From positions 1 through 64,000 of the forward strand of contig JAOUIH010000010.1 of NCBI GenBank assembly GCA_029884165.1: a DNA stretch of 64,000 bases, written 5' to 3'. The notes beneath the pieces were generated by a model. The model saw only the letters and a list, made by a program, of their open reading frames with translations, searched no databases and was not told the origin of the DNA. This DNA comes from Gammaproteobacteria bacterium. GTDB taxonomy: Bacteria; Pseudomonadota; Gammaproteobacteria; Steroidobacterales; Woeseiaceae. Position 1 is the stretch's first letter. Each line of letters starts with the position of its first letter. Of the stretch, positions 1 through 64,000 are shown piece by piece. A program made the translations under genes and the position numbers.

Positions 1-713
1 TATGCGCTCCGGCGCACGGTCTCGAGCGCCACCCGGATCATGTCGTCGAAGGTCGTCTGCCGTTCTTCGGTGGTCAGCGCGGCACCGCTCCGTATGTCGT
101 CGCTGACCGTACAGATCGCCAGCGCCGCGACGCGATGTTCCGCCGCGATCGGGTAGATGCCGGCGGCCTCCATCTCGACGCCGAGTACGTCGTACTTCGC
201 CATGGTCTCGAACATGTCGGGATCGGGCGTGTAGAACAGGTCGGCCGAGAAGATGTTGCCGACGTGGTAGCGGGTGCCGAGCTCCTCGGCCGCGTCGACC
301 GCGTGCCGGACCAGCGAGAAGCTCGCCAGCGGCGCGAAGTCATAGCCGCCGAAGCGCATGCGATTCACGTTCGAATCGGTGCAGGCGCCCATCGCGATCA
401 GCACGTCGCGCAGCTTCACGTCGGGATGCGTCGTGCCGCAGCTGCCGACACGAATGACGCGTTGCACGCCGTACTCGGTGACGAGCTCGGTCGTATAGAT
501 CGATGCCGACGGGATGCCCATGCCGTGCGCCATCACGGACACCGGCACGCCCTCATAGCGGCCCGTGTAGCCCCACATGTTGCGGACGTCGGTCACCCGC
601 CGCGCGCCGTCGAGATAGGTCTCGGCAATGTATTGCGCCCGCAGCGGGTCGCCCGGCATCAGGACGCTCTCGGCGAAATCGCCCGGCGCGGCGTTCATGT
701 GTTTGGTGCCCAT
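1..713 (-). CDS. deoD: Purine-nucleoside phosphorylase DeoD (3' end off window)
   Basis: Splits purine (deoxy)ribonucleosides with phosphate into base and (deoxy)ribose-1-phosphate in the cytoplasm. The reading opens with [16 protein letters not shown] and carries the hallmarks of the hexameric E. coli-type enzyme: [52 protein letters not shown] and TVSDDI. The ATG at 711-713 matches the family start. There are 237 complete codons against about 239 in E. coli DeoD, so only a few residues lie beyond the left edge. It lies 49 bp downstream of an SDR gene on the same strand. Its natural partners deoA and deoB are further right in this window; a deoC was not seen and could lie to the left. Confidence 0.95.
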
Positions 714-762
714 CAGTTCTCGGCGTCTGGATTCGATCCGGCTAGCGCGGCGGGGCGCCAGT

Positions 763-1557
763 TTACCACCTCGAAACCGCCGACATGCCGCCGTCGACCA
801 ACAGGTCCGCACCGCTGATCCAGCGGGACGCGCCGGAGAGCAGGAACAGGACCGCGTCGGCGACGTCCGCGCCCGTGCCGAGGCGCCCCAGTGGCGCTCT
901 CTCCAGCCAGCGCGCGACGCCGTCCGGCCAGGCATCTGCGAGCCCATCGCGGTCGATGAGTCCGGGCGAAACGCAGTTGACGCGTATGCCCCTGGGCCCG
1001 AGTTCGAGCGCGGCCGCCCGTGTCAGCATCGCGAGCCCCGCCTTCGACACCGCGTAATGCGCGTGCCCCGGGGCCGGGTCGCGGCCCTCGATAGAGCCGA
1101 CGTTGACGATCGCCCCACCGCCCCGGCCTGTCATGCGCCGGGCCGCCGCCTGGATCAGCAGGAAGGCGGCGTCGAGATTGGCGGACTGCATGGCGCGCCA
1201 TTCGCCGGCCTCGATTTCGTCGAAGGCGCGTACCGGCTGCAGCGCAGCATTGTTGACGAGGCCGTCGACCTCCAGCCCGCGGCCGTCGAGGTCCGCGAAC
1301 AGCCGCTCGACCTCGCCGGGCTGCGCGAGATCGGCCCGGCAAGGCAGGCACTCGCCGCCCATCGCCGCGATGCGCCCGGCCAGCGCGAGCGCCGCCCCTT
1401 CGTCGCGGTGCCAGTGCGCAAGGATCGAGGCGCCCGCCTCCGCCAGCCGGATTGCGATCGCGCGGCCGATATTGCCGCTCGCGCCGGTGACGAGTACGCG
1501 GCGGCCGGCCAGGGCCATGAGCTCGCCGAGCGGCGGCGCGGCGGTGTCTGTCGGCAT
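763..1557 (-). CDS. SDR-family NAD(P)-dependent oxidoreductase
   Basis: A 264-residue classical short-chain dehydrogenase/reductase. Visible motifs are the Rossmann TGASGNIG (about residues 24-31), NNA (102-104), the structural Asn in SANL (127), catalytic Ser155 and the YxxxK pair Tyr168/Lys172, ending with the usual [10 protein letters not shown] tail. The ATG at 1557 was chosen because GGGAG sits about 8 bases upstream and the Rossmann fold begins soon after; an earlier in-frame start at 1656 would run back into the divergent cupin gene. The substrate cannot be told from sequence. Being upstream of deoD suggests a link to sugar or nucleoside metabolism, which is inference only. Confidence 0.9.
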
Positions 1558-1639
1558 GTTGCTCGCTCCCTGCACAAATGGCTTTCGGTCGGGCGTCCCA
1601 TACAATACCGGTTTCCCGGTCCCTGCAAGCGAGCCCGGC

Positions 1640-2005
1640 ATGAGCGAGCCACGCATTCCCGCTGCGGCGGATGCGCCCGAGGTCTACACGCGCGAGCGCT
1701 GTCACATCCGCGAGATCCTGAACGACCCGCGCGTGCCACGGGTGTCGCTGGCCCGCTGCCGCGTCGAGCCCGGCGTCACGACGGAGCGGCACCGGCTGGC
1801 GGTCGACGAGTGGTACCTCGTCGAGCGCGGCCGCGGCCGGCTGGAAGTCGGGGGGCGGGCGCCCTTCGACATCGGGCCCGGGGACCGCGTCGAGATCCCG
1901 GCCGGCACGCCGCAGCGGGTCACGAACACCGGCCGCGAGGACCTGGTGTTCCAGTGCCTGTGCCTGCCTCGCTTCCGGCCGGAGGCCTACGAAGCGCTGG
2001 AATGA
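1640..2005 (+). CDS. Small cupin-domain protein
   Basis: A 121-residue single-domain cupin starting MSEPRIPAAADAPE. The conserved beta-barrel signatures are visible: HRLAVDEWYLVERGRGRLEVG corresponds to cupin motif 1, shortened here to its core residues His, Glu and Gly, and PAGTPQRVTN to motif 2. Such proteins bind a metal ion or a small sugar-like ligand; no specific role can be assigned. It is transcribed divergently from the SDR/deoD pair with an 82 bp gap that must hold both promoters. It is cytoplasmic, with no signal peptide. Confidence 0.8.
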   Translation: MSEPRIPAAADAPEVYTRERCHIREILNDPRVPRVSLARCRVEPGVTTERHRLAVDEWYLVERGRGRLEVGGRAPFDIGPGDRVEIPAGTPQRVTNTGREDLVFQCLCLPRFRPEAYEALE

Positions 2006-2131
2006 GCGCCGCGGTTGCGGCGCCGCAACATACCGGCCGGCGCTCTGTGGCGGCCGGGATTCGCCAAAATTGCGCCCATTCGAAAACCCGACGGCGGTAT
2101 ACTGCCCGCCATTCTGACAGGGAGACGCGAC

Positions 2132-4432
2132 ATGCGTGGCTACAATCCAACAACATCGAATAACAGGGGAATCGCAGCCGTGCTCGGCCTGCTGGCCGTC
2201 ACCGCGGCCGGCTTCACGAGCGGCACTGCGCTGGCGCAGGGCAACGCGATCCTCGAGGAAATCACGGTCACCGCGCAGCGGCGCGAAGAGCGCCTGCAGG
2301 ACGTCCCGATATCCGTGACGATGGTGTCCGGCGAGCGCCTCGAGTCCATGTTCGAGGGCGGCGAGGACATCCGCGCGCTCGCGACCCGCGTGCCGAGCCT
2401 GTACGCCGAGTCGTCGAACGGCCGGCTGGCGCCCCGCTTCTACATCCGCGGCCTCGGCAACACCGACTTCGACCTGGCCGCATCGCAGCCCGTGTCAGTC
2501 ATCGTCGACGAGGTCGTGCTCGAGAACGTGATACTGAAGAGCTTTCCGCTGTTCGACATCGACCGGGTCGAAGTCCTGCGCGGACCGCAGGGCACGCTGT
2601 TCGGCCGCAACACGCCGGCCGGCATCGTCAAATTCGAAACGCGCCGACCGAGCGAGGAATTCGAGGGCTACGCCTCCGCCACGGTCGGCGAAGTCGGCAC
2701 GCTGAACTTCGAGGGCGCCATAGGCGGATCGCTGACGAAGTCCGGCACGTTGATGGGCCGGCTGTCGGTGCTCAGCCAGAACCGCGACGACTGGATCGAC
2801 AACGGCTTCACGGGCGAGAAGGACGCGATGGGCGGTTACGAGGAACTCGCCTGGCGCGGCCAGCTGCTCATAGAGCCCAGCGACAGCTTCAGCGCGCTGC
2901 TGAACGTGCACGGCCGCGATCTCGACGGCACGGCCTCGATCTTCCAGGCGAATATCGTCTCGACCGGCAGCAACAAGCTCAATCGCAACTTCAAGCGTGA
3001 CGTCGTCTACTACGACACCGGCGAGAACAATCCGCAGGAAGCCCAGGCCTACGGGGGCTCGCTCCGGCTCGACTTCGACTTCGCCAGCAACGTCACGCTG
3101 ACCTCGATCACCGCGTTCGAGACCGTCGAGAATTTCAGCCGCGGCGACATCGACGGCGGCGTCGTCGACTTCAGCGGAACGGCCACGCCGCCGCCCGGCA
3201 TCGACTACAGCCCGGACACCCCGATCTTTTTCGATCCCGGGTTCCTGCTGCCGACCTTCCCGGGGATGATTTTCATCCCGTCGGAAAGCCAGGACGGACT
3301 CGACAACCTGGACCAGTTCACACAGGAATTCCGGCTGGCATCGGAGGCCAGCGACCGGCTGTTCTGGCAGGCCGGCGTGTACTTCTTCGACAGCGAGTTC
3401 GACGTCACCACCTTTCCGTTCTTCATCGACCCGACGACGCTGCGCCACTCGAACAGCGCGTGGGCCGTGTTCGGCCAGGTCAGCTACGACGTCACGACCA
3501 ACCTGAACATCACGGGCGGCCTGCGCTACACGGACGACGAGAAGGACCTCGTGCAGCTGAACTCTGCCTCACCGGTTGACCCCGTCAACGTCGGCGACGA
3601 GAACGTCAGCGGCGACCTCAGCGCGAACTACTCGCTGAGCGACGATGCCAGCGTCTACGCGCGCCTTGCAACCGGCTTCCGCGCCCCGACGATCCAGGGC
3701 CGCGACGTTGCGTTCGGTGCGAGCCCGTCTACCGCCGAGTCGGAGACCATCACCTCCTTCGAGGTCGGTTTCAAGTCGACGCTGGCCAACGACCGCATGC
3801 GCATGAACGGCTCGCTGTTCTCGTACACGGTCAAGGACCAGCAGCTGACGGCCGTCGGCGGCACCGGCAACTTCATCACGCTGGTCAATGCCGACGAGAC
3901 AGCCGGTTTCGGCTTCGATCTCGACACCGAGATGCTGATCACGGACAACTTCAGCGCGGTCATCGGCCTGAGCTGGAACCACACCGAGATCGACGACCGC
4001 ACGCTCGAGGTCGCGACCTGCGGTTCCGGACTCTGCACGCCGCTCGACCCGGACGCGGACAACGACGGTTTCGTCGAGGTGAACGGCAACCCGCTGCCGC
4101 AGGCACCGGAGTGGATCGCCACGCTGTACCTGAACTACACGGTACCGCTCAGGAACGGCGAACTGTTCTTCTCGACCGACTGGGCCTGGCAGACGGACAC
4201 GCACTTCTTCCTGTACCAGTCGGCGGAGTACCACAGCGGCGACGTATTCGAGGGCGGCCTGCGCGCCGGCTACACGTCAGACGACGGTCGCTGGCAGCTG
4301 GCGGTCTTCGGCCGGAACATCACCGACGAAGAGAACCTGAAGGGCGGCATCGACTTCAGCAACAACACCGGCTTCGTCAACGAGCGCAGCATCTGGGGCG
4401 CGACCTTCCGGCTGAACTTCGGTAATCGCTGA
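2132..4432 (+). CDS. TonB-dependent outer-membrane receptor
   Basis: A 766-residue receptor that imports an unknown substrate across the outer membrane using TonB energy. The signal peptide ends near ALAQG (residue 36), followed by a TonB box EEITVTAQR (42-50), a plug domain with LRGPQGTLFGRNTPAG, and a long beta-barrel ending in the aromatic-rich WGATFRLNFGNR typical of outer-membrane insertion. The ATG at 2132 follows AGGGAG and gives a proper signal peptide. A TATACT at 2098-2103 is a possible -10 element, without a clear -35. The gene stands alone, closed by a strong terminator, so its substrate is not indicated by neighbours. This subclass (VPISVTMVSG after the TonB box) is common in marine gammaproteobacteria and sphingomonads. 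Confidence 0.93.
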   Translation: MRGYNPTTSNNRGIAAVLGLLAVTAAGFTSGTALAQGNAILEEITVTAQRREERLQDVPISVTMVSGERLESMFEGGEDIRALATRVPSLYAESSNGRLAPRFYIRGLGNTDFDLAASQPVSVIVDEVVLENVILKSFPLFDIDRVEVLRGPQGTLFGRNTPAGIVKFETRRPSEEFEGYASATVGEVGTLNFEGAIGGSLTKSGTLMGRLSVLSQNRDDWIDNGFTGEKDAMGGYEELAWRGQLLIEPSDSFSALLNVHGRDLDGTASIFQANIVSTGSNKLNRNFKRDVVYYDTGENNPQEAQAYGGSLRLDFDFASNVTLTSITAFETVENFSRGDIDGGVVDFSGTATPPPGIDYSPDTPIFFDPGFLLPTFPGMIFIPSESQDGLDNLDQFTQEFRLASEASDRLFWQAGVYFFDSEFDVTTFPFFIDPTTLRHSNSAWAVFGQVSYDVTTNLNITGGLRYTDDEKDLVQLNSASPVDPVNVGDENVSGDLSANYSLSDDASVYARLATGFRAPTIQGRDVAFGASPSTAESETITSFEVGFKSTLANDRMRMNGSLFSYTVKDQQLTAVGGTGNFITLVNADETAGFGFDLDTEMLITDNFSAVIGLSWNHTEIDDRTLEVATCGSGLCTPLDPDADNDGFVEVNGNPLPQAPEWIATLYLNYTVPLRNGELFFSTDWAWQTDTHFFLYQSAEYHSGDVFEGGLRAGYTSDDGRWQLAVFGRNITDEENLKGGIDFSNNTGFVNERSIWGATFRLNFGNR

Positions 4433-4452
4433 CCGATCGCGCAACGCGCAAT

Positions 4453-4481
4453 AAAGCCCGGCCTCGGCCGGGCTTTTTTTT
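4453..4481 (+). terminator. Rho-independent terminator after the TonB receptor
   Basis: A perfect 11-bp stem (AAAGCCCGGCC / GGCCGGGCTTT) with a 2-base loop followed by a run of T, starting 20 bases after the receptor stop. It separates this gene from the convergent minus-strand operon and may work weakly in the other direction. Confidence 0.88.
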
Positions 4482-4493
4482 GCAATACCGGAT

Positions 4494-4979
4494 TCAGCGG
4501 CTGCTGTCGAGCCAGTCCAGCAGCCGCTCTTCCGTCAACGGCCCGCTGATGGCGAGCCTGTTTGCGGCTGCGTCGTAGAGGTAGGAGCGCGGCACTTCGC
4601 CGAACCACTGCGGGTCGATGGCATAGCGCAGGCGCTCCGCGCCGGCCTCGCCGAATATCCAGGCATTCCGGCTCCCTATACCGAACTCGGCCAGCAGCTC
4701 GAGAACGGCGGCCTCGTTCCCGGGGTCGTCGCTCGCGACGAGAACGACCGGCAGCTCCGGTCGCTCCCGCTGCAGCCGCGCGACCAGCGCGAGTTCGCGC
4801 CGGCACGGCGCGCAGTCGGTGGCCCACAGGATGAGCACGAACGGCCTGCCGGCGTTGGCCGCCTCGAGCGCCCGCAGGCTGCCGGGCTCGAAGCGCAGCA
4901 GTTCGGCCCCGGCCGCCGACGCCAATGCGAAGGCGAGCGCGAGCGCGAGCACGGGTACGAGCTTCACGATGTTCTTCAT
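4494..4979 (-). CDS. Periplasmic thioredoxin-fold protein (TlpA/redoxin-like)
   Basis: A 161-residue exported protein with an N-terminal hydrophobic signal (MKNIVKLVPVLALALAFA) and a thioredoxin fold. LWATDCAPCRRE places the redox CxxC at Cys56-Cys59, and EVPRSYLYD corresponds to the cis-Pro loop region. It probably reduces or isomerises a periplasmic disulfide or metal-binding cysteines. The ATG at 4979 overlaps the upstream stop as ATGA, so translation is likely coupled to the Cys-rich BNR protein before it. It is the last gene of the four-gene operon running from 9006. That pairing suggests it keeps the cysteines of its neighbour reduced, which is inference. Confidence 0.85.
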   Translation of the reverse strand: MKNIVKLVPVLALALAFALASAAGAELLRFEPGSLRALEAANAGRPFVLILWATDCAPCRRELALVARLQRERPELPVVLVASDDPGNEAAVLELLAEFGIGSRNAWIFGEAGAERLRYAIDPQWFGEVPRSYLYDAAANRLAISGPLTEERLLDWLDSSR

Positions 4980-6214
4980 GGCCTGCCTCCCGGACGATCG
5001 ACCTCCACGATCCGCAATCCCTCGTCCGCCGTGTGCCAGCTCAGGAAGACTCGCCGGTCGTGCTCGACCAGCAGCGGATGGTCGGACGCGCCGCTCGTCG
5101 CCGCGAGCGTCCTTGGCGGCGACCAGTGCGCACCACCGTCGCCGGAGACGATCGCCTTCACGGCCGTGCGTTCGCCATCGAATTCCTTCCACGCCAGCAC
5201 CGGCCGGTCCGCGGAACCGGCGAGCGACGGGTGGCCGGCCGAGGCGGATGACGCGACGGACCGGACATTTTCGAGGCTCCCGGCCGGCAGGTCGTAGCGG
5301 CCGTAGTAGATGCCCTTGCGCTCATCGCCGCCCGTGAACCAGGCGAGGTGAAACCTCCCGCCCCCGGCGCGGCTCATCGCAGGACCGTGATGCGGGCAGG
5401 CGTCGATGCGCCAGCCGTCCACGGTCGCACGCCGGACCGGCTCGCGAACCCGGTCCGGGCCGACGACGGCGAAGCCGTGGTCGCGCACGTTGTCGCCGAA
5501 CACGGAACGGAAGAACAGGGCCACGTCGCCGTCATCCGTTGCCGCCGCGGCGATCCGGCAGCACTCGCAGCTGTGGTCCGCAACCCGGCGATTGGGCACG
5601 AAGCTGGCGCCCCGATCGGTCGATACGGTGTAGTAGACAGCCGCACCGGCGTAGCCCTCACCCGCGGCCGTCGCCGCGACGAGATCACGCTTGTCCAGCC
5701 AGGTGAGATACACGTTGTCGCGTTCGTCGACGAACAGCGTCTCGAAACGATGCCCGGTCACGAGACCGTCGTCGTTGATCGTGCGCGCGGCTTCGAAGCC
5801 CCTGCCGCCATCCACGGAGCGGCTGAAGCGTATCTCGCCGTTGAAGCCGCCGGCCAGCTTCCGGGTCCAGGAGACGTAGACTTCGCCGCTCGCGCCGAAT
5901 GCGATCTTCGGCCGATTCTCGCCGTTGACCTCGACGGTTTCCGGCGTGTCGTTGACGCGTACAGGCTCGGCGAATTCGTGCAGATCGCCGTCAGCACGGC
6001 TGACCCAGACGTGGCCGCCCTGCTCGAAAGCGACCCACAGTCGACCGGCAAGGTCGAACGCGGCGCTCGGTGCGCGCCCGCAGTGCACGGACGGGCCCGG
6101 ATCGCCGGATGCACAGCGGTCCGCCACGGCCCCTTCGGCCGAGCCCGGCAGCGCCAGCACGGCGAACAGCGCCCCGCCGACGGCCGCTGCGCGCCCGGGC
6201 AGGCAGCGCGTCAC
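4976..6214 (-). CDS. Exported BNR/sialidase-like propeller protein with CECC and CPHH motifs
   Basis: A 412-residue protein with a signal peptide and repeated beta-propeller strands of the BNR/sialidase kind (SRSVDGGRGF, STDRGASF, SGDGGAHW). No sialidase catalytic set is evident, so a hydrolase function is doubtful. Striking is HSCECCRI (Cys216, Cys218, Cys219) plus ACPHHGP (Cys273, His275, His276), a likely soft-metal site. I start it at GTG 6214, which overlaps the receptor stop as GTGA and keeps the signal peptide; longer in-frame starts would run into the receptor. It sits between a TonB receptor and a thioredoxin-fold gene, with overlapping junctions on both sides. Confidence 0.8.
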   Translation of the reverse strand: MTRCLPGRAAAVGGALFAVLALPGSAEGAVADRCASGDPGPSVHCGRAPSAAFDLAGRLWVAFEQGGHVWVSRADGDLHEFAEPVRVNDTPETVEVNGENRPKIAFGASGEVYVSWTRKLAGGFNGEIRFSRSVDGGRGFEAARTINDDGLVTGHRFETLFVDERDNVYLTWLDKRDLVAATAAGEGYAGAAVYYTVSTDRGASFVPNRRVADHSCECCRIAAAATDDGDVALFFRSVFGDNVRDHGFAVVGPDRVREPVRRATVDGWRIDACPHHGPAMSRAGGGRFHLAWFTGGDERKGIYYGRYDLPAGSLENVRSVASSASAGHPSLAGSADRPVLAWKEFDGERTAVKAIVSGDGGAHWSPPRTLAATSGASDHPLLVEHDRRVFLSWHTADEGLRIVEVDRPGGRP

Positions 6215-8478
6215 AGGTCCAGCCCCAGCTCGAGGTACAGGGTCCGCCCGGGCCACGGATGGTGCACGAACGCTATCTCGTCCGTCAGGTTATCGATGCC
6301 CAGGCTCATGCGAATACTCTCGCTCAGCGCGTAGCTGGTCCGGAGATTCGCCTGCAGGTAGCTGTCGTGCGCGCCAAATACGCCCTGCGCGACGTCCGCG
6401 TTGTCGAGGTCGCCGTAGCTGTTGCTCGCGTAGCGTATGCCGCCGCCGACGTCCCAGCGATCGCTTACCCGCCAGTTGGCGAGCAGGTGCCCGCGCCAGG
6501 CTGGCATGCGCGGAAAGTCCTTGCCTTCGATTTCCGGGTTTGCGCTGTTCTCCAGGATCTCGGAGTCGACGTACGCCACGTTGAGGCGCAGGTCCAGGCG
6601 CGACCAGATACCCGCCTGGTTGTAGACGAACTCGGTGCCCCGGGTCCTGACCTCGTCCACCGGCAGGAAGGTCGTGATAAGCCGGTTGTCCACGATCGCC
6701 GACTGGTTGAATATCACATCGTCAATCGTCTCCGTGAAGAGGTTCAGCCGCAGGTAACCGCCGTCGATGCCACGCTCCAGCGTCAGGTTGTGGTGGAGGC
6801 CGTCCTCGGGTTCGAGCTTCGCGTTGGCGATGGAGGTGCCCGTCGTGCGGCGCTCGTTCTGGAACAGCTCCTCGACGATCGGGAAGCGGTAGGCACGCGC
6901 CAGCGAGTAGCGCAGCTCCCAGGCATCCGCCGGGCGGTAACCGACCGAGAACTTCGGCGAGACCCGGTTTTCCTTGCGGTCCTCGTGGTCCTGCAGGCTG
7001 TCGCGCGCGTAGTCGTACCAGAAGCCGTCGCGGCTCTCCCAGGTCTCGTAACGCGCCCCGACCGAGAGATCGACTGCTTCGGCGGGTCGCCAGCCGAGCT
7101 GGGCAAACACGGCCGTTATCGCGGTCTCGCCGCCGCTGGCGTTGTTCGGCGTCGTCAGTTCGCCGGCGACGTAGTCTGCCGACGTGTAGTTGTCGATTCG
7201 CAGGCTGTAGCGCTCGTGGCTGGCCCCCGTCACCAGGCTCAGCGCATCGCTGCCGAAGGCCCGGTCGGAGCGCAGCTTGACTTCGGCGGTGGACCAGCCG
7301 GTGTCGTCGTAGGCGGATACGGTGCCCGACGTCGTCCACGCCGGGTCGTCCGGGTTCGCATTCGACGTGCGCGTGACGTCTTCGAGTACCGCGAAATCGC
7401 TGACGCTTCCCTCCAGCCACCAGTGCTCGCCCAGCCGGCCCTGCAGGCGGCCACCGACGAGCAGGCTGCGCCGTTCCTGTTCGTTCTCGCGGAAATCGCG
7501 GCTCGCGATCTCGAAGGCGGCATCGCCCGATGCGACCGACCCGTTCCAGATCGGCATGCCCGACTCGTCGCGCAGGTAATTCCGGACGGCGTCCGTCGAA
7601 ATACCGCGCTCCTCGTAGCCGACGGTCAGGAGGGCGAGCCAGTCGCCAAACTGGTAGCCGAGCTTCGTCTTCACCTGGTCCGTCGTCGACGACTGCCGGC
7701 CGCCGTTGCCGAAATACACGACCGGGTTGCCGTATTCGTCGGTCGCGCTCACGCCGCCCTCGACCGGCGTTTCGGTGCCGTCGGGTGTCGCGACCGGGTC
7801 GAACAGGTATTCCATCGGCTGGCTGTCGTTCTGCAGGTGGCTGTACGCCGCGTACACGCTGAAATCGCCGTAGCGATCGCCGTAGGACACGAAGCCGCGG
7901 CCGCCCGGCAAGGATTCGTCGAAGCCCTGGTGATCGTAGGCCTGCTGGAACATCGTGCCCTCCACGTGCACCCGTCGTTCCGTCGGGATCCTGGTTTCGA
8001 TGTTGACGACGCCGCCCATCGCGTTGCCGCTGTACTCCGCCGAGAACGGCCCGTACACGACCTCGATCAGGCCGATCTCGTCGGCGGCCACCAGCGACCA
8101 GCGCGGCGATCCGTTCCACTGCGTCTGCAGCAGGTAGTGCAGCGGGATGCCGTCCGCGTACACCATCGAGCGCGTCGTCTGGAACATGTTCGAGCCGCGG
8201 ATGCCCATCGTGCCGTTGGGATCGCCGATGTAACGGCGCCGTATGACGAGGTTCGGCTCGTACTTGACGAGATCTTCAGTCGTCGCCGCGTTGATGCTGA
8301 CGAGGTCTTCGGGCGTCAGCACGCTGACGGGTCCCGGCCTTTCCGTGGCTTGCTGCGGCCGCCCCTGTCCGAAAACCGTGATTTCGTCGATCTCTGATTC
8401 GCTGGTCGCCGGCCCTTCGGCCAGCGCGGCACTGCACGCCAGCGCGAGGGCGCCAGCCCGGTAAATCTGCTTGTACAT
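6211..8478 (-). CDS. TonB-dependent receptor of a candidate metal-uptake operon
   Basis: A 755-residue outer-membrane receptor. A short signal peptide ends near ALAEG, a TonB box-like EIDEITVFGQ follows (about 29-38), then a plug with IRGSNMFQ and VYGPFSAEYSGNAMGGVVNI, and a barrel closing with TLYLELGLDL. The plug looks like the vitamin B12/metal/colicin receptor type, not the polysaccharide type. A receptor in the same operon as a His/Cys-rich DUF2946-like protein, a CECC propeller and a thioredoxin points to uptake of copper or a similar metal complex; the substrate is inference. The start ATG at 8478 lies 105 bp downstream of the DUF2946-like gene. Confidence 0.92.
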   Translation of the reverse strand: MYKQIYRAGALALACSAALAEGPATSESEIDEITVFGQGRPQQATERPGPVSVLTPEDLVSINAATTEDLVKYEPNLVIRRRYIGDPNGTMGIRGSNMFQTTRSMVYADGIPLHYLLQTQWNGSPRWSLVAADEIGLIEVVYGPFSAEYSGNAMGGVVNIETRIPTERRVHVEGTMFQQAYDHQGFDESLPGGRGFVSYGDRYGDFSVYAAYSHLQNDSQPMEYLFDPVATPDGTETPVEGGVSATDEYGNPVVYFGNGGRQSSTTDQVKTKLGYQFGDWLALLTVGYEERGISTDAVRNYLRDESGMPIWNGSVASGDAAFEIASRDFRENEQERRSLLVGGRLQGRLGEHWWLEGSVSDFAVLEDVTRTSNANPDDPAWTTSGTVSAYDDTGWSTAEVKLRSDRAFGSDALSLVTGASHERYSLRIDNYTSADYVAGELTTPNNASGGETAITAVFAQLGWRPAEAVDLSVGARYETWESRDGFWYDYARDSLQDHEDRKENRVSPKFSVGYRPADAWELRYSLARAYRFPIVEELFQNERRTTGTSIANAKLEPEDGLHHNLTLERGIDGGYLRLNLFTETIDDVIFNQSAIVDNRLITTFLPVDEVRTRGTEFVYNQAGIWSRLDLRLNVAYVDSEILENSANPEIEGKDFPRMPAWRGHLLANWRVSDRWDVGGGIRYASNSYGDLDNADVAQGVFGAHDSYLQANLRTSYALSESIRMSLGIDNLTDEIAFVHHPWPGRTLYLELGLDL

Positions 8479-8583
8479 GGTTCACTCCCGTACTCGTTGC
8501 ATGTCGCCACGTCGACGCAGAAAGCGTTCGCTGCGGCGCGGAGCCGCGGGGCAGACCGGGCATGCGGTCAGCGCGGCAGTTCG

Positions 8584-9006
8584 TCAGGCAGGCAACGGTG
8601 CCGGTGGGGCGCGGGAGTGGTAACGGGCCCGGGTCGTACTCGCGGTCAGCCGTTCGGCCGGCGCGAGCGGAGGGACGATTTGCGGGGCCGGCATCGCCAG
8701 CGGCAGCGACGCGGTCGGGGCCACGGCGGCGAAGGTCGCACCGATGGAACAGTCCGACCGCTCGGCATGGGCCGCATGATCGCCGGCTGCATGCGCGCCG
8801 TGACCGGCGGCGTGCCGGGCATCGCCGGGCGCGGAGTCGAGGTACTGCAGGAGCTCGGCCTGGTAGCCGCCGGGACAGAGCACGAACGGCCCGCCGTCGG
8901 CCAGGGCCGCCGGCATGTAGCCGACGGGTACCAGGACCCGGCAGGCGAAGCTCGCCCACGCGATCCAGGTAGCGGTTCGGGTCAGCAATCTCGGTGCGGC
9001 GCTCAT
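8584..9006 (-). CDS. DUF2946-like exported His/Cys-rich small protein
   Basis: A 140-residue protein with an N-terminal hydrophobic segment (about 13-36), then FVLCPGGYQ (Cys44), a stretch with five histidines (65, 69, 72, 77, 80) and Cys86, and a Pro/Ala-rich C-terminus. This Cys-His-Cys arrangement after an N-terminal membrane segment resembles the DUF2946 family, which is often found next to metal TonB receptors and is thought to bind copper. It opens the minus-strand operon, so it may be the first product made on induction. Family assignment is from pattern only and moderately certain. Confidence 0.65.
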   Translation of the reverse strand: MSAAPRLLTRTATWIAWASFACRVLVPVGYMPAALADGGPFVLCPGGYQAELLQYLDSAPGDARHAAGHGAHAAGDHAAHAERSDCSIGATFAAVAPTASLPLAMPAPQIVPPLAPAERLTASTTRARYHSRAPPAPLPA

Positions 9007-9076
9007 CGACTTATACTTCCGAAGACAACGAGCCTACGCTGCCGGGCGCCGCCAGGACAATACGCGTTACACCCCA
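9007..9076. promoter_or_regulatory. Divergent intergenic region
   Basis: Seventy bases separate the start of the minus-strand DUF2946/receptor operon from the plus-strand lipoprotein gene, so both promoters should lie here or reach into the flanking genes. No convincing -35/-10 pair or metal-regulator box was recognised by eye. Confidence 0.4.
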
Positions 9077-10009
9077 ATGGGCATGTTTTTGGTCATAAGT
9101 TGCGGAATCCGATCTTTCGATCGCCGCCTCCTGATCCTTCTGGCAGGCCAGATCGCGGCCTGCTCGTCGGGAGGCGAACCGGTCACGGTTGCCGGCCAGG
9201 TGCAGGACCCCGGCATCCGGGAGGCCAGCGGACTCGCCGCCTCCGGGCTCGACCCCGGGCGCCTCTGGGTGCTGAACGACGGCGGCTCGTCCGCCAGCGT
9301 GCATGCCATCGGCCGGGACGGCCGGCCGCTCGGCGTGCTGGCGATCGACGGGGCCGAGAACCACGACTGGGAGGACCTCGCGGCCTTCGAAACCGGCGGC
9401 CGCGCCTGGCTGCTGATTGCCGACGTCGGCGACAATGCCGCGACCCGCGCTCATGTGACGCTCTACGTCGTGCCGGAGCCCGCCAGCCTGTCGGGCAGCG
9501 TCGGCGCTACGCCGACCGCGACGATCAGCCTCCGATTCCCGGACGGGCCGCGCGACGTCGAGGCGGTGGCCGTCGACGCAGACGAGCGGCAGGTCTACCT
9601 GCTCACCAAGCGAACGCTGCCGCCCGAGCTTTACGTCCTGCCACTCGTACTCGAGGGCGGTCGGGATGCCGTGACGGCGGAGTACCTCGGGCCCGTTACC
9701 GGCCTGCCGGGTCCGTCCGCGCGGGATGTCCGGCGCGCGCCGCAGACGGGCGACTGGTACTGGCAGCCGACGGCCATGGATTTCTCCGCCGACGCGGCGC
9801 GCGCGGTCGTGCTCACCTACGAGGCCGTCTACGTGTTCGAGCGCGGGCCGGGCGAGAACTGGCGCGACGCGCTGAACGGGAAGCCGGCCCGCAAGCACCT
9901 CGGCGGCATCCGGGAAGCGGAGGGGGCGGCGATCGCGGGGGATACGATCTTTGTTACAGTCGAGGCCGCGCACCCGCCGCTCTACCGGATCGAATTTCCG
10001 CGCGACTGA
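9077..10009 (+). CDS. Putative lipoprotein with beta-propeller-like repeats
   Basis: A 310-residue exported protein with a hydrophobic N-terminus and a likely lipid-attachment Cys29 (QIAAC). The body repeats short strand patterns (GIREASGLAAS, NHDWEDLAAF, RDVEAVAVDA, LPPELYVL), as in propeller proteins of the esterase-like/phytase-like group; no catalytic residues were identified. The start at 9077 is an ATG, with a second in-frame ATG at 9083. It lies 13 bp before the EEP-family lipoprotein gene and is probably cotranscribed with it. Function unknown. Confidence 0.7.
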   Translation: MGMFLVISCGIRSFDRRLLILLAGQIAACSSGGEPVTVAGQVQDPGIREASGLAASGLDPGRLWVLNDGGSSASVHAIGRDGRPLGVLAIDGAENHDWEDLAAFETGGRAWLLIADVGDNAATRAHVTLYVVPEPASLSGSVGATPTATISLRFPDGPRDVEAVAVDADERQVYLLTKRTLPPELYVLPLVLEGGRDAVTAEYLGPVTGLPGPSARDVRRAPQTGDWYWQPTAMDFSADAARAVVLTYEAVYVFERGPGENWRDALNGKPARKHLGGIREAEGAAIAGDTIFVTVEAAHPPLYRIEFPRD

Positions 10010-10022
10010 AAGGAAGACGAGC

Positions 10023-11096
10023 ATGCCGCGATACCTGCTGTTTGCACTGTTGATGTCCGCCCTGGCCGGCGCCTGCGCGCAGCCGGCCCGGGTCACGCCG
10101 GCGGAACCGGCATCGACGGTCACGATCATGAGTTTCAACGTCGAGAACCTGTTCGACAACGCCGACGACCCGCAGAAGAACGACGAGACTTTCCTGGCGC
10201 TGGGCGACAAGCAGTCCGACGAGCACCGGGCGCTGTGCGCGCCGATCCCGGTGGACCGCTGGCGCGAGCAGTGCCTCGACTGGGACTGGAGCGACGCAAT
10301 CATCGAGCGGAAGCTTGCGGTGACGGCGGCCGCCATCCTGCAGGTCAACGACGGGCGCGGTCCCGACATCGTCGCGCTGCAGGAGGTCGAAAACCTCGCG
10401 ATACTGGAACGCCTGCGCAAGGAGTACCTGCAGCCGGCCGGCTACCTGCCGGCGATACTCATCGAAGGCCAGGACGCGCGCGGCATCGACGTGGCGTTCC
10501 TGTCGCGACTGCCGCTCGCAGAACCCGCAATGCTGCGACCCGTCGATTTCAGCGGGTTCCCGCCCGAGCGCGTCGCCGACACGCGCGATATTCTCGAAGC
10601 CACCTTCGAGCTGCCGGACGGCAGCCGGCTGACCGGCTACTCGGTACACTTCCCGGCGCCGTTCCAGCCGACGGGCATGCGGGAAGCCGCCTACCAGGAA
10701 CTGAATCGCCTGCGCGCCGCGCTGCCCGCGGACCGCCCGGCGTTCGCGGCCGGCGACTTCAACACAAGCGCCGCCGAGGACCGCGAGCTCGGCCTGCTGG
10801 ACCGTTACCTGCGGCCGAACTGGACCGTTTCCCAGGACCTCGGCTGCGATGGCTGCCGCGGCACGACCTACTATGCGCAGACCGACGAGTGGTCGTACCT
10901 CGACATGGTGCTGTGGTCGCCGGCGCGCGACCGTAGCAAAAACGCAACATGGTCGATTCGCGCAGATTCGCTGCGGATCGCGAACGGCGTGCCCGACCAG
11001 GTCCGGCCCGACGGCACGCCCTGGCGCTTCGAGATGCCGGGGGGCACCGGCGTGTCCGATCACTGGCCGGTCGTCGTCGAGATCGAAACCAAGTAG
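10023..11096 (+). CDS. Endonuclease/exonuclease/phosphatase-family lipoprotein
   Basis: A 357-residue lipoprotein (lipobox LAGAC, Cys18) with the DNase I-like EEP fold. Its signature blocks are present in order: MSFNVENLF, QEVENL (metal-binding Glu), VHFPAPFQPTG, GDFNT (Asp-Asn pair), SYLDMVLWS and SDHWPVV (catalytic Asp-His). Family members cut nucleic acids or phosphoesters; a cell-surface or periplasmic nuclease would suit the nucleotide-scavenging genes downstream, which is inference. ATG 10023 is preceded by AAAGGAAG. It follows the previous lipoprotein gene by 13 bp. Confidence 0.88.
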   Translation: MPRYLLFALLMSALAGACAQPARVTPAEPASTVTIMSFNVENLFDNADDPQKNDETFLALGDKQSDEHRALCAPIPVDRWREQCLDWDWSDAIIERKLAVTAAAILQVNDGRGPDIVALQEVENLAILERLRKEYLQPAGYLPAILIEGQDARGIDVAFLSRLPLAEPAMLRPVDFSGFPPERVADTRDILEATFELPDGSRLTGYSVHFPAPFQPTGMREAAYQELNRLRAALPADRPAFAAGDFNTSAAEDRELGLLDRYLRPNWTVSQDLGCDGCRGTTYYAQTDEWSYLDMVLWSPARDRSKNATWSIRADSLRIANGVPDQVRPDGTPWRFEMPGGTGVSDHWPVVVEIETK

Positions 11097-11198
11097 AAAC
11101 AATCCCTTGCCGTGGCTACATAATCCGGATTCGCCCATCGCCGCGAGCGGCCCGGACCGGTCACTATTTATCCAGATGGATCGGTTCTAAACCCTTTA

Positions 11199-11227
11199 TT
11201 GAAAAGGTATTTTTGCTGCGCTAGATT
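11199..11227 (+). promoter_or_regulatory. Candidate sigma-70 promoter of the Oar-like receptor
   Basis: TTGAAA at 11199-11204, a 17-base spacer, then TAGATT at 11222-11227, in an unusually AT-rich patch between two GC-rich genes. The receptor start is 132 bases downstream. Matches are 5 of 6 (-35) and 4 of 6 (-10) by eye. Confidence 0.5.
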
Positions 11228-11358
11228 TACGCGCACATTGCCGGCCGCGGGGCGTTTCGGCGCTCGCCCAAGCCCTCCCGACCGCATCGAGAAACCGAAA
11301 TCCGGCTGTCATATTGGGCAGCCAGGATGTCGCGACCTTCCACCCATTGGGGACAACG

Positions 11359-14300
11359 ATGAACAACAACCGAGAGACCCCACGCCCGGCGCCCTGGCGT
11401 AAGAACGGCGCCGGAGCTGCGTGGCTTGCCGTATTGCTGGTCCTGATAATGCCTGTTGCGGGATTCGCACAGGAAACCACGACTGCGATACGTGGCAGCA
11501 TACTGACCCCGGACGGCGGCCCTGCTGCCGGCGCCTCGGTGCGCGTCGTCGACACGCGCACCGGAACGGCCCGCACGGCGACCGCGTCCGACAGCGGCCA
11601 ATTCACGATCAGCGGCCTGCGCGTAGGCGGCCCCTACACGATCGAGGTGTCCGCATCCGGCCTCGCGTCGCAGTCGATCACGGACGTCGAACTGGCGCTC
11701 GGCGACACCTACACCTTCACCGTGGCACTCAGCCCGGCCCAGATCGAGGAAATCGTCGTCACGGCCGCTGCGCTGCGCACCGTGCAGGTGGCGATGGGAC
11801 CGTCGGCGACGTTCTCGCTCGCCGATCTGCAGGACGCGCCGGCATTCAATCGCAACATCAACGATGTGATCGCGATTGACCCGCGCATCTACGTCGACGA
11901 AGCATTTGAGGATTCGGTCCAGTGCGGCGGCGCCAACTCGCGCTTCAACGCGCTGACCGTCGACGGCGTTCGGCTGTCCGACAACTTCGGCTTGAACAGC
12001 AATGGCTACCCGACCGAGCGCATGCCGTTTTCGTACGACGCGATCGAGCAGGTCGCGGTGGAGCTGGCGCCTTTCGACGTCATGTACGGTGGCTTTACGG
12101 CCTGCAACATCAATGCCGTCACGAAATCCGGTACGAACGAGTTCCACGGCTCAGCCTTCGTCGACTACTACGATGACTCGCTGACCGGCGACACACTCGA
12201 GGGCGACAAGCTCGATCTCGGCACTTTCGACCAGACCCGTTACGGCGTCAATTTCGGCGGCCCGATCATCAAGGACAAGCTGTTCTTTTTCGCGGCCTAC
12301 GAGAAACTCGACGGCGTGAACGTATTCGACCGTGGCCCTGCGGATGTGCCCGCCGGAACGCCGGTACTGGGCGTCACTCAGGCGCAGATCAATCGTATTG
12401 CGCAGATCGCGCAGAACGTCTACGGATACGATCCCGGCGGCATTCCGCCCAGCCTCGCGAACGAGGACGAGAAATTCCTGTTGAAGCTGGACTGGGAAAT
12501 CAACGACGACCACCGGGCCTCGTACACGTACACCTATAACGATGGATTCAATAACTCCGAATCGGACGATGACAGCAACGAATTCGAGTTCCTGAATCAC
12601 CTGTACGAACGCGGTGCCGAGCTGAATTCGCACGTCGGTCAGCTGTTCTCGAGCTGGACCGACAACTTCAATACCGAACTCCGCGTCGGCTTTACCGATC
12701 TGGATAACCGCCAGATCCCGCTCGGCGGCACGGATTTCGGCGAGGTCCAGATCCGGACGTTCAACGACCCGGATGGCGCCGGCCCGATAAGCTCGCAGCT
12801 GGCGACGGTCTACCTCGGCGCCGACGACTCGCGGCACGCCAACAAGCTGGCCTACGAGACGACCAACTTCAAGCTCGCCGGCAATTACAGCTGGGGCGAC
12901 CACGTGTTCACCGCCGGTTACGAACTCGAGTCGATAGACATCTTCAACATGTTCATCCAGGAGGCCGAGGGCGAGTATCGCTTCGACTCGCTTTGCAGCT
13001 CGACCGACCCGGACGGCTGTATCGACGCTTTCGAACAGGGCAACCCGAGTCGCATCACCTACGAGAACGCGGCACCGTCGAACATCCCGACCGACGCGGC
13101 TGCCTCTTTCAGCTACGACATCAACACACTGTACGTTCAGGACGAGTTCACGATCGCGGACGGTTCGGTATCGATCGTCGCGGGTGTGCGTTACGACTGG
13201 TACTCGAGCAGCGACCTGCCGCGGGAGAACCCGAATTTCGAAGCTCGCAACGGTTACAGCAACCAGCAGAACTTCGACGGCGAGAACGTGTTCCAGCCGC
13301 GCCTCGGCGTGACGTGGGACTATTCGGACAGCCTGACCTTCCGCGGCGGCATTGGCCTGTACGCGGGCGGTAATCCGAACGTCTGGCTATCGAACAACTA
13401 CTCGAACGACGGCATCACGCAGGTCGAGTTCCAGGAACGCACGCTCGACGACAATGGAGTCGGCGGGGTGCCGAACCTGTTCACGCTGGACTGGACCGGT
13501 GGCGGCCAGCCGATTTTTGACATTCCACAGAACTTGTTTGACTCGGTCGCCGGCGGCTCGGCCAACGGCAGCGTCAACGCGGTCGACCCCGGCTTCAAGA
13601 TCCCGACCGAGTGGAAGTTCGCACTGGGCGCCACCTGGGATTTCGATGCCGGATTCATGGGCGACGGCTACACCCTGATGCTCGACTACCTGCATACGGA
13701 GCAGAACGATGCGGCTCTGATCGTGGACGCGACGCTGGAACAGATCGGGACGGCACCGGATGGACGGCCGATTTACAAGAGCATCAATCGCGCCGACCCG
13801 GACTGCGACGTGGACCCGGCGGCGGCGGCTTGCGGCAACCGGAACTTCAACCAGGACTTCATCCTGAGCAACGTCATTGGCTCCGAAGGCAAGTCGGACG
13901 TCTACTCGCTGTCACTCAGCAAAGCCTACGACTTCGGCTTGGACTGGACCTTCGGCTACGCCTACACAGAGTCTGAAGACGTCAGCCCGATGACGAGTTC
14001 GGTCGCGTTTTCGAACTACGTTAACATTGCCGTCTCCGACCCGAACAACCCGGGCCCGGCGCGTTCGAACTACAACGTCAGGAATCGCTTTACGCTGCGC
14101 CTGAACTACCGCAAGGCGTTCTTCGGCGACTACGAAACGAAGTTCACGCTCTACGGCCGTGTCAACGAGGGCGTACCGTTCAGCCCGACCTACATCGATG
14201 GCGGCTTCACCTTCGGCGACACGCTGGACGACCGGCACCTGCTGTACATCCCGACCGGCTCAAGCGACCCGAACGTCGCATTCGACCCGGCATTTGACCA

Positions 14301-14673
14301 GGACGCGTTCTTCGCGTACCTGCGCCAGTCCGGCCTGAGCAAGTACGGCGGCCGGATCGCGCCACGCAACTCGCTGACGAGTTCCTGGTGGCAGAAGTTC
14401 GACCTGCGTATCCAGCAGGAGCTGCCCGGCTTCAAGCCGGAGCACCGCTTCTCGGCGTTCGTGGTCATCGAGAACTTCGGCAACCTGCTGAACGACGACT
14501 GGGGCGTGCTCAAGGAACAGAGCTTCCCGCGCAGCCTGCCGATGGTTGATTTCTCGATCGACACGGTCAACAACCAGTACGTTTACGAGGAGTTCTTTAC
14601 GCCGGCGCCGCAGGCTCGCGTCGCGGAAGCCTCGCTGTGGAAGCTGATATTCGGCGTGACCTACGACTTCTAA
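11359..14673 (+). CDS. Very large Oar-like TonB receptor with N-terminal carboxypeptidase-regulatory-like domain
   Basis: A 1104-residue outer-membrane protein. The signal peptide ends near AGFAQ (38), followed by a Cna-B/carboxypeptidase-regulatory-like domain (about 43-125; IRGSILTPDGG, SGLRVGGPYTIEV), a plug (from about 130; EEIVVTAAALRTV) and a long barrel ending WKLIFGVTYDF. The architecture matches the Oar-like TonB-receptor family, which often handles peptides, proteins or other large molecules. ATG 11359 gives the best signal peptide. It has its own promoter and a strong terminator, so it is probably a single-gene unit between the nuclease-like lipoprotein and the 5'-nucleotidase; a link to nucleic-acid uptake is only suggestive. 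Confidence 0.92.
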   Translation: MNNNRETPRPAPWRKNGAGAAWLAVLLVLIMPVAGFAQETTTAIRGSILTPDGGPAAGASVRVVDTRTGTARTATASDSGQFTISGLRVGGPYTIEVSASGLASQSITDVELALGDTYTFTVALSPAQIEEIVVTAAALRTVQVAMGPSATFSLADLQDAPAFNRNINDVIAIDPRIYVDEAFEDSVQCGGANSRFNALTVDGVRLSDNFGLNSNGYPTERMPFSYDAIEQVAVELAPFDVMYGGFTACNINAVTKSGTNEFHGSAFVDYYDDSLTGDTLEGDKLDLGTFDQTRYGVNFGGPIIKDKLFFFAAYEKLDGVNVFDRGPADVPAGTPVLGVTQAQINRIAQIAQNVYGYDPGGIPPSLANEDEKFLLKLDWEINDDHRASYTYTYNDGFNNSESDDDSNEFEFLNHLYERGAELNSHVGQLFSSWTDNFNTELRVGFTDLDNRQIPLGGTDFGEVQIRTFNDPDGAGPISSQLATVYLGADDSRHANKLAYETTNFKLAGNYSWGDHVFTAGYELESIDIFNMFIQEAEGEYRFDSLCSSTDPDGCIDAFEQGNPSRITYENAAPSNIPTDAAASFSYDINTLYVQDEFTIADGSVSIVAGVRYDWYSSSDLPRENPNFEARNGYSNQQNFDGENVFQPRLGVTWDYSDSLTFRGGIGLYAGGNPNVWLSNNYSNDGITQVEFQERTLDDNGVGGVPNLFTLDWTGGGQPIFDIPQNLFDSVAGGSANGSVNAVDPGFKIPTEWKFALGATWDFDAGFMGDGYTLMLDYLHTEQNDAALIVDATLEQIGTAPDGRPIYKSINRADPDCDVDPAAAACGNRNFNQDFILSNVIGSEGKSDVYSLSLSKAYDFGLDWTFGYAYTESEDVSPMTSSVAFSNYVNIAVSDPNNPGPARSNYNVRNRFTLRLNYRKAFFGDYETKFTLYGRVNEGVPFSPTYIDGGFTFGDTLDDRHLLYIPTGSSDPNVAFDPAFDQDAFFAYLRQSGLSKYGGRIAPRNSLTSSWWQKFDLRIQQELPGFKPEHRFSAFVVIENFGNLLNDDWGVLKEQSFPRSLPMVDFSIDTVNNQYVYEEFFTPAPQARVAEASLWKLIFGVTYDF

Positions 14674-14697
14674 GAAAGGGAATTCGCTCCACGTTTG

Positions 14698-14726
14698 AAA
14701 GACGGCCTTTGGGCCGTCTTTTTTTT
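14698..14726 (+). terminator. Rho-independent terminator after the Oar-like receptor
   Basis: Stem AAAGACGGCC / GGCCGTCTTT with a TTTG loop and a following T run, 24 bases after the stop codon. The next gene is convergent. Confidence 0.88.
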
Positions 14727-14808
14727 GTCCGTCTCGCTCGGCTGCCACGGAACATGGGCACCGGGATTCGTCGGACCTGCCGGCCCGCGAAGCATCCTTT
14801 CGTACGCG

Positions 14809-16404
14809 CTAATCGAAACAGCGCCCGCCGGGCGCGGTCACGAACGCGATCCTCGGGTTGGACGGATCCACCGGCGCCCCGACCGGCTCGCCGGCCGCCT
14901 GCGCGCGGATGATTGCATCGAGCACGAGGTACTTCAGCTCCGAGCCGGGCCTGGAGCGCGGGCGGTTCTCCGGGAACGCGTAGCCGTCGCCGCCGCGCAG
15001 GATGAAGTCCGGCGCGACGACCGAATACAGCCGTTCCGGCTCGATCTCCGCCCAGCCCGTCCCGGCCGGCACCTGCAGCTGCACCACGCGCTCCCCGTCC
15101 GGGCGGCTGCGATCCACGCAGACGCGGAAGCCCGAGACTTGCGGGAAGTAACCCTTACTGGGCCCGGTGCCTCGATAGCCCGCCTCCAGCGTCGCGCGAA
15201 ACTCCCCGCCGCTCATGTCCAGGTAGCGCAGGTAGGACGAGAACGCGAACACGCGCGCGATATCCTCGAACGTGATGTCATCGGCAACGTAGTCGTCGAT
15301 GCGCAGCGTGCCGCTGTTGATCAGCGCGAGATCGGCCGGCGGGCTGCCGAAAGCAGTGCGCATCTGGTCGACGATGAAATTACCGAGGTTGCTCTCTTCG
15401 TTGCGCACGGTCACCTCTCGGCCGTCCAGCGGGACGGCCGCCTCGCCGATCCTCGCCGGCAGGAACGGGATGGTCTCGACCAGCCTTGCCCGCCACCTGT
15501 CGGCAATCGGCTGGTACTCCGCGTCGAGCGGCACGCTCGCATCCAGGTCCAGCATGCGCGTGCTGATCGCTGGCATTCCCGACGCGTCGAAATCGACGTC
15601 GATGCGCCATACCTGGCGCGCATTCGACGCGCCCTTCATCACCTCGGCCGCCGCGGCGGAGCCCGGGTGGTGCTCCGGCTCATGCTCGTGCCCGCCGACG
15701 ATGAACTGGAAACGCGGGTGCGAGGCCTTGAGCTTCGCGATCTCGAGGTCGTCGCCCACGTGCAGGTGCGTGATGCCGACGATCAGTTCTGCACCGGCCT
15801 GCTCCAGCGCCACGATCGCGTTCTCGGCCTGCTCGACGTAGCCGGGTTCGTACGCGAGGTAATCCCGCTCGTTGCCGCCGTCGTCCGGCAGCAGGGTCAG
15901 CGCGAACATGCCGACCCGGCGCCCGCCGATCTCGGCCACGTGAGCTTGCCGCAGCCTGGCGTCGGCCTCGGCATCGCCGGTCGCCAGGGCCAGGTTGTCC
16001 GCCAGCCAGGCGAACTCCGATCCACGCAGCGCCGCGACGAGCGTCTCGGGGCTGCGGGGGTCGAACTCGTGATTACCCGGCACGACCGTCATGGGTGCCA
16101 GGCGATGCATGAAATTGAAGGCTTCGACCATTTGCTCGCCGCCCCACAGCTGGCTCTCCAGCGACGGGTATAGAAAGTCACCGCCGTGCAGCACCCGCAC
16201 GTCCCGGCCTTCCGCTAGCGCCTGGCGGACGACGGTTGTCACCCGGCCGAAGCCGCCGCGCTGGTCATCTTCGACAGCGCCGACCCGATACGTGTCGTTC
16301 AGGTGTATGAAGGTGATCCCCGCGTCGGCGGGCGTCCGCACGGTGCCCGCCGACGCGCAGGCGCCGAGCAGCAGGGTAATGAACAGCAAGCGAAAGGTCG
16401 TCAT
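14809..16404 (-). CDS. UshA/5'-nucleotidase-family metallophosphatase lipoprotein
   Basis: A 531-residue two-domain enzyme with lipobox LLGAC (Cys16). The calcineurin-like N-domain shows FIHLNDTYRV, LHGGDFLYPS, VPGNHEFD, ITHLHVGDD and VGGHEHEPEH. The nucleotidase C-domain shows EESNLGNFIVDQMR, LINSGTLRID and FILRGGDGYAF. It should remove phosphate from extracellular or periplasmic nucleotides (or a similar phosphoester), yielding nucleosides for NupC. I use ATG 16404; an in-frame ATG at 16422 is equally possible because neither has a strong ribosome site. It is divergent from the acid phosphatase gene. Confidence 0.88.
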   Translation of the reverse strand: MTTFRLLFITLLLGACASAGTVRTPADAGITFIHLNDTYRVGAVEDDQRGGFGRVTTVVRQALAEGRDVRVLHGGDFLYPSLESQLWGGEQMVEAFNFMHRLAPMTVVPGNHEFDPRSPETLVAALRGSEFAWLADNLALATGDAEADARLRQAHVAEIGGRRVGMFALTLLPDDGGNERDYLAYEPGYVEQAENAIVALEQAGAELIVGITHLHVGDDLEIAKLKASHPRFQFIVGGHEHEPEHHPGSAAAAEVMKGASNARQVWRIDVDFDASGMPAISTRMLDLDASVPLDAEYQPIADRWRARLVETIPFLPARIGEAAVPLDGREVTVRNEESNLGNFIVDQMRTAFGSPPADLALINSGTLRIDDYVADDITFEDIARVFAFSSYLRYLDMSGGEFRATLEAGYRGTGPSKGYFPQVSGFRVCVDRSRPDGERVVQLQVPAGTGWAEIEPERLYSVVAPDFILRGGDGYAFPENRPRSRPGSELKYLVLDAIIRAQAAGEPVGAPVDPSNPRIAFVTAPGGRCFD

Positions 16405-16554
16405 ACCGAAAGATCGTCTCATCGGGCCTGGGAGTGGCGACATTGTGCATCGACTGCCGCCGCGAAGCGATCCGCAGCCGGCTGGTAGCCCGCCGTACGG
16501 TGCCGTGCTAACCTGCTTGCGCTCCGCAGACCGCGTGTAACTCGCCCAGGGTCC
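16405..16554. promoter_or_regulatory. Divergent intergenic region
   Basis: About 150 bases between two phosphatase genes read in opposite directions. Both promoters must lie here, but no confident elements or repeats were recognised. The first part could still be coding if the nucleotidase starts at 16422. Confidence 0.35.
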
Positions 16555-17355
16555 ATGAAATCGCCCATGATTCGCATCGCCTGCATGTTGATTCCCGGCG
16601 CGTTGGCGGCGGGCTGCGCGACCCCCGAACCCGTCGTCGTCAATTCCGGCATTGCATGGGTACGCACGGCGGCGGAGTTCGACGCGCTGTCCTTGCAGGC
16701 GTATCGAGCAGCAAGCGATGCGCTCGAATCCAAGATCGCCGATCCGTCCTGGAGTGCGCTGCCATACCAGGCGGACGCCGCTGGCAAGCCGCCGGCGGTG
16801 ATTTTCGACGTCGACGAGACCGTGATCAGCAATGTCGAATTCCAGTTGACGCTCGAACCGCCGTTCGAGGATCGCAAGCTCGACGCGTGGACCGCGGCCA
16901 ATCCCGCGGAACCCATCGCCGGGTTTCCGGCATTCGCCAGGCGCGCCCGGGAACTCGGCGTCGAGTTGTTCTTTGTCACCAACCGGCCTTGCGAAGCACA
17001 AGAGGACAATCCTGACCCCTGTCCGCAAAAGGCAAACGTCGTCAACGAGATCGTCGAGGCCGGCGTGCCGGTGGAGCCCGGGTTCGTGATGCTGTCCCAC
17101 GAACGACCCGAATGGAGCAAGGAGAAGAAGATCCGGCGCGACCTGATCGCCGAGAACTACCGCGTCATCATGCTGATCGGCGACGACCTGGGCGATTTCC
17201 TGCCCTGCTCGCGGCGCCGGCCGCTCGCCCCCTGCACCGAAGGTGCCACGGCGGGCAGCCGCCGGGATGCCACGTTCGAACACGCGGACTACTGGGGCAA
17301 CGGCTGGTACGTGCTGCCCAATCCGATGCACGGCTCGTGGACAACCGTGGATTGA
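16555..17355 (+). CDS. P4-type HAD acid phosphatase / 5'-nucleotidase lipoprotein
   Basis: A 266-residue lipoprotein (lipobox LAAGC, Cys21) of the lipoprotein e(P4) acid phosphatase family. HAD motifs are clear: FDVDETVIS (Asp85, Asp87), FFVTNRP, EKKIRRDL and IGDDLGDF. Relatives dephosphorylate nucleoside monophosphates or NMN at the outer membrane. It lies 59 bp upstream of the pyrimidine catabolic operon in the same direction and could be its first gene. Together with the divergent 5'-nucleotidase it would supply nucleosides. Confidence 0.9.
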   Translation: MKSPMIRIACMLIPGALAAGCATPEPVVVNSGIAWVRTAAEFDALSLQAYRAASDALESKIADPSWSALPYQADAAGKPPAVIFDVDETVISNVEFQLTLEPPFEDRKLDAWTAANPAEPIAGFPAFARRARELGVELFFVTNRPCEAQEDNPDPCPQKANVVNEIVEAGVPVEPGFVMLSHERPEWSKEKKIRRDLIAENYRVIMLIGDDLGDFLPCSRRRPLAPCTEGATAGSRRDATFEHADYWGNGWYVLPNPMHGSWTTVD

Positions 17356-17414
17356 CACTCGACACGGGTGCGACAGCCGTGTTCCACGAACAATGAGTAA
17401 AGGATGAGCTTGCT

Positions 17415-18290
17415 ATGGCCAAAGTGACCTGCGGATTGATCCAGATGGCGCTCAAGGGAGATGCCGCGACGATGGGACCGGACCAGATTCGCGACCGGAT
17501 GATCGAGGCGCATATCCCGTTCATCGAGTCGGCCGGCAAGCAGGGCGTGCAGGTATTGTGCTTCCAGGAAGTCTTTACGCAACCCTACTTCTGCCCGAGC
17601 CAGGACCGCAAATGGTACGCGGCGGCCGAAGCGATACCGAACGGCCCGACGACTCGCCTGATGCAGGAGTATGCGAAAAAGTACTCGATGGTCATCGTCG
17701 TGCCCATTTACGAGGAAGCGATGACGGGCGTCTACTACAACACGGCGGCGGTCATCGATGCCGACGGCAGCTACCTCGGCAAGTATCGAAAGACTCACAT
17801 CCCGCAGGTCGACCCGGGCTTTTACGAGAAGTTTTTCTTCAAGCCGGGCGACCTGGGTTACCCGGTGTTCCAGACCGCCTACCTGAAACTCGGCGTCTAC
17901 ATCTGCTACGACCGGCACTTCCCGGAGGGCTGGCGCGCACTGGCGTTGAACGGTGCCGAGTACATCGTCAACCCGTCGGCCACGGTCGCCGGCCTGAGCA
18001 AGTATCTTTGGGAGCTCGAGCAACCGGCATCCGCTGCCGCGAACGGTGTTTTCATCGGGGCGATCAACCGAATTGGCAGGGAAAAACCCTGGGCCGACAA
18101 GATGGGTGAGTTTTACGGCTCCAGCTACATAGTCAACCCGCGCGGCGCCATCGAGGCCCAGGCAAGCTACGACCGGGACGAGCTGCTGGTGCACGCGATC
18201 GACCTCGACATGATCCGCGAGGTTCGTAACACCTGGCAGTTTTTCCGTGACCGGCGACCCGAGACCTACAAGATACTGACCGAACGCTGA
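17415..18290 (+). CDS. Beta-ureidopropionase / N-carbamoyl amidohydrolase (nitrilase superfamily)
   Basis: Hydrolyses N-carbamoyl-beta-alanine or N-carbamoyl-beta-aminoisobutyrate to the beta-amino acid, CO2 and ammonia, the last step of reductive pyrimidine breakdown. The 291-residue protein has the nitrilase triad Glu52 (FQEVFTQP), Lys126 (YRKTHIP) and Cys164 (ICYDRHFPEG). YFCPSQDRKW and the ending QFFRDRRPETY match beta-ureidopropionase-like proteins. It is followed 28 bp later by the NCS1 permease and then dihydropyrimidinase and PreTA, which supports the assignment over a general amidase. Confidence 0.93.
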   Translation: MAKVTCGLIQMALKGDAATMGPDQIRDRMIEAHIPFIESAGKQGVQVLCFQEVFTQPYFCPSQDRKWYAAAEAIPNGPTTRLMQEYAKKYSMVIVVPIYEEAMTGVYYNTAAVIDADGSYLGKYRKTHIPQVDPGFYEKFFFKPGDLGYPVFQTAYLKLGVYICYDRHFPEGWRALALNGAEYIVNPSATVAGLSKYLWELEQPASAAANGVFIGAINRIGREKPWADKMGEFYGSSYIVNPRGAIEAQASYDRDELLVHAIDLDMIREVRNTWQFFRDRRPETYKILTER

Positions 18291-18318
18291 CAGCGACGCG
18301 CCGGGGGGAGGCATCGCA

Positions 18319-21233
<2,915 letters not shown>

Positions 21234-21251
21234 ACCGGTAGCACGGGCGAC

Positions 21252-22643
21252 ATGACGCAGGACAAGCATGCGAATCGCTGCTCCCCGGACGTGCGGCCCG
21301 GGCGGCTCGATGCGGCGACAATCGAGAAGAACTTCGGCGACATCCGTCCGCCGCTGTCGCCGGCCGCGGCCCTGGTCGAGGCCGACCGTTGCTATTTTTG
21401 CCATGACGCGCCGTGTACAAATGCCTGCCCGACCGGTATCGACGTTCCGGCCTTCATCCAGAAGATCCGCAGTCATAACCTGCCGGGGTCTGCGCACACG
21501 ATTTTGCGTGAAAACATACTCGGCGGCATGTGTGCTCGCGTCTGTCCGACCGAAGTCCTGTGCGAAGAGGCCTGCGTGCGCAATGGCAGCGAAGGCGGAC
21601 CGGTCCGTATCGGCCTGCTGCAGCGTTACGCGACCGACCCGGTGTACGAACAGGGGCTCCCGGTGTTCGAACGCGCGCCCGAGACAGGCAAGCGCGTCGC
21701 CGTGGTCGGCGGCGGACCGGCCGGCCTGTCCGCTGCGCACCGTCTCGCCATGCTCGGCCATGCGGTCGAAATGTTCTGCCGCGACGCGAAGCTCGGCGGT
21801 CTGAACGAGTACGGGATCGCCGCCTACAAGACCGTCAACGATTTCGCCCAGCGAGAGGTCGACTTCATACTCGGCATAGGCGGCATCGATGTGCGGACCG
21901 GGATGTCGCTCGGCCAGGACGTTTCGCTGGCGGAGCTGCAGCAGCGCTTCGACGCGGTGCTTCTCGCCGTAGGGCTCGGGGATACCAACGAGCTGGGTGT
22001 GCCGGGTGAGGACCTCGACGGGGTGCAGAACGCGGTCGATTACATCGCCCAGCTGCGCCAGGCCGGCGACAAATCGGAGCTTCCCGTGGGACGGCGCGTG
22101 GTCGTCATCGGTGGCGGCATGACCGCTATCGATATTGCCGTGCAAAACCGTCGCCTCGGCGCCGAACGAGTCGACATCGTGTATCGCCGCGGCCCGGACC
22201 AGATGAGCGCCAGCGGCCACGAACAGGAACTCGCGAAATCGGAAGGCATTGTCCTGCATCACTGGGCGAGGCCCGTTGCCTTTCGAGGCGATAACTGGTT
22301 GCGCGAAGTCGAGTTCGAGCGCACCCGTCAGGAAGCCGACGGCAGACTTTCGGGCACCGGTGAGACCTGGACGCTCGATGCTGACGTCGTCTTCCGGGCC
22401 GTGGGCCAGACGCTGTCCGACGACGACGGCACCAGTGCCGGCAGCATGCTGCGGGCCGGCGGCAAGATACGGGTCGATGCGCGGCGCCGGACGTCGATTC
22501 CGGGCGTCTGGGCGGCCGGCGACTGCGTCGCCGGTCACGACGACCTGACGGTCACCGCAGTCCAGGACGGCAAACTCGCCGCTATCGACATCGACCGGTG
22601 GCTGCGCGCGAACGAGGAGGATGCGGACCCATGGCAGACCTGA
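21252..22643 (+). CDS. preT: NAD-dependent dihydropyrimidine dehydrogenase subunit PreT
   Basis: A 463-residue flavin and iron-sulfur subunit related to the glutamate synthase small chain. The N-terminal cysteine clusters (CYFCHDAPCTNACP, GGMCARVCPTEVLCEEAC) bind 4Fe-4S centres. VAVVGGGPAGLSAA binds FAD and VVVIGGGMTAIDIA binds NAD(P). It passes electrons between NADH and PreA for uracil/thymine reduction or its reverse. Its last 13 bases overlap preA, as usual for the preTA pair. Confidence 0.95.
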   Translation: MTQDKHANRCSPDVRPGRLDAATIEKNFGDIRPPLSPAAALVEADRCYFCHDAPCTNACPTGIDVPAFIQKIRSHNLPGSAHTILRENILGGMCARVCPTEVLCEEACVRNGSEGGPVRIGLLQRYATDPVYEQGLPVFERAPETGKRVAVVGGGPAGLSAAHRLAMLGHAVEMFCRDAKLGGLNEYGIAAYKTVNDFAQREVDFILGIGGIDVRTGMSLGQDVSLAELQQRFDAVLLAVGLGDTNELGVPGEDLDGVQNAVDYIAQLRQAGDKSELPVGRRVVVIGGGMTAIDIAVQNRRLGAERVDIVYRRGPDQMSASGHEQELAKSEGIVLHHWARPVAFRGDNWLREVEFERTRQEADGRLSGTGETWTLDADVVFRAVGQTLSDDDGTSAGSMLRAGGKIRVDARRRTSIPGVWAAGDCVAGHDDLTVTAVQDGKLAAIDIDRWLRANEEDADPWQT

Positions 22644-23935
22644 GCAGCAATTTCCTCGGCATTCGTTCGCCCAACCCGTTCTGGCTGGCGTCAGCCCCGC
22701 CCACCGATAAGGCCTACAACGTCAACCGCGCATTCGAGGCCGGCTGGGGCGGCGCGGTCTGGAAGACGCTGGGCGAGGATCCGCCGATCGTCAACGTCAG
22801 CGGGCCCCGCTACGGCGCAATACACAGCAACGAGCGCCGCGTCATTGGCTTCAACAATATCGAGCTGATTACGGACCGGCCGCTGGCCCTCAATCTCGAG
22901 GAGCTGCGGCAGGTCAAGAAGGACTGGCCGGACCGGGCCCTGCTCGCATCCGTGATGCTGCCGATGAACGAGCAGGCCTGGGCGACCTGTATCCCGATGA
23001 TCGAGGACACCGGCATCGACGGTTTCGAGTTGAACTTCGGCTGCCCGCACGGCATGTCCGAGCGCGGCATGGGAGCGGCCGTCGGCCAGGTGCCCGACTA
23101 CATCCGCATGGCGACAGAGTGGGCGAAGAAATTCGCGCGCGTGCCTGTGATCGTGAAGCTCACGCCGAACGTGGCGAACATCCTGCCGCCGGCGATAGCC
23201 GCCGCCGCGGGCGGCGCCGATGCCGTCTCGCTGATCAATACGATCAATTCGATCATGCGCGTAGATTACGACACGTTGACGATGTACCCCGCGACGGACG
23301 GCCTGGGCTCGCACGGCGGCTACTGTGGCCCGGCCGTTAAGCCGATTGCGCTGCACATGGTGGCAGAGATCGCGCGGCATCCCGAGACCCGCGGTCTCCC
23401 GATCTCCGGGATCGGCGGCATCACGGACTGGCGCGACGCGGTCGACTTCCTGGCGCTCGGCGCGTCGAACCTCCAGGTGTGCACCGCCGCGATGGTCTAC
23501 GGCTTTCGCATCATCGACGACCTGACGGACGGCCTCGCCCGCTTTCTCGATGCCAAAGGCATGACGAGCATCAGCGAGCTCGTCGGCCGCGCCGTACCGA
23601 GTGTCACCGACTGGAAGTTCCTGAACCTGAATTACGTCGAAAAGGCCCATATCGACCAGGAGCTGTGCATCAAGTGCGGGCGCTGCCATATCGTCTGCGA
23701 GGACGCGTCACACCAGGCAATCACCGACATGGTCGACGGCAAACGTCGCTTCGAGGTAATCGACGCCGAGTGCGTTGGCTGCAACCTGTGCACCAGCGTC
23801 TGCCCGGTCGAAGGCTGTATCAGCATGCGGCCGCTGCGCGAGGGCGAAGACCCTCGAACCGGGCGGCCGGTTACGGCCGAGAAATTGAACTGGACCGCGC
23901 ATCCGAACAACCCGATGCGCAAGCAAACGGACTGA
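22631..23935 (+). CDS. preA: NAD-dependent dihydropyrimidine dehydrogenase subunit PreA
   Basis: The 434-residue catalytic subunit with an FMN-binding TIM barrel (NPFWLASAPPTDKAYN, ELNFGCPHGM, VKLTPNV, GIGGITDW, LGASNLQVCTA) and two C-terminal ferredoxin-type 4Fe-4S sites (CIKCGRCHIVCED, CVGCNLCTSVCP). It reduces uracil or thymine to the dihydro form with PreT. I start it at ATG 22631, matching the family N-terminus MADLSSNFLGI; it overlaps preT by 13 bases. Confidence 0.96.
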   Translation: MADLSSNFLGIRSPNPFWLASAPPTDKAYNVNRAFEAGWGGAVWKTLGEDPPIVNVSGPRYGAIHSNERRVIGFNNIELITDRPLALNLEELRQVKKDWPDRALLASVMLPMNEQAWATCIPMIEDTGIDGFELNFGCPHGMSERGMGAAVGQVPDYIRMATEWAKKFARVPVIVKLTPNVANILPPAIAAAAGGADAVSLINTINSIMRVDYDTLTMYPATDGLGSHGGYCGPAVKPIALHMVAEIARHPETRGLPISGIGGITDWRDAVDFLALGASNLQVCTAAMVYGFRIIDDLTDGLARFLDAKGMTSISELVGRAVPSVTDWKFLNLNYVEKAHIDQELCIKCGRCHIVCEDASHQAITDMVDGKRRFEVIDAECVGCNLCTSVCPVEGCISMRPLREGEDPRTGRPVTAEKLNWTAHPNNPMRKQTD

Positions 23936-23937
23936 TT

Positions 23938-24381
23938 GTGAAAACCACGCAGATAGACGAACTCTTCGCAGCTGCGCGCAAGGTGCAGCAGAGCGCGCAC
24001 GCGCGCTACTCAAATTATTTCGTAGGGGCCGCGTTGATCGACGACGAGGGCCGGCTGCACGTCGGCTGCAACGTCGAGAACGCCTCCTACCCCGAGGGTT
24101 CCTGCGCAGAAGCCAACGCGATCGGCGCGATGGTCGCTGCGGGCGGGCGGCGGATCGTCGCGATCGCCATCGTCGGTGCGCCCGGCGTCACGGGCGATCG
24201 CGGGGTGCGTTTTGCGGGGGGCGCCGGGCGCGTTTCCGCCTGCACGCCCTGCGGCGGCTGCCGACAGCGCATCCGGGAATTCGCGGACGACGCGACCCGG
24301 ATCCTGCTCGTCGACGATGACGGTGGCGTTCGCAAGTACCGCATCGAGGACCTGCTGCCCGAGGGCTTCTACGTCGAATAA
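23938..24381 (+). CDS. cdd: Cytidine deaminase
   Basis: Converts (deoxy)cytidine to (deoxy)uridine, feeding uracil release. The 147-residue homotetramer-type enzyme has the zinc site in GSCAEANA (Cys56, Glu58) and CTPCGGCRQ (Cys105, Cys108), and the substrate loop CNVENASYPEG. I choose GTG 23938, two bases after the preA stop; no upstream in-frame ATG lies outside preA. It closes the plus-strand pyrimidine operon, and its last 13 bases overlap tail-to-tail with the nucleoside hydrolase gene. Confidence 0.93.
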   Translation: MKTTQIDELFAAARKVQQSAHARYSNYFVGAALIDDEGRLHVGCNVENASYPEGSCAEANAIGAMVAAGGRRIVAIAIVGAPGVTGDRGVRFAGGAGRVSACTPCGGCRQRIREFADDATRILLVDDDGGVRKYRIEDLLPEGFYVE

Positions 24382-25316
24382 CGGCCGATGCGCTCGACGA
24401 GCAGGTCGTAGAATCCATCCGCATCCACCGCGTGCACCCAGGTCGCGTTCGGCCTGCGGCCGGTGACTCCCCAGAAATCCACCGCCGTGTGCCCCATCGT
24501 GAGCGGGGAGGCAGTCTCGACGACGACATTGCAGTCGTGGCCGTCAAAGAGTTCCGGACAGAGCAACCAGGCGACCGTGCAGGGATCGTGCAACGGCGCA
24601 CCCTCGTAGCCGTATTTCTTCGAGTCGTGCCGATTGAAAAAGCCGAGCATGCCTGCCGTTGCCAGAGCAGCCGGATTGGCCAGTGCAGCAATACGGGCGA
24701 CCCGTTCGCGGGTAGCTATCACCTGGTGCGTCACGTCGAGCCCCATGACGACCAGGGGCCGTCCGCATTCGAAAACGACCTGTGCAGCGTGCGGGTCGAC
24801 CAGAATGTTGAACTCCGCCGATGGCGAAAAGTTGCCGCCCTCCCGCATCGCGCCGCCCATCAGCACGATGCGCCTGACTTTCGCCAGAATCGACGGGTCC
24901 TTGACGATCGCCATCGCGATGTTGGTCAGCGGCCCGGTGGGCACCAGGGTGATCGACGCATCGTCGGCCGCCAGCAGCGTATCGACGATGAAATCGACGG
25001 CATGCCGCTGTTGCAGCGGCTGCTTCGGCGTGCCGACCTCGATGCCGTCGATGCCGGTGCCGCCGTGCACCTTCTCCGCGGTCAACAGCGGCCGGACCAT
25101 GGGCCGTGGGCAGCCCGCGTAGACGCGCATGTCACCACGATCCGCGACATCGCAAATGAGCCGCGCATTACGTTGCGTGAATTCCAGCGGGACGTTCCCG
25201 GCGACCGTTGTGATTCCGAGGATTTCGAGCTCCGCGGGCGAGGACATGGCCAGCAGCAGGTTGATCGCGTCGTCCTGGCCGGGATCGCAGTCGATGATGA
25301 TCTTCTCGGCGCCCAT
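24369..25316 (-). CDS. Inosine/uridine-preferring nucleoside hydrolase
   Basis: Cleaves the N-glycosidic bond of ribonucleosides. The 315-residue protein has the calcium-binding IIIDCDPGQDDAINLL (Asp9, Asp11, Asp15, Asp16), VPTGPLTNIAMA, VLMGGAM, EFNILVDPHAA and HDPCTVAWLL, all diagnostic. ATG 25316 is used; a GTG nine bases upstream is an alternative. It lies 21 bp behind nupC on the same strand and is the last gene of the PhyH-deoA-nupC operon. Confidence 0.94.
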   Translation of the reverse strand: MGAEKIIIDCDPGQDDAINLLLAMSSPAELEILGITTVAGNVPLEFTQRNARLICDVADRGDMRVYAGCPRPMVRPLLTAEKVHGGTGIDGIEVGTPKQPLQQRHAVDFIVDTLLAADDASITLVPTGPLTNIAMAIVKDPSILAKVRRIVLMGGAMREGGNFSPSAEFNILVDPHAAQVVFECGRPLVVMGLDVTHQVIATRERVARIAALANPAALATAGMLGFFNRHDSKKYGYEGAPLHDPCTVAWLLCPELFDGHDCNVVVETASPLTMGHTAVDFWGVTGRRPNATWVHAVDADGFYDLLVERIGRYST

Positions 25317-25337
25317 GCGCGGCACGATCAGCTTGCG

Positions 25338-26567
25338 CTACAGGCCCAGCAGCAGCCCGGCGAGTGCCGCGCTCATCAGGTTCGACAGCGAGCCGGCCGC
25401 CACCGCCCGGATGCCGAAGCGCGCAATCAGGTCTTTCTTCTCGGGCACCAGGCTGCCGAGCCCGCCGAGCAGTATCGCGATCGACGAGAGGTTCGCGAAT
25501 CCGCACAGCGAAAACGTGACGATCGCCACCGTGCGCTCGCTCATGCCCGCGAGGTACTCGTTCAGGTGACTGTAGGCCACGAACTCGTTGAGGATCAGCT
25601 TCTCGCCGAACAGCGCGCCGGCCGCCTGCGCCTCGTGCCACGGGATCGAGAGCAGGTACATGATCGGCGCGAAGAACCAGCCGAGAATGCCCTGCAGGGT
25701 CAGCGGCCCAACGCCGGGTATCCATCCGGTCAGCCATCCGACCAGGCCGTTGAACAGCGCAATGAGAGCAACGAACGCAACGAGCATCGCGCCGATGTTC
25801 ACGGCCAGCCTCACGCCGTCGCTGGCGCCGACAGCGGCTGCAAGGATGACGTTTTCGTGCGGGGTTTTGGCCATCTTCAGGTGCGCATCGTCTTCCGCCG
25901 CGGACTCGAGATCTTCGTCCGGCATGATGATCTTGGCCATCAGCAAGCCCCCGGGGGCAGCCATGAAGCTGGCCGCGAGCAGGTAACGGAGTTCGGCTCC
26001 CATCTGGGCGTAGGCCAGCAACACCGTGCCTGCGACCGAAGCGAGCCCGGATACCATGATCGCGAACATCTGCGGTTCCGTCAGCTTCGACAGGTAGGGC
26101 CGCACCACGAGCGGCGCCTCGGTCTGGCCGATAAAGATGTTGGCTGCTGCGTTCATCGATTCGACCGCCCGCGTCCCGATGATCCAGCGCAGCCCGCCGC
26201 CGATAAAGCGCACGAACAGCTGCATGATCCGCAGGTGATAGAGGACGGACATCAACGCCGAGAAGAACACGATGATCGGCAGCACGTTGATCGCGAAACT
26301 GCCGACAGCACTCTCGGTGGCCAGGCCGCCGAACACGAATTCGATGCCGGCACGCGAATACTGCATGATGTTCATGACGCCGGCGCTGAGCTTCTCGATG
26401 CCTGCTTTGCCGGCATCCGAGTAGATGACTATCGCCGCAACGACCGACTGCAGGGCGAATGCCGCGCCGACTATTCGAAGATTGATCGCCTTGCGATTGC
26501 CCGACAAGAGCACAGCGATTCCCAGGATCACGACAATCCCGGCGAGCCCCACCAGTGTTTGCGCCAT
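25338..26567 (-). CDS. nupC: NupC-type concentrative nucleoside transporter
   Basis: A 409-residue inner-membrane Na+ or H+/nucleoside symporter of the CNT family. Recognisable are the N-terminal hydrophobic helices, GQTEAPLVVRPYL (substrate-binding loop), VSGLASVAGTVLLAYA, KLILNEFVAY and CGFANLSSIAILLGG. ATG 26567 follows GGGGGGA, and the first helix starts at once. It is placed between deoA and the nucleoside hydrolase, its substrate-consuming partners. Confidence 0.94.
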   Translation of the reverse strand: MAQTLVGLAGIVVILGIAVLLSGNRKAINLRIVGAAFALQSVVAAIVIYSDAGKAGIEKLSAGVMNIMQYSRAGIEFVFGGLATESAVGSFAINVLPIIVFFSALMSVLYHLRIMQLFVRFIGGGLRWIIGTRAVESMNAAANIFIGQTEAPLVVRPYLSKLTEPQMFAIMVSGLASVAGTVLLAYAQMGAELRYLLAASFMAAPGGLLMAKIIMPDEDLESAAEDDAHLKMAKTPHENVILAAAVGASDGVRLAVNIGAMLVAFVALIALFNGLVGWLTGWIPGVGPLTLQGILGWFFAPIMYLLSIPWHEAQAAGALFGEKLILNEFVAYSHLNEYLAGMSERTVAIVTFSLCGFANLSSIAILLGGLGSLVPEKKDLIARFGIRAVAAGSLSNLMSAALAGLLLGL

Positions 26568-26676
26568 CAGTCCCCCCGAGCTGCGCTTGTGTCTTGTTGT
26601 TAGCGGCGCCGTCGGCCAACCTTCGCCGGTCCCGGCCAAGCGCCAAGAATACCGGGAACCGGCCCCGAAAGCCCGT

Positions 26677-27996
26677 TCAGGGCGTCAGCGTCTTGAGCAC
26701 GATCGGCCGATCCGCTGGTGCATCGGCCCCTGTCGTGTACGCCTCGCGCAGCATGCGCGCGGCAATATCGGCGGCAGCCTCGGTCGCCGCATGTACGACC
26801 GCGAGCGGCCGGCCCGGGCCGACCCGGCTGCCGACGGCAGCGACGTCAACGAAGCCGACCGACAGATCCAGCTGGTCATCAACCATGCGTCGACCACCGC
26901 CCAGTTCGATGATCGCGTTGCCGAAATGGCGCCCATCGACGCTCACGACGTAGCCGCCCGTTTCCGGGTACACCGCCTGGACGACGGGCGCGGCCCGGAG
27001 GTGACTGTCGGCGTTCTCGACAAAATCCGCCGGACCGCCGAGCGCCGCGACCATGCGGCCGAATACCTCCGCGGGCCGCCCGGATTCCAGCACCTCGTCC
27101 GCGCGCTCGCGGGCCGCCGCACGATCGGTTTCCAGCTCGCCGACCAGCAGCATTTCGGCGACGAGGCCCTGGGTCACCTCGAGCAGCCGCGGCTCACGCC
27201 GCTTGCCGACCAGGAAGTCGACGGACTCCCTGACCTCGACCGCGTTGCCGGCGGTCAGCCCCAGATTCTCGTTCATGTCGGTCAACAGGGCGTGCGTGCG
27301 CAGCCCGGAAGCATCGGCCGTCCCGATGATGCTGCGGGCCAGGGCCTCGGCCTGCTCCTGTGTGGCCATGAAGGCGCCCGACCCGAATTTGACGTCCATG
27401 ACGAGGCCCTGCAGACCGGCGGCCATCTTCTTCGACAGGATCGAGGCCGTGATCAGCGGGATCGACTCGACCGTCCCGGTCACGTCGCGGATCGAGTAAA
27501 GCCTGCGGTCGGCCGGCGCGAGATCGCTGGTCTGGCCAATGATCGCGCAGCCGACCTCGCGCACGACTTTTCGGAACAGGTCGGGGTCCGGAAACGGGTT
27601 GTAGCCCGGGATGCTGCCGATCTTGTCCAGGGTGCCGCCGCCGTGCCCCAGGCCGCGCCCGGAGATCATCGGCACGTAGAGACCACAGGCGGCCGCGATC
27701 GGCGCCAGCAGGAAGCTCACCTTGTCGCCGATGCCGCCGGTCGAGTGCTTGTCGACGACAGGCCCGGCGAGGCCCTGCTCCGACCAGTCGAGCACCAGGC
27801 CGGACGCCGCCATCAGCCGCGTCAGTGCGCCGGCCTCGGCGAAGCTCATCGAGTTGAGGAAGATCGCCATTGCGAGCGCCGACACCTGCTCGGCCGGCAG
27901 GCTGCCGTTCGCCAGGCCACGCACGAAGAACTCGATCTCCTGTTCGGACAGCTCGCCGCCGTCGCGTTTCTTGCGGATGACGTCTACGAAAAGCAT
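26677..27996 (-). CDS. deoA: Thymidine phosphorylase
   Basis: Splits thymidine or deoxyuridine with phosphate into base and deoxyribose-1-phosphate. The 439-residue enzyme carries the family signature SGRGLGHGGGTLDKI, the phosphate-binding DKHSTGGIGDKVSF and LVMDVKFGSGAFM. The freed base can enter the PreTA pathway encoded on the other strand, and the sugar phosphate goes to DeoB. It starts 20 bp after the PhyH gene and ends 109 bp before nupC. Confidence 0.96.
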   Translation of the reverse strand: MLFVDVIRKKRDGGELSEQEIEFFVRGLANGSLPAEQVSALAMAIFLNSMSFAEAGALTRLMAASGLVLDWSEQGLAGPVVDKHSTGGIGDKVSFLLAPIAAACGLYVPMISGRGLGHGGGTLDKIGSIPGYNPFPDPDLFRKVVREVGCAIIGQTSDLAPADRRLYSIRDVTGTVESIPLITASILSKKMAAGLQGLVMDVKFGSGAFMATQEQAEALARSIIGTADASGLRTHALLTDMNENLGLTAGNAVEVRESVDFLVGKRREPRLLEVTQGLVAEMLLVGELETDRAAARERADEVLESGRPAEVFGRMVAALGGPADFVENADSHLRAAPVVQAVYPETGGYVVSVDGRHFGNAIIELGGGRRMVDDQLDLSVGFVDVAAVGSRVGPGRPLAVVHAATEAAADIAARMLREAYTTGADAPADRPIVLKTLTP

Positions 27997-28016
27997 CTAT
28001 GTGCCAGCAGAGGCCC

Positions 28017-28964
28017 TCAGGCCGCCTCGACGAAACCGCGCAAGGGCAGATCGGGGCTGCGCTGCAACCAGTTCGCGGCCGGGTAATGACAGCGGCGGTC
28101 GATGACGTGCAGCGTGTACGCATGCCGCGAGCGATCGGAGCGGTTCGGCCCGCTCATGTGTGGTGCGCGTCCGTCGAAGACGACCAGCGTTCCCTTCTTC
28201 GCCTCCGCCGGCACTTTGAGATGCTCCGGCCAGGGCGACGTGTCGACAACCTCGGTCTTGAGTTTGAATTCGCCGACACGGTAGTTGCGCTGCTTCAGCG
28301 GCCCCCGATGCTGGCCTGGAATGAAGTACATGCAACCGTTCTCGACCGTGGCGTCCTCGAGCGCAAACCAGAAACCGAGGCAGGACTCGGGCTCGGTGTA
28401 GATGTAGGTGGAGTCCTGGTGACAGACGACCTCGCCGCCGATCCGGGGCGGCTTGAAGATGTACATCGACTGGATGATCGCCGGGCTCGTGTTGCCGAGC
28501 CCCGATGCGATCTCGGCCAGTTCCGGGCCATGCGAGAACCGGTCGAAAACCGGGTCGAGGTCGTGCATCGCGTGGCCCATCTTGTTAAGGCAGTCTTCCT
28601 TGCGGCCGCGCAAGCGGCCAGCCGCATCGAAGGCATCGCGCTCGAGGAAGAAACGGATCTTGTCGCCGGACTCGATGAAGTAGCGGTCGTTCAGCTGCTC
28701 CTGGTCGGTAGTCGAGAAGACGCTCCGAACCTCGGCCGGGTCGAAGGCATCGACGAGTTCGAGCGCGCGCGTGCGCACCGCATCGCAGGCGGCTGCCGAC
28801 GCGAAGCCCTCGAGTATCAGCACGCCGGCTTCGTTGAACGCGGCGACCATCTCCGGTGTCAGGCGACGGCCGGCGGGCGTCGCAAACTGGGGGAGTCTGT
28901 TGTCGGGACTCAAGTCTCTGCTTCTCGATCGGCTGTCATTACAGGAACCGGGACGTTGCCGCAT
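28017..28964 (-). CDS. Phytanoyl-CoA dioxygenase (PhyH)-family Fe(II)/2-oxoglutarate oxygenase
   Basis: Closely resembles the PHYHD1-type branch: VLILEGF, SGDKIRFFLE, QSMYIFKPP, the iron-binding CHQDSTY (HxD), LEDATVENGC, FIPGQHRG and the distal His plus 2-oxoglutarate-binding Arg in PHMSGPNRSDRSRHAY. The protein hydroxylates an unknown small molecule. The start is uncertain: ATG 28964 is used, but TTG 28913 with AGAG upstream begins nearer the conserved region. It heads the deoA-nupC-nucleoside hydrolase operon, which makes a nucleoside or base a possible substrate; that is inference. Confidence 0.88.
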   Translation of the reverse strand: MRQRPGSCNDSRSRSRDLSPDNRLPQFATPAGRRLTPEMVAAFNEAGVLILEGFASAAACDAVRTRALELVDAFDPAEVRSVFSTTDQEQLNDRYFIESGDKIRFFLERDAFDAAGRLRGRKEDCLNKMGHAMHDLDPVFDRFSHGPELAEIASGLGNTSPAIIQSMYIFKPPRIGGEVVCHQDSTYIYTEPESCLGFWFALEDATVENGCMYFIPGQHRGPLKQRNYRVGEFKLKTEVVDTSPWPEHLKVPAEAKKGTLVVFDGRAPHMSGPNRSDRSRHAYTLHVIDRRCHYPAANWLQRSPDLPLRGFVEAA

Positions 28965-29029
28965 GCCCCGCGGCGCTGCCATATTAGCAATGTTCGTCGC
29001 TATCGACAGTCGCAAATGGCGCTCATCGA

Positions 29030-29944
29030 ATGACCGCACAACGATTCATAACGATCCTGGTCGTGCTGGCCGCGACCGCGTCCTGCGCGGGACCCCCACC
29101 CGAGCCGCCGCCCCGCGATGGCTCGGTCACGACCTGGATCGAATCGCGCGGCACGCAGGTTCCGGCGACCTGGATCGTGCCGGATGAAAGGCCCGCTGCC
29201 GGCAGCCCGCTGGTGGTCATGGCGCACGGGCATGGCGGTTCGCGCGACGAGGCGGGCGCATTCCGGCGCATCGCGGACGAACTGGCCGCCCGGGGCATCG
29301 CCTCGATACGGGTGGATTTCCCCGGTTGTGGCGAGAGCATCGAGCCGTTTACGGCGAATACCGTCGACAACATGCTCGCGGACCTGGCAGCGGCCCGGCG
29401 CCATGCGCTGGCCGACCCGGACATCGACGCCAGCCGCAGCGCCATCCTGGGCTACAGCATGGGGGGCCGGCTGGCGCTGTTGTCCCTCGACGCCGCGCCG
29501 GCGTGGTCGGCCGCCGCCCTGTGGGCGCCGGCGGCCGGGGACGGCCCGGACGCGATGTACGCCTTCCTCGGCGGCCGCGGCGCCTACCTCGATTACCGCG
29601 ACGAGGCGCAAGCGGCGGGCGCGGTCACCGTCCTGACGCCCTGGGGAGGCGAGCAGTCGCTGGGCGCCGGCTGGTTTCCAGGCCTCGAGGAACGTTCGCC
29701 CATGGCTCCGCTGGCGCGCTATACCGGGCCTTTGCTGGTCCTGCACGGCGAGGATGACAGCATCGTGGACCCGGCCTGGGGCGCCGGCGTGGCGGAGGCC
29801 GCCGCCCGGAGTACCGCGGTCAGCTACGAGCTGCTCCCGGGGGCCGATCACGGACTGGGATTCTATGGCGGTGATCCCGCCCTTGGCGACTATGTCATAA
29901 AAACAACAATCGACTTCCTGGTCATGCATTTACGGCCTGAATGA
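29030..29944 (+). CDS. Alpha/beta-hydrolase lipoprotein
   Basis: A 304-residue exported hydrolase. A hydrophobic N-terminus with a likely lipobox (ATASC, Cys19) precedes an alpha/beta-hydrolase core: VMAHGHGGSRDE (oxyanion loop), LGYSMGGRLA (nucleophile Ser), HGEDDSIVDP (Asp) and GADHGLG (His), a complete triad. The substrate is unknown; esterase or dienelactone-hydrolase-like activity is possible. It is divergent from the PhyH operon with a short shared upstream region. Confidence 0.85.
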   Translation: MTAQRFITILVVLAATASCAGPPPEPPPRDGSVTTWIESRGTQVPATWIVPDERPAAGSPLVVMAHGHGGSRDEAGAFRRIADELAARGIASIRVDFPGCGESIEPFTANTVDNMLADLAAARRHALADPDIDASRSAILGYSMGGRLALLSLDAAPAWSAAALWAPAAGDGPDAMYAFLGGRGAYLDYRDEAQAAGAVTVLTPWGGEQSLGAGWFPGLEERSPMAPLARYTGPLLVLHGEDDSIVDPAWGAGVAEAAARSTAVSYELLPGADHGLGFYGGDPALGDYVIKTTIDFLVMHLRPE

Positions 29945-29964
29945 AGGGCTTTTTGCCCCATCGG

Positions 29965-29985
29965 TTGTTGTACAATGCGCAACAA
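29965..29985 (+). promoter_or_regulatory. Inverted repeat overlapping a candidate -10 upstream of a TonB receptor
   Basis: TTGTTG, nine bases, CAACAA forms an inverted repeat, and the spacer begins with TACAAT (29971-29976), a good -10 match. The receptor start is about 96 bases downstream. Such an arrangement would suit an operator over a promoter, but no -35 and no cognate regulator were identified. Confidence 0.35.
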
Positions 29986-30081
29986 ACGAACCGCCGGCAG
30001 GGCCACCCCGGCCTCCGGCATGTCGCCGACAACGATCGCGAGCCAGAAGTTCCCGGCTCCACAACAAGGGATCATTCAACC

Positions 30082-32253
30082 ATGACTAGCAGACAGCTGA
30101 CGCTCATCGCGGCCAGCCTGGCCACTGCGCTCGGCGCTGCGCCGGCCGCCAACGGGCAGGGGCAGGACGATTCGATTTTCGAGGAGATTACGGTCACCGC
30201 GAAAAAGCGCGAAGAGAGCATTTACGAAGTACCGGTAGCGATGAGCGCGTTCTCGGACGCGACGATCGCGAAGCAGGGCATCACGGACCTGGTCGACATC
30301 GGCAAGTTCGTGCCGAACCTGAACGTCACGACGTTCTCGGCCGGCCACACCGCCTCGGCCAACCCCTTCATCCGCGGCATCGGGCTGCAGGACCACCTGA
30401 TCACGACCGACCCCGGCGTGTCGGTCTACGTCGACGGCGTCTATCTCGGCCGCCAGGTCGGCCAGAACTGGAGCCTGTCGAACATCGAGCGCATCGAGGT
30501 GCTGCGCGGGCCGCAGGGCACGCTATACGGCCGCAACTCGCTCGGCGGTTCGATCAACATCATCACGAAGCGCCCCGGCACCTACGACGGCGCGAAGGTC
30601 GGCCTGACGGTCGGCACGGAGGGCCGCCTGAATGGCGAATTCTACGGCGACACGAGCCTCACCGACACGCTGGCCGTCTCCGTCAACGGCGCGTTCAAGC
30701 GCCGCGGCGGCTCGGGCAAGTTCCTGAACATCCCGAACGCGGAGAAGGACGTCGGCGAGCTTCAGGACGTCTCGGCGCGCGCGGCGCTCCTGTGGACCCC
30801 GACCGACCGCTTCTCGATCGTCGTTGCTGCCGATGGCAACGAGGGCGACAACGGCATGAATCCGTATACGACGCTGATCGACGAAGTACCGAATGGTGCG
30901 GTCTTCGGCGCGGGCTATCGCAATTCCGACGTCGCCGCGAATCCGTATGACAACAACACCGGGCAGGTGGACCAGGTCAACGTCCGTAACCAGGCCTATG
31001 GTGTCTCGGTAACGGCCGACTATGCGATGAGCGATGCGCTGAACCTGCGCCTGATCGCCAGCGACCGCCATTCCGATTACCGGGCGGGCCTCGACGATGA
31101 CAGCTTCATCGACAATTTCCTGACCTTCCCGGAAATCGGTTATGCCGACCAGACCTCGATCGAGTTGCAGGTCAATGGCGAGTACGAGCGCTGGGACTTC
31201 GTCGCGGGCATCTACAGCTTCGACGAGGAAGGCAAGAACAGCCAGGACCCGAACGTGTTCCTGGGCGGCGCTGGCGACTTCCTGCTGGGCCAGGACGTTT
31301 CCAGCACCGCAATCTACGGCAACGTCGGCTTCCAGGTATCCGACGCGCTGCGGGTCTCGGGCGGCCTGCGCTTCACGGACGACGAGAAGGACGCAACGAT
31401 CAACATCAACAGCGGCCTGATCGACACCGGCGCCAGCGACGACTGGTCGGAGACGAGCTGGGAACTCGCGGCCACCTTTGAGCTCAGTGACGATCTGAAC
31501 GTCTATGGCACCGTCCAGAACGGCTACCAGTCCGGCCAGTTCCCGCCGCGTCCGTTCTGCCTGTTCAATTTCCTCGACTTCTCCCAGCCGGGCAACGTCA
31601 GCCAGCCGAACTGCTTCGTGGCGAACGACAACATCACAGCGATCAACTACGAGGCCGGCATCAAGGGCACGCCGCTGGATACGCTGCAGATGAGTGTCGC
31701 GATCTTCTACACCGACTACTCGGACCTGCCCTACCAGGTCAGCACGACGCAGGGCGCCGGCTTCGACACGCGCAACATCATCGTCGACCAGACCTCGGTC
31801 GGCCTGGAGTGGGAAAGCATCTGGGCCATCACGAACGACTTCCTGCTGCACACGTCACTGGGCTACATCGACGTGGACGTAGACGACCCGGAGGCGGTCG
31901 CGCCGCTGACCCCGGAACTGACGATCTCGATCAGCCCGGAGTACTCGATCCCGATGGTGAACGGGGCCGAGATCGTGCTGCGCGCCGACTGGTCGTATCG
32001 TGACGAGATGTACGGCGAGCCGTCCGCGGATCCGGGACGGTTCACGCAGATCGACAGCCGCGACATCCTGAACTTCGACTTCGCGTATCACTCGCCCGAC
32101 CAGGACTGGACGGTTGCCCTGTACGGCCGCAACGTGACCGACGAGCGCTACGACAACGGCCGCCTGAACACGGGTGACTACATCCTGCGGATCCTGAGCA
32201 ACGACATTCGCGAGTTCGGCGTGCGCTTCGTCAAGGAGTTCACCGGCAACTGA
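30082..32253 (+). CDS. TonB-dependent outer-membrane receptor
   Basis: A 723-residue receptor: signal peptide to about residue 24, TonB box EEITVTAK (34-41), plug with IRGIGLQD and LRGPQGTLYGRNSLGGSINI, and a barrel that ends VRFVKEFTGN. ATG 30082 gives the correct signal peptide; the longer reading frame upstream is an artefact. It is alone between an operator-like repeat and a terminator, 214 bp ahead of the MtaD-like deaminase. The substrate is unknown. Confidence 0.93.
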   Translation: MTSRQLTLIAASLATALGAAPAANGQGQDDSIFEEITVTAKKREESIYEVPVAMSAFSDATIAKQGITDLVDIGKFVPNLNVTTFSAGHTASANPFIRGIGLQDHLITTDPGVSVYVDGVYLGRQVGQNWSLSNIERIEVLRGPQGTLYGRNSLGGSINIITKRPGTYDGAKVGLTVGTEGRLNGEFYGDTSLTDTLAVSVNGAFKRRGGSGKFLNIPNAEKDVGELQDVSARAALLWTPTDRFSIVVAADGNEGDNGMNPYTTLIDEVPNGAVFGAGYRNSDVAANPYDNNTGQVDQVNVRNQAYGVSVTADYAMSDALNLRLIASDRHSDYRAGLDDDSFIDNFLTFPEIGYADQTSIELQVNGEYERWDFVAGIYSFDEEGKNSQDPNVFLGGAGDFLLGQDVSSTAIYGNVGFQVSDALRVSGGLRFTDDEKDATININSGLIDTGASDDWSETSWELAATFELSDDLNVYGTVQNGYQSGQFPPRPFCLFNFLDFSQPGNVSQPNCFVANDNITAINYEAGIKGTPLDTLQMSVAIFYTDYSDLPYQVSTTQGAGFDTRNIIVDQTSVGLEWESIWAITNDFLLHTSLGYIDVDVDDPEAVAPLTPELTISISPEYSIPMVNGAEIVLRADWSYRDEMYGEPSADPGRFTQIDSRDILNFDFAYHSPDQDWTVALYGRNVTDERYDNGRLNTGDYILRILSNDIREFGVRFVKEFTGN

Positions 32254-32278
32254 ACGCCATCGTTCTTCGGCAAAATCA

Positions 32279-32309
32279 CGGGGCGGCCCTGGCCGCCCCG
32301 TTCTTTTTT
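32279..32309 (+). terminator. Rho-independent terminator after the TonB receptor
   Basis: Stem CGGGGCGGCC / GGCCGCCCCG with a 2-base loop, then TTCTTTTTT. It starts 25 bases after the stop. Confidence 0.87.
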
Positions 32310-32467
32310 GGCCCTCCTCAAGGCGCTGACCGCCCTTTCCCCCCTGGACCGGGACAGTTTTTCCCGCTCGGCAAAGCCCGGCACCGGACGGCCCCGTGGA
32401 CGACTCCCGGACGGGGTAGAATGCTTCATTTCCGCGCCCGGCCGCGCGACCAACGGATGCCTCGACG

Positions 32468-33927
32468 ATGACCACAACACGCTTTTTTCGCGCGGGTTTC
32501 GTAACCCTGGCAACAGCCCTCGCGCTGGCCGCCTGCGGGCCCGGGGCGCCGCCCGCGCCCGAGGCGCCGGCCCCGGATATCGAGGACGGGCGCACCGCCG
32601 TGGACCTGATCGTCCCCGGCGACTTCGTCGTCACGATGGACGCGGCGGGCACGGTGATCGAGGACGGCGCCGTGGCGGTCTCCGACGGCGTCGTTGTCGC
32701 GGTCGGCGGCGCGGCCGAGATCGACGCTGCCTACCGGCGGCCGAGCGGCTGCGCGACAGCGGCAGGATCGTGATGCCCGGGCTCGTCAACGGCCACTCGC
32801 ACGCGGCAATGACGTTGCTGCGGGGTGTCGCGGACGACCTCGCGCTGATGGACTGGCTGAACAACTACATTTTCCCTGCCGAAGTCGAGTTCGTCGACGC
32901 GGAATTCGTCCGCATCGGTACGGAACTCGCCTGCTGGGAGATGATCCGCGGTGGCACGACGACGTTCGTCGACATGTACTACTACCCGGACGTCATTGCA
33001 GAGGTCGTCGAGGATTGCGGCCTGCGCGCCTACGTTTCGGCGACCGTCATCGACCAGCGCAGCCCGGACGCCGAGAACGCGAGCGACTCGCTCGTCAAGG
33101 GAGCGGGATTCGTCGAGCGCTGGCAGGGTCGCAGCAGCCGGATTACGCCCATTTACGGCCCGCATGCGAATTACACGCTGAATGCCGAGCAGCTGGCAGC
33201 CACGCGTGCCGCCGCGAACCGGTACGGCGCACCGATCAGCATCCACATGTCCGAGTCACCGTTCGAAGTCCAGTACTCGAAGGACACCTACGGCATGACG
33301 TCGATCGAGCTGCTGGAGTCCATCGGTTTCCTGGACGGCCCGACCATCGGCGCGCACGTCGTCTGGCCCACGGACAGGGAGATCCCCATCCTCGCGGAAC
33401 GCAAGGTCGGCGTGATCCACAACCCCACGTCGAACATGAAGATCGCGTCGGGCATCGCACCGGTCACCGCGATGCTGGCCGCCGGAGTCCGCGTCGGGCT
33501 CGGCACCGACGGTGCCGCGAGCAACAACGACCTGGACATGTGGGAAGAGATGCGCCTCGCGTCTTTCCTGCAAAAGGTCGAGCAGATGAACCCCGAGGTT
33601 TTATCAGCGTCGACCGTGTTGACGATGGCTACCCGCGGCGGAGCAGCCGCAATCGGCCTGGAGGGCGAGGTAGGAGAATTGCGGCCCGGCCTGCGCGCCG
33701 ACCTGATCCAGGTCGCGTTCGACGACGTGCACCACGTACCGTTGTACGACGTCGTGTCCCACCTCGTCTACGTTACGGACGAGCAGGACGTCGCCTCGGT
33801 GGTCGTCGACGGCCGGCTGTTGATGCGGGAGGGCAATCTGCTGACGCTAGACACCGACCGTGTGGCTGCGGAGGCGCGGGAACTCGCCGGCCGCATCAAG
33901 GCGGCGCTCGAAGAACGTAACCAATAG
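32468..33927 (+). pseudogene. MtaD-like 5'-methylthioadenosine/S-adenosylhomocysteine deaminase lipoprotein, frameshifted near 32737
   Basis: An amidohydrolase split over two frames. The 5' part (32468 to about 32737) gives a lipobox signal (ALALAAC, Cys23) and the N-terminal beta-sandwich (DLIVPGDFVVTMDAAG). The 3' part in another frame continues AAERLRDSGRIVMPGLVNGHSH, then HMSES, HVVWPT, NPTSNMKIASG and GTDGAASNNDLDMW, which are MtaD/TRZ-ATZ signatures. Restoring one G in the run at 32736-32737 would join the two into one protein of about 486 residues. Either the gene is broken or the read/assembly lost a base. An internal start at 32772 would lack the sandwich strands. TAGAAT at 32417-32422 is a possible -10. 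A working protein would deaminate adenosine-type nucleosides outside the cytoplasm. Confidence 0.85.
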
Positions 33928-33934
33928 GTCGAGA

Positions 33935-34846
33935 ATGACAGATAACCCCGGCAAGAACGTATCCCTCGTGCTCGGCAGCGGCGGCGCCCGCGGGCTGGCG
34001 CACATTGGCATCATCCACTGGCTCGAAAAGCACGGTTACTGCGTGCAGTCTATCTCGGGCTGTTCGATGGGTGCGGTCATCGGCGGCATCTATGCGGCCG
34101 GAAAACTGGATGAATACGAGCGCTGGGTCTGCGCCGTCGACAAGATGGACATCGTGTCACTGCTGGACTTCAGCTGGCGCCGGGGCGGCCTCGTCAAGGG
34201 CGAGAAGATCATCGATCTGCTGCGCGAGCTGGTCGGTGACCAGAACATCGAGAACCTGCCCATCCGGTTCACGGCGGTTGCCGCCGACATCAAGGCGGAA
34301 AAGGAGGTCTGGATCCAGAAGGGCTGCCTGTTCGACGCCATGCGCGCCTCGATGTCCCTGCCGATGTTCTTTACGCCGTTCGAATACAAGGGCGCAATGC
34401 TCATCGACGGCGGGGTACTGAACCCGGTGCCGATCGCCCCCACGTTCTCGGATCACACCGATCTTACGATTGCCGTCAACCTGGGAGGCCGGGTCCGGCC
34501 CAACATACCGAAGAAGGTTACAATCAGGGAGCGGGATGCGAACGAGCGCTCGGACCTGAGGGACAGCATCAACCGGTTCATCGAGCGCCTCCAGAACACG
34601 ATCAGTCGCGATGGGGACGACGACGTGCTGGGTGTCTACGACATAGCCAACCAGGCATTCGACGCCATGCAGGGCACGATCTCCCGTGCGAAGCTGGCCG
34701 CTTACCCGCCGGACAAGGTCGTCACGATTCCCCGCAATGCCTGCGGCATACTGGAATTCGATCGCGCCAGGGAAATGATCGAGCTTGGCTATGAATCCGC
34801 CCGCGAGCAGCTCGGCAATGACGATGCCGGCAAGGATCGGGTATGA
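33935..34846 (+). CDS. Patatin-like phospholipase
   Basis: A 303-residue cytoplasmic patatin-family lipid acyl hydrolase with all key parts: the oxyanion loop GSGGARGLAHIG (about 14-25), nucleophile in GCSMG (Ser44) and catalytic Asp158 in LIDGGVLNPVP. Relatives of the RssA type act on membrane lipids, though the substrate is not known here. ATG 33935 starts 7 bases after the deaminase stop. Its stop overlaps the next small gene as ATGA, so the two are likely made together. Confidence 0.9.
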   Translation: MTDNPGKNVSLVLGSGGARGLAHIGIIHWLEKHGYCVQSISGCSMGAVIGGIYAAGKLDEYERWVCAVDKMDIVSLLDFSWRRGGLVKGEKIIDLLRELVGDQNIENLPIRFTAVAADIKAEKEVWIQKGCLFDAMRASMSLPMFFTPFEYKGAMLIDGGVLNPVPIAPTFSDHTDLTIAVNLGGRVRPNIPKKVTIRERDANERSDLRDSINRFIERLQNTISRDGDDDVLGVYDIANQAFDAMQGTISRAKLAAYPPDKVVTIPRNACGILEFDRAREMIELGYESAREQLGNDDAGKDRV

Positions 34847-35262
34847 CCTTCCAGATCGAGTACGAGATGAAGCCAGGCTACCTGCATGCAAGGGTCAGCG
34901 GCACGAATGCGCGTCAGGTCGTCAAGGCCTATCTGAAAGAGATCCGCGAAGAGTGCATGCGTCGCGGCTGCGAGAAGGTCTTGATCGAAGAGAACCTGCG
35001 GGGCGAGCGCCTCGATACGATGGAGGTCTTCGATATCGCGTCCGAAGGCAGCCTGGAGGCGCTGGGCTGGTTCGAGGCCGTCGCCTACGTCGACCCGCAT
35101 ATGCACGATCTGCGGGAATTCGCCGAGACGGTGGCGATCAATCGCGGCATGCCGGTTGCGATTTTCGAATCGGTCGAGAAAGCCGCCGCCTGGCTGGATG
35201 CGCAACAGGGCGGTAGCCGCGAAAAGTACATCTTCACAGACGGTGACAGCTCCGCGCGCTGA
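34843..35262 (+). CDS. Small conserved-looking protein, possibly STAS/SpoIIAA-like
   Basis: A 139-residue soluble protein without signal peptide or recognised catalytic motif. The pattern of alternating strands and helices (YLHARVSG, KAYLKEIREECMRRG, KVLIEENLRGERL, FDIASEG, AVAIN-like VAINRG, EKAAAWL) resembles the STAS/SpoIIAA-like fold, judged by eye. It overlaps the patatin gene by four bases and is convergent with deoB 18 bp downstream. Function unknown; a regulatory partner of the patatin is one possibility. Confidence 0.6.
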   Translation: MTFQIEYEMKPGYLHARVSGTNARQVVKAYLKEIREECMRRGCEKVLIEENLRGERLDTMEVFDIASEGSLEALGWFEAVAYVDPHMHDLREFAETVAINRGMPVAIFESVEKAAAWLDAQQGGSREKYIFTDGDSSAR

Positions 35263-35280
35263 CCCCCGGGTTCGGCCTGC

Positions 35281-36480
35281 TCAGTCCAGGAAGCTGGTGC
35301 CGTAGTCCATCGGTGCGAGCCCGAAGAACTCGGCGAGACTCTGCCCGATATCGGCGAAGGTCTCCCGCCGGCCGATTGGGCCCGGCGAAACCCGGGCGCC
35401 ATATGCCAGCACGGGAATATTCTCGCGCGTGTGATCGCTGCCGGGCCAGGTCGGGTCGCAGCCGTGGTCGGCACTGATCAGCAGCAGGTCGCCCGGCTCC
35501 ATATCTTCCATCAGTTCCGGCAGGCGCGCGTCGAATGACTCGAGCGCCGCCGCATAACCCTCGACGTCGCGGCGGTGTCCGTACAACATGTCGAAATCCA
35601 CGAAATTGGTGAACACGATCGAGCGATCGGGGGCACTCTCCAGCGCGACGAGCGTCGCATCGAACAGCGCCGCGTTGCCGGTTGCCTTCACCTTCCGCGT
35701 GATGCCCTGGTGCGCATAGATATCGGCGATCTTGCCGATGCTGAAGACTTCGCCGCCGCTGGCGGCCAGCTTGTCGAGCACGGTCGGCGACGGTGGTGGG
35801 GTCGTCAGGTCACGACGATTGCCGGTTCGCTGGAAATCGGCGCTCGACCTGCCAGTGAACGGCCGCGCGATCACCCGACCGATGCGGTACTCGTCCACGA
35901 GCTCCCTGGCAATGTCACAGACCTCGTACAGCCGCTGCAAGCCGAAAGTCTCCTCGTGTGCCGCGACCTGGAATACGCTGTCGGCCGACGTGTACACGAT
36001 CGGCTTGCCGCTGTGCATGTGCTCCTCGCCGAGTTCGGCGATGATCGTCGTGCCCGACGCGTGGCAATTCCCCAGTACGCCCGGAAGTCCCGCCCTCTCG
36101 ATAAGGCTCCGGAGCAGCTCGGGCGGGAAGGTATCCTCGCGCTTCGTAAAATAGCCCCAGTCGAACAGCACCGGAACGCCGGCGATCTCCCAATGGCCGC
36201 TTGGCGTATCCTTGCCGCTCGACAGCTCCCTGGCGTATCCGTAGGTACCGATCGCATCGGCTGCGTCGCGACACCCTGCAGGGAATGTCCCGGCGCTCGC
36301 GGCGGCCGCCCGTAACAGACCGAGCCGGGCGAGATTCGGCAGCGCCAGCGGCCGGCCCTGCGAGGCCCGGACCCTGGCGATGCTACCCAGCGTGTTAGCC
36401 CCCGTATCGCCGAAGCGGCCGGCATCCTCGGTCGCGCCGATGCCGAAAGAATCCATGATCAGTATGATGGCTCGAGTCAC
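35281..36480 (-). CDS. deoB: Phosphopentomutase
   Basis: Interconverts (deoxy)ribose-1-phosphate and -5-phosphate, after DeoA and DeoD. The 399-residue alkaline-phosphatase-fold enzyme shows [19 protein letters not shown] (kept short here), the phosphorylated Thr loop [22 protein letters not shown] and [17 protein letters not shown] metal motifs. The start is GTG 36480, directly giving the family N-terminus [12 protein letters not shown]. It stands apart from deoA and deoD, and no deoC lies in the window. Confidence 0.96.
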
Positions 36481-36584
36481 GAGTTTGCCGCCCAGGCCCT
36501 GCCGAGGGGCGGAAGTCTAACCCATCCGGCCCGGCGGGCAAGAAGTAAGTCTTTCGCAGCCACCTGGCTCCGGCGTGCCGCCAC

Positions 36585-36614
36585 AAAAAACCCGGCACTT
36601 GGCCGGGCTTTTCG
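36585..36614 (-). terminator. Rho-independent terminator of the cytochrome oxidase operon
   Basis: Read on the minus strand: AAAAGCCCGGC, a short loop, GCCGGGTTTTTT. It lies about 20 bases after the subunit IV stop and ends the operon before deoB. Confidence 0.82.
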
Positions 36615-36633
36615 TCTGCATTTGGAACGTCCT

Positions 36634-36981
36634 TCAATGATGGGGCGACTGCGGCACGAAGCTGCTTTCGCCGAAGAACTCGATTCGGGTCAGGAACGTG
36701 TAATCGCCTTCCAGCGACATGATCCCTATGAACACCGCAATGAAGATCGGTGGCAGCAGGATCGCGAGCTGCAGCGCCATGCGCTCCCATTTCATGTGCA
36801 TGAAAATCGCGATGATGAACCCCGCCTTCACGAACATGAAAATAAGGATCAGCGACCAGCGCAACATGCCGTGGAACTGGAGATAATCCACCATGTAAGA
36901 GAAGAAGCTGATGAGGAACAGCAGTCCCCAGATCCAGAAGTAAATTCCGAGTGGATGCTGTTGTCCTTCAGAACTTGCCAT
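36634..36981 (-). CDS. Cytochrome c oxidase subunit IV (small membrane subunit)
   Basis: A 115-residue protein with three hydrophobic helices (about 14-32, 42-62, 71-90), as in prokaryotic oxidase subunit IV (CoxD/CyoD type). KAGFIIAIFMHMKWE is the most typical stretch. It stabilises the oxidase complex in the inner membrane. It is the last gene of the operon, 21 bp after a subunit III gene and just before the terminator. Confidence 0.88.
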   Translation of the reverse strand: MASSEGQQHPLGIYFWIWGLLFLISFFSYMVDYLQFHGMLRWSLILIFMFVKAGFIIAIFMHMKWERMALQLAILLPPIFIAVFIGIMSLEGDYTFLTRIEFFGESSFVPQSPHH

Positions 36982-37002
36982 AACCAGTGCTCCTGCCCGT
37001 GA

Positions 37003-37695
37003 TTACCAGAGATAGAAGAATGCGAATATAAACACCCAGACGAGGTCGACGAAGTGCCAGTACAGGCCGGCGATCTCCACGATCTCGTAATTGCCGCCGC
37101 GTTTTTCGTAAAAGCCGTTCTTGACGCGAAACGCAACCCACAGCAGGTAAATGACGCCCGCACTGACGTGCATGCCGTGGAAGCCGGTGATCATGAAGAA
37201 GCTCGAGCCGAACTGGGCAGCACCCATCGGGTTGCCCCAGGGCCGCACGCCCTCGTCGACTATCAGCTTGGTCCACTCGAAGGCCTGCATGCCGACGAAC
37301 GTCGCGCCGAGCGCAGCGGTCGCGACCATCAGCCAAAAGGTCTTGTTGCGATCCTTTCGGTAGCCCATGTTCACCGCAAGCGCCATCGTGCCGCTGGACG
37401 TGATCAGCACGAAGGTCATGATCGCGATCAGGATCAGCGGGATCGGGTCACCGCCGAAGGACAGGGCGAAGACTTCGCTCGGCAAGGGCCATGGGTCCGC
37501 GGTCGACATCCTGACCGTCATGTAGGAGATCAGGAAGCAGCTGAAGATGAACGTGTCACTCAGCAGGAAGATCCACATCATGGCCTTCCCCCACGGCACG
37601 TGGAATGACTGCTTGTCCGCCGAGAAATCGGATGTCACCCCACCGAGGCCGCCCGGCAGGACTCCACCCGTGTTAGTCATCGCTGCTTCCGACAT
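37003..37695 (-). CDS. Cytochrome c oxidase subunit III
   Basis: A 230-residue integral membrane protein with about five to seven helices. WIFLLSDTFIFSCFL, GMQAFEWTKL, FFMITGFHGMHVSAG and ends of the form AGLYWHFVDLVWVFIF are standard subunit III blocks. Subunit III supports proton uptake and stability of the core oxidase. It is the second of two adjacent subunit III-like genes. Confidence 0.93.
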   Translation of the reverse strand: MSEAAMTNTGGVLPGGLGGVTSDFSADKQSFHVPWGKAMMWIFLLSDTFIFSCFLISYMTVRMSTADPWPLPSEVFALSFGGDPIPLILIAIMTFVLITSSGTMALAVNMGYRKDRNKTFWLMVATAALGATFVGMQAFEWTKLIVDEGVRPWGNPMGAAQFGSSFFMITGFHGMHVSAGVIYLLWVAFRVKNGFYEKRGGNYEIVEIAGLYWHFVDLVWVFIFAFFYLW

Positions 37696-37730
37696 ATTTC
37701 GGGATCCTTATTTACTCAATTGGTGATTGC

Positions 37731-38393
37731 TCAGGTTGCCAGGAGCAATCCGAACAGCACGACCCAGACGAGCAGCAGGAAGTGCCAGTAAACGGTACAG
37801 AGCTCGATGCTGAGCCGCACGGCATCGGCATCCGCGCCGGTCCAGGCGCGCACGGCCGACCGTGCCCAGACATACAGGCCGCCGAGCATGTGCAGGCCGT
37901 GGACACCGGTCAGCAGGTAGAAGAACGCGTTGGCTGCATTGGACGACGCGTATTGGCCCGCCGCCAGGAGCTGCTGCCAGGCAACAAGCTGACCGACGAG
38001 GAACATGATGGACAGAGCGCCCGCAACCATGAGTCCCGGTTTCAGGCTGGCCGTCCTGCCGGCCACGGCCCGGTTCCGGGTCCAGTGGTACACGACGCTG
38101 GCGAGAACCAGGAACGCGCTGTTGACCCAGAGCAGGTCCGGCTCGGCCAGCGGGCTCCAGTCGGCCACTCGCATGCGGATCGTGTAGGCGCTGACGAACA
38201 ACGCGAACAGGGACGTAGCGACCGCGAGAAAGGTCGTCAGCCCGACCGTTTTCGAATTCGTATCGAGCGAGGCACCGCTGAACGAGTCGGCGACGGAGTC
38301 CGACACCCATGGCTGCGTGTTCAGCGACTGGCGAAGCAGCCAGCCGATCACCGTGGCCATGATGACGGCCAGGAATACGAGCGTGATCGTCAT
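37731..38393 (-). CDS. Second cytochrome c oxidase subunit III-like protein
   Basis: A 220-residue membrane protein that is shorter and more diverged than its neighbour. It keeps the C-terminal subunit III signature: FFYLLTGVHGLHMLGGLY and CTVYWHFLLLVWVVLFGLL. The N-terminal half has two hydrophobic helices and a polar insert. It starts immediately after the coxA stop. Two subunit III-like genes side by side occur in some caa3-type operons; the second may be an accessory subunit. Confidence 0.85.
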   Translation of the reverse strand: MTITLVFLAVIMATVIGWLLRQSLNTQPWVSDSVADSFSGASLDTNSKTVGLTTFLAVATSLFALFVSAYTIRMRVADWSPLAEPDLLWVNSAFLVLASVVYHWTRNRAVAGRTASLKPGLMVAGALSIMFLVGQLVAWQQLLAAGQYASSNAANAFFYLLTGVHGLHMLGGLYVWARSAVRAWTGADADAVRLSIELCTVYWHFLLLVWVVLFGLLLAT

Positions 38394-40157
38394 CTAGTGA
38401 TGCACTCCGTGGTCGCGCCCGACCGGGACCTCGCTGGCCGGTACGTTCTGCGGCACGAAATCCTGCTCCTGCCCCGGGACGCTGTAGTCGTAAGCCCAGC
38501 GATGAACCTCGGGCAGGTCGTGACCCCAGTTGCCGTGCTTCGGCGGCGTGTCCGGCGTCTGCCACTCGAGGGTCGTCGCACCCCAGGGATTGCTGTCCGC
38601 CTTCTTGCCGTTCCGCAGGCTCGTGATCATGTTGTAGAAGAAGATCAGCTGGGTCAGCGCGACGAAGATCGCCGAGATCGTTATGCTGGCGTTCAGCGCC
38701 TGGGCCGACTCCGGCAGGAAATCGGTGTTGCCCATCGCGAAGTAGCGCCGCGGGACGCCCTGGAAGCCGAGGTAATGCATCGGCAGATAGATCGAGTAGG
38801 TGCCGAGGAGCGTCATCCAGAAATGCCACTTACCCAGCGTCTCGTTGAACATCCTGCCCGTCATCTTCGGGTACCAGTGGTAAATCGCGGCGAATACGAC
38901 CAGCACCGGCGACACGCCCATGACCATGTGGAAATGCGCGACCACGAAATAGGTGTCGGACAAGGGCAGGTCGATGACGACGTTGCCGAGGAAAATGCCG
39001 GTCAGTCCCCCGTGGATGAACGTGAAGATGAAGCCGATGGCGAATAGCATCGGCACCCGGAGGTGGATGTTCCCCTGCCACAGCGTCAGGACCCAGTTGT
39101 AAACCTTGAGCGCCGTCGGCACCGCGATGATCAGCGTGGTCGTCGCGAAGAAGAAACCGAAGTACGGGTTCATGCCACTGACATACATGTGGTGCGCCCA
39201 CACGATGAATGACAGGCCGCCGATCGCGAGGATCGCCCATACCATCATGCGGTAGCCGAAGATGTTCTTGCGGGCGTGCGTCGCCAGCACGTCCGAGACG
39301 ATGCCGAAAGCCGGCAGGGCGACGATGTAGACCTCCGGATGCCCGAAGAACCAGAACAGGTGCTGGAACAGGATCGGGCTGCCGCCGGTGTGCTCGAGCT
39401 GCTCGCCGGCCGAAATCATCGCGGGCATGAAAAAGCTCGTGTGCGCCAGCTTGTCCAGCAGCATCATGATCGCGCTGACGAGCAACGCGGGGAACGCCAG
39501 CAGGCCGAGGATCGTCGCGACGAATATGCCCCACACCGACAGCGGCATGCGCATCAGGGTCATGCCCCGGCAACGCGCCTGCAGTACCGTCGTGACGTAA
39601 TTCAGGCCGCCCATCGTGAACGCAATGATGAATACACCGAGAGAGGCGAGCATCAGGACGATGCCCAGGCTTTCGCCGGGCGTACCGTCCGAAATTGCCT
39701 GCGGCGGATACAGCGTCCAGCCGGCTCCGGTCGCGCCGCCAGGCACGAACAGGCTGACCAGCAGGATGATAACGGAGAGCAGGTAGACCCAGTAGCTCAG
39801 CATGTTCATGAACGGGAACACCATGTCCCGCGAGCCGCACATCAGCGGGATCAGGTAGTTACCGAAACCGCCCAGGAACAACGCTGTCAGCAGGTAGATG
39901 ACCATGATCATGCCGTGCATGGTCACGAACTGGTAATAGTTCTCGGGGTTGATCAGCGAAAAAGAATCCGGGAAGCCGAGCTGTAGCCGCATCATCACGG
40001 ACAGGATCATTGCGATCACACCGACGAAGATGGCCGTCACACCGTACTGGATCGCGATGACCTTGTGGTCCTGGCTCCAGATGTACTTTTCGATGAAGGT
40101 CTGCGGATCGTGGAGATGTTGCTCATGATCACGATCGGCTATTGCAACATAGGCCAT
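38394..40157 (-). CDS. coxA: Cytochrome c oxidase subunit I (A1-type heme-copper oxidase)
   Basis: The 587-residue catalytic subunit. It has the heme/CuB helices: TMHGMIMVIYLL (His ligand), FWFFGHPEVYIVALPAFG (CuB His, cross-linked Tyr, and the D-channel Glu that marks A1 type), WAHHMYVSGM (CuB His pair), PTALKVYNW (K-channel Lys) and VVAHFHMVMG (heme His pair). FGNYLIPLMCGSRDMVFPFMN holds the D-channel entrance, noted here by its Asp. It reduces oxygen to water and pumps protons. It lies 39 bp after coxB. Confidence 0.96.
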   Translation of the reverse strand: MAYVAIADRDHEQHLHDPQTFIEKYIWSQDHKVIAIQYGVTAIFVGVIAMILSVMMRLQLGFPDSFSLINPENYYQFVTMHGMIMVIYLLTALFLGGFGNYLIPLMCGSRDMVFPFMNMLSYWVYLLSVIILLVSLFVPGGATGAGWTLYPPQAISDGTPGESLGIVLMLASLGVFIIAFTMGGLNYVTTVLQARCRGMTLMRMPLSVWGIFVATILGLLAFPALLVSAIMMLLDKLAHTSFFMPAMISAGEQLEHTGGSPILFQHLFWFFGHPEVYIVALPAFGIVSDVLATHARKNIFGYRMMVWAILAIGGLSFIVWAHHMYVSGMNPYFGFFFATTTLIIAVPTALKVYNWVLTLWQGNIHLRVPMLFAIGFIFTFIHGGLTGIFLGNVVIDLPLSDTYFVVAHFHMVMGVSPVLVVFAAIYHWYPKMTGRMFNETLGKWHFWMTLLGTYSIYLPMHYLGFQGVPRRYFAMGNTDFLPESAQALNASITISAIFVALTQLIFFYNMITSLRNGKKADSNPWGATTLEWQTPDTPPKHGNWGHDLPEVHRWAYDYSVPGQEQDFVPQNVPASEVPVGRDHGVHH

Positions 40158-40196
40158 AAGGCTCCCCTTGGAACTTCGTTATCTCTTAAATACTGT

Positions 40197-41573
40197 TCAG
40201 TCGGCTGCTGCGGAGTCGCCCTGCAGCGTGTTGATGTAGGCGATCAGGTCATTCAGCTCCTGCTCGTCCTGCAGGGTCTGCGCCATGAAACCCATCTGCA
40301 GCCCGTAGTAATCCTGCGGATGTTCTCCGCGGATACCGGATTTGAAATTTTCCAGCTGCCTTTGCAGGTACCAGTCGGTCATGCCTGCCATGCGCGGCGC
40401 ATTGAGCGCCTGGACGCCCTGAGCGCCAGCGCCGTGACAGTAGGCGCACACCTGGTAGGACTTCGCGCCGCGGCCCGGGTCGCCCTGCACCGTTGCCGGC
40501 GGACGGTTATCGGGCAGCGAGCGGATATGCGCGATGACATTTTCGACCGCCTGGTCATTGGGCAGCGTCATCGCCATCGGCGCCATCTGTTTGCCGTAGG
40601 TATCGTCCGGGTGCGTGCCACGGATGCCGGCCTTGTAATTCGCGAGCTGTTTGCGCAGGTACCAGGCGCTTTGCCCCGCGAGTTTCGGCGCGTTCAGGGC
40701 CTGCAGGCCCTCGCCCTGCTGTCCGTGGCAGGCGGCGCAGACGGCGTATTGCGCTGCGCCCAGAGCCGCATTGCCGCTCGGCCTGGCAAGAGTCTCGGCA
40801 TAGGTCGGATTGCCCGCTACCCAGGAATCGAACTGGTCCCTGCCCTCGACGACCACCGCGCCGCGCATGGCGTAGTGGGCGACGCCGCAAAGCTCTTCGC
40901 AGAGAACCTCGTAGCGGCCCTCGACGGTCGGGGTCAGCCACATGTAGGTCACCATTCCGGGCACCGTGTCCATCTTGACCCGGAACTGGGCCACCGTGAA
41001 ATTGTGCAACACGTCCTTCGAGCGAATGTTGATCTTGACCGGCTGATCGATCGGCAGATGCAGCTCGGCGCTGTGCACGAGCACGTCGTCGGAGCCCATC
41101 GGGTCATCCGGATCCATGCCGAACGGGTTGTCGCCCGTAATCAGCTTCGCATTCACGTTGCCGAACTGCCCGTCCTCGCCCGGCAGCCGATACGACCAGT
41201 GCCACTGCTGCGCAACGGCTTCGACTTCCATCGCGTTGTCCGGCACGTCGACGAACTTGGCCCACACGAACAGGCCAGGGGCAAGCATCGCTGCCACGCC
41301 GACGGTCGTAAACACCGTCAGCCAGGTCTCGAGTTTCGGGTTTTCGGGGTCATATACCGCCCGGTTTTCCTTCCGGTACCGGTACCTGATGACCGCGTAG
41401 GCCATGAACAGGTTGACCGCCACGAACACGAAACCCGTAACCCAGAAGGTGATATTGATCGTGTCGTCGACTTGCGACCAGTTGGAGGCGAGCGGCGTGA
41501 AAAACCACGGGCTCATGAAGTGGAAAATGAGACTGCCGACTACCAACAGGATCAACACAACTGCTATAGGCAT
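40197..41573 (-). CDS. coxB: Cytochrome c oxidase subunit II fused to two cytochrome c domains
   Basis: A 458-residue electron-entry subunit. Two N-terminal membrane helices (about 3-25 and 42-64, with another hydrophobic stretch at 86-108) precede the CuA cupredoxin domain, with ligands His190, Cys225, Cys229, His233 and Met236 (CEELCGVAHYAM) and the aromatic QQWHWSYRL. Two class I cytochrome c domains follow, with heme motifs CAACH (279-283) and CAYCH (376-380). The caa3-type fusion usually has one heme domain; two tandem ones are less common. The two heme domains are similar to each other (LNAPKLAG/LNAPRMAG), suggesting duplication. Confidence 0.95.
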   Translation of the reverse strand: MPIAVVLILLVVGSLIFHFMSPWFFTPLASNWSQVDDTINITFWVTGFVFVAVNLFMAYAVIRYRYRKENRAVYDPENPKLETWLTVFTTVGVAAMLAPGLFVWAKFVDVPDNAMEVEAVAQQWHWSYRLPGEDGQFGNVNAKLITGDNPFGMDPDDPMGSDDVLVHSAELHLPIDQPVKINIRSKDVLHNFTVAQFRVKMDTVPGMVTYMWLTPTVEGRYEVLCEELCGVAHYAMRGAVVVEGRDQFDSWVAGNPTYAETLARPSGNAALGAAQYAVCAACHGQQGEGLQALNAPKLAGQSAWYLRKQLANYKAGIRGTHPDDTYGKQMAPMAMTLPNDQAVENVIAHIRSLPDNRPPATVQGDPGRGAKSYQVCAYCHGAGAQGVQALNAPRMAGMTDWYLQRQLENFKSGIRGEHPQDYYGLQMGFMAQTLQDEQELNDLIAYINTLQGDSAAAD

Positions 41574-41946
41574 ACCTATTGCATCCTTTTGTCTAGACCT
41601 TCGCGGATTTTGGTGACGGTCTCAGACGAGCCGTCCGGAATTATTGTGTCCAGCACGCAGCGAACTCTGGAACCCTTGCGAAACGCGTGAACCCCCGCGG
41701 CGAGCACTCGCCGCCCCCCCTGCAATACGACCGTGCCGCCTCGAGGCTGGACTTTTCGGTTCGTACCGGCCTGCGGCGCCCCCTGCGCGAACAAGCCTTC
41801 CCGGAGAATAAGTGATTCAGGCAGTGATTTCCACTGGATCAGCGGCTCGCGTTTGCCGCCCCGGCGGTGCGGCAAACTATTGACATGAAAGGTATTAGTT
41901 CCGGCGGAAACGTCAAGCGCAACGGCGCAGACCGCCGCTGCCGTTG
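41574..41946 (-). promoter_or_regulatory. Intergenic region upstream of coxB
   Basis: About 370 bases with no supported gene. Reading on the minus strand, TTGACG (41911-41916 reversed), 16 bases, TACCTT (41889-41894 reversed) is a weak candidate promoter that would give a long leader. AAAAGGA and AATAGG just before ATG 41573 serve as the ribosome site. A frame of about 210 codons crosses this region but looks like random GC-rich reading and is not called. Confidence 0.35.
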
Positions 41947-42366
41947 TCAGAAGCTGAAACGAATGTCGCGTTCGACCTCGTCGCGCGCCTTTTCGAGATC
42001 CGACTTCAGTTTTTCCAGTTCGTCCTCGAGGGGCTCGGTGAAGTCCGCATTCCGGACGTCCAGGGGCACCAGGCGAACGTCCACGGTGTCGCCGCGAACG
42101 ACGACCACGTTCGCAGGCGGCGCATCCGGTGCGACCGTATCCGGGTCCCCGGCGCGATTCAGCAACGCGACCACGAGCAAGGTCGCCGCGACGCCCGTCA
42201 GGCCGCTGAACCACCAGAAATAACTGCCGGGCCTGACGTCGCGCGACTCGCGCCGGTCGAGGCGCGCCGCGCGCAACGAGGCTTCGATACGCGCCCGAAG
42301 CTCCGGCGTTACGTCGGCGCGGATGCGTGCTGCATCCTGTTTCAGCTCATGTTCCAGCTTGTCCAT
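41947..42366 (-). CDS. Putative membrane anti-sigma factor
   Basis: A 139-residue protein: a charged N-terminal cytoplasmic part (1-46), one membrane helix (about 49-69), and an acidic/basic periplasmic tail with a short coiled-coil-like segment (LEDELEKLKSDLEKARDEVE). It overlaps the ECF sigma gene by 20 bases, the classic place for an anti-sigma factor, but no zinc anti-sigma motif (HxxxCxxC) is present. Its role as the sigma partner is inferred from position and topology. Confidence 0.72.
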   Translation of the reverse strand: MDKLEHELKQDAARIRADVTPELRARIEASLRAARLDRRESRDVRPGSYFWWFSGLTGVAATLLVVALLNRAGDPDTVAPDAPPANVVVVRGDTVDVRLVPLDVRNADFTEPLEDELEKLKSDLEKARDEVERDIRFSF

Positions 42367-42910
42367 ACACGTCTCCCTGCCTGCCGATGCGATCCTCGGC
42401 CTCCAGCGCCCGCGCCATGACGTTTCGCGAGCGGAACAATGTCACCTTGGTCCACGACACGGGCCGGTTCAATGCGACCGCGACTTCCTTGACCGACATA
42501 TCTTCCGCGTAACGCAGCCACAGCGCCGTGAACGCGTCCGCGGACAGGTCGCGTTTCGCAATCAGCCACAGGTTACGCCGCTCCGACTGCTCGACGCAGT
42601 CCGCCAGCGGATCGGCCTCGGGATCGGCCTGCTCACCGATCTCTTCTGTCGCCGGCATAGCCTGCCTGGCAGCGTTCCGGATGGCGATCCGGTACAGCCA
42701 GGTGCTGAACCGCCAGGCCGGCCGGTAGCTGTCGAGGTAGCGATACGCGTTGACGAACGTGTCCTGCACGGCATCCTCCGCATCGGCCCGGCTGGCACTG
42801 CGCGCCACAAGGAAGCGCAGCAGCTTTTGCTGGTAGCGAGTCACGAGCTCTGTGAAGGCTGCTTCGGACCCGTGCTTCGCCTCCTCGACCAGCTGTTCGT
42901 CGCTTTTCAC
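42347..42910 (-). CDS. ECF-type RNA polymerase sigma factor
   Basis: A 187-residue sigma-70-family regulator. Region 2 is seen in AFTELVTRYQQKLLRFL, DAEDAVQDTFVNAYRYL and WRFSTWLYRIAIRNAARQ; region 4 in LWLRYAEDMSVKEVAVALNRPVSW, shown here only by its helix-turn-helix position near residues 130-165. The start is GTG 42910. It lies 25 bp after the secreted-protein gene and overlaps the likely anti-sigma gene. It probably controls an envelope response, perhaps including its own operon; the signal is unknown. Confidence 0.93.
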   Translation of the reverse strand: MKSDEQLVEEAKHGSEAAFTELVTRYQQKLLRFLVARSASRADAEDAVQDTFVNAYRYLDSYRPAWRFSTWLYRIAIRNAARQAMPATEEIGEQADPEADPLADCVEQSERRNLWLIAKRDLSADAFTALWLRYAEDMSVKEVAVALNRPVSWTKVTLFRSRNVMARALEAEDRIGRQGDVYGQAGT

Positions 42911-42935
42911 TCCTCGCTGGCCCGGCCGGCAACCG

Positions 42936-43856
42936 TCAGTTCTCGAGCACCGATACGATCATGCCCGGTTCGAGGACTGCGCTGATCGACAGCACGTTGT
43001 CCAGGACCGTGACCTTGGTAGCCTGCAGGACCCTGGCGATCTCCGTGTCGAGCCCTTCGTTGAAAGCCTGCAGGCTGATCAGCCCGCTGACGATGCTGCC
43101 GATGGAGGCCGCCATTTTCGGGTCTGTCGACACGAGCTTGGCCTCGACCGCGATCTTGCCGTCCGCATCGGACACCAGCAGCGCGGCATGCTCTGTATTG
43201 CGCAATATGTTCGAATCCCAGTCGTCGTCATCGTCGTCGGCCATTGCGCCGGTCCGCATGCCGGCCTGGACGAACTCCTTCTCGGCGGTCAAAACGAACA
43301 GCGCACCCTTGTGCGAACCGGCGCCGGGTATGCGGCCCTTGCTGTCCATCAGCGCCTTCAGCTGCTCCTCGCTCGAGGCGACGATCACCTTGTCCTGGAT
43401 GTCGAAGGTGAAATAGGCCGATTCCTCGAGATCATCGAAGTCCGTCGACGTGACCTCCGGCTCCCGGTCACCCGCGAAATAATAGGTCTTCCCCTTGTAG
43501 TCGCGGATATCGAGCTTCGATTCCAGCTCTGCCAGCGCCAGCAGCTTGTCCTTCGATGCCTTCTCGACGGGCCCCTCGACGATGATCACTGTGCCCAGGG
43601 TTTCGGTCGAAAAGGCCGTGATCCGGTCGGCTTCCTTGTTGAGGTCGATCCCGATCTCGTCCCGGATTTCGACAATAACCTCGCCTTCGAGCCAGCGGTA
43701 CAGGTCACGACCGGAGTCGGTCGAGCGCATCGCGACCAGGTCGGCATGCAGGTACCAGACCGTTCCGTCGGGTAAGTCCTGGTCGGATACGGCCGCGGAC
43801 GCGGCTCCCGCCAGCATGAGGCTGCAGAGCGCGAAGCTCAGGATCTTTCGGGTCAT
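42936..43856 (-). CDS. Secreted protein of unknown function upstream of the ECF sigma gene
   Basis: A 306-residue exported protein (signal peptide MTRKILSFALCSLMLAGAA, cleaved after about residue 21). I do not recognise the family. It is mixed alpha/beta, acidic, and has a run of seven aspartates near residues 206-212 (ADDDDDDWD). DLPDGTVWYLHADLVAM near the start and repeated strand patterns suggest two related halves. It sits directly upstream of the ECF sigma/anti-sigma pair and may be the sensed or controlled envelope protein. Confidence 0.75.
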   Translation of the reverse strand: MTRKILSFALCSLMLAGAASAAVSDQDLPDGTVWYLHADLVAMRSTDSGRDLYRWLEGEVIVEIRDEIGIDLNKEADRITAFSTETLGTVIIVEGPVEKASKDKLLALAELESKLDIRDYKGKTYYFAGDREPEVTSTDFDDLEESAYFTFDIQDKVIVASSEEQLKALMDSKGRIPGAGSHKGALFVLTAEKEFVQAGMRTGAMADDDDDDWDSNILRNTEHAALLVSDADGKIAVEAKLVSTDPKMAASIGSIVSGLISLQAFNEGLDTEIARVLQATKVTVLDNVLSISAVLEPGMIVSVLEN

Positions 43857-44015
43857 GGGTTTCCCTCGGTAAATGGCGATACTGGGGGCTTATAGTCCGG
43901 TCCGACCGGCGGGGTTACAGCAGCGGGCGGCTTTTTTTCGGCCGAAAGCCACGCTGCCGGAGGGCCTGCAGCCGGCGGGGTACCCTCGCTGCGCTATTGC
44001 CGCAAGGGGTACCGC

Positions 44016-45701
44016 TTACGCTTCGTAGGTCGTCCGCCCGCCCATGACCGTCCGCAAGACCTTTATATTGACGATATCGTCCGGATCCACGTCGTGCGGA
44101 TCCTTCTCCAGGACCACGAAGTCGGCCAGCTTGCCCGCCTCGATCGAGCCCTTGACGTTCTCTTCGAAGGACGCGTAGGCGCCGTGCACCGTGCAGATAC
44201 GCAGCGCCTCGGTCACGGTGACGCGCTGGCTCGGGCCCCAGACGCGGCCACGCATGTCCTTGCGCGTCACCATGCTCTGGATCGCCATCATCGGCTCGTA
44301 AGGCCCCGGCGTGTAATCGGACGCGGGTGCGACCGGAATGCCCGCGTCGAGGAAGCTGCGATGCGCGAACATCGACTCCATCTTGTCCTCGCCATACTCC
44401 ACCCACTTGTTCCCGTGGTAATGGGCGTAGGTATAGAAGGGCGCCGGCACGACGCCGGCCGCCCGGATGCGCCGCAGCAGGTCCGGGTTGACCAGCGAGC
44501 AGTGCTCGATGCGATGCCGCGGGTTCGGGCCGTCGTGACCCTTCAGTGCGCGCTCGTAGGCGTTCAGCACCATGTCGATCGCGACGTCGCCGTTCGCATG
44601 GATGCCCACGCGGAAGCCGTGGGCGACCGCGTCCTCGACCGCCTCATACACCTGGTCCTGGGTCATCGTCAGGATGCCGAAATCGCTGGGGCGACCGGCG
44701 TAGGGGGTGCTCATGCTCATCGTGCGCTCGGAGGCCGAACCGTCGGCAGCGAACTTCACGGCGCCGATGCGCAGCATGCTGTCGCCGAAACCCGAGCGGA
44801 GGCCGGCCTGCTTGAAACCGGCGTAGACCTCGCTGTTGCCGCCCGGCATGAAGCTCAGCCTGAACAGCATCTCGCCTGCATCGCGCGCGTCCTGGTAGGC
44901 GACAAAATCATCGTAGTTGCCATAGGCGTCCGTCGTCGAGGTCAGGCCGGCGGCAGCCATGTTCCGTGACGAAATCTGCACCGCCTCCTGCCGCACCTTG
45001 CGGTCCATGACAGGCCAGGTGCCGACGTCCCGGAACACGTCCATCGCGTGCTCGGCAACCTTGCCGGTCAGCTCGCCGTCCTCGCGGTAGAACTTGCCGC
45101 CGACGGGGTCCGGCGTGTCGATCGATACGCCCGCGATCTCGAAAGCCTTCGAATTGACGACTGCGGTGTGCCCGCCGCGGTGACCGACGAATACCGGGTG
45201 GTCCGGGACGGCCTCGTCGATGTCGCGCCGATTCAGCGGCCTCTCTTCCTCGAAGATCGTGTCGTCGTACATGACGCCACGGACCCAGTGCCCGGGAGGT
45301 GTTCGCGCTGCCTTGCGGGCGAGCGCCTCCTGCACATCGGAAATACGCGGCAGGTTCACGTTGGCGCCGACGGCCTCCTCGGCGAACAGCGGGTGGCTGT
45401 GGGAATCGATGAAACCGGGCGTGACCGTCAGCCCGCGACCGTCGATGCGGATAGTGCTGGAGCCGGCGAGCGGCAGGATATCCTCGTCGCGCCCTACCGC
45501 GAAGATCCGGTCGCCGCGCACGGCCAGCGCCTGCTCGACCGGCCGACCCGTGTCCATAGTCAGGATGCGCGCGCCGGTGACGATCATGTCGATGTTGTCG
45601 AACGGATCGTCGGCACTCGCGGGCCGGGACGCACCAAAACCCAGCCCCAGCGGCGCGACCGCCGAGGCCCCGATGAATTTCCTGCGTGAGAATCCGCCCA
45701 T
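44016..45701 (-). CDS. Tat-exported YtcJ-type amidohydrolase
   Basis: A 561-residue metal-dependent hydrolase. The N-terminus SRRKFIGASAVAPLGLG is a twin-arginine signal. The amidohydrolase core shows VTPGFIDSHSHPLF (metal HxH), GHRGGHTAVVNSKA, IHANGDVAIDMVLN, HRIEHCSL and APASDYTPGPYEPM, matching the YtcJ/amidohydrolase-3 group, whose substrates are mostly unknown amides or enamines. It is the last gene of the 53427-44016 cluster, 40 bp after the exported cupin gene. Confidence 0.9.
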   Translation of the reverse strand: MGGFSRRKFIGASAVAPLGLGFGASRPASADDPFDNIDMIVTGARILTMDTGRPVEQALAVRGDRIFAVGRDEDILPLAGSSTIRIDGRGLTVTPGFIDSHSHPLFAEEAVGANVNLPRISDVQEALARKAARTPPGHWVRGVMYDDTIFEEERPLNRRDIDEAVPDHPVFVGHRGGHTAVVNSKAFEIAGVSIDTPDPVGGKFYREDGELTGKVAEHAMDVFRDVGTWPVMDRKVRQEAVQISSRNMAAAGLTSTTDAYGNYDDFVAYQDARDAGEMLFRLSFMPGGNSEVYAGFKQAGLRSGFGDSMLRIGAVKFAADGSASERTMSMSTPYAGRPSDFGILTMTQDQVYEAVEDAVAHGFRVGIHANGDVAIDMVLNAYERALKGHDGPNPRHRIEHCSLVNPDLLRRIRAAGVVPAPFYTYAHYHGNKWVEYGEDKMESMFAHRSFLDAGIPVAPASDYTPGPYEPMMAIQSMVTRKDMRGRVWGPSQRVTVTEALRICTVHGAYASFEENVKGSIEAGKLADFVVLEKDPHDVDPDDIVNIKVLRTVMGGRTTYEA

Positions 45702-45741
45702 CGCTGTCTCCGGAATTCGAATGCTGGCTCGCGTTACCCGG

Positions 45742-46188
45742 TCAGAGCCCGGAACCGTCCTCGGAGTAGATGACCCAGATCTTCATGTAGCCGTCGGTGT
45801 CCCAGACTCCGGTCCATTCCTTCGGGATGGTCACGGCCTCACCCGCTTCGATGACCTGTACCGTACCATCCGAGGATGTCAGCGTCACACCGCCCTCGAT
45901 GAAATACATGAACTCATCCACGCCATAGGGCTCGGTAATTTCGGAGCGGACCTTGCCGGAGCGGTACATGCCGGACGCGAACTTGCCGTCGCTGGACAGG
46001 AGAGTAGTCACATCGAGCGTCGTGTTACCGTTGTCGTGCGTCGTCTCGATCATGTCCGGCCGCTCGAAGATCGTGCCGGCTATCTCGGCCTTGCTGATCT
46101 TGGCCGGACGCACGGACTCGTCTGCCACGGCGAACACGGCCGCACCCGCCAGGGCCGATGCTGCAATGATGGTCGTTAATCTGTTCAT
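45742..46188 (-). CDS. Exported cupin-domain protein (Cupin_3/DUF861-like)
   Basis: A 148-residue protein with a signal peptide (MNRLTTIIAASALAGAAVFA) and a single cupin barrel: VDEFMYFIEGGVTLTSSDG and EAGEAVTIPKEWTGVWDT. This pattern is of the Cupin_3 kind seen in ureidoglycine aminohydrolase-like and EutQ-like proteins. ATG 46188 follows GGGAG. Export makes it unusual, placing it with the exported amidohydrolases around it. The ligand is unknown. Confidence 0.85.
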   Translation of the reverse strand: MNRLTTIIAASALAGAAVFAVADESVRPAKISKAEIAGTIFERPDMIETTHDNGNTTLDVTTLLSSDGKFASGMYRSGKVRSEITEPYGVDEFMYFIEGGVTLTSSDGTVQVIEAGEAVTIPKEWTGVWDTDGYMKIWVIYSEDGSGL

Positions 46189-46210
46189 GTCGTTTACTCC
46201 CGGTCGAAAT

Positions 46211-47572
46211 TCATACAAAGGCGATGATCAGGTAGCCTACTGCCGTGATGCCGGCCGCGATCAGCGCATACGGCAGCTGTGTCAGCGCATGCTGCATCGG
46301 CGTGCAGCCGCTGGCCTGCGCCGTCAATACAGTCGCATCTGAATAGAAGCAGGCATGGCTGCCAAAGGTGCTGGCCGACAGCGTGGCGCCGATCACCAGC
46401 GTCATGTCTGCACCGAGGTTTTGCCCGAGCGTCGTCACGATCGGCAGGATGATGACGAAGACACCCCAGTTCGAGCCAGTCGTGAAAGATACCAGGCCCA
46501 TCGTCGTGAAGATGATCAAGGGCAGCAGGTCGGCCGACAGCAGCGGCTGCATCGTGGTCACGACGTATTCCGCGAGGCCCAGCGCCGTATTCACCTCGTT
46601 CAGGATGAAGGCGGCAAACAGGACGCCGAGCGGCTCGATCATCATCTTGAAGCCGTCAATGATCGTGTCGAAGGTATCGTGCATGTCGAGCATGCGCGCG
46701 GCGAGTATTACCAGCGTCGTGCCGCCGAGCGTTACGTAGATGCCCGGCAGGAAATCATTGAACCAGAGCGTCGCGAGCACGAGCACCGTCATCGGTATCA
46801 CGAACAGCAGGACGCTCGGCCGCGTACCCTCCTTGCGGGACACCGCCTTGTTCGCCTTCTCGATGTGTTCCGCCCCCGGCGGCACCGTCGGGCCGCCGGA
46901 CTTGGCGCGCTCCTCCGCCTTGCGCATCCCGCCCAGCATCGGTACGACGCCGGCGATCACGAGCGGCACCAGCGCCACGGCCACCCAGGCGTACAGCATG
47001 TAAGGTATCGCGGAGATATAGACTTTGAGACCCTCGCCCTCGGCGGCGAGACCGTTCGCGACCAGCAGCCCGCCGAAGAACGCGCCCCAGGTGGAAAACG
47101 GGATGATCACGCTGATCGGCGCCGCCGTCGAATCCACGACGTATGACAGCTTTTCGCGCGAGACCCGGTACTTGTCGGTCAGGTCGCGCATCGCCGAGCC
47201 GACCGCCAGCGAGTTCAGGTAATCGTCGACGAACACGCATATCCCGAGCAGCCAGGTGACCATGAGCGCGCTCTTCTCGGACTTGACGTAGCGGGTCATG
47301 CTATCGGTGAACGCGCGCGCGGCGCCGGTCCGGATCATCAGCCCGATCAGGCTGCCCATGAAACCGCAGACCAGGATGACCCAGGCTACGTCGTCGTTGG
47401 TCAGCACGGCCAGTGTCGTGTCGGCGAAGCCACCGACGAAGCCCGTGCCGTGCAGCATCAGGAGCCCGAGCAGCGCGCCGGCAACCAGCGACTCGATCGG
47501 CCGGCGCGTCACGATTGCCAGCGTGAAAACCAGCAGCGTGGGAACCAGGGACAGGTAACCGTAGCCTTCCAT
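46211..47572 (-). CDS. NhaC-family Na+/H+ antiporter-type transporter
   Basis: A 453-residue inner-membrane protein with about 11-12 helices. Typical NhaC blocks are VCGFMGSLIGLMIRTGAAR, VFVDDYLNSLAVGSAMR, SYVVDSTAAPISVIIPFSTWG (marked here by its central AAP) and GSNWGVFVIILPI. Such proteins exchange Na+ for H+ or an organic cation or acid. ATG 47572 is used; a longer frame upstream would overlap the flavoprotein gene. With a polyamine-oxidising neighbour 10 bp upstream, transport of an amine or its product is possible. Confidence 0.88.
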   Translation of the reverse strand: MEGYGYLSLVPTLLVFTLAIVTRRPIESLVAGALLGLLMLHGTGFVGGFADTTLAVLTNDDVAWVILVCGFMGSLIGLMIRTGAARAFTDSMTRYVKSEKSALMVTWLLGICVFVDDYLNSLAVGSAMRDLTDKYRVSREKLSYVVDSTAAPISVIIPFSTWGAFFGGLLVANGLAAEGEGLKVYISAIPYMLYAWVAVALVPLVIAGVVPMLGGMRKAEERAKSGGPTVPPGAEHIEKANKAVSRKEGTRPSVLLFVIPMTVLVLATLWFNDFLPGIYVTLGGTTLVILAARMLDMHDTFDTIIDGFKMMIEPLGVLFAAFILNEVNTALGLAEYVVTTMQPLLSADLLPLIIFTTMGLVSFTTGSNWGVFVIILPIVTTLGQNLGADMTLVIGATLSASTFGSHACFYSDATVLTAQASGCTPMQHALTQLPYALIAAGITAVGYLIIAFV

Positions 47573-47582
47573 GCGATTCTCG

Positions 47583-49457
47583 TCAGGTGTCGAGTTGTTC
47601 GTTGACAGCGCGGTCGGCGGCGTCAATAGCGCCATTGACGTACGCATACGCCGAGGCATCCGAGTTTGCGATCGAGATGCGGCCGATCCTCGCCGCGCCC
47701 TGCACATGCGGTCCGTGCTCGCGGGTCCACTCGGGCGGGTCGAACAGCTCGTTGTATTCGTACGCATAGCCGTGCGGCCAGCGATTGACCGTGATGGCGG
47801 CGATATCCCGCTCGGCGTCGAAGCCACCCGGCCCCAGTGCGCCGCTCAGCTGCCTGACGATATTGCGCTCGATGTCCGAGAAGCTCATCTCGTAGAGGGC
47901 TCGCCGGCCCGCCAGGTGCTGCTCCCGCTCCGTCAGGCCCTGGTCGGGCGCCGTTGGGACGTAGGTGCCGTGAATCACGGCCGGTTCCGAGGGATCCTGC
48001 GTGAATTCGTAGCCACCCATGCTGACCGGGAAGTCCATCCCGAAGGAGTGCATCAGCGTCGGCTGCGGGACGTAGAAATTATTGAAGCCCAGCCTGTCGA
48101 ACGCCTTCCAGTTCCGGACCGCGATGCTGATGTAGACCAGCGGAACTTTGACCGCCTTGGCAATGGCTTCCGCCTGCCCGGCCGGGACCTCCGGGCAGAT
48201 CTTCGGCACGATCGCGTTGTAGCAGGCGAGGATCGTGTGCCGGCCACGGACCCGGAACGGCACGCCGCCGCGGACGTAGGTAACGTCGACCGCCGAATCG
48301 CCATCGGCATGCCGGACATCTACCGCGGTGCTGTCGAGGCGGATGCGGGTCGGATTGCCGGGTTCGTCGAGCACCCCGTAATCGAACGGCGCCAGCACCA
48401 GGTCCTCCATGGTCGACCCGGGTGCGGCCGCCGGTACCAGCATGCGGACCAGCGAACGGGCGATGCCGGCGTTGCCATCGGGGAAATGAAAGATGTAAGG
48501 CTCGTCGCGACCGGGCGGCTCGCCCTCCAGTTCGCCGATCCCGAGCTCAGCGGTGCCGGGCATGCCGAGCCGGTATCCCTCTAGCGCCGACAGGACGTCG
48601 TAACCGACGCCCCAGAGCCCCTTGACGGTATCTCTCAACAGCGCCACGACGGCTTCATTGACCCGGGCGTGGCGGCGCAGGAAGTCGCTGTAGCTCACCC
48701 GCTTCATGGCCGCTATCTTTTCTGAGCGGCCCAGTCCGGGCAGGTAGTCCGTCCCGGCAGTCAGCAACCGGTAGAGATCGGCCCGCGCCTCTGGCGAGAG
48801 CGGATAGTGCTCGATCGTCCCGGCGATGTCGCCGGACCCCTCGGAACCGAACATGCGCAGAACGTTGCGATGCACGCTGTCTTCGCCGTACCTGTCGCCG
48901 CTGAAATAGATGCCCCCTTCCAGCCCGCGCTGCCGGAAATAGTCCTGGTCGAAATAGTCGTAGAAGCGCTCGGTTTCGATGCCGACGTCTTTCAATAATT
49001 GCGCCGACGCCCTGGAGTAGTGCCCCGGCGTGTCGATCGACTGGCTACCGCCGTAACAGATCAGCGTCCTGCCATCGACGACGAACTCGTTGCGTTTCGC
49101 GTGACCGCCGAAGTCGTCGTGATTGTCGAGCACGAGGATCCGCGCATCGTCGCCGGCCTTCTGCCGATACAACCACGCGGCGGCGAGACCGGAGAGGCCG
49201 GCGCCGACGACGACGAGGTCGTAGGTAGCGTCCGTCTGCGCGTCGGGCCGCGGCCACGTCGCGCCGTTCCAGGCGAGAGCGTGGGCGACTTCGAAGGAGC
49301 CCGGGTGGCTGCCCCTGAGCCCGGTCAACAAGGGCGGATACCTGCCGCTTGCCGCCTCGAGAGCGAGCAGTTCGAGCGGGCTCAGCGAACCGCCGGCCGC
49401 GACACCCAGCGCCACGCCATTGAGGAAATCACGACGGTTGATTTTCGACAGGGCCAT
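47583..49457 (-). CDS. FAD-dependent amine oxidoreductase, spermidine dehydrogenase-like
   Basis: A 624-residue exported flavoprotein. The N-terminus KINRRDFLNGVALGVAAGG is a twin-arginine signal. YDLVVVGAGLSGLAAAWLY is the FAD Rossmann motif, followed by LDNHDDFGGHAKRNEF, and the C-terminal FAD segment GRISIANSDASAYAYVNGAI. These match the bacterial spermidine-dehydrogenase-like family, which oxidises polyamines in the periplasm. The assignment to spermidine is by family resemblance. It is flanked by the NhaC transporter and a YtcJ-type amidohydrolase. Confidence 0.82.
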   Translation of the reverse strand: MALSKINRRDFLNGVALGVAAGGSLSPLELLALEAASGRYPPLLTGLRGSHPGSFEVAHALAWNGATWPRPDAQTDATYDLVVVGAGLSGLAAAWLYRQKAGDDARILVLDNHDDFGGHAKRNEFVVDGRTLICYGGSQSIDTPGHYSRASAQLLKDVGIETERFYDYFDQDYFRQRGLEGGIYFSGDRYGEDSVHRNVLRMFGSEGSGDIAGTIEHYPLSPEARADLYRLLTAGTDYLPGLGRSEKIAAMKRVSYSDFLRRHARVNEAVVALLRDTVKGLWGVGYDVLSALEGYRLGMPGTAELGIGELEGEPPGRDEPYIFHFPDGNAGIARSLVRMLVPAAAPGSTMEDLVLAPFDYGVLDEPGNPTRIRLDSTAVDVRHADGDSAVDVTYVRGGVPFRVRGRHTILACYNAIVPKICPEVPAGQAEAIAKAVKVPLVYISIAVRNWKAFDRLGFNNFYVPQPTLMHSFGMDFPVSMGGYEFTQDPSEPAVIHGTYVPTAPDQGLTEREQHLAGRRALYEMSFSDIERNIVRQLSGALGPGGFDAERDIAAITVNRWPHGYAYEYNELFDPPEWTREHGPHVQGAARIGRISIANSDASAYAYVNGAIDAADRAVNEQLDT

Positions 49458-49562
49458 CCCCCCTCCTGTCCTCCGGCCTCTGTCCGGGCCGTTCTCGGAA
49501 GCGACCTATGCTACCGCAGCAGCCCTGGCGCCGCGCCGCCGGAGTTTCACATCGTGGCCGGA

Positions 49563-51209
49563 TCACTCCCCGCGCTCGAACACCTTGCGGCCGCCGAGCC
49601 AGGTCTGGTCGACCCGCACGTCGAGGAGTCCCTCCGCCGGGGCCTGCATGATGTCGCGGTCGAGCACGACGAGATCCGCGACCCGGCCCGGCTGGATCGT
49701 TCCCTTGCGATCCTCGTCGAAGTTGAGCCACGCGCCGCCCCAGGTGTAGGCCCGGAGCGCTTCCTGGAGCGTCAGCGCCTCGTCTGCCGCATACACGCGC
49801 CCGCTCATGCCCTTGCGCGTCACCGCGGCGTAGACGCCGACCATGGGACCGATCGGCAGGATGTCGCTGGAGATCGCGACGTGTATGCCGTGACTGATCG
49901 GCGTGCGCAGCGGGTTGTTGTGCTCGAGCCGGTTGCCGTCGAGGTAATCCACGTAGCGCCCCTCGACGGTGTACGTGAAATTCGGCTGCTGGGAGATCGC
50001 GATGCCGTAGCCCGCCATCGTCTCCATCGTGGCCGGCGGCGGCATGACCGTGAAGTGATTCAGGTAATGGCGGTGGTCCGCGCGCGGCGACGCGTCGAGG
50101 GCGAGGGCCAGTTCATCGACCGCCAGTTCTATCGCGGCGTCGCCGATGGCGTGTATGCCGAGCTGCCAACCGGCTGCGTTGGCGCCACGAATGATGCGCC
50201 GCAGCTCCTCCGGCTCGAGGCTGAGCTTGCCGCGATAGCTGTCCTCGCCCTTGTAGGGCTCGCGGGTGTATGCCGCCGGCCCGGTGAAACCGCCGTCGAC
50301 GAAGATCTTGATGGGGCCGACACGCAGGAATTCGTCCCCGTCGCCGCTCCTTTTCCCGAAGGCCGCCATCGCCTCCGGGCTTTCCCAGAAGACCTGCACG
50401 GCGGCGCGCGGCAGCTCGCCGCTATGCGACGCGTAGACCTCCTGCCACTCGGCGAAGGTCTCGATGCTGCCGGTGGCGTGGGTCAGGCTCGTGATGCCCA
50501 GCGACAGCTGGCGCCTGAGCTCGGCTACGAAGCTCGGCCGTACTTCGTCCCAGGTCGCCTCCGGGACCAGGTCCCCGACGATGTTCTGGCGCTCGCGGAT
50601 GATGCCGTTGAGCTCTCCCTCCTCGTCCCGCTCGATGACGCCGCCCTCGGGATCGGGCGTGTTGCGGTAGACGCCGGCCATGTCCAGCGCCAGCGAGTTC
50701 GCGACGGCGCTGTGCCCCCCGGCGCGCGTCAGGAGTACCGGGTTGTCCGGCGCCGCCCGGTCGAGGTCGCTCCTGAACGGGCGCCGCTGCTCGGCCATGA
50801 CGTCCTCGGACCAGCCGTAGCCGGTAATCCACTCGCCCGCCCCGAGCTCGGCCGCCTTGTCGCGGACCTGCTCGACGAGTTGCTCGATCGAGCGCGTGAC
50901 AGTCAGGTCGATGTGCCGCGGCGGGTAGCCGCGGATGTGCGTATGCGAATCGTTGAAGCCGGGCAGCAGCGTGCGCCCGGCCAGGTCGACCGTTACGGCG
51001 GCGGCATACTCGTCGGCCAGCTCCGGCCCGCCGACCGCGATGACGACGCCGTCGCGAACGACAGCCGTCCGCGCGTTCGTGTAGGCCGCATCCAGCGTCA
51101 GCACGCTGCCGTTCGTGAATACCACGTCAGCCGGCTCCAGCCCTTGGCGGCCGCAGGAGCCCAGCAGTACCAGGCCAAGCAGCCAGCAGATTCTCGTCAG
51201 GTGTCGCAT
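49563..51209 (-). CDS. YtcJ-type amidohydrolase lipoprotein
   Basis: A 548-residue lipoprotein (lipobox LLGSC, Cys19) of the amidohydrolase-3 group: LLPGFNDSHTHIRGYP (metal HxH), TRAGGHSAVANSLALD, GIHAIGDAAIELAVD, YLNHFTVM and AISSDILPIGPM. It is a distant paralogue of the Tat-exported enzyme at 44016-45701 in the same cluster. Two exported members of one family suggest sequential or alternative amide substrates. It lies 105 bp before the flavoprotein gene. Confidence 0.9.
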   Translation of the reverse strand: MRHLTRICWLLGLVLLGSCGRQGLEPADVVFTNGSVLTLDAAYTNARTAVVRDGVVIAVGGPELADEYAAAVTVDLAGRTLLPGFNDSHTHIRGYPPRHIDLTVTRSIEQLVEQVRDKAAELGAGEWITGYGWSEDVMAEQRRPFRSDLDRAAPDNPVLLTRAGGHSAVANSLALDMAGVYRNTPDPEGGVIERDEEGELNGIIRERQNIVGDLVPEATWDEVRPSFVAELRRQLSLGITSLTHATGSIETFAEWQEVYASHSGELPRAAVQVFWESPEAMAAFGKRSGDGDEFLRVGPIKIFVDGGFTGPAAYTREPYKGEDSYRGKLSLEPEELRRIIRGANAAGWQLGIHAIGDAAIELAVDELALALDASPRADHRHYLNHFTVMPPPATMETMAGYGIAISQQPNFTYTVEGRYVDYLDGNRLEHNNPLRTPISHGIHVAISSDILPIGPMVGVYAAVTRKGMSGRVYAADEALTLQEALRAYTWGGAWLNFDEDRKGTIQPGRVADLVVLDRDIMQAPAEGLLDVRVDQTWLGGRKVFERGE

Positions 51210-51234
51210 GCGCGTCTCCCTGTCCCGTCAGCCG

Positions 51235-51729
51235 TCAGGCGGCGCGGGCAGTCATGGGTATCCAGCCGCCGGTCAGCGAGTCGACGAGTACCTGTCCGTC
51301 GTCGATTGCGACCAGCCAGTAAAGCTTGTGGATCGTGCCACGATCAGCCAGGCGGATATCGAAATCCGCTATCGTCCGGAAACCGCGCCCGAGACTCGTA
51401 GCAAGATAGCGCCGCGCCGCGAGCAGGGCGGCATCCGGCATAAGCGACGCTGGCAGCACGTCAGCGCGCGGCACAGCGTCCCGTGTCGAACAGAAGCTCG
51501 GCGCCGTCGCGGCGAGCCCGGTCAGGCCGTCGACCAGGCAATTCAGCTGCATGCCGCGCCTGCCGAACAGTGCCCGCGCGGAGCAGTCTGCATCGAAACG
51601 GAAATACGGGTACCAGAGCCCGCGCTGCACGCTCGCATCGCTGCCCGGTGCCAGCCTCGCTGCAATGTCGCCGACCGCGACCTGATCGATGCCGGGCTCG
51701 ATGACCTCGAGTTCGATCCGGTCAGTCAT
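51235..51729 (-). CDS. Hypothetical protein, unknown function
   Basis: A 164-residue protein, probably cytoplasmic, starting at ATG 51729 (MTDRIELEVIEPG). I see no known domain. Features are strand-rich segments and several cysteines (for example in DADCSARALFG and LNCLVDG). The start overlaps the symporter stop by 8 bases, and it ends 25 bp before the amidohydrolase lipoprotein gene, so it is made in step with the transporter. An in-frame start at 51744 is less likely because it lies deeper in the symporter gene. Confidence 0.65.
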   Translation of the reverse strand: MTDRIELEVIEPGIDQVAVGDIAARLAPGSDASVQRGLWYPYFRFDADCSARALFGRRGMQLNCLVDGLTGLAATAPSFCSTRDAVPRADVLPASLMPDAALLAARRYLATSLGRGFRTIADFDIRLADRGTIHKLYWLVAIDDGQVLVDSLTGGWIPMTARAA

Positions 51730-53296
51730 CGCGCCTCTCCGCATTCAGCATGCGACCTATCGCGCCCGCCGTCGGGGCCAGCGAAAAGTCCGCGGCTGCC
51801 AGCATGGCCGGAGGGATCGGGCCGACTTCGGCCGTCTCGTCCATCGCCTCCAGGACCTGCGGCGGAACCGGTGCGATCTTCTGGGTCAGCAGGCTCACGA
51901 CAAACATCGTGATCGACGAGCAGACCAGGCCGGCAAGCATCGGGTGGATCCGGGTCGCCTCGACATGACCGCCATATTCCCAGGTAAACGCGACCAGCGC
52001 GCCGATCACCATCGACGTAAGTGCGCCCGGCGTATTCGCCTTCTTCCACCACACCGCGCACAGGTACGCGGGCAGGAACGCGCTGCCGAGAACCGAGGTC
52101 GCGAAGATCACGATACTGAAAACCGTCGGCGGCTCGACCAGCGCGACTGCGTAGCCGACGACGGCGATCAGCGTCACCAGGCTGCGCGACACCCAGACCA
52201 TCTGCTTTTCGGTTGCGTGCGGATTGATGAAGCGCTCGTACAGATCCCGCGCAGCAATCGAGCCGGTTTGCAGCAGGAGCGAATCGGCGGTCGACATGAT
52301 GGCCGCCATGATGGCGGCCATCACCAGGCCGGTGACGGCCGCCGGCAGCAGCGCGCCGGCCACCTCGAAGATGGCCATCTCCGGGTCGTCCAATTCCGGC
52401 AGGATCAGGATTGCCAGGATACCGACCAGGTAGGGCGTCGGTACGAACAGGAGGTTCCACAGCGTCGCCCACATGCCGGCCTTGCGCGCCGTGCCGGGCC
52501 GCGTCATGGCCATGTGGCGGGTCACCACGTGCGGCCAGCCCATGTAGCCGACCGAAAAGATCAACAGCGCGCCCGCTACGATGCCCCACTGGCCCTGGAA
52601 GCCGAGGCCCCGCCCCCAGACCGACAGGAGCGTCGGGTCGAGTGCGCCCAGCGCCTCGTTCGCCGCGGTCAGTCCGCCGAGTTCGTGCAGGCAGGCGATG
52701 ACGATCCACAGCACGCCGGTCAGCATCACGAGGCTCTGGAAGAAATCGGTGTAGGCGACGGCGAGGTAACCGCCCATGAAGGTATAGACGAGTATGACCG
52801 CGACCGCGATGGCCAGCGCCGCCGGGTACGGCATCCCGGTTACGAGTGCCATCCCCTTGCCGCCGGCAATGAACTGCGCGAGCGCGTAGAAGCCGAGCAG
52901 GAATACCGTCAGGGTACCGGCGAACAAACGGATCGCGGGCGACGGGTAGCGCTTCTCGAGATACTCGATCGCCGTCAGTGCGCCCATGATCTGCGAGAGC
53001 TTGCGCATGCGCCGGCCGATCACCGACATGTTCAGCACGCCGCCGCCAACGTCGCCGGCGGCGTACCACAGTGCCCAGTAACCCTGCATATAACCCAGCC
53101 CGCCGGCGCCGAGAAACATGTAGCCGCTCATCGACGTGCTCTGCAGGGTCAACGCGGTCGCCATCGGGCCGACCTTGCGTCCGCCGAGGAGGTAGCCCTC
53201 GAGGTCGTCGCCGGCGCCCTTCTTCATGGCCCAGTAGCCGATCGCGAGTACGACGACGTAGTACAGCACCAGGAAAAAGATGACGGTCCCGCTCAC
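51722..53296 (-). CDS. Sodium:solute symporter (SSS family)
   Basis: A 524-residue inner-membrane Na+-coupled transporter with about 13 helices. GYLLGGRKVGPMATALTLQ and STSMSGYMFLGAGGLGY form the conserved start, and ATSVLGSAFLPAYLCAVWWKK (given by its central segment) the later core; the helix GLVMAAIMAAIMSTADSLLL is the SSS signature, kept here by name. I start it at GTG 53296, which overlaps the stop of the 44-residue upstream gene as GTGA; a longer frame has no membrane-like N-terminus. The substrate may be an amine, amino acid or amide. Confidence 0.92.
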   Translation of the reverse strand: MSGTVIFFLVLYYVVVLAIGYWAMKKGAGDDLEGYLLGGRKVGPMATALTLQSTSMSGYMFLGAGGLGYMQGYWALWYAAGDVGGGVLNMSVIGRRMRKLSQIMGALTAIEYLEKRYPSPAIRLFAGTLTVFLLGFYALAQFIAGGKGMALVTGMPYPAALAIAVAVILVYTFMGGYLAVAYTDFFQSLVMLTGVLWIVIACLHELGGLTAANEALGALDPTLLSVWGRGLGFQGQWGIVAGALLIFSVGYMGWPHVVTRHMAMTRPGTARKAGMWATLWNLLFVPTPYLVGILAILILPELDDPEMAIFEVAGALLPAAVTGLVMAAIMAAIMSTADSLLLQTGSIAARDLYERFINPHATEKQMVWVSRSLVTLIAVVGYAVALVEPPTVFSIVIFATSVLGSAFLPAYLCAVWWKKANTPGALTSMVIGALVAFTWEYGGHVEATRIHPMLAGLVCSSITMFVVSLLTQKIAPVPPQVLEAMDETAEVGPIPPAMLAAADFSLAPTAGAIGRMLNAERRDD

Positions 53297-53427
53297 GGCC
53301 GATCCTCCGGCGTCACGTCTTCGTTTTCCCAGTCGCGGCTGCGGCGCAGGAACACCAGCGTATAGATAACCCACAGGGCCGGGAATCCGAACACCAGAAA
53401 CGCGGTCTCGGGCGGTAATCCAAACAT
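53293..53427 (-). CDS. 44-residue membrane protein coupled to the SSS symporter
   Basis: A short gene: MFGLPPETAFLVFGFPALW starts it, a single hydrophobic helix (about 8-27) follows, and then a charged tail RRSRDWENEDVTPEDRP. ATG 53427 is preceded by GGGGAGA, a strong ribosome site, and its stop overlaps the symporter GTG. This mirrors known small helper proteins encoded before SSS symporters (for example YjcH before ActP, YhdT before PanF), though no sequence relation is claimed. It probably aids folding or stability of the transporter. Confidence 0.8.
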   Translation of the reverse strand: MFGLPPETAFLVFGFPALWVIYTLVFLRRSRDWENEDVTPEDRP

Positions 53428-53466
53428 GCTCAGTCTCCCCTCAAACCGGTCATTGACGAGGCCCGC

Positions 53467-55896
53467 TCAGATCGGCGAACCCGGCGGCGCCGTAGCCGGT
53501 TGCAACTGTTCGACGCTCGCCGGATCGTCGCGGAAACGCGCTATCGTCAGCCGCGCCAGCGCGTCGTGCGCACGCCACGCGGCATCGCGCTCGTCGCGCC
53601 GCGCGAGCCAGTTATCGAGCCCGTTGATCGCGTCGAGCGCCTGGGCGCGTACCTGCGTATCCGCATCCGTGTCGGCCGCGAGCAGCAGCATCCGCACCAG
53701 CACCTCGTGGCCTGCGGCCCGTTGCAACTCGCCCGATCCGCCGTCTGCCCGCTCCGCGTACCAGGTTCCGGCCAGCAGCGCCGCGGTCAGCTCGCCGAAG
53801 CCGGGCAACTCGGGATCCAGGCCATGTCCGGCCGACATGCGGGCGGCGCGTTCCGGGTCGAGCAGCACATCGAGCGTCAGCGCCGCGGCGCTCTTCGCCG
53901 GTCCGAGCGGGTCGAAGGTCTTGCCGGTGTTGCGCGGAAAGGTCTCCCGCCCCAGCGCATGGCCTGGCGGGCGCGGCGGAATCGCGTCCAGCAGCGCATC
54001 CGGCAGCCGCAGCAGCTCCGGGTCCAGCGTCCGGACCAGTGCGCGCATGGCCGAGCGCTGCCGGAACCCCTCGACCGCCTCCGGCGGGTCCTGCCCGTCG
54101 CCGCGCAAGGCATAGCTGAAGCGGTAACCGCCGATCAGTTTGCCCACTGCCTCGACCTGGTAGCGATGCAGCAGGTAGATCGGCACCAGCACCTCCTCGA
54201 GCGTCGCGAGCGGCCGGCCGGGGCGGATGTTGGCCGCCGAGAAGTTGGCGAGCGCTTTTTCGCGTACCGCGAGCAGTCGCTCGAGTTCGGCCAGCGCATC
54301 GGCGCCGTTGTCCCACAGGTTGCCATCCGGATGCGCGGTGCCCACCGCGCGCGAGTCGTCGTCCGAGACATACTTCAATCCCTGCGCCATCGTTTCCGCC
54401 ATGATGTTCGCGCGCTCCGCGTCGGCATCTACGTCGTCCGGAAAGTCCTGGTAGGCATACAGCACAGTGCGATGGTCCCAGGCGCCGATGTCGACGCCGT
54501 ACGCGTCCGACAGGTCGATGCTGCCCTCGTCATCGAGGCGCGCGAACGGTGCCGGGTAGTCCATGACCGAGCTCCGCCCCTGCGTACTCGCGGCAAAGTT
54601 GTGCTCCATGCCGATCGTGTGACCTACCTCGTGCGCCGACAGCTGCCGCAGCCGCGCGAGCGACATGCCGAGCATCGCCTCGGACGTGGTCTCGCCGCCG
54701 TACGGCGCCAGCAGCCCTTCGGCGATCAGGAAATCCTGGCGGACGCGCAGCGAGCCCAGCGTCACGTGACCCTTGAGAATCTCTCCGGTCCGCGGGTCGA
54801 CGATCGACGAGCCGTAGGACCAGCCGCGAGTGGACCGGTGCACCCACTGGATCACGTTGTAACGCACGTCCATCGGGTCCGCGTCTTCGGGTAGCAGTTC
54901 GACGCGAAACGCATCGACATATCCGGCCGCCTCGAACGCGGCGTTCCACCAGGACGCACCCTCGATGAGCGCGCTCCGGATCGGCTCCGGCGCCCCGCGG
55001 TCCACGTAGTAGACGATCGGCTCGACCGCCTCGCTCTGCTCCGCAGACGGGTCTTTCTTTTCCAGCCGGTGGCGCCGCCCGTAGGCGACGGTGAGCGCGT
55101 CGCCGACAGGCGTCGCATAGTCGAAGAAACCGTCGCTGCCGTAAGCCAGCCCGATGATGCCGGCGCGGGGATCGTAGGGCAGCGGCTCGTAATTGTCGTC
55201 GGGCGCGCGGATGAACGAGTGATGCAAATGGACGCTCAGCGTTGTCGGATCCGGCACGACGGTCCGGAGTATCTTTCCGGCCGGCTGGCCCTTCAAGGTA
55301 ACGATCGCCTCGACCTCGGTATTGTCGGGGAATGCCCGGCTTCGCGGCAGGTAGACCGCCGATCGCGAGACCTCGACGGAGTAGTCCCCCTCGTCCGCCT
55401 CCCTGAGCCTCGCGCCGATACCATGCGAATCGCGCAGCAGGAAATCCGTGGCATCGACGAGCAGCGCGTTGTCCCGCTCCTCGAGCAGATCGAAGCCCCA
55501 CAGGACCGATGCCGCAAACGACTCCTCGACCGCCCGGGCCTCGGCGGGACTATCGCTGCGCGCGCGGTAGTCGAGGTTCTGCTGCACCAGCAGCACTTTC
55601 GGCCCGACGCGGCGGAACTCGGCGATTGCCGTTTGCCCGAGCTGGCCGCGATCGAGACCCAGGTCGTTCGACCCGACGCCACGAGCCAGCGAGGTCTGGT
55701 AGATGAAGGGTGTGTCGGTCTCGTGGATGCCGAGAATCATCCGCCCGCCGGTCTCGTCCCAGTACAGGTCCACGAACCCCGCCATCGGTTCGACCGATCC
55801 GAGACCGGCGGCGGAGCCGCCCGAACCTGATTCGTTGCCGGCGCCGCAGGCGCCGAGCAGCATCAGCGACACGATCGCCGCAGGCATCTTGCGCAT
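53467..55896 (-). CDS. Zinc-dependent metalloprotease lipoprotein (DUF5117/DUF4953-type)
   Basis: An 809-residue lipoprotein (lipobox LMLLGAC, Cys17). The N-terminal half resembles the DUF5117/5118 region (VDLYWDETGGRMILGI, LYNLDYR-like QNLDYRARSDS). The catalytic site HEVGHTIGMEHN (near residue 422) is a metzincin-type zinc motif, followed by SVMDYP (Met-turn). The C-terminal third is helical. It should cleave proteins or peptides outside the cytoplasm. It lies 33 bp after an aminotransferase gene, in the same long minus-strand run. Confidence 0.9.
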   Translation of the reverse strand: MRKMPAAIVSLMLLGACGAGNESGSGGSAAGLGSVEPMAGFVDLYWDETGGRMILGIHETDTPFIYQTSLARGVGSNDLGLDRGQLGQTAIAEFRRVGPKVLLVQQNLDYRARSDSPAEARAVEESFAASVLWGFDLLEERDNALLVDATDFLLRDSHGIGARLREADEGDYSVEVSRSAVYLPRSRAFPDNTEVEAIVTLKGQPAGKILRTVVPDPTTLSVHLHHSFIRAPDDNYEPLPYDPRAGIIGLAYGSDGFFDYATPVGDALTVAYGRRHRLEKKDPSAEQSEAVEPIVYYVDRGAPEPIRSALIEGASWWNAAFEAAGYVDAFRVELLPEDADPMDVRYNVIQWVHRSTRGWSYGSSIVDPRTGEILKGHVTLGSLRVRQDFLIAEGLLAPYGGETTSEAMLGMSLARLRQLSAHEVGHTIGMEHNFAASTQGRSSVMDYPAPFARLDDEGSIDLSDAYGVDIGAWDHRTVLYAYQDFPDDVDADAERANIMAETMAQGLKYVSDDDSRAVGTAHPDGNLWDNGADALAELERLLAVREKALANFSAANIRPGRPLATLEEVLVPIYLLHRYQVEAVGKLIGGYRFSYALRGDGQDPPEAVEGFRQRSAMRALVRTLDPELLRLPDALLDAIPPRPPGHALGRETFPRNTGKTFDPLGPAKSAAALTLDVLLDPERAARMSAGHGLDPELPGFGELTAALLAGTWYAERADGGSGELQRAAGHEVLVRMLLLAADTDADTQVRAQALDAINGLDNWLARRDERDAAWRAHDALARLTIARFRDDPASVEQLQPATAPPGSPI

Positions 55897-55929
55897 GATT
55901 CCCCCCCAGTTTTCGTTCCGCGTCCGCGA

Positions 55930-57237
55930 TCAGCGCGCGGCGAGGACTTCGTCCAGCTGTTCCAGGAACAGGTCGGCATGTTCCCGACGAAATACCATCG
56001 GCGGCCTGAGCTTCAGGATGTTCGCGTCCGGGCCGATCGTATTCGTCAGGATACCGCGATCCCGCAGGTTCTCGACGACGTCAGCCGCGAGCCGCGTCGC
56101 CGGCGTGCGCGCATCGCTGTCCTCCACCAGCTCGACGGCGAGGAACAGGCCGTGCCCGCGTATGTCGCCGATCGAGGGATAGCGCCCGGCCAGCCGCCCG
56201 AGCCCGGCCTTCAGGTGCTCGCCGACATCGAGCGCATTTTGCTGCAGGTCGTCGCGCTCCAGCACGTCGAGTACCGCCAGGCCCGCCGCCGCCGATACCG
56301 GGTTGCCGCCGAAAGTGTTGAAGTAGCTCGTCTTCGAGGCGAAACGCTCGGCCAGGGCGCGCTGGACGACCGTGGCGGCCAGCGGATGCCCGTTGCCCAT
56401 CGGCTTGCCCATCGTGACGATATCCGGCACCAGGCCCTCGGCCTCGAAACCCCAGAAATGGCGCCCGGTGCGACCCAGGCCCGGCTGAACTTCGTCGGCG
56501 ATGAACAGGCCGCCGGCCTCGCGGACGATTGCCGCGGCCCGCGCAAGGTAGCCCGGCGGCGGCGCGACAACGCCGCTCGACGAAATGATCGTATCGACGA
56601 TGAAAGCGGCCGGCGCGATGCCCCGGCTGCCGAGCGTTGCGATGGCGTCCTGCAGGCAGTCCGCGTAACGAGCCGCAGCGTCCTCGCCACGGTGCTGCCC
56701 GCGGTACAGGTCGGGAGCCGGCACCGCGACCACCCACGGCGGGCGCTCCGACTCCGGCGTATCCTCGGTGGAGATTGCGGCGGTCGCCTGCGTATTGCCG
56801 TGATAGGAAAACTCCGTCGCGATGACGCCGATGTTGCCGGTAGCGGCACGCGCGATGCGCAGGGCCAGCTCGTTGGCTTCGGAGCCCGTGCAGCTGAACA
56901 TCGCGACGTCGAGTGCGGCCGGCATCCGGGCGAGCAGCCTGTCCGCGTAATCGATGACGTTCCCGTGCAGGTAGCGCGTGTGCGTATTCAGCGTCGACAT
57001 CTGTCGCGTCAGGGCGTCGACCACATGCGGGTTGCAGTGCCCGACGTGCGGCACGTTGTTGTACATGTCGAGGTAACGCCGCCCGTCGGCGTCTATCAGC
57101 CAGACACCCTCACCGCGAACTATGTGCAGCGGTTCGCGGTAGAACAGCCGGTATGCCGGGCCGAGCAGGCGCTTGCGCCGGGCCAGCAGGCGAGCCGTTT
57201 CAGCACTGGAGGATCCGGGTCGTTTGCTCTGGGTCAC
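55930..57237 (-). CDS. PLP-dependent class III aminotransferase family protein
   Basis: A 435-residue fold-type I PLP enzyme. It shows [59 protein letters not shown] and the PLP lysine (about 278) in [11 protein letters not shown]. The [11 protein letters not shown] block resembles the ethanolamine-phosphate phospho-lyase / AGXT2-like branch more than plain beta-alanine transaminases. Both roles would fit: beta-amino acid removal after pyrimidine breakdown, or phosphoethanolamine use beside the lipid synthase gene upstream. The start is GTG 57237. Confidence 0.88.
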
Positions 57238-57270
57238 ACGCGCTCGTCGTCCGCCGGGGCGGAATGGGCC

Positions 57271-58002
57271 TCAGTCGAAACGCGTAAGCCGGCCGGCGAC
57301 CAGGCCGGACACGAGCAGGAACAGCCCCATGAAGAACAGGAACTCCGGGAAACTGCGCGTGATGCCGCAATAGTACGTGGCCAGCGCATTGATCAGCTGG
57401 AAGGCATTGATGAACCTGCTATCGCGTTTCACCATCTTCGGGAAGCGCAGCGTCGAAACCATCCCGAGCGCGAGCACGAACAGGAAGACCGGCAGGTACA
57501 GGTGCAGTGGCAGCGATGCCGCGATGTCCGGGTAGCGCACGAGCAGGATCACCGCCGTCGACATCAGCCCGCCGCCGGCCGCCGTGATCGGTATGCCTGC
57601 GAACCACCCGGTACGCGGCTTCGCAGTCGACAGGTTGAAGCGCGCCAGGCGCATCGCCCCGGCCAGTACGAACATGCCGGAGGCAGTCAGCAGTACCCAG
57701 AAAGCGCCGCTGAAGGCTGCAATGCCGCCGATCTCGAGCCCGGCATGGAACACCAGCAGTGCGGGGGCGACACCGAAAGACACGAGGTCGGCCATCGAGT
57801 CGAATTCGGCGCCGAAACTGGAGGTCGCTTTCAGCAGCCGGGCTGCGAGCCCGTCCAGCACGTCGAGCAGGCCGCACCAGACGATCATCCAGCCGGCCAG
57901 CTCGAGGTCACCGAGCTGCATCGTGACGACGGACCCGAGACCGAGCAGCAGGCTCGCCGCGGTAAAGCTGTTCGGGACCGTGTAGCGAAGCAGGATTTTC
58001 AC
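57271..58002 (-). CDS. pssA: CDP-alcohol phosphatidyltransferase (phosphatidylserine synthase-like)
   Basis: A 243-residue inner-membrane enzyme. The CDP-alcohol motif DGLAARLLKATSSFGAEFDS (D-G-x2-A-R-x8-G-x3-D) is complete, its last Asp coming two residues further on, with about six to eight helices. It joins CDP-diacylglycerol to an alcohol, most likely serine, as in type II PssA; FDSMADLVSFGVAPALL is typical of that group. The start is GTG 58002. It heads the minus-strand run that continues with the aminotransferase. Confidence 0.87.
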   Translation of the reverse strand: MKILLRYTVPNSFTAASLLLGLGSVVTMQLGDLELAGWMIVWCGLLDVLDGLAARLLKATSSFGAEFDSMADLVSFGVAPALLVFHAGLEIGGIAAFSGAFWVLLTASGMFVLAGAMRLARFNLSTAKPRTGWFAGIPITAAGGGLMSTAVILLVRYPDIAASLPLHLYLPVFLFVLALGMVSTLRFPKMVKRDSRFINAFQLINALATYYCGITRSFPEFLFFMGLFLLVSGLVAGRLTRFD

Positions 58003-58142
58003 GGACAGGGAAGTTCCGGTGGCCTCATGCAGACCGCGACATTCTGCATCGGCGCAAGCCTGATGGCCAGTCCGGGAAAGCCGCAGCCACCGGCGGAGCC
58101 ATCTGTTCTATAGTGTCGAGCCAGTCAACGGGAATGATTTGC

Positions 58143-58889
58143 ATGGACTCAGTCAAGGAAACCGACAAACTCGCCGTCCTGATCGATGCCGACAACGCGC
58201 AGCCCGCCATCGTCGAGGGACTGCTCGCAGAAGTCGCCAAGTACGGGACCGCAAACGTCAAGCGGATCTATGGCAACTGGACGGACGAGAAGCTGAAGGG
58301 CTGGAAGGCAACGCTGCTCGAGCATTCGATCCAGCCGATGCAGCAGTTCGCCTATACGACGGGCAAGAACGCGACCGACAGCGCGATGATCATCGACGCG
58401 ATGGACCTGCTATATACCGGCAACTTCGATGGTTTCTGCATTGTGTCGAGCGACAGCGACTTTACCCGGCTCGCGTCCAGACTGCGTGAGAGCGGCCTGG
58501 TCGTGTACGGCTTCGGCGAGAAGAAGACACCGAAACCCTTCGTCGCCGCCTGCGACAAGTTCATCTACACGGAAGTGCTGCGCGCGAAGGAAGAGGAAGG
58601 CGACCGGCCGAAGGCCAAGCAGAGCGAAGACCTGAAGCGCGACAAGGGGCATCTCGCCAACCTGTTCCGCAACGCGATCGACGCCTACTCGGACGACGAC
58701 GGCTGGGCTCAGCTCGGTCCGGTCGGCAGCAATATCGCCAAGCAGTCGCCGGATTTCGACCCGCGCAATTACGGTTACCGGAAGCTGAAGGACCTCGTGA
58801 AGGCGCTGCAGCTGTTCGAAATGCGCGAAGAATCCGCGGGGCCCGGGCACGCCAAGTCGATCTACATTCGGGACAAGCGTCGCAAGTAG
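58143..58889 (+). CDS. NYN-domain protein with C-terminal OST-HTH/LOTUS domain
   Basis: A 248-residue cytoplasmic protein. The NYN (PIN-like nuclease) domain spans about 8-150, with acidic residues in LIDADNAQP, GKNATDSAMIIDAMDLL and VSSDSDFTRLASRLRE. The C-terminal LOTUS domain (about 165-240) is seen in FRNAIDAYSDDDGWAQL and YGYRKLKDLVKALQLFE. Such proteins are thought to bind or cut RNA. ATG 58143 is preferred because GGGA is nine bases upstream; ATG 58134 has no room for a ribosome site. The PDZ gene is convergent, 15 bp away. Confidence 0.92.
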   Translation: MDSVKETDKLAVLIDADNAQPAIVEGLLAEVAKYGTANVKRIYGNWTDEKLKGWKATLLEHSIQPMQQFAYTTGKNATDSAMIIDAMDLLYTGNFDGFCIVSSDSDFTRLASRLRESGLVVYGFGEKKTPKPFVAACDKFIYTEVLRAKEEEGDRPKAKQSEDLKRDKGHLANLFRNAIDAYSDDDGWAQLGPVGSNIAKQSPDFDPRNYGYRKLKDLVKALQLFEMREESAGPGHAKSIYIRDKRRK

Positions 58890-58904
58890 CGGCCACTCGC
58901 CTGC

Positions 58905-59741
58905 TCAGCGGGCGTAGCGCCGCCCGCCGGTGATGCCGAGCGGCCCGCGCGGGATGACGACCTGCATCGGCTGCCCGCCACGGAGGATGTCGACGACGAC
59001 GGCCTGGCCCGGCTCGCCCGCCTTCGTAAGCTCCGTCAGGTCGGACAGGTCGAAAACGCGCCGCCCGTCGTAGCTCACTATCTCGTCGCCCGCGAGGAGC
59101 CCCGCGGACTGCGCCGGCGAACTCTCCAGCACGCTGCCGACCGCGATGCTGGTGGAGCGGCGGTTTGCCTCGAGGTAACGTTCGTAAGCCGCGTCGCCGA
59201 GCTCCGCGCGCAATTCGTCGGAAGCGGAATCGCGCCCCGCAAAGTAATCCGGCGGCTCGCCGCGGCGGTCCGCCTCGTAGCGCTCCCTGAGCGCCTGCAT
59301 CGTGAGCTCCGACTCGCGGCGGACGATCCATTCCGCTTCGGCCGGCGTAAAGCCGGCGCCGACCAGCCGCGAGAGCTCCCGGCCGGCGCCGCGGGTGCGC
59401 GCAGACTGCGGGGACGCCTGCGCATCGACCGGTTCCGGCTGCGCGGCCGCCGAGGCGCCGGCGCTGCCGCCGCCCAGGCGCTCGAGTTCGGAGCCCAGGT
59501 ACAGGATCTCTTCCTCGAGCCACTGCCGTGCCTGCCGTTCGGCGGCGATCGCCTCCTCGAGCGACGCGATCCGTGCCTCGAGATCCTCCGCCGGCTCACT
59601 GCGAGCGCCCGGCCCGGGCAGGATCGAGTGCGCCGCCTCGTCCCCGGCGGGCGCGGCAACGCGACCAGCCGACAGGGCGGCGACGAGGGCTCCCGCTGCG
59701 AGCCCGCCGGCCAGCAGCAATACGGCGGTCTGACGGTTCAT
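58905..59741 (-). CDS. Membrane-anchored coiled-coil PDZ protein
   Basis: A 278-residue protein: an N-terminal helix (about 5-25) as anchor or signal, a coiled coil (about 52-85; LEARIASLEEAIAAERQARQ), a low-complexity Ala/Pro linker, a helical stretch with GFTPAEAEWIVRRESEL, and a C-terminal PDZ domain (about 190-270; SIAVGSVLESSPAQSAGLLAGD by position). No protease domain is attached, so it is likely a periplasmic adaptor that presents a peptide-binding site. ATG 59741 was chosen over GTG 59750. Confidence 0.85.
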   Translation of the reverse strand: MNRQTAVLLLAGGLAAGALVAALSAGRVAAPAGDEAAHSILPGPGARSEPAEDLEARIASLEEAIAAERQARQWLEEEILYLGSELERLGGGSAGASAAAQPEPVDAQASPQSARTRGAGRELSRLVGAGFTPAEAEWIVRRESELTMQALRERYEADRRGEPPDYFAGRDSASDELRAELGDAAYERYLEANRRSTSIAVGSVLESSPAQSAGLLAGDEIVSYDGRRVFDLSDLTELTKAGEPGQAVVVDILRGGQPMQVVIPRGPLGITGGRRYAR

Positions 59742-60068
59742 TTGCTGCACCTGCGTGTCATCCGGTTCCCGATTCTTCGAACGGCGGCGGCAACTCTGGT
59801 TCCGCAGCCGGGCAATTACTTTACATAACGTCGTTTCGGTTTTTTTTACAGCGCCGTCCCGGCCCGTTTTTCAGTAGATATAACAGCTCGTTATCAGGTC
59901 TCGCGAGCCCGTTTTGAGCGGCCGGGCAAACCGGCACGCCGAATGCGGATTTCGCGTTATACTCGCTGCACATTTGCGCACCGAGAATTATTACTACAGA
60001 GCGCAGGTTTCAGTCGCCGGCAAAATATTACTCGGACAAAGGGCGACGGTTCAGGGTGAGCGAGCAAA
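59742..60068. promoter_or_regulatory. Divergent intergenic region before the giant secreted protein
   Basis: About 330 bases with clearly AT-richer patches and no gene. TATACT at 59958-59963 is a possible -10 for the plus-strand gene, without a convincing -35. A T-rich run lies near 59840-59850. GGTGAG at 60055-60060 is the likely ribosome site of the ATG at 60069. Confidence 0.4.
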
Positions 60069-63000
60069 ATGTCCAGGGAAGTCTTTCGTAGCCGGCTTGC
60101 GGCCGGTATTTTCGCATGTGCCATTTTCTCCGCCATTGTTTCCGGCAGCGCCTGGGGACAGGCCGTTCCGCAGAAGAACGTTAACGCGATCGGGCCGACG
60201 CCACTCTTCTGGCTGTACACGGGTAACCCCCGCATGCAGCAGAACGAGCCGGAATGCGCCGTTTCGCCGACGAACCCGGAGTGGCTTGCCTGCGGTTACA
60301 ACGACTACCGTGGCGTCAACGATCCGGCAATCGGCGACGCGTTCCCCGGTATCTCGATGTCGCGCGACCTGGGCCAGACCTGGATCAGCGGCCTGCATCC
60401 CTGGCACCTCGGCGACCTGCCGTCGCTCGGCAAGAAATTCGGCGCCGACGCCAACCTCGAAGCCCTGCCCGGCTTCCTGATGTACAACTTCATCGCCGGT
60501 TGGCGCGACGACAGCCAGCCCGGCGGCGTCTATATCTCGCGCTGGTACGAGCACAACCGCGAAGTCGGACCGCCGTGGGAATTCCTCGATACTGTCCAAA
60601 TCGACATCGGCACCGCCGGCCGCTTCCTCGACAAGCCCGCGTTCCACGCGGCGCTCCGCAATCCCGACGACGGCCGGCCGGACATCTCCATCGCGATCCC
60701 CGCCTACACCGACCCGCGCAACGTCGCGAATTCGCACGCGGCCTACACACTGAAAGTGCCCGCCGCCCGCGCCTTCATCTGCTACTCGGTGTTCGTCGGC
60801 AACGACAACAACGACGGCACGAAGATCAACTGCCTGGCCTCGGACGACGGCGGCGCAACCTGGCCGGTCAAGACCAAGCTGACCGAGAGCATCGACATCA
60901 ACCAGGGCGTAAGCATTGCGTCGCGCAACTATGGCCAGGAAGTGCTGGCTGTCTGGCGCCGCTTCTCGGACAACAACGAGACCAGCGCCATCATGTATTC
61001 CTACTCGACCGACGCCGGCTCGACCTGGGGCAAAGCGGAGGTGCTCACGGAGTTCTGCGCGTTCGACCAGGGCACCGGCCCTGCCCGGTTCCGGACGAAC
61101 GCCCTGCCGGTCGCGGTAAGCGACGGCGACGGCTTCGGCGTGTACTTCGCCTCGCGCAACAACGCGCGGGAAACCTGCGTCGTGCCGGCCAAGGGCAACA
61201 CACCCGCGACGCCGCGCATGAGCCCGGTCGCGCTCGAGGACGACTTCGACTCGTTCGGCGAGACGACCGCAGCCGACGGCAGCCGTATCCGGGACGGCCG
61301 GGTACGGACCTCGCTCAACTTCTCGCGCATCATGATGGTCCGCTCGAACTCGGGCGGACGGCTGAACTGGGGCCAGCCCGTGATGCTGGATCCGCAGGAA
61401 AGCGCGACCGGCGTCCGCCGGCGCGGTCACCAGTTCATGCCGGCCGCCGAATCCGCGGGCGGCATCGAGACCGTGTCCTGGTACGACACCCGGCTCGACA
61501 AGCTGAACAACCTGCCGACGCCGCTGGCCGGCGGATTCGTCGAAGACCTGGTGCTGCACCTCGAGCCGGAAGGCGGCGTAGGACCGGGCGTCGAGTCCGT
61601 GGCGCTGCTGCCTAGCGGCATCTACGAACAGACCCCCCCGCCGCCCCAGCTGCCGCCCGCCGGCAACAACATACCGCTCAGGCGGACGATCGACGTCTTC
61701 GCGGCGCAGGTCGTCGGCGGCGGCGTGCGACCCTACGTCGTCGACCCGGCCGACTGGTACCCGACGATCGCGTCCGACCCGAATGCGACCAGCTCGCCAT
61801 CCACGCGCGTATCGCGTTACGCGACGCGGCAAAAGCCGAACGCGGCGCCCGGCGTCCGTGAGCAGGTCGAATGGGATTATCCGAACGGCCGGCTGTTCCG
61901 CAAGGGCAAGGCGCCGTTCATCGGCGATTACAACTCGGTCTTCGCCGTGCAGGCACGGCAGCGGCAGGACGGGGCGTGGGTCCCGAACCAGACCGCGCCG
62001 GTACCCGGCATCGACCTGTTCGGCTCGCAGGAGCCGGTATTCCACGTCGGCTGGACCAGTAACCGCAACGTCCGCGGCCGTGTCTTCTATACCGGCTGCG
62101 ATACCTGGGACGAGACGCTGCAGATGTGGGTCTCCTCGCCGGGCTGCGAGAGCACCTACACCGACCCGAACCCGGCACTGATGCTGCCGCTGCAGGGCGA
62201 GGACGGGGCGCTCGACGGGCCCCCGCTCAGCTGCTCGGCCGTGGCGCCCGGCGGCCGCACCGGTCCGCTGACGCGCAACCAGAACATCTATGTCGCGGCC
62301 ATGAAGCCCGGCATCAGCGCCAACGTGCTGTCCGCGATCAAGCCCTCGGTCGGCGGCATCAATACGTTCGTGCTGGGCCTGCAGAACGGCTCGCAGGCGG
62401 ACCGCCTGGTGCGGCTGTCGCTGCCGGCGGGCGCCGTGACGAGCTTCGACACCGACGGCCCGGACACCCTGCTCAGCGTCGACGTCCTCGTCCCGAAGGG
62501 CTCGGGCAACGCGCGCACCGTGTTCGATTTCGGCAATTCGGCGTCCGACCCCGGCCTGCCCGACCAGGTCGTCGTGACGGTATCCGACGCAAACACCGGC
62601 CAGGTGCTCGCGCAGGTACCGCTGAAGCGCTCCACGCTGGAGACGCCGCCGCTCGAAAACGTGCAGAACAACGACCCGGACAACCTGGTCAACCTGGTCG
62701 GCGACTTCGAGTTCTACCAGCTGATCCTGAAGCGGGAAATCGGCACGACCCAGTCGCTCGATCTCGAGAATCTCGACCTCGAGAACACTGTTTACATGCT
62801 CGATCTCGAGAACCTCGACCTCGAAAACCTGGATCTCGAGAACCTCGACCTCGAGAACCTCGACCTCGAGAACGTGGTCCTGTTCCTCGACCTCGAAAAC
62901 CTCGACCTCGAAAATCTCGACCTCGAGAATGCGCTCTATGAGCAGCTCGATCTCGAGAACCTCGACCTCGAAAATCTCGACCTCGAAAACCTCGACCTGG

Positions 63001-64000
63001 AAAACCTCGACCTGGAAAATCGCAACCTGTTCTTCCTGGACCTGGAGAACCTCGACCTCGAAAACCTCGACCTGGAGAATCTCGACCTCGAGAACCTCGA
63101 CCTGGAGAATCTCGACCTCGATAACCTCGATCTCGAGAACCTCGACCTCGAGAACTTCACGGTCTACGCCTCCGACATCGAGAACCTCGACCTGGAGAAC
63201 CTCGATCTCGAAAACACGGCCGTCGGCGCGGACTACACCGAGATAAGCTGGACCGCCGACTCGGCCACGAACACGACGACCGGCGTCGACGTCAAGCCGA
63301 TTTTCAGCCCGACGCTGCAGACGAGCCTCGCCGAGGCGGGCACGACCGTGGTGCTGACGGTGCGGCAGGGCTACATGACCAGCACCGTGCAGAACAACGA
63401 GGCGTTCGCGGCACCAGGCCTCTACTGCACGCCGCAGGTCGTGGTCGAAAACCAGCTGATCTACGCGGCGGTACTCGGCCCGGACGAGATCAACAACCTG
63501 ATCGCGGATCCCGACCCGACCGTGCCCGGCACGCCGTCTTTCGTTATCGAGCCGGACGCATCGAAGATCATAACGCTGCGTTTCATCAACCCGCCGGCGG
63601 GCATGGATATCGTCGAGCTGAGCGCGAACACCGGCATGGCGATCTACGCCCAGCCGGGCGGCACGTTCAACTGCGACGCGGAACTCGGCGGCGCTGAAGT
63701 CCACGATCTCTGCGAGATCGACTACATCGCGCCGGATTCGACGGCACCGGTCCTGACGATCGGCGGCGACAACCCGGCAATCGTCGAGGCGAGCCCGCTG
63801 GGCTACAGCGACGCCGGCGCGACCGCCCAGGACGACAAGGACGGCGACATCACGGCATCGATCCTCGTCACGAGCACGGTCGACGCGAGCACGCCAGGTC
63901 TTTACTCGGTGGATTACGAGGTGAGGGACGCCGCGGGTAACGTCAGCACGGCAGCCCGATCGGTCGTCGTTGTCGATACGACCCCGCCGGCGCTCACCGC
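60069..64000 (+). CDS. Giant secreted protein: Asp-box propeller, LDLEN pentapeptide array, Ig-like domain (3' end off window)
   Basis: At least 1310 residues; the frame stays open to the right edge. A signal peptide ends near SAWGQA (about residue 31). The N-terminal half has sialidase-type Asp boxes (SRDLGQTW, SDDGGATW, STDAGSTW near residues 97, 258 and 314), suggesting a beta-propeller. After a beta-rich linker (about 700-895) comes an array of LDLEN repeats (897-1049), a further beta domain, and a DUF5011/HYR-like Ig domain (from about 1223; YSDAGATAQDDKDGDIT) that suggests more repeats beyond the edge. No catalytic set was found. It is probably a surface or released adhesive, binding or structural protein. 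The ATG at 60069 follows GGTGAG. Confidence 0.9.
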   Translation, partial: MSREVFRSRLAAGIFACAIFSAIVSGSAWGQAVPQKNVNAIGPTPLFWLYTGNPRMQQNEPECAVSPTNPEWLACGYNDYRGVNDPAIGDAFPGISMSRDLGQTWISGLHPWHLGDLPSLGKKFGADANLEALPGFLMYNFIAGWRDDSQPGGVYISRWYEHNREVGPPWEFLDTVQIDIGTAGRFLDKPAFHAALRNPDDGRPDISIAIPAYTDPRNVANSHAAYTLKVPAARAFICYSVFVGNDNNDGTKINCLASDDGGATWPVKTKLTESIDINQGVSIASRNYGQEVLAVWRRFSDNNETSAIMYSYSTDAGSTWGKAEVLTEFCAFDQGTGPARFRTNALPVAVSDGDGFGVYFASRNNARETCVVPAKGNTPATPRMSPVALEDDFDSFGETTAADGSRIRDGRVRTSLNFSRIMMVRSNSGGRLNWGQPVMLDPQESATGVRRRGHQFMPAAESAGGIETVSWYDTRLDKLNNLPTPLAGGFVEDLVLHLEPEGGVGPGVESVALLPSGIYEQTPPPPQLPPAGNNIPLRRTIDVFAAQVVGGGVRPYVVDPADWYPTIASDPNATSSPSTRVSRYATRQKPNAAPGVREQVEWDYPNGRLFRKGKAPFIGDYNSVFAVQARQRQDGAWVPNQTAPVPGIDLFGSQEPVFHVGWTSNRNVRGRVFYTGCDTWDETLQMWVSSPGCESTYTDPNPALMLPLQGEDGALDGPPLSCSAVAPGGRTGPLTRNQNIYVAAMKPGISANVLSAIKPSVGGINTFVLGLQNGSQADRLVRLSLPAGAVTSFDTDGPDTLLSVDVLVPKGSGNARTVFDFGNSASDPGLPDQVVVTVSDANTGQVLAQVPLKRSTLETPPLENVQNNDPDNLVNLVGDFEFYQLILKREIGTTQSLDLENLDLENTVYMLDLENLDLENLDLENLDLENLDLENVVLFLDLENLDLENLDLENALYEQLDLENLDLENLDLENLDLENLDLENRNLFFLDLENLDLENLDLENLDLENLDLENLDLDNLDLENLDLENFTVYASDIENLDLENLDLENTAVGADYTEISWTADSATNTTTGVDVKPIFSPTLQTSLAEAGTTVVLTVRQGYMTSTVQNNEAFAAPGLYCTPQVVVENQLIYAAVLGPDEINNLIADPDPTVPGTPSFVIEPDASKIITLRFINPPAGMDIVELSANTGMAIYAQPGGTFNCDAELGGAEVHDLCEIDYIAPDSTAPVLTIGGDNPAIVEASPLGYSDAGATAQDDKDGDITASILVTSTVDASTPGLYSVDYEVRDAAGNVSTAARSVVVVDTTPPALT
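62757..63215 (+). repeat. LDLEN pentapeptide-coding tandem array (15-bp unit)
   Basis: Twenty-five units (24 LDLEN and one LDLDN) plus one SDIEN, in blocks of 2, 5, 3, 5, 8 and 2 separated by short hydrophobic inserts (TVYM, VVLF, ALYEQ, RNLFF, FTVYA). The DNA unit is close to CTCGACCTCGAGAAC with many synonymous changes (CTG/CTC, GAC/GAT, GAA/GAG, AAC/AAT), so selection on the protein, not recent slippage, keeps it. The pattern x-D-L-x-x fits the pentapeptide-repeat rule for a four-sided right-handed beta-helix. Confidence 0.93.

Follow-up and report, generated by a model that had tools for sequence, protein, structure and literature searches.

Pentapeptide repeat proteins (PF00805 and PF13599) adopt a right-handed quadrilateral beta-helix. 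Natural pentapeptide repeats are usually degenerate. Family membership is assigned on at least eight contiguous consensus pentapeptides, and the 2019 consensus reads (A/C/S/V/T/L/I)(D/N/S/K/E/I/R)(L/F)(S/T/R/E/Q/K/V/D)(G/D/E/N/R/Q/K) (quoted in PMC8145042). Pentapeptide-related solenoids also include the Knotted Solenoid of Brevundimonas, the sequences of which diverge freely (PMC13123833), and a secreted YjbI-type pentapeptide protein (PMC12864828). In the present study, we analyzed a nearly uniform five-residue array in a giant protein of an uncultured, marine-type gammaproteobacterium and in its relatives.

Results

The array and its host protein

The host protein comprises 2009 aa and runs beyond the end of the window (the whole stretch of DNA analyzed, 64,000 nucleotides), with its stop at contig position 66098. 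The following features were assigned:

60069..64000, + strand, coding sequence (codons 1-1310) of the putatively exported propeller-array-Ig protein; open frame on the contig, in-frame Pfam domains, orthologues L004 and L005 at 63-67% identity
60069..60164, + strand, probable Sec signal peptide MSREVFRSRLAAGIFACAIFSAIVSGSAWGQA, from charge and hydrophobicity
60177..62078, + strand, probable sialidase-like Asp-box (BNR) propeller, residues ~37-670; PF13088 BNR_2 and family profile, approximate boundaries
62232..62738, + strand, conserved beta-rich domain between propeller and array, residues ~722-890; family alignment, strands in low-confidence models
62757..63215, + strand, LDLEN array, 26 units, residues 897-1049; unit count and Tandem Repeats Finder
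62787..62798, + strand, insert TVYM; conserved in orthologues as TVYM/TALM
62874..62885, + strand, insert VVLF; conserved in orthologues as AVLF/KIVF
62931..62945, + strand, insert ALYEQ; conserved in orthologues as ALYEQ/SLYTN
63021..63035, + strand, insert RNLFF; RNLFY in L005, an LDLEN-type stretch in L004
63156..63170, + strand, insert FTVYA; conserved as FTIYA/VSIFA and followed by a variant unit (SDIEN/SDLEN/ADVEN)
63216..63638, + strand, post-array beta-sandwich-like domain ('N.GN.TT' domain); homologous domain after the array in aligned relatives
63771..64000, + strand, start of the Ig-like/HYR region (PF16403, PF02494); whole region residues ~1235-1870, mostly past the window

The array consists of 24 LDLEN units, one LDLDN, and one SDIEN, arranged in blocks of 2-5-3-5-8-3 separated by the five inserts; the last block is SDIEN followed by two LDLEN. 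The original prediction of such an array was borne out, except that its 25 units in blocks of 2-5-3-5-8-2 are corrected to 26, with three in the last block. The 15-bp repeat obtained the top Tandem Repeats Finder score in the window (387); the runner-up (131) also falls within the array, and the best score outside it was 57. Domain matches on both sides lie in the same frame, and the orthologues at 63-67% identity retain it. The array is thus confirmed as a real, in-frame feature. A coiled coil was rejected because the repeat has a five-residue period and shows no heptad, and minus-strand PF00805 matches over the array were rejected as antisense readings of periodic DNA. No RNA families were found in the region.

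BNR_2 matched the window protein with E=1.8e-4 and 21.4 bits, under the cut-off of 31.4, and was detected at E<0.01 in 12 of 19 family members. The best PDB matches of the propeller family profile were GH33 sialidases (E ~0.01). HYR (PF02494; 111.5 bits, cut-off 21.7) and Ig-like PF16403 (168.8 bits, cut-off 27) domains were present in several copies. The C-terminal PxKF ('rightmost') model NF038114 scored 15.3 bits in the window protein and 20.9-24.9 bits in three relatives, all below the curated cut-off of 35; the C-terminal domain may be PxKF-like. With the probable signal peptide, these matches support the view that a giant secreted protein combines a putative Asp-box-type propeller with Ig-like domains.

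Relatives with different units

The search for relatives that the original prediction had proposed recovered more than 30 across the order, each with an in-frame repeat array at the same place; no such array was found outside the order in the sampled genomes. In the relatives reaching that far, the track lies between homologous domains. A pattern of three LDLEN units was absent from viral contigs and from a class-wide sample of 368 other genomes. A mobile or phage origin was rejected on these results and the lack of any plasmid or phage match.

The unit differs by clade (PELIN, PLIEN, ANLLN, PAVLN, PNLKN, PAYRN, PDEFN, LQALN, PDVQN, and LDLEN, among others such as PLLEN, PAIFN, PDQFN, PDPNN, PGIQA, PDEFA, and PDQYN), and its type matches the propeller tree clade by clade. 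Two genomes (G020 and G125) each contain two different words. Unit number varies between 24 and 26 in the LDLEN orthologues. The PELIN, PLIEN, and PLLEN arrays each have 18 units, with [LYF]GF[AE]N at unit 11. In two clades, all units changed together and the odd marker units kept their slots. For example, Ala replaces Asn in 14 of 15 units in G114, with the PDEY and PDLY markers still in their slots. Unit count and odd-unit slots are kept across relatives that are 55-65% identical in the preceding domains. Since lineages keep the track in the same place yet rewrite every unit, the results suggest that regularity itself, rather than a particular (here acidic) word, is protected by selection.

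Selection within arrays

Over all unit pairs of the window array, 557 synonymous and 75 non-synonymous codon differences were counted, the latter all stemming from the two variant units. This supports the earlier claim that synonymous drift between units reflects long-term selection. The 1.86 synonymous differences per unit pair compare with 2.05 given by the codon usage of the gene. In the LDLEN arrays, 13-17 distinct nucleotide versions occur among the 23-24 exact LDLEN units. Across arrays, synonymous differences per unit pair were 1.2-2.9, with zero or few amino-acid differences, a pattern of purifying selection. Judged from the codons, selection rather than recent duplication holds the arrays uniform: synonymous sites approach saturation, yet the amino acids hardly change. 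In the PLIEN arrays of two genomes, units in the same slot share codons (0.93 versus 2.44 differences, permutation p 0.0005), and the array is therefore static there.

Comparison with pentapeptide folds

LDLEN lies within the pentapeptide consensus at all five positions, and one uninterrupted block contains eight of the 26 units. The profile search that had been proposed gave a divided answer. An idealized LDLEN x16 passed PF00805 (25.3 bits, cut-off 20.2), and eight other cyclic orders of the same residues scored 17 bits or less or not at all, leaving the LDLEN order as the best. However, the window array narrowly missed the cut-offs of PF00805 (19.7 versus 20.2) and PF13599 (35.4 versus 38 bits). 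Among homologues, ANLLN passed PF13599 (38.2 versus 38), and the PELIN, PAVLN, PDVQN, and PDQFN arrays had no real match to the Pfam pentapeptide profiles. Extensin-like Pfam matches of the PLIEN, PAVLN, and PDVQN arrays were rejected as compositional. The window array matched designed and natural beta-helix proteins in the PDB (4yc5, E=1.8e-9; 2o6w, E=1.2e-6); part of the signal in phmmer and Pfam comparisons of repeats may stem from their periodic composition.

The AlphaFold model of the array with its flanks, from a three-sequence alignment, was uninformative (mean pLDDT 36, array ~27). The propeller and pre-array domain reached a mean pLDDT of 29, and the modeling thus also failed for neighboring domains that almost certainly fold. 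Fold searches with these models were dropped because low-confidence models give meaningless matches. The consensus part of the predicted pentapeptide beta-helix therefore stands, whereas its fold gained no backing from the real array score or the models.

A linked TPR gene

An orthologous membrane TPR gene adjoins the array gene in 26 of 27 testable loci. The neighboring TPR proteins are 35-72% identical, whereas other copies in the genome give partial matches at 25-41%. We infer that this membrane protein serves the export or assembly of the array protein. Neither the linked gene nor the switching of units between clades was foreseen in the original prediction.

Discussion

The locus appears to encode a large exported protein associated with the cell surface or a matrix. 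The N-terminal sialidase-like propeller would act as a binding or enzymatic head, followed by the five-residue track, the Ig/HYR domains, and the PxKF-like C-terminal domain. The track may well be a regular rod that serves as a spacer between head and stalk and sets their distance and orientation. Its probable form is a right-handed beta-helix with four sides, as in pentapeptide proteins, in which residues 1 and 3 point inward and Asn sits at the turn; copies of the rod may also pack against one another.

A flexible, disordered polar linker, of which the composition drifts freely and the repeats are kept for a needed length, appears rather unlikely, although several observations are consistent with it. 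A charge-hydropathy plot places LDLEN, PNLKN, PAYRN, PDQFN, PDEFN, and PDVQN on its disordered side, array pLDDT is low, and PDPNN and PDEFN have no hydrophobic residue at the position that a beta-helix core requires. However, ANLLN, PAVLN, PAIFN, and LQALN are clearly hydrophobic. Moreover, disordered linkers normally keep neither all units identical at near-saturated synonymous sites nor odd-unit slots, whereas both are seen here, the slots and unit count persisting despite the divergence of the preceding domains. The same codon data make recent DNA slippage or unequal crossing-over without functional constraint very improbable: the differing unit numbers of the LDLEN orthologues would fit, but their exact units exist in many nucleotide versions with near-saturated synonymous and no non-synonymous differences, and the PLIEN array is static.

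The original prediction proposed that the acidic ladder could bind cations or mimic an acidic polymer; calcium would be one such cation. The net charge of -52 in the window array and -29 in PDEFN agrees with this. Nevertheless, net charge ranges from -52 to +1 across the family. Some relatives have mildly acidic units at this position, and in others the array is neutral or slightly basic (PAVLN -1, LQALN 0 to -2, PGIQA +1, and PAYRN +1), so an acidic function cannot be the shared one. We regard this reading as improbable, and an acidic function could be a lineage-specific trait. Homophilic zippers, in which the identical faces of neighboring molecules pack and the word changes as a set, as a lineage self-recognition code, would explain the uniform outward positions, the coordinated in-place replacement, and the two words within one genome. 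However, selection for a perfectly regular rod, or repeated gene conversion obscured by time, could give the same pattern, and we consider such a code improbable. An extended version, speculative and still unlikely, is a self-matching surface, on which identical units of neighbors would pack in lineage-specific homophilic assembly, with the adjacent TPR protein as a dedicated export or assembly factor. Selection would then enforce uniformity within an array, whereas lineages could exchange the word as a set.

With identical units, near-saturated synonymous sites, and joint rewriting of all units in each clade, the family amounts to a natural experiment on the needs of a repeat track, namely, regularity over any particular side chain. 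Through the arrays with conserved slots (PELIN/PLIEN/PLLEN and PDEFN/PDEFA/PDQYN), joint unit change becomes directly testable, and the conserved TPR neighbor gives genetics an entry point to function in a bacterial group that has been little studied.

Regarding known systems, a literature search for the motifs and the architecture found nothing relevant, and no described adhesin with the propeller-track-Ig order was found in the literature searched. Large repetitive adhesins share HYR and PF16403 (bacterial Ig-like) repeats and, weakly in several members, the C-terminal PxKF domain, whereas the present protein adds a propeller head and a uniform five-residue track. GH33 sialidases and Asp-box propellers resemble the propeller region weakly; the window protein falls under the cut-off and has an extra repeat track and Ig stalk. 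The Knotted Solenoid was rejected as an identity because it is described from Brevundimonas only; units here are uniform within each array, and no sequence or taxonomic link to it was found. The YjbI-type protein is likewise pentapeptide-related and secreted, with no sequence or taxonomic link found. Designed pentapeptide beta-helices (PDB 4yc5, 4yfo, and relatives) share a regular unit and are the best sequence matches that the array has in the PDB; however, they are artificial, and Leu would fill both interior positions here. Natural pentapeptide repeat proteins share the five-residue period and a consensus that LDLEN fits. In contrast to them, the present units are near-identical within an array and are exchanged as a whole from clade to clade. 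Pro, which the consensus does not include at position 1, stands there in many relatives, and the array sits in a giant, apparently exported multidomain protein.

Results

The original prediction of an LDLEN array inside a giant, probably secreted protein was confirmed, and the array gene faces a TPR gene that lies past the window end (L003 is the stretch reaching beyond it).

62757-63215, + strand: LDLEN array, in frame within the open reading frame running from 60069 to contig position 66098 (product, 2009 aa)
Contig C262 66226-68316 (L003:11227-13317), - strand: TPR protein of 697 aa, immediately beyond the array gene and convergent with it

The array consists of LDLEN (24 units), LDLDN (1), and SDIEN (1) in blocks of 2, 5, 3, 5, 8, and 3 units, separated by TVYM, VVLF, ALYEQ, RNLFF, and FTVYA. 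Its tandem-repeat score was 387, and no comparable score was found in the window. The N-terminus of the protein resembles a Sec signal peptide and is followed by a BNR/Asp-box-like propeller, a beta-rich domain, the array, a second beta domain, Ig-like/HYR repeats (scores far over the cut-off), and a C-terminal domain weakly resembling the PxKF domain. An antisense open frame spanning the whole array gene (60051-63998, - strand, 1542 aa in L003) was rejected as a gene, and it and the minus-strand PF00805 matches across the array were attributed to high GC and periodic codons. An aminotransferase-like gene (55930-57237, - strand) lies a few kb upstream of the array gene, and similar genes are located upstream in three other genomes (G002, G021, and G024).

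Orthologues with 63-67% identity were found in two genomes: L004 (JAHEFD010000002.1, a Woeseiaceae MAG, G021) and L005 (JAOTVR010000057.1, protein identical to that of G106). Their LDLEN arrays have 25 and 24 units, respectively, and share the order of the main inserts (TVYM/TALM, AVLF/KIVF, ALYEQ/SLYTN, and FTIYA/VSIFA), while the number of units per block varies among LDLEN orthologues.

The neighbouring protein has TPR repeats, three probable N-terminal membrane segments, and a below-cut-off match to TIGR04510 (peptide-modification cyclase) over its C-terminal part. A TPR gene adjoins the array gene in 26 of the 27 loci with enough flank, G116a being the sole exception; 23 pairs are convergent at about 20-210 bp, one is tandem (G145), and two are divergent (G020b and G116b). 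Propeller-only genes have no TPR neighbour. The neighbouring TPR proteins are 35-72% identical to the window copy, and same-genome paralogues 25-41% over partial lengths. Close copies (E <= 1e-100) occurred in 12 of 147 sampled genomes of the order, ten of which also have a propeller-array gene or fragment; G132 has no propeller-array gene within its 9 kb flank, and the contig of G158 ends there. TPR domains are known from export and surface-assembly proteins. We speculate that this protein participates in the export or assembly of the array protein.

Members of the family were present in 28 of 107 sampled genomes of the same family as the window (its own genome counted). A search of 296 genomes across the order with the pre-array profile recovered members in 34, other families among them. 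A phylum-wide sample of 398 genomes gave no match beyond the window's own genome. Relatives with sequence reaching that far carry an in-frame track at the same place, with a period of five residues and a unit that differs by clade: LDLEN; PELIN; PLIEN, PLLEN/PRLEN; ANLLN; PAIFN, PAILN, PAVLN; PNLKN; PAYRN; PDQFN, PDQYN, PDEFN, PDEFA; LQALN; PGIQA; PTFQT; PDVQN, PDIQN; PNYEN/PNLEN; and PDPNN. In another family (L086, L088, and L089), NPLIM-TRD repeats of 10-12 residues replace the pentapeptides, and the short propeller-only relatives G253 and G277 have no repeat track. Unit types group as clades in the tree of the pre-array part, and two genomes (G020 and G125) each have a pair of paralogues that differ in unit. 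The ANLLN arrays of L029 and L056 (~310 residues) are broken by long unique stretches, whereas those of other clades are compact. L087 (G114) has poly-Asp runs within its propeller region (residues about 294-342).

Discussion

Units within an array differ synonymously at 1.2-2.9 of five codons, and most single-word arrays show zero amino-acid differences between units. In the window array, the synonymous difference was 1.86, near the 2.05 expected from codon use elsewhere in the gene, and nine further arrays behaved similarly. These values bear out the view that synonymous drift reflects long-term selection, and argue that uniformity is held by selection rather than by recent duplication. In the PLIEN pair G097/G095, codon differences were 0.93 within the same slot and 2.44 between slots (permutation p 0.0005); therefore, the array was static on that time scale. 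The slot signal is saturated in more distant pairs.

Units change in place. PELIN (G009 and G125), PLIEN (G097 and G095), and PLLEN (G018) arrays each have 18 units counted from a conserved ELHN cap; unit 11 is [LYF]GF[AE]N in all three, and unit 7 is MELEN or MELEA in the PLIEN and PLLEN groups. In G114, the final residue is Ala in 14 of 15 units, where G026/G108 have Asn (Thr at one slot), a change requiring two base changes per unit. Re-amplification from a single unit would have erased markers, yet PDEY (unit 5) and PDLY (unit 7) keep their slots in G114, as do the odd units of the 18-unit arrays in theirs. We infer that units change together through selection for uniformity on every unit, or through old, very short conversion events.

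An order-wide family in which the tracks are uniform and selection accompanies a change of word from clade to clade, together with its conserved TPR partner, is a stronger finding than the fold and charge initially proposed. We found no description of it in the open-access literature searched (most subscription papers lie outside it). Net charge ranges from -52 (LDLEN) through -29 (PDEFN), -16 (PELIN), and about 0 (LQALN and PAVLN) to +1 (PAYRN and PGIQA); therefore, an acidic face for cation binding or polymer mimicry is not a shared function, and the proposed acidic ladder was not supported.

The beta-helix idea is plausible but unproven. An LxLxx pattern would point its two Leu residues towards the same face of a strand, and the Asn that ends the unit (position 5) would suit a turn, as in pentapeptide beta-helices. 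LDLEN was the best of nine cyclic residue orders on PF00805 (25.3 bits; runner-up, 17.0), but PF13599 did not discriminate between orders (LNLED, 35.9; LDLEN, 31.3), and the real array fell slightly below both cut-offs. AlphaFold on three sequences was uninformative, and a simple charge-hydropathy plot placed LDLEN on the disordered side. The PDPNN unit of L091 (G145) has no hydrophobic residue and is hard to square with a beta-helix core. A rod is the reading of the fold that we favour, at roughly even chances. Several relatives' arrays did not match Pfam profiles of known pentapeptide families, and the resemblance is confined to some relatives: ANLLN passes PF13599, and PAIFN comes close to passing PF13576.
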